From an uncultured Wohlfahrtiimonas sp. (lineage in GTDB: Bacteria > Pseudomonadota > Gammaproteobacteria > Cardiobacteriales > Wohlfahrtiimonadaceae): DNA of 34,951 bases. This document shows positions 1-34,951 of the stretch, piece by piece. Position 1 is the first letter of the stretch; the number at the start of each line of letters is the position of its first letter. The stretch lies in contig CANRJX010000010.1 of assembly GCA_947631095.1 (NCBI GenBank), positions 1 to 34,951 of the forward strand. The letters are read 5' to 3'. The translations under genes were made by a program, and so were the position numbers. Below the pieces are notes generated by a model. It saw only the letters and a list, made by a program, of their open reading frames with translations. It ran no database searches and was not told where the DNA came from.

Positions 1-76
1 ACTTCTATATATTATGTTAAATATTATGTGGGTATTCATATAACAAGATATATTTCTGTTAAAGTTAAATGAATAT

Positions 77-565
77 TTATTCAGTTGTTGTTATTAATGC
101 TGACATTAGATTTCCAAAGTCAGCTTGTGTGATATCACTTAATTTAAAATAAAATTTTTGACCTTCTGGTCTATGTATTTCATATTGTATATTAATTTTC
201 GAATTCCCTAGGCCATTACCTACCGTGATTACTAAATCGGCTGAACAAAAAGTTTGAATACCCTTTCTGCCTTCTTCTTTTATATTAACAATATCATATT
301 GAGCAGTATTATATCCTCCTGATATAGGTATAAATTTTATTTTACTCCCTGAAGATTCAGCCATTTTAGATGCCATATTTGAAGAATATTGAGTAATTAC
401 ATCGATACCGCCTAATTTATCTATAATTTTTTTAATTGTTTTCTCATATTCATTTTTAATTACATTTACAGCATTTTTATTTGCACAGATTTCTTCTCGT
501 TGTTCAGCATAAGATATGGAAAGTAACGAAGCTAATAAAATTGCTATTGTTTTTCTTATCATCAT
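77..565 (-). CDS. Small exported protein of unknown function
   Basis: 162 residues. The first 20 residues form a clear Sec signal peptide (basic Arg-Lys, hydrophobic core, SISYA then a likely cleavage before Glu-21) without a lipobox Cys, so a soluble periplasmic protein is likely. The mature part has two cysteines (in EICANK and QTFCSADL) that could form one disulfide, a Lys-rich helix, and a C-terminal half with beta-strand character. I do not recognise the family. Two adjacent Met codons could start it; an AGGA motif lies about 9 bases before the first. It is divergent from the large helicase gene, with about 175 bp between them, and nothing suggests that the two work together. Confidence 0.65.
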   Translation of the reverse strand: MMIRKTIAILLASLLSISYAEQREEICANKNAVNVIKNEYEKTIKKIIDKLGGIDVITQYSSNMASKMAESSGSKIKFIPISGGYNTAQYDIVNIKEEGRKGIQTFCSADLVITVGNGLGNSKINIQYEIHRPEGQKFYFKLSDITQADFGNLMSALITTTE

Positions 566-698
566 TTAAATAAATCCTACTGTATTAAATCGATTGTTGC
601 TTTGAATTTTAATCAAAAATTTATAGTAAGCTTCTAACTTTTACTTCATTGATAAAACATCCCCTTATGCTCTTTCATGAATATATAAAATTATTATG

Positions 699-704
699 TA
701 TAAT
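699..704 (+). promoter_or_regulatory. Candidate -10 element of the helicase fusion gene
   Basis: A perfect TATAAT lies 37 bases before the start codon at 742. No good -35 hexamer stands at 16-18 bp, and the gene has no clear Shine-Dalgarno sequence. In this AT-rich gap a chance match is possible. Confidence 0.3.
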
Positions 705-741
705 GCTGTCAATATTAATTATATAAAATATTATCGGTATT

Positions 742-3700
742 ATGCATCCATTAAAACTCAACACATTACTATTTATTGATTTAGAAATAAATCCAACAAA
801 CAATAAAGTATTTAAGATTGGTGCTTTGCTCGTCAATAATTTTCAACAAGAAAACGTTTCATTAATGCCTTTTGAACAAGAAATTTTCTCTGAATCAATA
901 TTGATGACATTTCTGAAAAAGATAGATCATCTTTCAACCAATATTGATTGTCTTGTTGGCCATAATATTATTGAGCATGATTTACCTATTTTAAAAAAAT
1001 TAGCACCTGATCTGTCATTTTTGAACAAACCAATCATTGATACATTACAACTATCTCCGCTGGCCTTCCCAAAAAATCCTTATCACCGTTTATTAAAAGA
1101 TTATAAACTAATTCGCAGTGAGCTAAATTCACCCTTACAGGATTGTGAGTCAACTTATACATTATTGCAAGAACAGCTCGAAGCATTTTATGAGTTTTCA
1201 TTGGAAAATATGGGTGAATTAAGATGCTATCAATCAATTTTAGAAAAAGATCATCCAACATATGCTTCTTTATTAAAAAATATTACTCAATTACCATGTT
1301 TTAATTCACAAGAATTTAAATCAAATTTATTGAAAGTTTTAAAAAATAATGATCAAAGCATTGATATTAAATATAAAGTTTGTATAACAGAACTCACTAA
1401 ATGGTTAGTTGATGACATCATATTTGAGCATGAAATCGCATTTTCATTTTTATATACTTTATCTTGGTTGAGAGTTTCAGGCAGCAATTCAGTACTTGCT
1501 CCTTGGGTTCGTTATCAGTTTCCTGAAACATCCAATTTAATTACGATGCTGCGTGATACCTCGTGTAATCTAGATAGCTGTGATTATTGTTCAAATATTC
1601 ATAATCCTCGTAAGGAACTGCAACGCTATTTTCATTTTAATGATTTCAGATATGAAGATTATGAAAAAAATGAAAGCATTCAAAGAGATATTGTTGAAAT
1701 TGGTATGAGAGATGAAAATATCTTCGCAATATTGCCAACAGGTGGTGGAAAGTCGCTCTGTTATCAACTTCCTGCATTAAATAGATTTTTTAGAAATGGT
1801 AGCTTAACTATCATTATTTCACCATTACAGGCATTGATGAAAGATCAAGTGGATGGATTAATTTCTAAAAATATCTATGGCGCAGCTGCCCTAAATGGTT
1901 TGTTGAGCGCTCCTGAACGAGCGGATGTTTTAGAAAAAATTCAAATGGGAGATATAGGTATATTATTTGTTTCTCCAGAGCAATTCAGAAGTTCTCGCTT
2001 TAAACGTGCGATTGAACACAGACAAATTGGTGCTTGGATCTATGATGAAGCACACTGTTTATCTAAATGGGGAAATGATTTTAGACCCGATTATTTATAT
2101 GTTGCTAAATGCATTAAGGAATTAAACAAAACAAATCGATTAGCACCGATTGGCTGCTTTACTGCAACAGCCAAACAAGAAGTTATCGATGATATCAAAG
2201 AGCACTTTAAAGAAACCTTAAATGTCGATTTTATAGAGAAAATTAGTTTAAAAGATCGTCCAAATCTAGACTTTAATATCATTGAATGTGAACAACATGA
2301 AAAAACTAATACAATCTCTACTCTACTTTCTGAATATATTTCGGATCAAGGTGGTGCAATTATATTTGTTTCTAGACGCAAAGCTGCTGAAGATATTGCC
2401 AAGCAATTAAAAAATCAAAATTGGAACTGTGAATATTTTCATGCTGGATTGCCTGCAAATGAAAAAAAAGATATTCAAAATGCTTTTATTTCTGGAGAAA
2501 TTAAAGTCATTGTTTCAACCAATGCTTTTGGAATGGGTGTTGATAAAGAAGATGTACGTTTAGTTATACATGCTGATATACCCGGATCGCTTGAAAATTA
2601 TTTGCAGGAAGCTGGTCGCGCTGGGCGAGATCAAAAACCAGCAACTTGTATACTTTTATATTCACCAAATGATGTAGAAGTTCAATTCAGGCTGACTGAA
2701 TATTCCAAGTTAACTCGCAAAGAAATGTCATTAATTTATAAAAAATTGCGAATGGAACAAGAAAAACGGAAAAGTGCTGATTTAATCATTACTCCACGAG
2801 AAATATTAAAAGATTCTCTAATTGAATCAATTGATATTGATGATGATAATGCTAAGACAAAGATCATCACTGCAATTGCATGGCTGGAAAGAGATGGTTA
2901 TTTAGAACGTACAGATAATGTCGTTCGTATTTTTCCATCACATTTAAAAATTCACATTGATCAAGCAATTACAATCATTAATGAAAGTAGTTTAAGCATT
3001 CGGAAAAAAGAAGAATATATCTGTGTTGTCAAACATATCTCAAACAGCCCACCAGATAAAATTATTGAAGTTGATATTCTTTCTGAGTTAATTTCAAGCA
3101 GTTTAGATGAGGTTTCAGATATATTGCATGAATTACAAAATCTCAAAATTTTAACCAATAACACATTATTAACTGCCTATATTCGTCATGGCATTCAAGA
3201 TACTTCTCAAAAAAGATTGGAGCTCAATTTATGGTGTGAAACGACTCTTTTAGAACTGCTCAGTGAATATTCACCAGATATAGAATCAGGCCATTGGCAA
3301 AATTTGGATCTTGCCCTGCTTTGTCATCAACTAGATGCATATCTTGACAATTCAGCATTAAGAGAATCTTTAGATAAATATTTAGTGACCGGTAAAATCA
3401 TGCCGCCATTGATTAATAAAATTTTCAAGGTTTTATGTGAAGATAAAGCCAGCCCTTCTGAAGAAAATAAAAAAAATCTTCAGGGGCATAAAAAAATTTT
3501 AGAGATGCAAAAAAATGCACAGAAAGATAGCGTACGATTAAAAGTGAATGGTCATTATTCTTGGCAAGACATTAAAGAAAATGGTGCTATGAGAAGATTA
3601 ATCGCAAGCAAAATCGTTAAATATTTTATTGCAAAAGTTTCTGGAAATGGTAAAGATCTTTTAGTCGAAACTACCTTTGAAGAATTACAAAACCATGTTT

Positions 3701-5988
3701 TTTCCGATATTATTTTAGCTGAACATTTTAAAACTCCTGAACAGCAAAAAGCTATCATTCACAATGCTCTTCTCTATCTTCATAATTTACAGATAATTAC
3801 TTTGAATCATGGCATGACTGTTATGCGAAATGCACTAACCATTAAAGTAGATCGCAATAGACAAAATAGATACCTTGCACATGACTACAGTTCACTAGAG
3901 AAACACTACAAGGAATTAAGATTACAAGTTCATGTAATGCGTGAATATGCTGAAATTGGTTTAACCAAATTACAAGAAGCCTTACGCTTTATTCTTGATT
4001 ATTTTTCAATGACTGAACCACAATTCATTAGAAAATATTTTAAAGGTCGTGAAAAGATTTTAGCAATCGCAACCAGTGAAGAATCACTTAAAAATATTGT
4101 AGGTAATTTAAGTGATGTTCAAAGACAAATTGTCGAAAGTACTGATGAAAACCATCTGATACTAGCAGGACCAGGCTCTGGAAAAACTCGTGTTATTGTT
4201 CATAGAATTGCTTATTTATTGCGTGTAGAAAGAATACCCCCGCAAACAATTATTGCTTTAGCTTATAACCGTTCTGCAGCAAATGAGATTCGAAAAAGGC
4301 TTTTTGATTTAGTCGGCAATGAATCTTATGGTGTCACTGTGATGACTTATCATAGTATTGCTATGCGCTTAACAGGTACTGTTTATTCAAATGATCAACT
4401 GATATCTTTAGAATCAGAAAAAGATGCACAGGATATTTTTAAAACAATGCTAAAAAATGCCATTGAAATGTTACGAGAAGAAGATACTGATCTAACATCA
4501 TCAGAAGATGATAATGATACCAGAGCAAAACTATTGCAGGGTTATCGCTATATTTTGGTGGATGAATATCAAGATATAGATGAAGATCAGTATAATTTAA
4601 TCAGTGCACTTGCGGGAAGAAACTCAAAAGATGAGGATGGAAAACTTACTATTTTAGCAGTTGGTGATGATGACCAGAATATCTATACTTTTCGTGGTAG
4701 CAGCAATCAATATATTGATAAATTTACAGAAGATTACAATGCGAAGATCAGTTACTTAGTTGAAAACTATCGTTCTACCCAAGGTATTATTCAAGCATCT
4801 AATGATGTTATTCAGCACAATCCTAATCGTTTAAAATCTAATTACCCAATTGTTATTAACCATGAACGTCAATCTGATCTGGTTCATGGAAGATGGGAAT
4901 TAATCGATCAAAATGGTAGAGCTGGCCAAGTTGTTGTACGATTTTTAACCCAAAAAAATTATGAAGCACAAGCATATGTCGTTTTAACAGAGATTAAACG
5001 TTTATATGCTCTTGATCCAAATAGCATTAATAGCTGCGCAATACTAGCAAGATCGAAAAAAGCTTTAGAAAATTTTTCAGGTGGATTAGCCACACTAAAT
5101 TTTCCTCATTACTATGAACATGATAAATCCAATCATTTTTCTACACCGAATAATAGATACTTTCAAAATTTTATTCATGAAATTGAGTCAGCTAAAGATT
5201 GTAAAAAGATCAATGACATTCAATGTATGATTCACTGGGAACAATATCCAGAACGTTGGGTAAATTATTTTATCGAAGTGATTTCTCAATTAAACATAAC
5301 CTTTAACCACATGAATATAGATATAAAAACTATTATTCAATGGATATACGATTATGTGTATGAAATCCCTATTACAATCAAACAAGGAATTTTTCTCGGC
5401 ACAATGCATTCAGCAAAAGGCCTAGAATTCAACCACGTATTTATATTGGATGATTTAGATAACTATTTTGATAAAGAAAGTGAAGAAGAACGTCGCTTAT
5501 TTTATGTAGGAATGACACGAGCAAAAGAAACTTTGATGCTTTGTAGTTTTAATGAAAAACACCATTTTATTCAATCAATTACTAATTCTAAAAATAGTAT
5601 TGTTAATAATATTAAAACGATCAATAGCTTACAACAAAAACACATTCTATTATCACCAAAAGATATTTATATGGACTATCTAGGCTCACAATCTAATGAA
5701 GTTTTACAAAAAGCTTCTCTAACATTAATGGAAGGCTCTCCCCTTTTGGTAGAAAAAATGAACGATAGATTGGTATTTAAAAAGCCAGATGATGGCCAGA
5801 TTGTTGCCCAAAGCTCTAAAAATTGTAAATACAATCATATTGATCTCAAAGAAATTATAGAATGTACAGTTCATTCTATCAGCCAGAGAAATATGAATAT
5901 GATCAATGCGGATTTTAAAAATAAAATGAAATGTGACACTTGGGAAGTTATACAACCTAGAATTATTCTTAGCTCACTTAATAATTAG
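742..5988 (+). CDS. DEDD exonuclease-like / RecQ-type / UvrD-type helicase fusion
   Basis: 1748 residues with three parts. Residues 1-150 are DnaQ/RNase T-like: Asp13-x-Glu15, a second motif with Asp80 (GHNIIEHD), and Asp134; the residue five before Asp134, where DEDDh enzymes carry His, is Asn129. A possible zinc cluster follows (Cys275, Cys280, Cys283, His287). The RecQ-like helicase spans about 310-660: Walker A TGGGKS near 334-339, DEAH at 435-438, FTATA near 473, QEAGRAGRD at 622-630. The C-terminal UvrD/PcrA-like helicase spans about 1120-1620: GPGSGKT 1143-1149, DEYQD 1274-1278, GDDDQ 1308-1312, HSAKGLEF 1556-1563 and FYVGMTRAKE. The RecQ four-Cys zinc site expected after motif VI is absent. 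Known relatives are annotated simply as RecQ-family helicases; a DNA repair role is inferred. No frameshift is visible. It stands alone. Confidence 0.9.
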   Translation: MHPLKLNTLLFIDLEINPTNNKVFKIGALLVNNFQQENVSLMPFEQEIFSESILMTFLKKIDHLSTNIDCLVGHNIIEHDLPILKKLAPDLSFLNKPIIDTLQLSPLAFPKNPYHRLLKDYKLIRSELNSPLQDCESTYTLLQEQLEAFYEFSLENMGELRCYQSILEKDHPTYASLLKNITQLPCFNSQEFKSNLLKVLKNNDQSIDIKYKVCITELTKWLVDDIIFEHEIAFSFLYTLSWLRVSGSNSVLAPWVRYQFPETSNLITMLRDTSCNLDSCDYCSNIHNPRKELQRYFHFNDFRYEDYEKNESIQRDIVEIGMRDENIFAILPTGGGKSLCYQLPALNRFFRNGSLTIIISPLQALMKDQVDGLISKNIYGAAALNGLLSAPERADVLEKIQMGDIGILFVSPEQFRSSRFKRAIEHRQIGAWIYDEAHCLSKWGNDFRPDYLYVAKCIKELNKTNRLAPIGCFTATAKQEVIDDIKEHFKETLNVDFIEKISLKDRPNLDFNIIECEQHEKTNTISTLLSEYISDQGGAIIFVSRRKAAEDIAKQLKNQNWNCEYFHAGLPANEKKDIQNAFISGEIKVIVSTNAFGMGVDKEDVRLVIHADIPGSLENYLQEAGRAGRDQKPATCILLYSPNDVEVQFRLTEYSKLTRKEMSLIYKKLRMEQEKRKSADLIITPREILKDSLIESIDIDDDNAKTKIITAIAWLERDGYLERTDNVVRIFPSHLKIHIDQAITIINESSLSIRKKEEYICVVKHISNSPPDKIIEVDILSELISSSLDEVSDILHELQNLKILTNNTLLTAYIRHGIQDTSQKRLELNLWCETTLLELLSEYSPDIESGHWQNLDLALLCHQLDAYLDNSALRESLDKYLVTGKIMPPLINKIFKVLCEDKASPSEENKKNLQGHKKILEMQKNAQKDSVRLKVNGHYSWQDIKENGAMRRLIASKIVKYFIAKVSGNGKDLLVETTFEELQNHVFSDIILAEHFKTPEQQKAIIHNALLYLHNLQIITLNHGMTVMRNALTIKVDRNRQNRYLAHDYSSLEKHYKELRLQVHVMREYAEIGLTKLQEALRFILDYFSMTEPQFIRKYFKGREKILAIATSEESLKNIVGNLSDVQRQIVESTDENHLILAGPGSGKTRVIVHRIAYLLRVERIPPQTIIALAYNRSAANEIRKRLFDLVGNESYGVTVMTYHSIAMRLTGTVYSNDQLISLESEKDAQDIFKTMLKNAIEMLREEDTDLTSSEDDNDTRAKLLQGYRYILVDEYQDIDEDQYNLISALAGRNSKDEDGKLTILAVGDDDQNIYTFRGSSNQYIDKFTEDYNAKISYLVENYRSTQGIIQASNDVIQHNPNRLKSNYPIVINHERQSDLVHGRWELIDQNGRAGQVVVRFLTQKNYEAQAYVVLTEIKRLYALDPNSINSCAILARSKKALENFSGGLATLNFPHYYEHDKSNHFSTPNNRYFQNFIHEIESAKDCKKINDIQCMIHWEQYPERWVNYFIEVISQLNITFNHMNIDIKTIIQWIYDYVYEIPITIKQGIFLGTMHSAKGLEFNHVFILDDLDNYFDKESEEERRLFYVGMTRAKETLMLCSFNEKHHFIQSITNSKNSIVNNIKTINSLQQKHILLSPKDIYMDYLGSQSNEVLQKASLTLMEGSPLLVEKMNDRLVFKKPDDGQIVAQSSKNCKYNHIDLKEIIECTVHSISQRNMNMINADFKNKMKCDTWEVIQPRIILSSLNN

Positions 5989-6084
5989 TTTTAAATCTTA
6001 ATATGAAATTTTAATTTTTTGAGTTTAGTTATATTTATTTTTTTAGACACTTAGACCGATGGTCAGTCGTTAGTACTGTATTAA

Positions 6085-6109
6085 ATAAGCCTATCAAAGA
6101 TAGGCTTAT
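6085..6109 (-). terminator. Hairpin downstream of ilvD, possibly bidirectional
   Basis: Perfect 11-bp inverted repeat with an AAA loop (arms 6085-6095 and 6099-6109), 8 bases past the ilvD stop codon. The minus-strand tail is TTTAATAC, a weak U-tract. It also lies about 100 bases past the end of the helicase fusion, so it may stop both transcripts. Confidence 0.6.
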
Positions 6110-6117
6110 ACAGAGAG

Positions 6118-7968
6118 TTATTTTAATTGATTCAATCTATTGACATCTCTAACCGCTCCAAATGCAGCAGATGTTGCCAATGCACCATAGACTTTTAACG
6201 CAGCTGAAACTTTACGCGGACGATCTTCTTTTGGTACAAAGCCAATTTTTGCTTGTGCTTCTAATCTATCTTCAATAACCTCAGGAGAAAGATTTAAATG
6301 GATTTTTCTTTCTGGAATATCAATGATAATTTCATCACCTGTTTCAACAATAGCAATTACACCGCCTTCGGCAGCTTCTGGTGAAGCATGACCAATCGAT
6401 AATCCTGATGTTCCTCCAGAAAAACGACCATCAGTCAATAAAGCACATGCTTTTCCTAATCCTTTTGATTTCAAATAAGATGTTGGATACAACATCTCTT
6501 GCATACCCGGGCCACCTTTTGGACCTTCATAACGAATGATAACAACTTCATTTTCCTGTACTTCATTACTCAAAATTCCTTTTACAGCAGAATCTTGGCT
6601 TTCATATACCCTTGCTTTACCAATGAATTTTAAGTTTTCTTCATCAACACCAGCAGTTTTTACAATACAACCATCTTTTGCAATATTACCGTATAAAACA
6701 GCAATACCACCATCTTGGCTATATGCAAATTCACCACTTCTAATACAACCATTTTCGCGATCATTATCTAGTGATTCAAAATAGCGATCTTGGCTAAATG
6801 CTTGAGTTGTTCTTACGCCACCAGGTGCTGATTGGAAGAATTTATGAACTTCTCGGTCATTAGTTTGAGTAATGTCCCACTTAGCAATCGCTTCTTTTAA
6901 TGTACCAGAATGAACAGTATGACAATCTGTATGGAGCAAATTAATGCGTGCAAGCTCACCTAAGATACTTATAATACCGCCAGCACGATGAACGTCTTCC
7001 ATATGATATTTACTGGTTGATGGAGATACTTTTGATAAATGCGGAACTTTACGAGATAAACGATCAATGTCTTGCATGGTAAAATCAACACCCGCTTCAA
7101 AAGCAGCTGCTAATAAATGTAGGACTGTATTACTTGAACCACCCATTGCAATGTCTAACATCATTGCATTTTCAAATGCTTTAAATGTTGCAATGTTTCT
7201 TGGCAATACATTTTCATTATTATTTTCATAATAATCTCGTGTATTTTTAACAATCAAACGAGCAGCTTCTAAAAAAAGCTCCTCTCTATTTTTATGTGTC
7301 GCTAATAATGAGCCATTGCCAGGTAATGATAATCCGAGCGCTTCAGTTAAACAGTTCATTGAGTTTGCGGTAAACATTCCTGAACATGATCCACATGTTG
7401 GACATGCATTTTCTTCAATCGCTTGAACTTTATCATCTGCTTCGCGATCATCCGCTGCCATAACCATCGCATCTACTAAGTCTAAACGAAGGTTTTCATT
7501 ATTCCAAACAAGTTTGCCTGATTCCATCGGGCCACCTGAAACAAAAATCGTTGGAATATTGAGGCGCATCGCAGCCATTAACATCCCCGGTGTTATTTTG
7601 TCACAGTTAGAAATACAAATCATAGCATCAGCACAATGCGCATTTACCATATATTCTACTGAGTCAGCGATTAAATCACGGCTTGGCAATGAATATAACA
7701 TGCCGTCATGCCCCATTGCGATTCCATCATCAACCGCAATCGTATTAAATTCTTTTGCCACACCACCCGCTTTTTCAATTTCACGAGCAACCATTTGACC
7801 CAAATCTTTTAAATGCACATGGCCTGGTACAAACTGTGTAAATGAGTTGACCACTGCAATGATTGGTTTTTTAAAATCTTCGTTTGTCATCCCTGTTGCA
7901 CGCCATAAAGCGCGCGCGCCTGCCATATTTCGACCTTGCGTCGAAGTATGTGAACGATATTTTGGCAT
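6118..7968 (-). CDS. ilvD: Dihydroxy-acid dehydratase
   Basis: 616 residues, the same length as the E. coli enzyme. It dehydrates 2,3-dihydroxy-isovalerate and 2,3-dihydroxy-3-methylvalerate to the 2-oxo acids, the shared third step of valine and isoleucine synthesis in the cytosol. Family signatures are intact: NCDKITPGM with Cys122, and [16 protein letters not shown] with Cys192 and Cys195, the Fe-S ligand region. Position 49 is Gly within FVPGH, as in E. coli, not the Cys found in [2Fe-2S] plant-type enzymes; this suggests an oxygen-sensitive [4Fe-4S] type (inference). The ribosome-binding site AGGGA is well placed. It is a single-gene unit, with a leader containing a Val/Ile/Leu-rich peptide at 8013-8051. 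Confidence 0.97.
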
Positions 7969-8012
7969 ATTTTTTCCCTGCTTACGCTATCACAAATTCT
8001 ATTTAAATTAAT

Positions 8013-8051
8013 TCATAAATAATGTTTGATCAATATTAGTAAGATGACCAT
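8013..8051 (-). CDS. Candidate ilvD leader peptide (Val/Ile/Leu-rich)
   Basis: A 12-codon reading frame, MVILLILIKHYL then TGA, ends 44 bases before ilvD on the same strand. Eight of the 12 residues are branched-chain amino acids, including an unbroken run of seven right after the start. An AAGG motif lies 8 bases before its ATG. Ribosome stalling in such leader peptides controls ilv and leu operons by attenuation in enteric bacteria; by analogy this would sense shortage of the ilvD end products. I find no strong intrinsic terminator between it and ilvD, so any control would more likely act through structure around the ilvD ribosome-binding site. AT-rich sequence favours Ile and Leu codons, so chance is not excluded. 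Confidence 0.5.
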   Translation of the reverse strand: MVILLILIKHYL

Positions 8052-8066
8052 TTATTCTGCCTTGTG

Positions 8067-8104
8067 GGCTTACATTACATCGTCAATTATATAGCACGTA
8101 AGCC
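8067..8104. repeat. Inverted repeat around the ilvD -10 region
   Basis: GGCTTAC at 8067-8073 and GTAAGCC at 8098-8104 are perfect 7-bp inverted repeats separated by 24 bases. The candidate ilvD -10 element lies between them. It could be an operator or, if transcription starts further upstream, an RNA stem. A further minus-strand CGTAAGC (7980-7986) touches the ilvD ribosome-binding site and is complementary to the upstream arm, allowing an alternative pairing. Confidence 0.35.
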
Positions 8105-8113
8105 AAATGAAAA
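8086..8113 (-). promoter_or_regulatory. Candidate ilvD promoter
   Basis: On the minus strand, TATAAT (8086-8091) is preceded at 16 bp by TTTTCA (8108-8113), which matches four of six consensus -35 bases. Start of transcription would be near 8079, giving a leader of about 110 bases that contains the Val/Ile/Leu-rich peptide. Confidence 0.4.
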
Positions 8114-8114
8114 G

Positions 8115-8431
8115 CAACTATCACACTTATTCAATATTATTTTTTGCCTGAAAATAAAACATTTATGTTATTAATTTCTACTGGATGAAAAACAATCAAA
8201 AAAAAATTCTATCCTCATGAAATATATAACAATCAACTGTTAAATATAATATTAATTATTATTTCAATAATATTATTTACTCATGTTTTTCAGTTTTAGA
8301 TTGCAAATTCTATAGAAATTTGTATCTTCTTAGTCAGAGGAGGCGTTTTAAATATTAAAAATAATATGTAAAAAAAGCATAAACAATTTAATTTAATAAA
8401 TAATTTAGTAACTTGATATTTAGGAGGATAT
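8115..8431. other. AT-rich intergenic region before yjcH
   Basis: No convincing gene. It holds several weak AT-rich inverted repeats (for example CAAATT and AATTTG around 8303-8321) and an orphan Shine-Dalgarno-like AGAGGAGG at 8336-8343 with no usable start codon close behind except an ATG followed at once by TAA. The yjcH-actP promoter must lie here, but I cannot choose one of the many TATAAT-like strings. Confidence 0.5.
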
Positions 8432-8785
8432 ATGGCTGAACCCATAAAAATTAATGAAAATCTTCTATATGACGATGTCGTCGTCAATAAAATTTATAAT
8501 GACCCACGATTCAAAGATATGGTTGCAAAAAAACAAAAATTTAGTTTAATACTGCTCGCATTAACACTAGGACTTTATATATTACTCATCGTTGGCACTG
8601 CATTTGCGCCAGATCTTTTAGGTGTTCCATTATCAGAAAAAATGGTAACAACTTGGGGAATTCCAGCAGGATTTTTCTTGATCATTTGGACAATTCTTGT
8701 GACAGGATATTATGTTTATAAGACCAATACTTATTACGATCCTTTATCAGCTAACTTGATTAAGGAGATTGGCAATGAAAAATAA
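8432..8785 (+). CDS. yjcH: DUF485 membrane protein, ActP partner (YjcH-like)
   Basis: 117 residues with two transmembrane helices (about 43-65 and 80-102). The DUF485 pattern is plain: [14 protein letters not shown] before helix 1, [10 protein letters not shown] between the helices, and TWGIPAGF leading into helix 2, all matching the layout of E. coli YjcH, which has a shorter N-terminus. YjcH is encoded with the acetate permease ActP; its own job is unclear, and a role in permease assembly or stability is a guess. An excellent TAGGAGG lies before the ATG. Its last 11 bases overlap actP, which implies translational coupling. Confidence 0.9.
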
Positions 8786-10475
8786 TCTAATTAGACAAGT
8801 TTTATGTTTAATCGCATTCGGTTTATTGGGTGTAGCAGTTGCCCAAACTAACGGAAGTGGTGGTAAAAACTGGACTGCGATTATTATGTTCTTCGTATTT
8901 GTATTTGCAACCATTGCTATTACATTTTGGGCATCTAATCGTACAAAATCAGCATCTGACTTCTATACAGCAGGTGGGGGAATCTCAGGTTTCCAAAATG
9001 GTTTAGCAATAGCAGGTGATTACTTATCTTCTGCTTCTTTCTTAGGTATTTCTGCCCTCGTATTTGCATCAGGCTATGATGGTTTAATTTATGCATTTGG
9101 ATTCTTTATTGGTTGGCCTGTTATTTTGTTATTAATGGCAGAAAGATTCCGTAACTTAGGTCGATTTACATTCGCCGATGTTACAGCCTTCAGATTACGT
9201 CAAACACCTATCAGAATTTTAGCTGTATTCTCAACGCTTACTATCGTACTTTTATATTTAATCGCACAGATGGTAGGTGCTGGTAAATTAATCGAATTAT
9301 TATTTGGTTTAAACTATAACATTGCTGTATTCATTGTTGGTCTATTAATGATGGTCTATGTCCTTTTAGGCGGTATGTTAGCAACGACATGGGTACAGAT
9401 GATTAAAGCTGTTTTAATCTTAGTTGGCGCATCATTCATGTCAATTATCGTACTTTACTGGGTGGGCTTTAACCTCGAAACATTATTTGTTAAAGCAACA
9501 GAAATCCATAAAGATGGCGAAGCACTCATGAAACCTGGATTACGTTATCCAAATCCTATTGATACCATTTCATTAGGTATTGGTTTGATGTTTGGTACAG
9601 CTGGCTTACCTCATATTTTAATGAGATTTTTTACAGTAAAAGATGCGAAGGAAGCAAGAAAATCAGCTTTATATGCAACAGGCTTCATCGGTTATTTCTA
9701 TTTATTAATGTTCATCATCGGATTTGGTGCAATTGTTTACATTATGAATCAGCCTGACTATACAACGCCAGAAGGTGCGATTGTAGGTGGCGTAAACATG
9801 GTAGCAATTCATTTGTCTCATGCTATTGGCGGTAATATATTCTTAGGTTTCATGTCTGCAGTGACATTTGCCACATTAGTTGCCGTTGTGGCTGGCTTAA
9901 CATTATCAGGCGCATCTGCAATTAGTCATGACTTCTATGCAAATGTGATCAAAAAAGGTAAGCCAATCATGAAAACTGAATTATTAATTTCACGATTAAC
10001 AACAGCAGCTTTAGGCATTATTGCAATCCTTCTTGGCCTATTGTTTGAACATCAAAACGTTGCTTTCTTAGTAGGATTAGCATTCTCCATCGCAGCATCT
10101 GCAAACTTCCCATTATTATTCATGTCAATGTACTGGAGCAAGTTAACAACAAATGGTGCAGTCGCGGGCGGAACAATTGGTTTAATTACAGCAGTTGTAA
10201 TGATTCTATTAGGTCCTGAAGTATGGGTAAATGTATTAGGCAATGAAAGCGCTATTTTCCCTTATAACAACCCAGCTCTATTCTCTATTCCAATTGCCTT
10301 TTTAGTGACATTCATTGTTTCATCACTGGATAAATCTAAATCTGCTGAAGAGGAAAAAGCTAAATTCATCAGTCAGTATGTTCGTTCTCATATCGGTGGT
10401 GAAGGTATATCTGCAGCAGTACAACAATATCGTCAAGTGAATCATCCAGATTTCTTTGAAGAGAAAAACTCTTAA
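8775..10475 (+). CDS. actP: Cation/acetate symporter
   Basis: 566 residues, a sodium:solute symporter family permease with a signal-like first helix and about 13 more hydrophobic helices. Segments such as [56 protein letters not shown] and SMYWSKLTT closely match what I recall of E. coli ActP, which takes up acetate with a cation at the inner membrane. I chose the ATG at 8775, not the in-frame TTG at 8769, because AGGAG stands 7 bases before it. The coupling to yjcH repeats the E. coli arrangement; acs is not in this window. A strong terminator follows at once. Confidence 0.93.
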
Positions 10476-10496
10476 TGATTAAGATGATATAAAAAT

Positions 10497-10530
10497 AAAG
10501 CCTGATTAAAGATTAATTTAATCAGGCTTT
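10497..10530 (+). terminator. Intrinsic terminator of yjcH-actP
   Basis: Perfect 14-bp inverted repeat (10497-10510 with 10517-10530) around a 6-base loop, GC-rich in the middle and followed by T residues. It begins 21 bases after the actP stop codon. Confidence 0.92.
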
Positions 10531-10584
10531 TTAATGTATCCATAGAATTTTAAGCTCAATCTCAAATATATTTTTTAAAAAAGA

Positions 10585-10613
10585 TTTGCAAAGTTTTGTT
10601 AATATAGTAAACT
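10585..10613 (+). promoter_or_regulatory. Candidate promoter of the small RNA
   Basis: TTTGCA (10585-10590) and TAAACT (10608-10613) are separated by exactly 17 bp, each matching four of six consensus bases. It lies between the actP terminator and the proposed RNA, so the RNA would have its own promoter starting near 10620. Confidence 0.4.
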
Positions 10614-10619
10614 TATATC

Positions 10620-10698
10620 AGTTTCAATATAAATATGATGAAACTGTTTTATACGATTACTCTCCCCCTAAAAAAGCCCTGATTTTTCAGGGCTTTTT
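10620..10698 (+). ncRNA. Candidate Hfq-type small RNA
   Basis: About 79 bases with the layout of a trans-acting regulatory RNA. A 5' stem-loop is formed by CAGTTTCA (10619-10626) and TGAAACTG (10639-10646). A single-stranded linker follows (10647-10670) with the C-rich stretch CTCTCCCCCTA. It ends in a perfect 12-bp terminator hairpin with a T5 arm. A promoter-like pair lies in front, and no reading frame follows on this strand. The linker resembles an anti-Shine-Dalgarno sequence; its reverse complement matches the start region of the gene at 17485 in three blocks (7+5+5 bases). An RNA made here is inferred only from structure. The terminator could instead serve only rlmJ on the other strand. 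Confidence 0.5.
10671..10698. terminator. Bidirectional intrinsic terminator (sRNA / rlmJ)
   Basis: Perfect 12-bp stem (10671-10682 with 10687-10698) with a TTTT loop; the A5 and T5 ends give a U-tract in both directions. On the minus strand it follows the rlmJ stop codon by 5 bases; on the plus strand it closes the candidate small RNA. Confidence 0.92.
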
Positions 10699-10703
10699 CT
10701 TAT

Positions 10704-11543
10704 CTATTTTTGAGAAGATTCTAAAGTGTATTTAGCACCATTGTCTTGCCCTAAAATATCTACCAATATTGGCATAATCCGTTCTAATTCTGACTTTAGT
10801 CGATAAGGAGGATTCACGATGAACAATCCACTACCAAACATGCCAAATTGCTCTTGACTTGGTTCATATACTGACAAAGTTACATTTAAGAAATTATCAC
10901 CGAATGCCCTTTGTAATTTCCCTGGTAAAGATAAACTTTCATCACGCATCAATAATGGATACCAAACCATATAACAGCCTGTTGAGAATCTTTTATGGGC
11001 TTCTTTCAAAGTGTTGAGTACAGTTCTATAATCACTTTTATCTTCATAGGGAGGATCTATCAAAACAACAGCTCTACGTGAAGATGGTGGCAACAAACTA
11101 ATTAAACCCTGAAAACCATCACTTTTTTGTATTTGATATTTAACACCCTGGCCTTTAAAGTTATTAATCAAATATTCACTATCTGTAGGATGTAGCTCAA
11201 AGAGCTTTATACGATCACTAGTACGCACAATTTTTTGAGCAATTACAGGTGAGCCAGGATATAGCTTTTGATTGATTTGAAATTGAACCAAAAACTCTAA
11301 AAATTCTAATAACTCTTTAGGTAAATTTTTACTTTTTTGTAATAAGCCAATACCTTCATAATATTCACCTGTTTTCTCTGCAAACTCATGGTTAATATCA
11401 TATAAGCCTGCACCTGAGTGAGTATCAATATACCAATACGGCTTATCTTTTTCGTTGTAATAATTCAAAACAGAAAAAAGCACATAATGTTTTAATACAT
11501 CAGCATGATTACCTGCATGAAAGCCATGTCTATAACTCAACAT
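10704..11543 (-). CDS. rlmJ: 23S rRNA (adenine-2030-N6)-methyltransferase
   Basis: 279 residues, the usual length. The RlmJ start signature YRHGFHAGNHADVLKH is present, as are the SAM-binding THSGAGLYD near 41-49 and the N6-adenine methyltransferase catalytic motif DPPY at 163-166. The enzyme modifies A2030 of 23S rRNA with S-adenosylmethionine as donor. The start is supported by AGGTTAG upstream. The gene follows era on the same strand but is separated from it by an intrinsic terminator, so it needs read-through or its own promoter in the short gap or within era. Confidence 0.95.
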   Translation of the reverse strand: MLSYRHGFHAGNHADVLKHYVLFSVLNYYNEKDKPYWYIDTHSGAGLYDINHEFAEKTGEYYEGIGLLQKSKNLPKELLEFLEFLVQFQINQKLYPGSPVIAQKIVRTSDRIKLFELHPTDSEYLINNFKGQGVKYQIQKSDGFQGLISLLPPSSRRAVVLIDPPYEDKSDYRTVLNTLKEAHKRFSTGCYMVWYPLLMRDESLSLPGKLQRAFGDNFLNVTLSVYEPSQEQFGMFGSGLFIVNPPYRLKSELERIMPILVDILGQDNGAKYTLESSQK

Positions 11544-11574
11544 AAATTTTCTAACCTAAATATATAATATAAAA

Positions 11575-11598
11575 AATGCTGCAATTCGATGCAGCATT
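11575..11598 (-). terminator. Intrinsic terminator of the lepA-lepB-rnc-era unit
   Basis: A 9-bp stem (11575-11583 with 11590-11598) with a 6-base loop; on the minus strand it is followed by TTTTTTATATT. It starts 33 bases after the era stop codon and about 30 bases before rlmJ. Confidence 0.8.
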
Positions 11599-11630
11599 GA
11601 TTGGATTGATTTTTGTAATGATAAAAATTA

Positions 11631-12527
11631 TTACAAATCTGTACTCATGTAACCTAGTGCATTTAACGATCTTTCATCATCTGACCAACCTTGACGAACT
11701 TTCACAAATGCTTTTAAGAAAACTTTTTTGTTGTATAACTTTTCTAAATCTTGACGTGCTTGAGTACTTGCATCTCTGAGTGTTGCACCACTTTTACCAA
11801 TTACAATACCTTTTTGAGTTTCTCTTTCTACCCAAACCACCGCATTAATTCTAATAATTTCAGCTTCTTCTTCAAAGCTTTCGATTTCTACTGTTAATGC
11901 ATAAGGTAATTCTTGATTCAAACGGCGCGTTAATTTTTCACGCAACACTTCACTTGCCAAGAAAGCACTTGATGCAGTTGTAATTTCATCTTCATCAAAT
12001 AAAAATTCTTGTTCTGGTAAATAATGCGTTAAAGATTTAATCACTAATTTCATTTGTTTATCATCCAATGCTGAGATTGGAATACATTCAACAAACTTAT
12101 ATTTGGCCATCATCTCAGATAAGAATGGAAACAATTCTTCTTTATCTTTTACATGGTCAATTTTATTCACAACTAATATGACTGGCTTATCAATATAGGT
12201 TAAACGTTTTAATGCTAACTCATCGTCTGGCGTAAATTTTAACGCTTCCACCATATATAAAATAACATCTGCCATTTCTAATGAACTGGTTGCTGTTTTA
12301 TTTAATTGACGATTCAAAGCAGAGTGCTCTGCTTTATGCAATCCAGGTGTATCGATAAAAATTGCTTGGCAATAATGATCAGTATAAATACCTGTAATTG
12401 CATGACGTGTTGTCTGTGGCTTACTAGAAGTAATACTAATTTTTTGTCCAATTAAACGATTCATTAATGTTGATTTACCAACATTAGGACGACCTATAAT
12501 TGAAACATAACCGGAGTGTTGATTCAT
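11631..12527 (-). CDS. era: GTPase Era
   Basis: 298 residues. The G1 motif GRPNVGKST is at 12-20, followed by G3 DTPGLH and G4 NKID; the C-terminal KH domain contains GIVIGKSGATLR and ends with VRQGWSDDERSLNALGY. Era binds the 3' end of 16S rRNA and helps to mature the 30S subunit. Its start overlaps the end of rnc by 4 bases (ATGA), so the two are translationally coupled, as in many Proteobacteria. recO, often next, is not here: the unit ends in a terminator and rlmJ follows. Confidence 0.97.
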   Translation of the reverse strand: MNQHSGYVSIIGRPNVGKSTLMNRLIGQKISITSSKPQTTRHAITGIYTDHYCQAIFIDTPGLHKAEHSALNRQLNKTATSSLEMADVILYMVEALKFTPDDELALKRLTYIDKPVILVVNKIDHVKDKEELFPFLSEMMAKYKFVECIPISALDDKQMKLVIKSLTHYLPEQEFLFDEDEITTASSAFLASEVLREKLTRRLNQELPYALTVEIESFEEEAEIIRINAVVWVERETQKGIVIGKSGATLRDASTQARQDLEKLYNKKVFLKAFVKVRQGWSDDERSLNALGYMSTDL

Positions 12528-13198
12528 AATAATTTTTCAAGCATTAACTGTGCGGCATTTTGCTCTGCACGCTTTTTGCTCGTTCCTTCTGCAACAGTTG
12601 TTAATGACTGAGCATGACAAGCTACTTTAAAAGTCTGGGCATGATCCTGACCTTCAATTGCAACAATTTCATACTCTGGAATAGTTTGGCTTGTCGCTTG
12701 TAAATGTTCTTGCAAACGACTTTTAGGATCTTTTACGGCTTCAGTAACAGACTGAAATGATTTCTCATTAATTGTATGTAATTCTGAATCATACAATTTG
12801 AGTACTACTTTTTGTGCGGCATCAAATCCACCATCAAGAAATATAGCTGCAATAATGGCTTCTACAGTGTCCGCTAAAATACCAGCGCGCTTCGCACCAT
12901 CATTTTTACGCTCACCATAACTGATCACCAAATGTTTTTGTAGATCAAGTTTATTCGCCAATTTATGCAATGTACCTTCTTTCACTAAATGTGCGCGAAT
13001 ATTAGACAATTCGCCTTCTTTAGCATCCGGATAACGTTCATACAATGCATAAGCAATAATAAAGTTTAGACAACCATCACCTAAAAACTCCAAGCGTTCG
13101 TTATGCGCTCTAGATACCGATCTATGCACTAATGCTTGTTTTAATAGCGAATGATTTTTAAAATTATAGTCTAATTTAAGTTGTAATTGATCAATCAT
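12524..13198 (-). CDS. rnc: Ribonuclease III
   Basis: 224 residues. The RNase III signature NERLEFLGDG is at 33-42, and the second acidic pair appears in ADTVEAIIAAIF. A double-stranded RNA-binding domain fills the C-terminal 70 residues, beginning with DPKSRLQEHLQ and ending with the KKRAEQNAAQLML helix. The enzyme cleaves double-stranded RNA in rRNA precursors and in sRNA-mRNA duplexes. It lies 3 bases after lepB and overlaps era by 4 bases. Confidence 0.97.
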   Translation of the reverse strand: MIDQLQLKLDYNFKNHSLLKQALVHRSVSRAHNERLEFLGDGCLNFIIAYALYERYPDAKEGELSNIRAHLVKEGTLHKLANKLDLQKHLVISYGERKNDGAKRAGILADTVEAIIAAIFLDGGFDAAQKVVLKLYDSELHTINEKSFQSVTEAVKDPKSRLQEHLQATSQTIPEYEIVAIEGQDHAQTFKVACHAQSLTTVAEGTSKKRAEQNAAQLMLEKLL

Positions 13199-13201
13199 AA
13201 G

Positions 13202-14011
13202 TTACTTAAGTATCGTGAAAATATGGTCACAATCTTTCAATTGTGTCACGCATTTATAATTCATCCAGATAAAGTTAGCTTTACCAACCAATTGGTCATC
13301 TTTTACAAATCCCCAAAAACGGCTGTCTGCACTATTATCTCGATTATCACCAAATGCTAAATATTGACCTTCTGGAACTTTAAAAGGGAACTGTTGTTTC
13401 AAACCCATTCCATGATCTGCCGTTGTGTTGTAAGGCGCAACTTGAATACCATGCTCAACAATTCCATTTTGAGAGGGCAAAAACTCTGTGTACAACAAAT
13501 CAGTTTCTGGCTCTAAAGCCTTTCCATCATATTCATATTTAACTGCTTCACCATTAATGGTAAGTCGCTTATTCTTATAATCAACAACGTCACCTGGCAA
13601 ACCTACAATACGCTTAATATAATTAATACGTGGATCAACTGGATATTTAAATACAGCTATATCACCACGCTCTACGCCCTCTCCAACTTCACTAAAAATA
13701 CGTTGATTGGTGATTGGATAACGTAAACCAAATGACCATCTATTGGCAACGATCATATCACCTGCGTATAAAGTTGGTTGCATAGAGCCACTTGGAATAA
13801 TAAATGGCTCAGCGATAAAAGATCTTAATACAGTTAAAAATAGTACCACTGGAAATAAAAATGCAGACCAATCTACCAAAGCAGGCAATTTTGCATCTTT
13901 TTCTCTCTTCTTCTTAAAGTACAGCTTGTCTACCAATAAAATTAGACCAGTAATTGGTACCGAGAGGACAATTGCGATTGCCAAATAATGTGTAAATTGG
14001 GAAAACATCAT
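13202..14011 (-). CDS. lepB: Signal peptidase I
   Basis: 269 residues. Two N-terminal membrane helices (about 8-30 and 50-66) precede the periplasmic catalytic domain. The catalytic Ser76 is in PSGSMQPTL and the general-base Lys133 in YIKRIVGLPGD; the conserved GDNRDNSADSRFWG box follows. It cleaves signal peptides from Sec- and Tat-exported proteins at the outer face of the inner membrane. Two adjacent ATG codons fit the AAGGA site about equally well, so the start is uncertain by one residue. It follows lepA by 6 bases. Confidence 0.97.
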   Translation of the reverse strand: MMFSQFTHYLAIAIVLSVPITGLILLVDKLYFKKKREKDAKLPALVDWSAFLFPVVLFLTVLRSFIAEPFIIPSGSMQPTLYAGDMIVANRWSFGLRYPITNQRIFSEVGEGVERGDIAVFKYPVDPRINYIKRIVGLPGDVVDYKNKRLTINGEAVKYEYDGKALEPETDLLYTEFLPSQNGIVEHGIQVAPYNTTADHGMGLKQQFPFKVPEGQYLAFGDNRDNSADSRFWGFVKDDQLVGKANFIWMNYKCVTQLKDCDHIFTILK

Positions 14012-14017
14012 AATTCC

Positions 14018-15811
14018 TTATTTGTCTACTTGTAATACAGCCAAGAATGCAGATTGTGGTATTTCAACATTCCCAACCTGCTTCATTCGTTTCTTACCAG
14101 CTTTTTGCTTATCCAATAACTTACGTTTACGACTCACGTCACCACCGTAACATTTGGCCAATACATCTTTACGCATTGCTTTTACAGTACTTCTCGCAAT
14201 GATATTAGAACCAATTGCTGCTTGAATCGCAATATCGAACATTTGGCGAGGAATTAACTCTCGCATTTTTTCAACCAATTCTCTACCACGGTAAACAGAA
14301 TTGTCTTTATGGATGATCAAAGCCAATGCATCGACCATTTCACCATTGATTAAAATGTCAACTTTAACCAAGTTCGCAGGTTCATAACGTACAAACTCAT
14401 AGTCAAAAGATGCATAACCACGAGAAATAGATTTTAAACGATCAAAGAAATCCAACACGACTTCACTCATTGGCAATTCAAATTGCAATTGCACTTGAGA
14501 GCCTGCATACACAAGATTTTTTTGAACACCACGTTTTTCAATACATAAAGTGATGATATTTCCTAAATACTCTTGTGGCGTTAAAATATTGGCTCTAATA
14601 ATTGGCTCACGTATCTCACTAATTTTATTAGGTGGTGGCAAATCATTCGGATTATCAATCATTGTGGTTGCACCATCAGTTGTTACAAGCTCGTAAATTA
14701 CTGTTGGGGCTGTTGTAATTAAATCTAAATCATATTCACGTTCTAAACGCTCTTGAATAATCTCCATATGAAGCATGCCTAAGAAGCCACAACGGAAACC
14801 AAATCCAAGTGCCTGAGATGATTCAGGTTCAAAGTTCAATGATGCATCATTTAAACGCAATTTTTGTAGTGCTTCACGTAAATTTTCGTATTCTGTGGAA
14901 TCTACTGGGAATAAGCCAGAAAATACGCGTGACTGTACTTTTTGGAATCCTGGTACAGCTTCAGATGCAGGATTGTTTTCTAAGGTTAAAGTATCACCAA
15001 CTGGCACGCCATCGATTTCTTTAATACCAGCGATTACAAAGCCAACTTGTCCTGCTGACAATTGGGTCTTATCTTCACGTTTTGGTGTAAACACACCTAC
15101 ATGACTCACCTGATAGACTCTCTTACTGCTCATAACTTGCATTTTATCGCGCGGCTTTAATGTGCCTTCAAAAATACGAACCAAAGAGATAACACCGACA
15201 TAAGGGTCAAACCATGAATCTATAATCAATGCTTTTAGTGGCGCATTGGGATCACCTACTGGTGGTGGAATTCTAGCAATTAGATCTTCCAATACATCTT
15301 CTACACCTAAACCACTTTTAGCAGAACACTGAACAGCATCAATTGCTTCGATACCGATAATATCTTCGATTTCAGCAGCAACTTTCATAGGATCAGCGGC
15401 AGGTAAATCAATTTTATTCAATACAGGAACAACTTCCAAACCATGATCAATCGCCGTATAACAGTTTGCAACTGACTGAGCTTCAACACCTTGTGCTGCA
15501 TCAACAACCAATAATGCGCCTTCGCATGCAAACAATGAACGTGAAACTTCATAAGAGAAGTCAACGTGCCCTGGCGTATCGATAAAGTTCAAGTGATAAA
15601 CCTCACCATTTTTTTTAGATTTATAATCTAATGATACAGAGTGAGCTTTAATCGTAATTCCACGCTCTCTTTCAATATCCATAGAGTCTAAAACTTGAGC
15701 CTCCATTTCTCTGTCACTCAAACCATCACAAATCTGAATAAAACGATCGGCTATGGTTGATTTACCATGATCAATATGGGCAATAATGGAAAAGTTTCTA
15801 ATGTTCTTCAT
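14018..15811 (-). CDS. lepA: Elongation factor 4 (LepA)
   Basis: 597 residues from the ATG that gives the canonical start [19 protein letters not shown]; an upstream in-frame TTG at 15829 would add six residues and has no better ribosome-binding site. This is a translational GTPase: Walker [10 protein letters not shown], switch [10 protein letters not shown] and NKIDLP are present, as is the LepA-specific C-terminal domain ([26 protein letters not shown]). LepA acts on ribosomes in translation and subunit assembly. It heads the lepA-lepB-rnc-era unit and is separated from the upstream membrane protein gene by a hairpin. Confidence 0.97.
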
Positions 15812-15835
15812 GCAGTTAATTTCTTTCAAATAAAG

Positions 15836-15864
15836 AGGAGAGAACTCTATATGATTTCTCTCCT
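15836..15864 (-). terminator. Hairpin between the DUF805-like gene and lepA
   Basis: Nine-base arms AGGAGAGAA (15836-15844) and TTCTCTCCT (15856-15864) form a stem with an 11-base loop, followed on the minus strand by CTTTATTTG. It lies 39 bases past the upstream gene and 25 bases before lepA, so it probably ends the first transcript, perhaps partly. Confidence 0.5.
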
Positions 15865-15903
15865 GAATTCAAATAATGACTAGCGATTATAATAGATTTG
15901 AGA

Positions 15904-17193
15904 CTATTTTGTTGACTTTTTCTCAAGATACTCAATATATGCTGTTTCATACACTGATGGCAAAGGCTTTAATAAGCCTAAAGATTCATAAACTAGGCCT
16001 TGATATAATCTGTGTTGCGCTCTTAGTTCTTTTGTACCATATGGATAGCTTGTGCTGTAAAAGAAAATAACCAAGCTAATGATAAAAAATGCAGTGCTTT
16101 TAGCCGTAGGAACACCAGAAGGCCCACCATACTGATTATTCCCTTTAATCCCTGGGAGAGCAAACAAAGCAATCGCCCCCAAAAAAACAACCACATAAAC
16201 AAACCACTTAACTATAGAGTCAATTTTTTTTAATAAATACACACCTGTATCCGAGACTAAATATTCATTCAGTGTATTTTGTAATATAAAGAAATTAGGA
16301 TTACTCATATTGCTTTTTAAAAATTGTTTAGCAAAGGATATTTTTTCTGCATTTAAAGCGTAGTAATCATTGATCATAATACTTAAAAATAAAGTACATA
16401 ATATAATCGTAACAAATGCCATTTTACCGAAGGACAAATTATCTAAATCACATAATCTTTGCGTAATTACAATCAAGACAAATACCAAAGCCGCTACCGT
16501 TAAAAAAATAGTAACAATCACACTTGAGCTACCGATTAAATCGTATAAATAAATGGGCAGTACATTTAAACAAGTCATTAAAATTGCAAATGCCAATGTG
16601 ATCCGATATATGAAACGCACTCTACCTACTCGAACACCACTATCGAATAATGGTGGTATTGCTGCAACTGTAGAATCATTAATGATAATGTCATCTTCTT
16701 TTTTGCGAGTGATCTTTTTTAATTTTTCAACCCGATCTACTTCACCAGTTTGCATATCTGCTTCTGTTTTTTCTAAAGTAAAATCCTGAGCTTCTAAAAA
16801 TCTTTTACGAATATCACTACTACGCTTATCTTTTTCAATTATTGGCTCTTCTGGTAAATCTATTGTTATCTTTGTTACGGGATCGACTTGCTCTTTACTG
16901 GGTTTATCCTTTGAATCTTGATTATCTAACCAGTCACCAAAATCTAAATTTTCATCAAAATCAACATCAATATCCGCAATAATACCTGCTTCGCTCAAAG
17001 CTGCTTTATATTCTTCAGCATCCTGACTATTTAAATCAGATATTAAAGTTAATTCTTTTTTTTGCATATTGAAGAATTTTTGATGAATTTCTTGCTTAGA
17101 TTCATCAAATAACTCTGAAAGATTCTCTAATATTTGGTCATGTGGAATGTCCGATTTGATCTTTCCACGAAAAACTATTTTATATTTCATCAT
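15904..17193 (-). CDS. DUF805-like membrane protein with cytosolic N-terminal domain
   Basis: 429 residues. The first 75 form a small domain starting YKIVFRGKIKSD, with the pattern of an N-terminal module I recall from other proteobacterial membrane proteins (LSELFDESKQEI, then EEYKAALSEAGI). An acidic and Lys-rich linker of about 110 residues follows. The rest has about five hydrophobic helices; VGRVRFIYR and ITQRLCDLDNLSF resemble the DUF805 pattern, where R-R-L-H-D-L-x-x-S-G-W is usual, though the Trp is not kept. Function is unknown. Two ATG codons in tandem are possible starts. It precedes lepA on the same strand, with a hairpin between. Confidence 0.7.
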   Translation of the reverse strand: MMKYKIVFRGKIKSDIPHDQILENLSELFDESKQEIHQKFFNMQKKELTLISDLNSQDAEEYKAALSEAGIIADIDVDFDENLDFGDWLDNQDSKDKPSKEQVDPVTKITIDLPEEPIIEKDKRSSDIRKRFLEAQDFTLEKTEADMQTGEVDRVEKLKKITRKKEDDIIINDSTVAAIPPLFDSGVRVGRVRFIYRITLAFAILMTCLNVLPIYLYDLIGSSSVIVTIFLTVAALVFVLIVITQRLCDLDNLSFGKMAFVTIILCTLFLSIMINDYYALNAEKISFAKQFLKSNMSNPNFFILQNTLNEYLVSDTGVYLLKKIDSIVKWFVYVVVFLGAIALFALPGIKGNNQYGGPSGVPTAKSTAFFIISLVIFFYSTSYPYGTKELRAQHRLYQGLVYESLGLLKPLPSVYETAYIEYLEKKSTK

Positions 17194-17484
17194 CTACCTT
17201 AATTTATAGCAAAGACCAGCGATAAATATGATCCAATCCCATTAATACAACAGTCGTACAGTATAAACTACTAAGACTTCATTCGCCCTACAGAAAAAGA
17301 CTAATTTATACACAATAAAATACAACGCCATATACAAACTTATACTATAATAATTCGACAAAGTATGAATAATTAGGCAAATATTTAATTATTTTAGCAA
17401 TTTCACAAGCAAAATAGAGCTCATACTAATTTTCATCTAAATCACATTTTCCTTTTTTTCAACATCATACTCATAGGGGGTGTA
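17194..17484. other. AT-rich divergent intergenic region
   Basis: About 290 bases without a supportable gene. It must hold promoters for the DUF805-like gene (minus) and the transporter (plus). A TATAAT at 17346-17351 on the plus strand has no good -35 partner. The end carries the unusual ribosome-binding site described with the next gene. Confidence 0.5.
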
Positions 17485-17492
17485 ATGCGTAT
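17473..17492 (+). promoter_or_regulatory. GGGGG ribosome-binding site, candidate sRNA target
   Basis: The ribosome-binding site of the transporter gene is TAGGGGG, unlike the AGGA or GAGG sites elsewhere in the window. From 17473 through codon 3 the mRNA is complementary to the linker of the candidate RNA at 10620-10698 in three blocks: TAGGGGG, GTAAT and CGTAT, broken by a short internal loop and one bulged base. Such pairing would cover the site and the start codon. Confidence 0.4.
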
Positions 17493-18900
17493 TGTTTTGT
17501 TTCTTTGTTTATTATTACCAAGTTTGTTTCAAACATCATTCGCGTCAGCTACCCTAATTGATGGAACAAATCTATCAATTGCGTATACTATTCCATTCAT
17601 AGGTCTAATAGCATCCATTGCTTTCCTTCCCTTATTTACCCCAAAACTTTGGATCAACCATTACGGTAAAATCACTCTAGGCTGGAGTTTAATTTTTCTT
17701 ATACTTCTCTGCATTAATTTTGGATTATCAATCAGCAGCTCAATTATTATTGATACAATCTTCTCAGAATATATACCGTTCATATTATTATTGCTAACTT
17801 TATATGTAGTATCAAGTGGTATACAAATTTCTGGTACATTTGCACCGAGTCCTGCGCTCAATGTATCGATTCTATTAGTTGGCACAATTCTTGCATCTAT
17901 CATGGGCACAACCGGTGCTTCAATGTTATTAATTCGCCCAATATTAGAAGCCAATAAAAACCGTAAATTTAAAGTTCACGTCATCATCTTCTTTATTTTT
18001 TTAGTGGCGAACATCGGTGGTGGACTAACTCCATTAGGTGACCCACCATTATTCTTAGGTTTTCTAGCTGGAATTGATTTCTTCTGGACACTGCAATACA
18101 TGCTCTTACCCGTCATCATCACATCTGGAATTTTATTAATGCTATTTTATTTAATAGATAGCAAATTATTTGAAAAAGAAGCTTTACCCGTACAACCATT
18201 AATGAGCAATCGCTTTATCATCAAAGGAAAAGTCAATTTTCTTTTAATTGGTGTAGTTCTAATGGGCATTATTATGTCAGGCTTCTGGAATCCTGAGATT
18301 AGTTTTAAAATCTATGACACTAACATTGCATTAGAAAATTTCTTCAGAGATGTCATCTTCATTGCTGTAACCATTATATCTTTATGGATCACGCCAAAAG
18401 TATTGCGTGAAGAGAATCAATTTAATTGGGAGCCTATTAAAGAGGTTGCCAAGTTGTTCCTGGGCATATTTTTTACCATTACACCTGTGATTCTAATTCT
18501 TCAATCGCCCGAAAATGCAATTACAGAATTCTTAATGTCATTAGTACACAAACAAAATGGCGAGCCTGATAACGTTGTTTATTTTTGGATCACAGCAACT
18601 TTATCTGCATTTTTAGATAATGCACCAACATATTTGGTATTTTTTAAGATGGCAATTGGCGACAATCCTGATGGTGCAAATTATATGATGAATATTATCC
18701 CCACAACATTGTTGACCATTTCTATGGCTACAGTATTCACTGGTCCATTAACCTATATTGCAAATGCACCAAATTTTATGATCAAAAGCATTGCAGAACA
18801 AAATGACGTTAAAATGCCGACATTCTTTGGGTACATGTTTATTGCCGTCGGAACATTACTACCGATCTATATCTTATTGAATATTATTTTCTTAATTTAA
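17485..18900 (+). CDS. ArsB/NhaD-superfamily transporter (putative Na+/H+ antiporter)
   Basis: 471 residues, with a signal-like first helix (MRIVLFLCLLLPSLFQTSFA) and about 11 further membrane helices. ANIGGGLTPLGDPPLFLGFL in the first half and ATLSAFLDNAPTYLVFF followed by IANAPNFMIKSIA in the second are the paired conserved loops of this superfamily (ion transporter/citrate transporter fold). Relatives are usually annotated as sodium:proton antiporters. The substrate cannot be read from sequence; a dicarboxylate or another ion is possible. Its stop codon overlaps that of the convergent yraN by 4 bases. Its ribosome-binding site is a candidate sRNA target. Confidence 0.85.
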   Translation: MRIVLFLCLLLPSLFQTSFASATLIDGTNLSIAYTIPFIGLIASIAFLPLFTPKLWINHYGKITLGWSLIFLILLCINFGLSISSSIIIDTIFSEYIPFILLLLTLYVVSSGIQISGTFAPSPALNVSILLVGTILASIMGTTGASMLLIRPILEANKNRKFKVHVIIFFIFLVANIGGGLTPLGDPPLFLGFLAGIDFFWTLQYMLLPVIITSGILLMLFYLIDSKLFEKEALPVQPLMSNRFIIKGKVNFLLIGVVLMGIIMSGFWNPEISFKIYDTNIALENFFRDVIFIAVTIISLWITPKVLREENQFNWEPIKEVAKLFLGIFFTITPVILILQSPENAITEFLMSLVHKQNGEPDNVVYFWITATLSAFLDNAPTYLVFFKMAIGDNPDGANYMMNIIPTTLLTISMATVFTGPLTYIANAPNFMIKSIAEQNDVKMPTFFGYMFIAVGTLLPIYILLNIIFLI

Positions 18901-19247
18901 AACGCATTTTCAATCCAAGTAATTTTAGGTGGCGTAATTGATGTATCAATTCCAACAACATCTATTCTAGCGCCACCCTTATAATTATTTTGTTGTATAT
19001 ATCTTTCTGCAGTTCTTCTTATCTTTTGTTGCTTTCTAAAATTAATACTTTCTAATGCATCACCATGTAATTTAGTATTTCTGACTCGTACCTCAACAAA
19101 TACAAGGATATCTTTATCTTGCATAACAAGATCTATTTCTCCCATGCGACATAGATAATTTCGAACAATAAAAGTCATGCCATTTGTCTCCAAATACTCT
19201 CTTGCTAATAATTCACCCCACTCTCCAGTTAATTGCGGTTCGCTCAT
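18897..19247 (-). CDS. yraN: UPF0102 family protein YraN
   Basis: 116 residues. The nuclease-like core is clear: GEWGELLAREYLETNG, then MGEIDLVMQDKDILVFVEVRVR, which places Glu, Asp and a Glu-x-Arg in the pattern of restriction-endonuclease-fold proteins, then RKQQKIRRTAERYI. The biochemical role of YraN is not settled; a structure-specific nuclease is an inference from the fold. It is divergent from rsmI with 54 bases between starts. In E. coli yraN and rsmI lie close together but with lpoA between; here lpoA is absent. Confidence 0.93.
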   Translation of the reverse strand: MSEPQLTGEWGELLAREYLETNGMTFIVRNYLCRMGEIDLVMQDKDILVFVEVRVRNTKLHGDALESINFRKQQKIRRTAERYIQQNNYKGGARIDVVGIDTSITPPKITWIENAF

Positions 19248-19262
19248 TGCTTGATTTCCTTG

Positions 19263-19268
19263 TATAAT
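19263..19268 (+). promoter_or_regulatory. Candidate -10 element of rsmI
   Basis: TATAAT with TG just before it lies 33 bases before the rsmI start codon. No convincing -35 hexamer is present at the normal distance. Confidence 0.35.
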
Positions 19269-19301
19269 CTCAAACCTTAACTTTATTAACCTGAGAACTC
19301 T

Positions 19302-20144
19302 ATGTCAATTTGTTATATTGTCGCAACGCCGATTGGAAATATTGAAGATTGGTCGCCTCGAGCCATTGCAACATTAAAAAATGTTGATTTGATCTTTGCT
19401 GAAGATACAAGACATTCTGCAAAGCTTATGCAGATGTTTAATATATCTACGCCTATGCGCTCTTTACATGATCATAATGAAATTGACCGCATAGATGAAA
19501 TTTTAGGTTTATTAAAAGACGATAAAACAATTGCAATCATTTCAGATGCTGGCACACCACTAATCTCAGACCCAGGTTTCAAGGTTGTGCGAGCACTAAG
19601 GGAAAATGATCAAAAAGTCATTCCTATTCCTGGCGTAAGTGCTTTAATCACTGCATTATCAGTTTCTGGCATAGCAACTGATAGATTTAGTTTTGAAGGA
19701 TTTTTACCTGCAAAATCATCAGGGCGCAAAAGTAAAATGGATGCTCTGAGAAAAGATCCGCGCACTTTAATTTTTTATGAATCTAGCCATAGAATTATTG
19801 AAATGCTCAAAGATGCGATTGAAATTTTTGGTGCAGAGCGTTATGCATTTATCGGCAGAGAAATGACAAAACATTATGAAAGCTATCTATCTAATTCACT
19901 GTGTGAGCTTTTAACTTACTATCAAACACATTCAGATGAACAGCGTGGTGAATACGTTGTTGTGATCGAAGGCTTCCCTGTTTCTAATGAAGAATCTTCA
20001 GACGCTATTGACTTAAATGAATTGCTGACCATCTTATTAAGTGAATTACCCTTAAAACAAGCTGTTAGTATTGCCATGAAAATTACTAAACAGTCAAAAA
20101 ATCATATTTACCAAGCTGCACTGGATATACAAAATAAAGTATAA
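19302..20144 (+). CDS. rsmI: 16S rRNA (cytidine-1402-2'-O)-methyltransferase
   Basis: 280 residues, a tetrapyrrole-methylase-fold SAM enzyme. Signatures: YIVATPIGNIEDWSPRA at the start, FAEDTRHSAKLM, SDAGTPLISDPGF, PIPGVSALITALSVSG and FYESSHRIIEML. It methylates the 2'-OH of C1402 in the 30S decoding centre. It is divergent from yraN, and the MFS gene follows after 32 bases on the same strand, so the two may share a transcript. Confidence 0.95.
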   Translation: MSICYIVATPIGNIEDWSPRAIATLKNVDLIFAEDTRHSAKLMQMFNISTPMRSLHDHNEIDRIDEILGLLKDDKTIAIISDAGTPLISDPGFKVVRALRENDQKVIPIPGVSALITALSVSGIATDRFSFEGFLPAKSSGRKSKMDALRKDPRTLIFYESSHRIIEMLKDAIEIFGAERYAFIGREMTKHYESYLSNSLCELLTYYQTHSDEQRGEYVVVIEGFPVSNEESSDAIDLNELLTILLSELPLKQAVSIAMKITKQSKNHIYQAALDIQNKV

Positions 20145-20176
20145 TCAGTCCTAAATGTTAAGGAATAGAGAGTAGA

Positions 20177-21436
20177 ATGTTGGAATCATCTGTAAATACA
20201 AGCTCAAAATTTACATCTGAAGAGAAAGGTTTAGCTGCCAAACTCGCGGGTCTATTTTCAATCAGAATGCTCGGCATTTTCATTATTTTGCCAATTCTTG
20301 CAACATACAGTGAAAGTTTAAGCGGCTCAACACCTTTACTTACCGGATTTGTATTTGCAAGTTACGCCATTACACAAATTTTATTGCAACCAATTTTTGG
20401 AATCGTATCTGATAAAATTGGGAGAAAACCTGCATTAATCACTGGTCTTGCATTATTTACATTCGGAAGCATCGTATTGATGTTCACATCAGATGTATAT
20501 ATCGCTATTCTAGGGCGAATCATTCAAGGCTCAGGTGCTGTTTCAGCAGTAGTTTTAGCTTTAGCAACAGATTTAACCCGCGAGCAAATACGCTCAAAGG
20601 TTATGGCAATCATCGGTGTAAGTATAGGAGTAACATTTGGCGTTGCCATTTCAATATCACCACTCATTTATTTTCTCGCAAAAGGCTATGGTATTTTTGG
20701 CTTATGCGCAGCTTTAGGTATGGCTGGAATTTATTTAACAATTAAATACATTCCGAATATAACAAAAGCCACAGCATCAGAAACCAATCATGAAAAAAAA
20801 TCCATCAAAGAACTCACAAAAATTGTCTTAGAAGAAAACAACGTCGTTCGACTATACTTTGGGGCATTTATGTTGCATTTGTTATTAACCATGACTTTTG
20901 CAACCTTACCAATTTTTTTCAAGCAATTAGAGATTTCGCAAGTTTCTTCTGCGCTTTATTATACCGCTACATTTTTTGTGTCTATTATTGTCATGTTTAT
21001 TTTTGTTGGGCTCGCTGAAAGATTTTATAAACATAGAATTCTATTCTTATTAGCCATTATATTTTTAGCCATTTCATATTTATTCTTAATCGTTTATGAA
21101 AATAATAATCATTGGTTTATTATTTTCAGCCTAGCATTTTTCTTCTTTGGCTTTAACATTATGGAAGCATCTCAACCTTCACTCATGTCACGATTTGCAA
21201 ATAAAAATTACAGAGGAACAATAATGGGTGTATTCTCCTCCTCTCAATTTTTAGGTGCATCGATTGGCGGAATTGTTGGATCAAGTGTCAGCGGATATTT
21301 AGGTGTAGAATATGTATTCTATTTAGCATTCATTCTATCAGCATTGTGGTTCGCAATCGCTTGGCCGATGCAAAACCCTGTTAAACCTGTTGCAAATAAA
21401 GCACCAGAATCATCTATGGAGGAAAAAGCAGTATAA
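20177..21436 (+). CDS. YajR-like MFS transporter
   Basis: 419 residues with 12 predicted helices. The N-terminal half resembles E. coli YajR: FSIRMLGIFIILPILATY in helix 1, the MFS motif A loop GIVSDKIGRKPAL, GRIIQGSGAVSAVVLAL in helix 4 and LTREQIRSKVMAIIGVS after it. YajR carries a cytosolic C-terminal YAM domain; this protein stops after helix 12 with a short tail, so that domain is missing. Substrate unknown; drug efflux is often assumed for this group. The stop and the next start overlap by one base (TAATG), so it is coupled to the DeoC-like gene. Confidence 0.85.
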   Translation: MLESSVNTSSKFTSEEKGLAAKLAGLFSIRMLGIFIILPILATYSESLSGSTPLLTGFVFASYAITQILLQPIFGIVSDKIGRKPALITGLALFTFGSIVLMFTSDVYIAILGRIIQGSGAVSAVVLALATDLTREQIRSKVMAIIGVSIGVTFGVAISISPLIYFLAKGYGIFGLCAALGMAGIYLTIKYIPNITKATASETNHEKKSIKELTKIVLEENNVVRLYFGAFMLHLLLTMTFATLPIFFKQLEISQVSSALYYTATFFVSIIVMFIFVGLAERFYKHRILFLLAIIFLAISYLFLIVYENNNHWFIIFSLAFFFFGFNIMEASQPSLMSRFANKNYRGTIMGVFSSSQFLGASIGGIVGSSVSGYLGVEYVFYLAFILSALWFAIAWPMQNPVKPVANKAPESSMEEKAV

Positions 21437-22179
21437 TGGAAGACTTGAAACTAAAAGTCGCGCAAAAAATGGTAGGATTAGTAGACCTACCTTATCTACA
21501 CATTAAGCTCGATAGTAATAAGGTTATTTCTGACATTAGCGCGCTAGGACAAATTGCTTCCATTACAACCTTTACACATCACATTCATACAATTAAAGAT
21601 GCATTGAATGATGACTGCCCTAAAATTTCAGCTATCATCAATTATCCAAATGGTGACTTTAATACATACAATGCAACGCAAGAAATGAAAAACGCCATTG
21701 CAGCTGGTGCTGATGAAATTGATTTAGTGTTGCCTTATCAAGCTTTGGTCAATAGACAAGCTGGGCTATGTTTAAAATTTTTGACCTCAATGCGTGAAAT
21801 TGCAGAAGATATACCCTTAAAGTTATCTATTGAAGCAGGGGTTTTACAAGATGCAAAATGGATCAGAAAAGCATCTGAATTAGCAGTCCGCAGTGAAATG
21901 GATTTTATTAAAACAGCATCTGGTAGTCATCGCCAACCAGTTACATTAACAATGGTGCAAAATATTTTAAATGTGATTCAAGATATGAATCATAATGTTG
22001 GTATACATATCCAAACTTCCAACAACAATTTTTTAGAAGCTTCACAATATTTAGAAGAAGTCATTAATCGCTTTGGTGTTTCCTGGGTTGATGCTTCACA
22101 TTTCCGTTTAAGTGGCCCTAATTTAGAACAATCTCTTTTAGATGTTTTAAATGATGACCACAGTATTCAATCATATTAA
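21436..22179 (+). CDS. Divergent DeoC-type aldolase
   Basis: 247 residues. The deoxyribose-phosphate aldolase fold is visible: GADEIDLVLPYQAL with Asp96 (E. coli Asp102), LKLSIEAGVL, and DFIKTASGS with Lys159 at the Schiff-base position (Lys167). The second catalytic lysine (E. coli Lys201 in VGFKPAGGVRT) is replaced: here the segment reads VGIHIQTSNNNF, giving His191, and the Gly-rich phosphate-binding loop is lost. So it keeps the nucleophile but not the usual proton relay or phosphate site; a different substrate or weak activity is likely (inference). It is translationally coupled to the MFS gene and 12 bases before the SuhB-like gene. Confidence 0.8.
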   Translation: MEDLKLKVAQKMVGLVDLPYLHIKLDSNKVISDISALGQIASITTFTHHIHTIKDALNDDCPKISAIINYPNGDFNTYNATQEMKNAIAAGADEIDLVLPYQALVNRQAGLCLKFLTSMREIAEDIPLKLSIEAGVLQDAKWIRKASELAVRSEMDFIKTASGSHRQPVTLTMVQNILNVIQDMNHNVGIHIQTSNNNFLEASQYLEEVINRFGVSWVDASHFRLSGPNLEQSLLDVLNDDHSIQSY

Positions 22180-22191
22180 TCTGAGAGTTTT

Positions 22192-22971
22192 ATGAATCCA
22201 CAATTAACAATTGCACAAAAAAGCGTATCAAAAGTTAGCCGTTTAATTACACAAATTTTTGAGCAAACTGCAAAATTAAGTCAAGCACAGCGTGAAGAAA
22301 CTGAACGTTTCTCTATTTTTTACAGACAAATCGAATCTGAAATCGCCAAAGAAATTTTATATGCATACCCTGATCACACTGTAGAGACAAAACATGATGG
22401 AATTCACGGCAAAGCAAACAGCCGTGGCTACTGGTATGTAAGTGGTATTGTTGGTAAAGAAAACTTCTTGGGCAATAATCCTGATTTTGCTGTTTCTGTT
22501 GCTTTCATGGTTGATGAAAAATTGACAGCTGCTTATGTATACATGCCTATTTCACAAACAGAATATGCTGCCGTGAAAAATGAAGGTGCAACAATGAATG
22601 ATATTCGCATTCGCTTACCAAAGCACAGCGGAAAACTATTCGATGCATTAATCATGACAAATGGTAAATCATTAACTAAAGAGTATGCATTAATGACATC
22701 TCACATCCATCACACCTCTTTAGGTGTTCGCGTTGTTGGTGATTCAGCTTTAGCAATCTGTAACATGGCTGAAGGTAAAGCATCTGCAGTATGGTTAAAT
22801 GAATTCAATGCATGCGATCATTTTGCCTCTGTATTAATAGCACTAGAAAGTGGTGCTTTAGCCGCTGATCTTAAAGGCAACACATTAGATTTAAGCTCAG
22901 AAAATGCAGCCTTTGCTTCACCAAAATTATTGAAACCTTTATTACAAACCATCCATCAAGCTAGAGAATAA
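22192..22971 (+). CDS. SuhB-like inositol monophosphatase-fold protein, probable pseudoenzyme
   Basis: 259 residues, close to SuhB (267). The fold is seen in NPDFAVSVAFMVDEKLTAAYVYMP, GATMNDIRIRL and VVGDSALAICNMAEGKASAV. The metal-binding box that reads WxxDPxDGTTNF in active enzymes is WYVSGIVGKENF here: Ser84 and Val87 replace the two aspartates. The upstream Glu-Glu motif is also gone, while Asp209 of the later WD motif is kept in CDHFAS. Magnesium-dependent phosphatase activity is therefore unlikely. E. coli SuhB also works in rRNA antitermination without its catalysis, so a non-enzymatic role is conceivable. It may not be the cell's only SuhB. It abuts the next gene (TAAATG). Confidence 0.8.
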   Translation: MNPQLTIAQKSVSKVSRLITQIFEQTAKLSQAQREETERFSIFYRQIESEIAKEILYAYPDHTVETKHDGIHGKANSRGYWYVSGIVGKENFLGNNPDFAVSVAFMVDEKLTAAYVYMPISQTEYAAVKNEGATMNDIRIRLPKHSGKLFDALIMTNGKSLTKEYALMTSHIHHTSLGVRVVGDSALAICNMAEGKASAVWLNEFNACDHFASVLIALESGALAADLKGNTLDLSSENAAFASPKLLKPLLQTIHQARE

Positions 22972-23742
22972 ATGAATATACAGAAAACTTTATACTCCGC
23001 ATTCATCAGCGGGCTAATTATTACCAACTTTTCTTTTGCACTCACCCTGCAAGAGCAAAAATATAATAATGTAGACTTTGCAGTTGTAGAGATTTCTGAA
23101 GAAGATTCATTAAAGCTATTTTGGAAACAACCCAATGACGGCCAAGCATATCAATCATTTAACTCGTTATCAAAAACCTTAGCAAAACAGCAAGAAAAAG
23201 TTTTATTTGCTATTAATTCTGGCATTTTTGGACAAGATAAATCGCCGCTTGGCTGGCATGTGGAAAATAGCGAACGCTTACAAGCGTTAAATCAAGTCAC
23301 AAGAAAGGATGCCATTGGAAATTTTTCATTAATTCCGAACGGCATCTTTTTTATTGATCAAACGGGCAAACGTTACGTGATTGAGACGGAAAACTTCCTC
23401 AAAACAAAAAATAAATATAATGTCACATATGCAACACAATCAGGACCTATGCTGGTCATTGATGGAAAACTACATCCAAAATTTTATGAGAGCTCTGATA
23501 GTTTAAAATATAGGAGCGGTGTTTGTGTAAAAAATGAATCGACTTATTTTGCAGTTTCACAAAGCCCTATCAATTTTTATTATTTTGCAAAATTCTTTCA
23601 AGATAAGCTAGGCTGCGATAATGCCCTTTATTTAGATGGAACATTATCACAGCTATATTATTATGGAAAAATATATGGCGCGCCATTTTGGAATGTTCGT
23701 CCATACGTAGGCATTTGGGCAGTTACTGAACACTCACAATAG
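22972..23742 (+). CDS. Exported phosphodiester glycosidase-family (NAGPA-like) protein
   Basis: 256 residues with a signal peptide (cleavage likely after NFSFA, about residue 23). The NAGPA/DUF2233 pattern, as in E. coli YigE, is seen: FAINSGIFG followed by PLGWHVE, TQSGPMLVIDGKLH, then SGVCVKNES, FAVSQSPINFYYFAKFFQDKLGC and ALYLDGTLSQLY. Family members remove sugars from phosphodiesters, but for bacterial YigE-type proteins the substrate is unknown; periplasmic location is inferred. It starts directly after the SuhB-like stop codon and its last 20 bases overlap the convergent cpxA. Confidence 0.82.
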   Translation: MNIQKTLYSAFISGLIITNFSFALTLQEQKYNNVDFAVVEISEEDSLKLFWKQPNDGQAYQSFNSLSKTLAKQQEKVLFAINSGIFGQDKSPLGWHVENSERLQALNQVTRKDAIGNFSLIPNGIFFIDQTGKRYVIETENFLKTKNKYNVTYATQSGPMLVIDGKLHPKFYESSDSLKYRSGVCVKNESTYFAVSQSPINFYYFAKFFQDKLGCDNALYLDGTLSQLYYYGKIYGAPFWNVRPYVGIWAVTEHSQ

Positions 23743-25051
23743 GTAATTTGATCGTAATTACCAATCCTTTACCCTCATTTTGATTTTCAGCATTAATGCT
23801 ACCTTTATGGCTTTTCACCATATGGCTTGCTATAGCTAATCCTAAACCAGCACCATTTGAATCTGGAACATCAGTGTTTTCAGAACGATAAAATGCTTCA
23901 AATAATCTATCTAAATCTGCAGTCTTCACGCCTGCACCATCATCACTAATAACAATCACCAGCTCTTTATGTACAACACTGAAATCTACTTTAATCTCAC
24001 TTGATGCATAGTGAATAGCATTTCGTAAAATATTTTCAATGCCACTTCTAAAGTTCTCTAAATTTAACATGAGTGATACTGACGGTATATGATCGTAAAT
24101 CAATAACTTATTATTGGCTTCTGCTTCGAATGATGCTTCAGCCAACAGCTCTAAAACCGCATCATGCAAACACACGATTTCATATTTATCACGACTCAAG
24201 ATTAAGCCACGAGAAAGAGACAACATTGCTTGTATACGGTTTTCAATCAATATTAAATTTTGCTCAATCCGATCAATATCAGCCTCTAGAGATTCATCCG
24301 TTTTTCTTCTAAGCATTCCATTCGTTAAACGCACTCTTGTCAATGGCGTACGAAGCTCATGCGATAAATTCCCGAATAAACGATTTTTTTCGGCTTCAGC
24401 TTCTTGCAATGCCATTACCATTTTATTAAAACTTTTACCAAGATAGCTGAATTCCATAGTACCCTCTTCCAACTTTGGATCCACTTCCCAACCACCCGCA
24501 GCAACTCTATCTGCTGCCTTCTTTAAACGCATAATCGGGCGATATAGAGAATAAGTCAGCAAAAAGATAAAAGGCAAGCTTGCGATCATCATGATCAAAA
24601 CCAGTAATGATGGCGAACTGAATAGCTGACTTAAATAATAAGCTTGTGGCAATTTCGGGAACAGCAAATAAAATTGGTAGTTTAAATTGCCTATCTCAAA
24701 AGGCCCCATAATCATTTGCGATCCTATCGCTTGCTGATATGGCTTATGTTCATCAGACACCGCAACTATAAACTCTCGATAATCTTCATTATCAACACTA
24801 CCTATAGATAATGCTAAATATTCGAAATCGGTTGTTTTTGGAATCGCAATAAATCGCCCTTGATTACTGTGTTTGGTACGTAATAATCGATGTAATCTCT
24901 GCTGTGCTTTTTCACTTTCGAGCGCAGGCACTTCTCTGATTCTGCGTTGATCTAGCGTTGGAATAATGATGGCGATCGATACAACTGCAATACAATAAAT
25001 CAAGAAAACACAAAAAATCCGAACACTTAATAATGAAAATATCTTTCTCAT
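23723..25051 (-). CDS. cpxA: Envelope-stress sensor histidine kinase CpxA
   Basis: 442 residues. TM1 is at about 10-31, a periplasmic sensor domain at 32-147, TM2 at 148-170, HAMP at 171-225, then the HisKA box NLSHELRTPLTRVRL with the phosphorylated His231, and HATPase motifs NILRNAIHYAS, DDGAGV and GAGLGLAIASH. GPFEIGNLNYQFYLLFP in the sensor domain and the whole layout resemble E. coli CpxA. It phosphorylates CpxR when misfolded proteins or membrane faults accumulate in the envelope. It follows cpxR by 5 bases and ends inside the convergent NAGPA-like gene. Confidence 0.93.
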   Translation of the reverse strand: MRKIFSLLSVRIFCVFLIYCIAVVSIAIIIPTLDQRRIREVPALESEKAQQRLHRLLRTKHSNQGRFIAIPKTTDFEYLALSIGSVDNEDYREFIVAVSDEHKPYQQAIGSQMIMGPFEIGNLNYQFYLLFPKLPQAYYLSQLFSSPSLLVLIMMIASLPFIFLLTYSLYRPIMRLKKAADRVAAGGWEVDPKLEEGTMEFSYLGKSFNKMVMALQEAEAEKNRLFGNLSHELRTPLTRVRLTNGMLRRKTDESLEADIDRIEQNLILIENRIQAMLSLSRGLILSRDKYEIVCLHDAVLELLAEASFEAEANNKLLIYDHIPSVSLMLNLENFRSGIENILRNAIHYASSEIKVDFSVVHKELVIVISDDGAGVKTADLDRLFEAFYRSENTDVPDSNGAGLGLAIASHMVKSHKGSINAENQNEGKGLVITIKLPIVSVQ

Positions 25052-25056
25052 ATTAT

Positions 25057-25743
25057 TTACTCGATAAACATATAGCCTAAACCATGAATGGTTTTAAACC
25101 ATGGCATTCCATTTTCTCTATCTGGTATTTTCTTTCTCAAATTACTCACATGCATATCAATCACACGATCAAATGCTTGGTGTCGTTTGCCTAATATTTC
25201 ACGACTCAGTTCATCACGACTAATTGCCTTACCTTTATTTTTGACCATATATAACAACAAAGAAAATTCTGTATAAGTTAGCTCAATCGGCTTACCAGAA
25301 AAAGTCGCCTGAAATTGTGACTGATTCAGCTCTAACTGATCTATTTTAATAATCTTAGAATCCTGAGGAAGCTCTTCTGCATTTGCACGACGAAGTAAAG
25401 CACGGATTCTTGCGATTAATTCTCTATCATCAAATGGCTTACCGATATAATCATCTGCACCCAACTCTAGACCTAATACACGATCAATACTATCTCCTTT
25501 TGCTGATAGCATTAACACAGGTAATAATGGCTTTACTTGACGGATTTCACGCAATGTATCCCAACCATTTTTTTTGGGCATCATGACATCAAGAATTAAA
25601 ACATCTGGCGTTGAGTGCTGCATATAATTTAAGCATTCTTCGCCATTATTACAAACATCAACCTTAAAGCCTTCAAAAGTTAATAATTCTGATATCAAAG
25701 ATTGCAATTGCAAATCATCATCGACTAACAAAATATGTTCCAT
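25057..25743 (-). CDS. cpxR: Response regulator CpxR
   Basis: 228 residues from the ATG that gives MEHILLVDDD, chosen because AAGGAG stands 7 bases before it; an upstream in-frame ATG at 25767 would add eight residues. Receiver domain: acidic Asp8-Asp10, phospho-acceptor Asp52 in LILDVMMPKKNGWDTL, and Lys102 in GKPF. The OmpR-type winged helix has ILGKRHQAFDRVIDMHVSNLRKK and PWFKTIHGLGYMF, near-identical in pattern to E. coli CpxR. It activates envelope stress genes, probably including the divergent cpxP-like gene and its own operon. Confidence 0.95.
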   Translation of the reverse strand: MEHILLVDDDLQLQSLISELLTFEGFKVDVCNNGEECLNYMQHSTPDVLILDVMMPKKNGWDTLREIRQVKPLLPVLMLSAKGDSIDRVLGLELGADDYIGKPFDDRELIARIRALLRRANAEELPQDSKIIKIDQLELNQSQFQATFSGKPIELTYTEFSLLLYMVKNKGKAISRDELSREILGKRHQAFDRVIDMHVSNLRKKIPDRENGMPWFKTIHGLGYMFIE

Positions 25744-25765
25744 AGATGTCTCCTTATTTTTCTTC

Positions 25766-25793
25766 ATTATAACGATAAAAGCAGAGCTGACAT
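25766..25793 (-). promoter_or_regulatory. Candidate cpxRA promoter
   Basis: Minus-strand TATAAT (25766-25771) with ATGTCA (25788-25793) 16 bp upstream, four of six consensus. The CpxR half-sites begin 5 bases further upstream, a position suited to self-activation. Confidence 0.55.
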
Positions 25794-25798
25794 AAAGA

Positions 25799-25834
25799 TT
25801 TACGCCCCTTTACAATAGAAGACTTCTCTTTTAC
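25799..25834 (-). promoter_or_regulatory. CpxR box with an extra phased half-site
   Basis: TTTAC at 25799-25803 and 25809-25813 is, on the minus strand, GTAAA-N5-GTAAA, an exact match to the known CpxR consensus. A third TTTAC is at 25830-25834. The starts are 10 and 21 bp apart, so all three lie on the same face of the helix. The site lies between the divergent cpxRA and cpxP-like genes and could serve both. Confidence 0.8.
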
Positions 25835-25852
25835 ATCTAAAGTTTTAAGATG

Positions 25853-25882
25853 TTCACATCAACACCAACCATCATGTATTTT
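25853..25882 (+). promoter_or_regulatory. Candidate cpxP promoter
   Basis: TTCACA (25853-25858, five of six consensus) and TATTTT (25877-25882, preceded by TG) are 18 bp apart. The transcript would start only about 15 bases before the ATG, leaving room for the AGAGG ribosome-binding site. The CpxR half-sites lie about 20-55 bp upstream of the -35. Confidence 0.35.
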
Positions 25883-25903
25883 TAACCGATAGAGGTAAAC
25901 AAT

Positions 25904-26329
25904 ATGAAAAATAAAATCGCTTTAACTTTAATTGCTCTCGTTAGCTTCTCTGGTCTTGCAATGGCAGAATCACATAAAGGTGGGCATAAAAATCATTATG
26001 ACCATATTGGCCAACAACTAAATTTAACAGATGAACAACGCGCTCAAATGCAAACTCTTCATCAAAGCATTAAAACTGAAAATCAAGAGGCTCGATTAGC
26101 ACATCAAGCTGAAATGGAAAAGTTTTTTAACAACCCAACTTTTGATGAAAATAAGGCAAAAGAACTCATCGACAAAAACAAAGATCAAAACTCTATGCGC
26201 AAGATGAAATATCGTCATGCGATGTACCAGATTTTAACCCCGGATCAACGTGCACAACATTCACAATTAATGCAAAATAATGGTCGTAATAAAAAAGACC
26301 AAACAAAGCATAAACATCATAATCAATAA
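25904..26329 (+). CDS. cpxP: CpxP/Spy-family periplasmic protein
   Basis: 141 residues with a signal peptide ending AMA before Glu-22. Two LTxxQ-type motifs define the family: LTDEQRAQMQ near 45 and LTPDQRAQHS near 105. The mature protein is helical, basic, and flanked by His-rich ends (HKGGHKNHYDH and KHKHHNQ). CpxP inhibits CpxA in the periplasm and Spy is an ATP-independent chaperone; sequence alone does not decide between them, but the divergent position next to cpxRA favours CpxP. It is shorter than E. coli CpxP (166). The His-rich tails may bind metal (inference). A strong terminator follows. Confidence 0.88.
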   Translation: MKNKIALTLIALVSFSGLAMAESHKGGHKNHYDHIGQQLNLTDEQRAQMQTLHQSIKTENQEARLAHQAEMEKFFNNPTFDENKAKELIDKNKDQNSMRKMKYRHAMYQILTPDQRAQHSQLMQNNGRNKKDQTKHKHHNQ

Positions 26330-26343
26330 TTCATTGATCCATG

Positions 26344-26371
26344 AAAAATCCCGCAACTATGCGGGATTTTT
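26344..26371. terminator. Bidirectional terminator (cpxP / aminotransferase)
   Basis: Perfect 12-bp stem (26344-26355 with 26360-26371) with an ACTA loop and A5/T5 ends, lying between two convergent genes: 14 bases after cpxP and 18 bases after the aminotransferase. Confidence 0.92.
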
Positions 26372-26389
26372 TATTGGAATTCATAATAA

Positions 26390-27598
26390 TTATCTAGTGT
26401 AAACTTTCAATGCCGCTTGAACCGCCATACCAGGATTAATCTTTGCTCCATAAAATAAAAGAACCGCTTCAAAAGCGCCCAATACATGCAAGACATTTTC
26501 TTTACGACTACTAAATCCCATATTACCAATACGCCAAACTTTACCTGCTAATTGTCCGAATGAGCCTGCTATTTCAACACCAAATTCATTTAACAACATA
26601 TTGCGTACACCATCACAATCAATTCCTTCAGGCACAATGATTGGTGTAACTGTCGGCATCTTAGAATTTGGATTACCGTATATTTCTAAGCCCATCGCTT
26701 TAATACCAGCAACTATCGCCTCATCATTTAAAGCATGACGTTGCCACACCTTATCTATTCCTTCATTAATCACTAAACGCAATCCTTCATGTAAAGCATA
26801 TACCATTGAAGTTGCTTCAGTATGATGATTAATTCGTTCTTTATTCCAATATCGCTGCAACTGACTTAAGTCTAAATAATTACTCACAATATGATTAGTG
26901 TTTCGTATCTCTTTACTCAGCCCTAACTCTTTCTGATAACGTGATGTCAAAATTTTTTCTACACGATCATTATAAGTAATTAATGATAAGCCCGACGGAA
27001 CACTTAAACATTTCTGAGTTCCTGCAATTGCAATATCAATCTTCCATTCATCAACCGACAATGGAACACCAGCATAAGTCGCCACAGTATCGACAACGAA
27101 GAAAATATCTTGTGCTCTACAATACTCACCTATTTTATCTAAAGATTGCATTTGCCCATTTGCTGTTTCACCATGAACCAATGCAACTATTTTAGGCTGA
27201 TGCTGTTTAATAGCTTCTATGACACTTTCTTGCTGAAAAGTTTCTTCCCAATCTTTTTCAAAATAAACAACTTCTGCTCTTGCACGTTCAGCAATTTCCC
27301 CCAAAAGATAAGCAAACCTTCCATAACATGGAATCAAAACTTTATCACCTGGCTCAATCAATCCGATTAATGCTGCTTCTAACCCAGCACGAGAGGTACC
27401 ATCTACCGCGAAAGCTTGTTCATTTTTAGTTTGAAATGGTACTTTAATCATTTCTTTAACTTCATCCATAATCTTAATGAAGTATGGATCAAACTGTCCG
27501 ATCGTTGGCGTTGCCATTTTTCGTAACACAGAAGGATGAGCTTCAACAGGACCTGGAGTCATAATTGTACGAATTGGCGTATAAAATTCTGAAATCAT
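26390..27598 (-). CDS. Class V aminotransferase (alanine/ureidoglycine-glyoxylate type)
   Basis: 402 residues from the ATG giving MISEFYTP, chosen for AGAGGA 5 bases upstream; a TTG at 27625 would add nine residues without a good site. TPGPVEAHPSVLRKM at the start, VDGTSRAGLEA, CYGRFAYLLGEIAERA, VHGETANGQMQ and VVDTVATYAGV are typical of PLP aminotransferases that use glyoxylate. The PLP lysine is in AGTQKCLSVPSG. The pattern is closest in my recall to PucG, which transfers the amino group of (S)-ureidoglycine to glyoxylate, but no other purine-breakdown gene is here, so alanine- or serine-glyoxylate activity is equally possible. Divergent from gltIJKL. Confidence 0.85.
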   Translation of the reverse strand: MISEFYTPIRTIMTPGPVEAHPSVLRKMATPTIGQFDPYFIKIMDEVKEMIKVPFQTKNEQAFAVDGTSRAGLEAALIGLIEPGDKVLIPCYGRFAYLLGEIAERARAEVVYFEKDWEETFQQESVIEAIKQHQPKIVALVHGETANGQMQSLDKIGEYCRAQDIFFVVDTVATYAGVPLSVDEWKIDIAIAGTQKCLSVPSGLSLITYNDRVEKILTSRYQKELGLSKEIRNTNHIVSNYLDLSQLQRYWNKERINHHTEATSMVYALHEGLRLVINEGIDKVWQRHALNDEAIVAGIKAMGLEIYGNPNSKMPTVTPIIVPEGIDCDGVRNMLLNEFGVEIAGSFGQLAGKVWRIGNMGFSSRKENVLHVLGAFEAVLLFYGAKINPGMAVQAALKVYTR

Positions 27599-27745
27599 TT
27601 TTTCCTCTAAATATATATTAAGCAACTGCAGCGACTATGTTTATCACATTTAACAACGTTAAAATATTAAACATTATCTAATTTTATCGAACTATATTTA
27701 AGCTTTAGTTAATTTTTTATAAATATATGCATAAAAGTTATTGTT

Positions 27746-27765
27746 TTGTAGTCGAAAATCTACAA
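27746..27765. repeat. Inverted repeat, possible operator
   Basis: TTGTAG (27746-27751) and CTACAA (27760-27765) are separated by 8 bases, a dyad of the size used by dimeric regulators. It lies in the middle of the aminotransferase-gltI gap. No regulator can be named. Confidence 0.3.
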
Positions 27766-27985
27766 TATATTAATATAAACACATGAATTAAAATGATAAT
27801 TATTTAAATAGAAATAAATGTAGATCATATTTGAATATAAATAATATTTTACATATAGCCTACTAGCTCATTTAGTTTAATCATGCTAAATTGCAGATGT
27901 TATTCAATAATTAATACTACATATTGAAAACATATTTATATGACTAAAATTTCTTGTTTGTAATATAAATAGTAAAAGCTTAAAA

Positions 27986-28016
27986 ATCAGCAAAAAATAT
28001 AATATTTGAAGCTGAT
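27986..28016 (+). promoter_or_regulatory. gltI: Candidate gltI promoter inside a dyad
   Basis: TATAAT at 27998-28003 lies between ATCAGC (27986-27991) and GCTGAT (28011-28016), 53 bases before the gltI start. The -35 is poor, which would fit an activated promoter. The dyad could be an operator or a hairpin. Confidence 0.35.
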
Positions 28017-28055
28017 AAAAATCTAAAGATATACCAAAAGGATAGAGGCGTAATT

Positions 28056-28946
28056 ATGAAAAAACAGTTATTAAGTTTAGCAGTTGTATCAACATGTTTA
28101 ATGGGCATTAGCTTCGCACAAGAAATCACTGGCGTTTTAAAAAAAATTAATGATTCAGGTTCAATTTCCGTAGGGCATCGTGAATCATCAATCCCTTTTT
28201 CTTACTATGATAATAATCAAAATGTAATTGGCTATTCACATGATGTCAGCATGAAAATTGTTGAAAACATTGAAAAAAAACTTGGCAAAAAATTAAATGT
28301 TAAGTTGTCCCCAATTACATCTCAAAATAGAATTCCGCTCGTTAATAATGGTACGATTGATATCGAATGTGGCTCAACAACTCATAATACAAGCCGTGCA
28401 CAAGAAGCAGGTTTCTCAAACACTATTTTCATTGCCAACATCAAGCTGGTAACCGATAAAGATTCAGGCATTAACGACTTTACAGATTTGGCTGATAAAG
28501 TTGTGATTACAACTGCTGGCACGACTTCTGAACGTGCTTTAAATGAAATGAATCAAGCGAAAAATATGAATATGAAAATTCAATCGCTTAAAGATCATGG
28601 CGATGCATTTATGATGTTAGCAGGTGGCCGTGGAGCTGCATTTGTTATGGATGATTCATTGCTTTATGGTGAACGTGCAAAATCACGTGATCCACAAAAG
28701 TGGAATGTAACAGGTACATCGCAGGGTAAAGAAGCTTATGCATGTATGTTCAAAAAAGATGATCCAGGCATAAAAGCAATTGCAGATGAAACAATCGCTG
28801 AAATGTCAAAATCAGGTGAATTAGAAGCACTATATACAAAATGGTTTACACAACCTATCCCACCACGCGGTGTTAGCTTAGACTTCCCTGCATCTGAAGA
28901 AATGATTGAGTTATTTCAAAATCCTACAGATAAAGCTTATCAGTAA
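28056..28946 (+). CDS. gltI: Glutamate/aspartate-binding periplasmic protein
   Basis: 296 residues with a signal peptide (cleavage after ISFA, about 21). It is a type II solute-binding protein of the polar amino acid group: GSISVGHRESSIPFSYYD near the start, GYSHDVSMKIVENI, then SQNRIPLVNNGTIDIECGSTTHN, a ligand-binding region typical of GltI/DEBP. It captures glutamate and aspartate in the periplasm for GltJKL. AGGATAGAGG precedes the ATG. A hairpin separates it from gltJ, a common device for making more binding protein than permease. Confidence 0.92.
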   Translation: MKKQLLSLAVVSTCLMGISFAQEITGVLKKINDSGSISVGHRESSIPFSYYDNNQNVIGYSHDVSMKIVENIEKKLGKKLNVKLSPITSQNRIPLVNNGTIDIECGSTTHNTSRAQEAGFSNTIFIANIKLVTDKDSGINDFTDLADKVVITTAGTTSERALNEMNQAKNMNMKIQSLKDHGDAFMMLAGGRGAAFVMDDSLLYGERAKSRDPQKWNVTGTSQGKEAYACMFKKDDPGIKAIADETIAEMSKSGELEALYTKWFTQPIPPRGVSLDFPASEEMIELFQNPTDKAYQ

Positions 28947-28980
28947 ATATTATAGATAATATTATCTCTTTATATTATTT

Positions 28981-29005
28981 AAGTCACCGCTTATGGCGGT
29001 GACTT
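28981..29005 (+). terminator. Intercistronic hairpin between gltI and gltJ
   Basis: Perfect 10-bp GC-rich stem (28981-28990 with 28996-29005) with a 5-base loop. The tail GTTTGTGGGG is not a full U-tract, so partial termination or protection of the gltI mRNA 3' end is more likely than full termination. The AGATAATATTATCT palindrome upstream (about 28954-28967) may add to it. Confidence 0.6.
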
Positions 29006-29021
29006 GTTTGTGGGGTTTAAA

Positions 29022-29756
29022 ATGTTTGGCTTAGATTTTTCTTTTCTGTTTCAACAAGCAGTAGGAACAGAAACATATTTAGACTGGATCATTGAAGGTC
29101 TAAAATGGACAGTGATTACAGCATCACTGAGTTGGTGTCTCGCTTTATTTTGCGGGACAATTATAGGAATATTCAGAACACTTCCTAATCGATTTTTAAA
29201 TTTTATCGGCGCAGCATACGTCGAATCTCTGCGTAATGTGCCAATTATTGTACAACTATTCTTCTGGTTCTATGTTTGGCCAGAACTCATGCCTGCTGGA
29301 ATGGGAAAATGGATTAAAAATCTTGATCCACACGTGCAAATTCTAACTGCTGGTATTTTATGCTTGGGTTTATTTACATCAGCACGTATCGCGGAGCAAG
29401 TACGCTCTGGCATTCAATCGCTTGCAGGCGGACAAAGAAATGCTGCATTAGCAATGGGATTCTCATTGGCGCAATCATATCGTTATATCATTATGCCGCA
29501 AGCATTTCGCATCGTTATTCCACCATTAACTTCTGAATTACTCAATATTTTTAAAAACTCAGCAGTCTTACAAACGATCGGATTAATGGAATTATCTCGT
29601 CAAGCAGCTCAAATTAATGACTATACAGCAAAAGCCTATGAATCATTTATCGTCATTACCGTAATCTTTATAGCGATTAATGTCCTACTGATGTGGGGAA
29701 TGCGCTTTATCGAAGTGAGAACAAGAATCCCTGGCCTAATTTCGGGAGGTCAATAA
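29022..29756 (+). CDS. gltJ: Glutamate/aspartate ABC transporter permease GltJ
   Basis: 244 residues from the ATG with GGGG 7 bases upstream; an in-frame TTG at 29004 lies inside the hairpin and is rejected. About five helices and the HisM-type permease loop are present: [21 protein letters not shown] and the EAA motif [29 protein letters not shown]. coli GltJ has 246 residues. It forms the membrane channel with GltK. gltK starts one base after its stop codon. Confidence 0.93.
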
Positions 29757-29757
29757 T

Positions 29758-30441
29758 ATGAATGATTATACTTTCTTCTCAGTATTGGCTGATACTTACC
29801 CGACATTATTAAAAGGCTTATGGGTCACACTACAAGTTACTGCTGTAGCAGTTGTTGTGGGCATTATTTGGGGCACAATTTTGGCAGTTATGCGTTTATT
29901 TATGCCAAAACCCATTGCATGGCTTGCTGCCCTATATGTCAATACTTTCAGATCGATTCCACTGATTATGGTTTTAATGTGGTTCTATTTAATCATTGGC
30001 CCAGGAATGCAAAAACTTTTTGGCTTAGATGGTACAAATACAAGCTTTAGATTAATTTTAGCAATGGTTGCATTCTCACTTTTTGAAGCCGCATACTATT
30101 CAGAAATTATTCGCGCAGGTATTTCAAGCGTTAAAAATGGTCAAAATTCAGCAGCATTAGCGCTTGGTATGACTAGATTTCAATCTTTACGTTATGTAAT
30201 TCTACCTCAAGCATTTCGCAACATGATTCCTTTACTATTAACTCAAGGGATCATCCTTTTCCAAGATACATCACTTGTTTATATCATCAGCTTGACGGAT
30301 TTTTTCCGAGCAACAGATATTATCGGCTACAACAACGACTACAAAACTGAATTCATTATATTTGCAGGCTTTGTATACTTTGTTATCTGCTTCACTGTGT
30401 CATCTGGTGTACGTTATATTCAATCAAGGAACAAAATATGA
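29758..30441 (+). CDS. gltK: Glutamate/aspartate ABC transporter permease GltK
   Basis: 227 residues, second permease of the system. Signatures: [44 protein letters not shown] and the EAA loop [29 protein letters not shown] site lies before the ATG within the end of gltJ. It overlaps gltL by 4 bases (ATGA). Confidence 0.93.
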
Positions 30442-31169
30442 TTCATTTTAAAAATGTAGGCAAATATTACGGTAATTTTAAAGTACTCAATGACTGTACT
30501 GCTGATATTTCTGAAAAAGAAGTGGTTGTTGTATGCGGCCCTTCTGGATCTGGTAAATCTACTTTAATCAAATGCGTTAATGCATTAGAGCCCATTCAAG
30601 AGGGCAAAATTATTGTTAATGGTACTGATATTACTGATAAAAATACCAATCTTTCAAAACTACGTTCTAAAGTTGGCATGGTGTTTCAACATTTTGAATT
30701 GTTTCCTCATATGAGCATTGAAAAAAATCTTATCATTGCTCAAACGAAAGTATTAAAAAGAAACTCTGAAGAAGCTTATGAAAAAGCAATGAATTTATTA
30801 GATCGTGTAGGTCTATCTGCTCATGCACACAAATACCCTAGCCAATTATCAGGTGGCCAACAACAGCGTGTTGCAATTGCTAGAGCACTAGCTATGGATC
30901 CAGTAGTCATGCTATTTGATGAACCAACTTCAGCACTTGACCCAGAGATGATTCATGAAGTTTTAGATGTTATGGTAGAACTCGCACAAGAAGGCATGAC
31001 GATGATGTGCGTAACCCATGAAATGGGCTTTGCCAGAAGAGTTGCTGATCGCATTATCTTTATGGATAAAGGTGAAATTATTGATAATGTCTCTAAGAAT
31101 GAATTCTTCGATGGTGAACCAAGCGATCGAGCAAAAGATTTCTTAAAAAACATTTTCCAATTTGATTAG
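30438..31169 (+). CDS. gltL: Glutamate/aspartate ABC transporter ATPase GltL
   Basis: 243 residues. Walker [10 protein letters not shown] at 34-42, Q-loop [11 protein letters not shown], signature LSGGQQQR, Walker [16 protein letters not shown] and H-loop [14 protein letters not shown] are all intact. It is a cytosolic ATPase of the polar amino acid uptake group, working as a dimer under GltJK. It closes the operon, and a terminator follows. Confidence 0.95.
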
Positions 31170-31188
31170 TATTAAATAGGTACATTTA

Positions 31189-31216
31189 AAAAAGGGAATC
31201 TTGTGATTCCCTTTTT
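31189..31216. terminator. Bidirectional terminator (gltL / mlaB)
   Basis: Perfect 12-bp stem (31189-31200 with 31205-31216), TTGT loop, A5 and T5 ends. It lies 19 bases after gltL and 2 bases past the mlaB stop codon. Confidence 0.92.
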
Positions 31217-31218
31217 AT

Positions 31219-31497
31219 TTAATTAAACCATTCTTTGACATTGTACAAAGAAAGTAGCTTTTCTAACTGAGGTGGAATAGATTTTAATTCCAACTCAGGA
31301 TAATCATGCTTATAGCTGATTAATAAGGCAACTAGCGCACTGTCACAGCTGCTGATCTTTTCTAAATCTAACAATGATGGCGATTGATCTTTAAATAATA
31401 AACGAATGGCTCGATCATAATCAGGAATGGTAAATTTATTAAAGTCACCACTCAAGCTATAAAAGCCTTCTTGATTTAATGCAATACAAACTTCCAT
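31219..31497 (-). CDS. mlaB: STAS-domain protein MlaB
   Basis: 92 residues from the second ATG, which lies 6 bases after AAGGA; the first ATG (31503) abuts that site. It is a single STAS domain: a strand with SLSGDFNKFTI, then LLDLEKISSCDSALVALLISYKH, the usual Asp-x-x-x-(V/I)-x-x-x-Asp-Ser-Ala pattern. MlaB binds the ATPase MlaF of the MlaFEDB complex, which moves phospholipids between the membranes. Position after mlaC supports the name; the sequence alone would only give STAS domain. Confidence 0.82.
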   Translation of the reverse strand: MEVCIALNQEGFYSLSGDFNKFTIPDYDRAIRLLFKDQSPSLLDLEKISSCDSALVALLISYKHDYPELELKSIPPQLEKLLSLYNVKEWFN

Positions 31498-31518
31498 AAC
31501 CATTCCTTTATATCAAAA

Positions 31519-32124
31519 TTACTTATTTTTTTGTGCCAAGGTAGAGATCATTCCATCAATTCCTTTAGAATTAACCAATTCACGAATTTCTCCACGATAA
31601 CTGGTAACGATACTAATGCCTTCAATAGACACATCGTAAACCAACCATTTACCTCCTGACTTAATCATTGAATAATTCACGGCAACTGGCTTGTGAGTAG
31701 AGGATGTAATTTCTGAACGAACCGTCACTTCATTTTTATTCGTCGCATTTGGTGGCAATGGAAATACATTAACTTTATCATCTGTATATTCTAATAATGC
31801 ACTACCATAAGCATTGATCAATAATTTCTTAAACTCTTCCATAAAACGAGCACGCTGCTGAGGAGTTGCATCTCTCCAAGATCTACCCATTACCCACTGC
31901 GACATTGTATTAAAATCAAAATACGGTACAGCTGTTTTTTCAATAAAACTGTACAGTTTTTTTGGATCTTTTTTCAATACAGCTTCTTCTTTTTTCAATG
32001 CATTAATTAATTGAGCAGATGCTTTTTCAATCGTTTGCTCTGGTGTATCTGCCGCATATGTGACAGAAAACAGAGCAATCACACCCATTAACACTACTGA
32101 TTTAAATACTTTAAAAAGTTTCAT
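31519..32124 (-). CDS. mlaC: Periplasmic phospholipid-binding protein MlaC
   Basis: 201 residues with a signal peptide ending VTYA before Ala-25. The MlaC/Ttg2D pattern is seen: YSFIEKTAVPYFDFNTMSQWVMGRSWRDATPQQRARFMEEFKKLLINAYGSAL in outline (about residues 62-115), then KPVAVNYSMI and GKWLVYDVSIEGISIVTSYR. It carries phospholipid across the periplasm between MlaA and MlaFEDB. It follows murB by 33 bases; mlaFED are not upstream, so the usual mlaFEDCB order is broken. Confidence 0.93.
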   Translation of the reverse strand: MKLFKVFKSVVLMGVIALFSVTYAADTPEQTIEKASAQLINALKKEEAVLKKDPKKLYSFIEKTAVPYFDFNTMSQWVMGRSWRDATPQQRARFMEEFKKLLINAYGSALLEYTDDKVNVFPLPPNATNKNEVTVRSEITSSTHKPVAVNYSMIKSGGKWLVYDVSIEGISIVTSYRGEIRELVNSKGIDGMISTLAQKNK

Positions 32125-32157
32125 ATCATTTTTCCTATAAATAAATACTTAAAATAA

Positions 32158-33159
32158 TCATAAAATAATTACTTCGGGTTCTAAACAAATTCCAAATTCG
32201 TTTTCTACAGCTTTCATAACACGCATACTATGCAAATACAGTGCTTCGCCGCTCGCACCACCTAAATTAACCAAAATCAATGCCTGTTTTTCATACATAC
32301 CGACATTATTCTCATATTTTCCTTTAAATCCTAATATATCTATTAACTGTCCTGCAGCGAGTTTCACATGAGTTTCGCTGTATTCATAAGATGACAAATT
32401 AGGATATTTAATTTTTAATTTCTGTAATTGCTCCTGAGTAACAATTGGATTCTTAAAAAAACTACCTGCACTACCAATTTCACCAACCTCTGGTAATTTA
32501 GATCGACGAACTGCAATAACAGCATGATAAATATCTAGTGGCTGTGGATTGTCTATAAAATTTTCATCAAAATAATCCTGCAATGCTGGATAAAATTTTT
32601 GATGTTTTTTTGCCATTTTTGATAATTTAAAATCTACACTGATCACCAATCTATCTTTTAAACTAGACTTAAAAGCACTATTCCTATACCCAAATTCACA
32701 TTCATCATTACTATATGTTTCATAAGACTTTTTTTGAATATTATACACATTAACTTTTTCGATAAAAGTACGGGCTTCAACACCATAAGCACCTATATTT
32801 TGTACTGGCGTCGCACCAACATTACCAGGAATATACGCTAAGCACTCTAATCCAAACCACCCCTCATTCAAGGCATGTGTAACAAATCCATGCCAAGATT
32901 CGCCAGCGTATACTCGAACAATAACATCTTCATCACTTTCAGAAATATTTTCAATGCCCATCAAACAATTATGAACAACTGTTCCGCCATAGTTTTGAGT
33001 AAACAATACATTGCTACCACCCCCTAAATAAAAATGAGGTATAGGACAATGACTTAATTCATCCAGTTGAGCCAAAGAGTCTATACGATAATAATTTTCG
33101 GCAACCACCGAAACCCCTAAAGTGTTTAAGTTCGTTAATTCATAATTTTTTTGAAGCAT
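32158..33159 (-). CDS. murB: UDP-N-acetylenolpyruvoylglucosamine reductase
   Basis: 333 residues, type I MurB. FAD-binding motifs YLGGGSNVLFTQNYGG and AYIPGNVGATPVQNIGAYG are present; the type I substrate loop CEFGYRNSAFK supplies the conserved Tyr and Arg, and GSAGSFFKNPIV holds the catalytic Ser. The conserved Glu near the C-terminus is in LEPEVIIL. It reduces UDP-GlcNAc-enolpyruvate to UDP-MurNAc with NADPH, an essential peptidoglycan step. It starts 2 bases after the Sel1-repeat gene. Confidence 0.96.
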   Translation of the reverse strand: MLQKNYELTNLNTLGVSVVAENYYRIDSLAQLDELSHCPIPHFYLGGGSNVLFTQNYGGTVVHNCLMGIENISESDEDVIVRVYAGESWHGFVTHALNEGWFGLECLAYIPGNVGATPVQNIGAYGVEARTFIEKVNVYNIQKKSYETYSNDECEFGYRNSAFKSSLKDRLVISVDFKLSKMAKKHQKFYPALQDYFDENFIDNPQPLDIYHAVIAVRRSKLPEVGEIGSAGSFFKNPIVTQEQLQKLKIKYPNLSSYEYSETHVKLAAGQLIDILGFKGKYENNVGMYEKQALILVNLGGASGEALYLHSMRVMKAVENEFGICLEPEVIIL

Positions 33160-33161
33160 AA

Positions 33162-34394
33162 TTATTGCTGACCTTCCAATCGACTTAAGGCTTGTTTTGC
33201 TTCCAAGATATTAGCATCGGCTGCTTTTTGATACCAAAATTTAGCAATATCTAAATTTCGCATTTCATCATATTCTTCAAAAATGCGCCCTAAATTATAG
33301 GCTGCATTGCTATCTCCCTGCTCTGCAGCTTGGCTGTACCAAAATGACGCTCGATCAATATCTTTATCAACACCAATACCACGCTCAAAAGCACGAGCAA
33401 CAGCATTTTGCCCTAAAATACTACCTGCTTCGGCAGCTTTTCGATAATAATCATAAGCGATTTGATTATCTTTTTCAGTACCCAGAGCATTTTCATAAAT
33501 TAATCCCAAAGCCATATAAGCTTCAATCAACTTATGATTAGCAGCTCTTTGATACCAAAATCTAGCGGTATCATAATCTTGTTTAACCCCCAAACCTTCA
33601 GCATACATATAGCCTAATTTAAATTGCGCAGTGGGAATATCTTCATTAGCAGCTCGCTGAAAAAGCATAAGTGCATCGCTTATTTTCTTAGGATCATCTT
33701 TCTCTACAAGATATAAATTAGCTAAAGGCTCATAGGCCAAAACAAAATTCTCATCTGCTGCTTTTTTATAATATTTAGTGGCTTCTACGATATCAACTTC
33801 AACACCCAAACCTTTTGAATATATGTGTGCCAATGCATAATCTGCAATAGGATTATTCCCTACTCTAGAAGCTTCTAAAAACCAGCTTAACGCATTATTC
33901 AAATGCTCTTCTGTCATCTCGTCAGCATCTAAATAATAATTAAATAGATAAATATTAGCATCTTCAACACCCAATAAAGCAGCCTGTTTATAATACTTTA
34001 AAGCTTCTTCTGAAGATGCATCAACTCTAATACCTTTATCGTATAATTCGGCCAAAATATAATTTGCACGTCCACTTTTACGATCAGCCATAATTTTCAA
34101 AATCATCAACCCATCTGAAATTTGTTGTGCATCATCCATTGATAGTAACAATTCAGCCTCATCAATAATTTCAAAATCTTTCAACAATTGTGAATTAGGC
34201 AAATAATCATCTAAACTTTTAATATTTTTTTCAACTGGCTCAGCATTAACTGATGCTGCTTTTGTAGCAACATCAGTTTTAACAAGATAAACAGTATTAT
34301 TTAAAGCAGGCCTAGTTTGCATATTAGTGGCATAGATAAAAAAGCCAATCACTATTAGAAATGCAACTGTAAATAAAATACTATTTTTCATCAT
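33162..34394 (-). CDS. Membrane-anchored Sel1-repeat protein
   Basis: 410 residues. One N-terminal helix (about 5-23), with no clear cleavage site, suggests an inner-membrane anchor with the rest in the periplasm. After a linker, eight Sel1-like repeats of about 36 residues run from about 113 to the end; the best ones read like AQFKLGYMYAEGLGVKQD followed by ARFWYQRAA. Such repeats bind partner proteins; the partner is unknown. It overlaps the upstream ppiD-like gene by one base (TAATG) and is followed closely by murB, so envelope work is likely (inference). Confidence 0.85.
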   Translation of the reverse strand: MMKNSILFTVAFLIVIGFFIYATNMQTRPALNNTVYLVKTDVATKAASVNAEPVEKNIKSLDDYLPNSQLLKDFEIIDEAELLLSMDDAQQISDGLMILKIMADRKSGRANYILAELYDKGIRVDASSEEALKYYKQAALLGVEDANIYLFNYYLDADEMTEEHLNNALSWFLEASRVGNNPIADYALAHIYSKGLGVEVDIVEATKYYKKAADENFVLAYEPLANLYLVEKDDPKKISDALMLFQRAANEDIPTAQFKLGYMYAEGLGVKQDYDTARFWYQRAANHKLIEAYMALGLIYENALGTEKDNQIAYDYYRKAAEAGSILGQNAVARAFERGIGVDKDIDRASFWYSQAAEQGDSNAAYNLGRIFEEYDEMRNLDIAKFWYQKAADANILEAKQALSRLEGQQ

Positions 34395-34951
34395 TATTCA
34401 GTCAAAAATGGAACTTGAAAGATTTCAATTTTACTTTGATCAAATAAGCCTTCTAAGAATAAAATGGTTTCTACTTGTGCCATATCAGCTTTTAGTTTCT
34501 GCTTTAATTGCTCTTTTTCCTCATCTGAATATTCATTCAATTGACCAGGAATCACAGCATCAACAGATACAGCAGTTGCCAATCCATTAGCAATAAAACC
34601 TTCAAAAGTAACAGGTTCAGTTTTTTGTAACTCAAAGCCTTTAATTAATGGTTCAATCAACTCTGGTTTATCTTTAACTAAATCAAAAATTGTACGCGTT
34701 TCAACACCAGAATAGTGATGAACTTCAAAGTTATTCTCAGCAATCACTTCTTTTACAGTTTTACTTCCTGATTTTAATTGTTCGTTCATACTCGCAATCA
34801 TTGAGTCAAATTTTTTCTGAGCCTCAATTCCAACTAAAATTTTCTTAATTTCAGGCGTTGCTTCCTCTAATGTCAATGAACGAGCATCTTCAAAAGCTTC
34901 CACTCTTGCAATGCGAACTTCTTGATTATCCGTGTGATAAGCCTCTGAATT
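34394..34951 (-). CDS. ppiD: PpiD-like periplasmic folding factor, C-terminal part
   Basis: Only the last 185 or so codons are in the window; the frame is open to the window edge, so the start lies beyond 34951. An in-frame GTG at 34903 is not the true start, because the upstream codons (…EVRIAR) continue the same pattern. The text IARVEAFEDARSLTLEEATPEIKKILVGIEAQKKFDSM resembles in outline the segment after the parvulin domain of PpiD (RV…P…LEEVR…V…A…). PpiD is an inner-membrane-anchored chaperone near the Sec translocon. SurA or another parvulin-related protein is possible; no parvulin domain is visible in the part present. Confidence 0.65.
   Translation of the reverse strand, partial: NSEAYHTDNQEVRIARVEAFEDARSLTLEEATPEIKKILVGIEAQKKFDSMIASMNEQLKSGSKTVKEVIAENNFEVHHYSGVETRTIFDLVKDKPELIEPLIKGFELQKTEPVTFEGFIANGLATAVSVDAVIPGQLNEYSDEEKEQLKQKLKADMAQVETILFLEGLFDQSKIEIFQVPFLTE

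Follow-up and report, generated by a model that had tools for sequence, protein, structure and literature searches.

Small RNAs (sRNAs) such as RyhB, NrrF, and FnrS are Hfq-dependent repressors of mRNAs, with metabolic mRNAs as their typical targets. RoxS and the AbcR-type RNAs carry an exposed C-rich motif that is aimed at Shine-Dalgarno sequences. The Hfq-dependent, mRNA-repressing character of NrrF (PMC5586341) and the C-rich nature of RoxS (PMC8216469) have been described. In Neisseria, the sibling sRNAs NmsRA and NmsRB (NgncR_162/163) contain a UC-rich, single-stranded anti-Shine-Dalgarno region that adjoins stem-loop 1 (PMC5362039, PMC9973317). They end in a 3′ terminator and repress their targets by acting at the ribosome-binding sites (PMC5362039, PMC9973317). 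Here, we analyze a predicted sRNA gene in a contig of a Wohlfahrtiimonas genome. The window is the whole stretch analyzed, 34,951 nucleotides in length.

Layout and conservation of the intergenic unit

The predicted sRNA (~80 nt, 10619–10698, + strand; its start inferred from the −10 element and its end from the terminator) lies between actP (8769–10475, + strand; Pfam SSF) and rlmJ (10704–11543, − strand; Pfam RsmJ/RlmJ). It is located past actP’s own terminator (10497–10530, no strand assigned), which separates it from actP transcription. In order, the unit comprises a weak sigma-70-like promoter, an 8-bp stem, the linker UAUACGAUUACUCUCCCCCUA, which is predicted to be unpaired, and an intrinsic terminator of 12 bp. 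The elements named in a preliminary description of this DNA (hexamers, stem-loop, linker, and terminator hairpin) are all found where it placed them.

Stem-loop 1 (10619–10646, + strand) joins the arms CAGUUUCA (10619–10626) and UGAAACUG (10639–10646) across a variable loop. The 8-bp stem agrees with the first proposal, and the structure is predicted to fold in all five lineages. The 24-nt linker UUU-UAUACGAUUACUCUCC-CCCUA (10647–10670, + strand) follows and is predicted to be unpaired. It contains a conserved 16-nt core (10650–10665), the presumed pairing seed. The C-rich linker first reported, CTCTCCCCCTA, was confirmed at 10660–10670, and the claim that the linker is unpaired is borne out by predictions that it is mostly single-stranded in every orthologue. 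For the core, the predicted unpaired probability is 0.72 in W. chitiniclastica, where the partial pairing involves the part of the core outside CUCUCC (0.99 for CUCUCC itself), and 0.96–0.99 in the other four lineages. The terminator (10671–10698, + strand), recovered by a terminator scan that found 2 vs. 0.2 expected, has the anticipated hairpin and U-tract, with a 12-bp stem and a 4-nt loop. The hairpin is two-way; the stop codon of rlmJ is 6 bp away, and transcription of this gene from the opposite strand probably terminates here as well. The predicted fold of the RNA (−26.6 kcal/mol, z = −6.1 vs. shuffles) is far more stable than shuffled sequences, largely because of the terminator.

Orthologues of the unit occupy the same locus in all six Wohlfahrtiimonas genomes examined, scoring 85–102 bits with a covariance model whose next best match reaches 39.9 bits. 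Pairwise identities were taken from an alignment of five independent lineages of this one genus. The 5′ arm of stem 1 is 100% identical and the linker core, with the Shine-Dalgarno complement CUCUCC inside its 16 unpaired nucleotides, 97% identical. The terminator arms reach 90%, the terminator loop 55%, and the stem-1 loop 28%, and the flanks have drifted to 44% upstream and 37% downstream. Loss of the linker and first stem in relatives, with only the terminator kept, had been named as the outcome that would speak against an sRNA; when this was checked, both the linker and stem 1 proved to be conserved. As judged from this alignment, the unit is conserved in the way of a transcribed RNA whose single-stranded seed acts through its sequence. 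The compensatory changes that had been expected in the first stem were not found, because this nearly invariant stem offers hardly any variation. In the terminator, 12 of 12 pairs are kept in all lineages, and three of them show compensatory changes, with both sides altered. The folds indicate that the alignment misplaces the W. chitiniclastica 3′ arm of stem 1; most of the unpaired stem-1 cells are therefore an artefact, and the same misplacement lowers the identity of this arm.

The unit has, as would a trans-acting anti-Shine-Dalgarno sRNA, its own intrinsic terminator and promoter between genes, the latter recognized by conservation and not by consensus score. The promoter-like hexamers first reported at 17-bp spacing are present (TTTGCA, 10585–10590; TAAACT, 10608–10613), with TTTGCA as an alternative −35 register. 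The conserved register is TTGCAA-16-TAAACT. The −35-like TTGCAA (10586–10591, + strand) is 87% identical across the five lineages, with TTGnAA in all, and the −10-like TAAACT (10608–10613, + strand; TATAAT, TAAAAT, or TACAAT in orthologues) is 78% identical. With 8 of 12 consensus matches, the promoter is weak and does not appear in the scan’s promoter list. Equally good matches are common locally (3.6 expected per 700 bp), and by consensus alone the promoter is no better than chance. It becomes believable because identity in its two hexamers (87% and 78%) is well above the 44% of the upstream DNA.

Proposed mode of action and alternative explanations

With a probability of about 0.73, we read the unit as a free-standing, trans-acting Hfq-type sRNA whose linker would pair with Shine-Dalgarno regions and repress translation. 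The interpretation given in the preliminary description is largely supported. We infer transcription, Hfq binding, repression, and the targets. RNA polymerase would start near 10619 and stop at 10698, yielding a stable RNA of ~80 nt. Its 5′ end would be protected by a stem-loop, its 24-nt linker would be exposed, and its terminator hairpin with the U-tail would serve as the usual Hfq docking site. The linker core (UAUACGAUUACUCUCC, extended by a C-run whose length varies) would then pair, aided by Hfq, with the Shine-Dalgarno region of an mRNA, and the pairing would block ribosome binding and lower translation of the target. CUCUCC within the core is an anti-Shine-Dalgarno sequence and, with the C-run, complements GGAGAG-type Shine-Dalgarno sequences. 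The genome encodes hfq (G000:C34:7156–7341, E = 4.9e-30), and Hfq dependence and Shine-Dalgarno blocking appear consistent with this gene and with CUCUCC. Counting against this assignment, Hfq binding would call for a longer U-tract than the one present (UUUUUCUU). The C-run after CUCUCC (10660–10670 and its orthologues) is not extended in W. chitiniclastica and has five further C residues in W. populi. Its length varies between species, and slippage may thus cause drift in the anti-Shine-Dalgarno part.

The conserved linker could instead have an RNA-binding protein or a second small RNA as its partner, so that the unit would act as a sponge or protein-binding RNA and not on mRNA ribosome-binding sites. 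The 16-nt conserved core is longer than an anti-Shine-Dalgarno sequence alone and contains UAUACGAUUA, and no conserved set of mRNA partners stood out. However, pairing with Shine-Dalgarno sequences requires just such a combination of CUCUCC and a downstream C-run that varies in length, and no partner RNA emerged from a limited search. We regard this explanation as unlikely.

Somewhat less probable again is a DNA-level or mRNA 3′-end element, that is, a conserved 3′ region of rlmJ or actP with a shared terminator and without a transcript of its own. The two-way hairpin so close to the rlmJ stop codon and the poor consensus score of the promoter are compatible with such an element. On the other hand, actP has its own terminator upstream, conservation extends on the rlmJ side beyond the terminator into the linker and stem 1, and the promoter hexamers are conserved. 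Moreover, the unit is missing from the actP loci that were inspected in sister genera (eleven, one of them mis-anchored), and actP is followed there only by a terminator and other genes.

That the unit encodes a short peptide (MMKLFYTITLPLKKP in the window) is very improbable. An ATG-started frame of 15 codons (10635–10682), the one in-frame ATG reading, crosses the linker and is one codon shorter in the nearest metagenome-assembled genome, but it has no Shine-Dalgarno sequence, and neither its start codon nor its length nor its stop is conserved. W. larvae and W. chitiniclastica read the linker in another frame, so nucleotides and not amino acids are preserved; peptide coding was rejected on this frame change, and the original remark that no coding frame explains the unit holds.

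Candidate regulation and predicted targets

A degenerate direct repeat resembling those bound by the CpxR/OmpR family, GnAAw-N5-GTwAA (GCAAAGTTTTGTTAA; 10588–10602, + strand), overlaps the −35 hexamer and the spacer. In each of the six orthologues, it is found at this position and has one or two mismatches relative to GTAAA-N5-GTAAA. Among AT-rich upstream windows, 1.5% contain a match to this motif at ≤1 mismatch and 14.6% at ≤2. The putative repeat is partly confounded with the −35 hexamer, which explains part of the resemblance, and we treat it as a lead only. Fur- and FNR-like boxes were not seen when the unit’s promoter was inspected by eye.

The same window contains, at 23723–26329, CpxA/CpxR-like two-component genes (an OmpR-family regulator and a kinase) that adjoin a divergent LTXXQ gene of the CpxP/Spy type. 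The cpxP-cpxR intergenic region holds a strongly conserved, near-perfect CpxR-type box GTAAA-N5-GTAAA (25799–25813, − strand), and a further TTTTAC half-site is found in six of six genomes. In W. populi, the cpxR-like gene is read as two overlapping frames (L300 and L301; G004:C23:48914–49905), a split that is a frameshift or a sequencing error. Control of the candidate sRNA by CpxR is a testable idea suggested by these motifs.

Targets were predicted over 1769 W. chitiniclastica genes (G001), and target conservation was assessed in 238 orthologue pairs between this species and part of the W. populi genome. Across these 238 pairs of two species, conserved linker-target pairing showed no excess over shuffled linkers. 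The names of the cco genes and of the exact-match genes below come from reading translations. The 5′ region of ccoG ranks first of the 1769 genes in predicted pairing, and ccoG is also the top conserved gene; across the six genomes, its predicted pairing energies range from −16 to −21 kcal/mol. Between 5 and 12% of shuffled linkers do as well, because a G-rich Shine-Dalgarno sequence attracts any C-rich sequence. In six of six genomes (L343–L348), ccoG starts with GTG, and its ribosome-binding site (GAGGGAGGG or GGGAGG) is unusually rich in G. The top ten pairs also include the neighbors of ccoG in the cbb3 oxidase cluster, ccoP and ccoN. These cbb3 cytochrome oxidase genes, above all ccoG, are thus the best candidate target lead on predicted pairing, and not a finding. 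Two other strong predictions in W. chitiniclastica, pilU and pilQ, were set aside, their pairing being much weaker in other species. Exact matches to GGAGAGTAAT at Shine-Dalgarno sites were few and never involved the same gene across species; they include a dhaK-like gene, a small membrane protein, and a luciferase-like monooxygenase.

If the two leads were combined, the unit might be a genus-specific envelope-stress sRNA on which CpxR or another OmpR-family regulator acts through the promoter repeat, and the RNA would mask more than one ribosome-binding site within the ccoNOPG cluster and so tune synthesis of the cbb3 oxidase. We consider this scenario improbable.

Distribution and relation to described sRNAs

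The linker core occurs once per genus genome and was absent from the 51 other genomes searched (family, order, and class). Across the order, which we take to be Cardiobacteriales, covariance model matches outside the genus were driven by the terminator and stayed below 40 bits, vs. 85–102 within it. The linker pattern gave 18 exact matches in viral contigs, none of which exceeded 24 bits with the rest of the model, and no match in plasmids. Within the limits of a sequence-based search, the sRNA gene is apparently a genus-level innovation, and it is predicted so far only from Wohlfahrtiimonas.

In Rfam, no family reached the gathering threshold and none was accepted at E ≤ 10; the best sub-threshold match, over the terminator region, was the rimP leader (30.3 of 47 bits). 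The literature searched contained no description of an sRNA from Wohlfahrtiimonas. The predicted sRNA gene is, on its conservation, real, previously uncatalogued to judge from Rfam and the literature searched, and ordinary in kind. It leaves existing knowledge of how such RNAs work unchanged, and it provides a compact example in which the conservation signal is clean, as well as a possible seed for a new Rfam family.

The tandem copies, three stem-loops, and two anti-Shine-Dalgarno regions that characterize the NmsR/NgncR siblings were not found in the unit, which occurs once per genome, has two hairpins and a single linker, and matches no Rfam family that would connect it to them. It shares with NmsRA/NmsRB a single-stranded anti-Shine-Dalgarno region beside stem-loop 1, a 3′ terminator, and, as proposed here, repression of targets at the ribosome-binding site. 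Unlike RyhB, NrrF, and FnrS, to which it has no similarity at Rfam thresholds, its promoter shows no Fur- or FNR-like site by eye; it resembles them as a small intergenic RNA with a hairpin, an unpaired seed, and an intrinsic terminator. RoxS and the AbcR-type RNAs belong to other taxa and differ in primary sequence (compared via Rfam only), but the unit has in common with them an exposed C-rich motif that would be directed against Shine-Dalgarno sequences.
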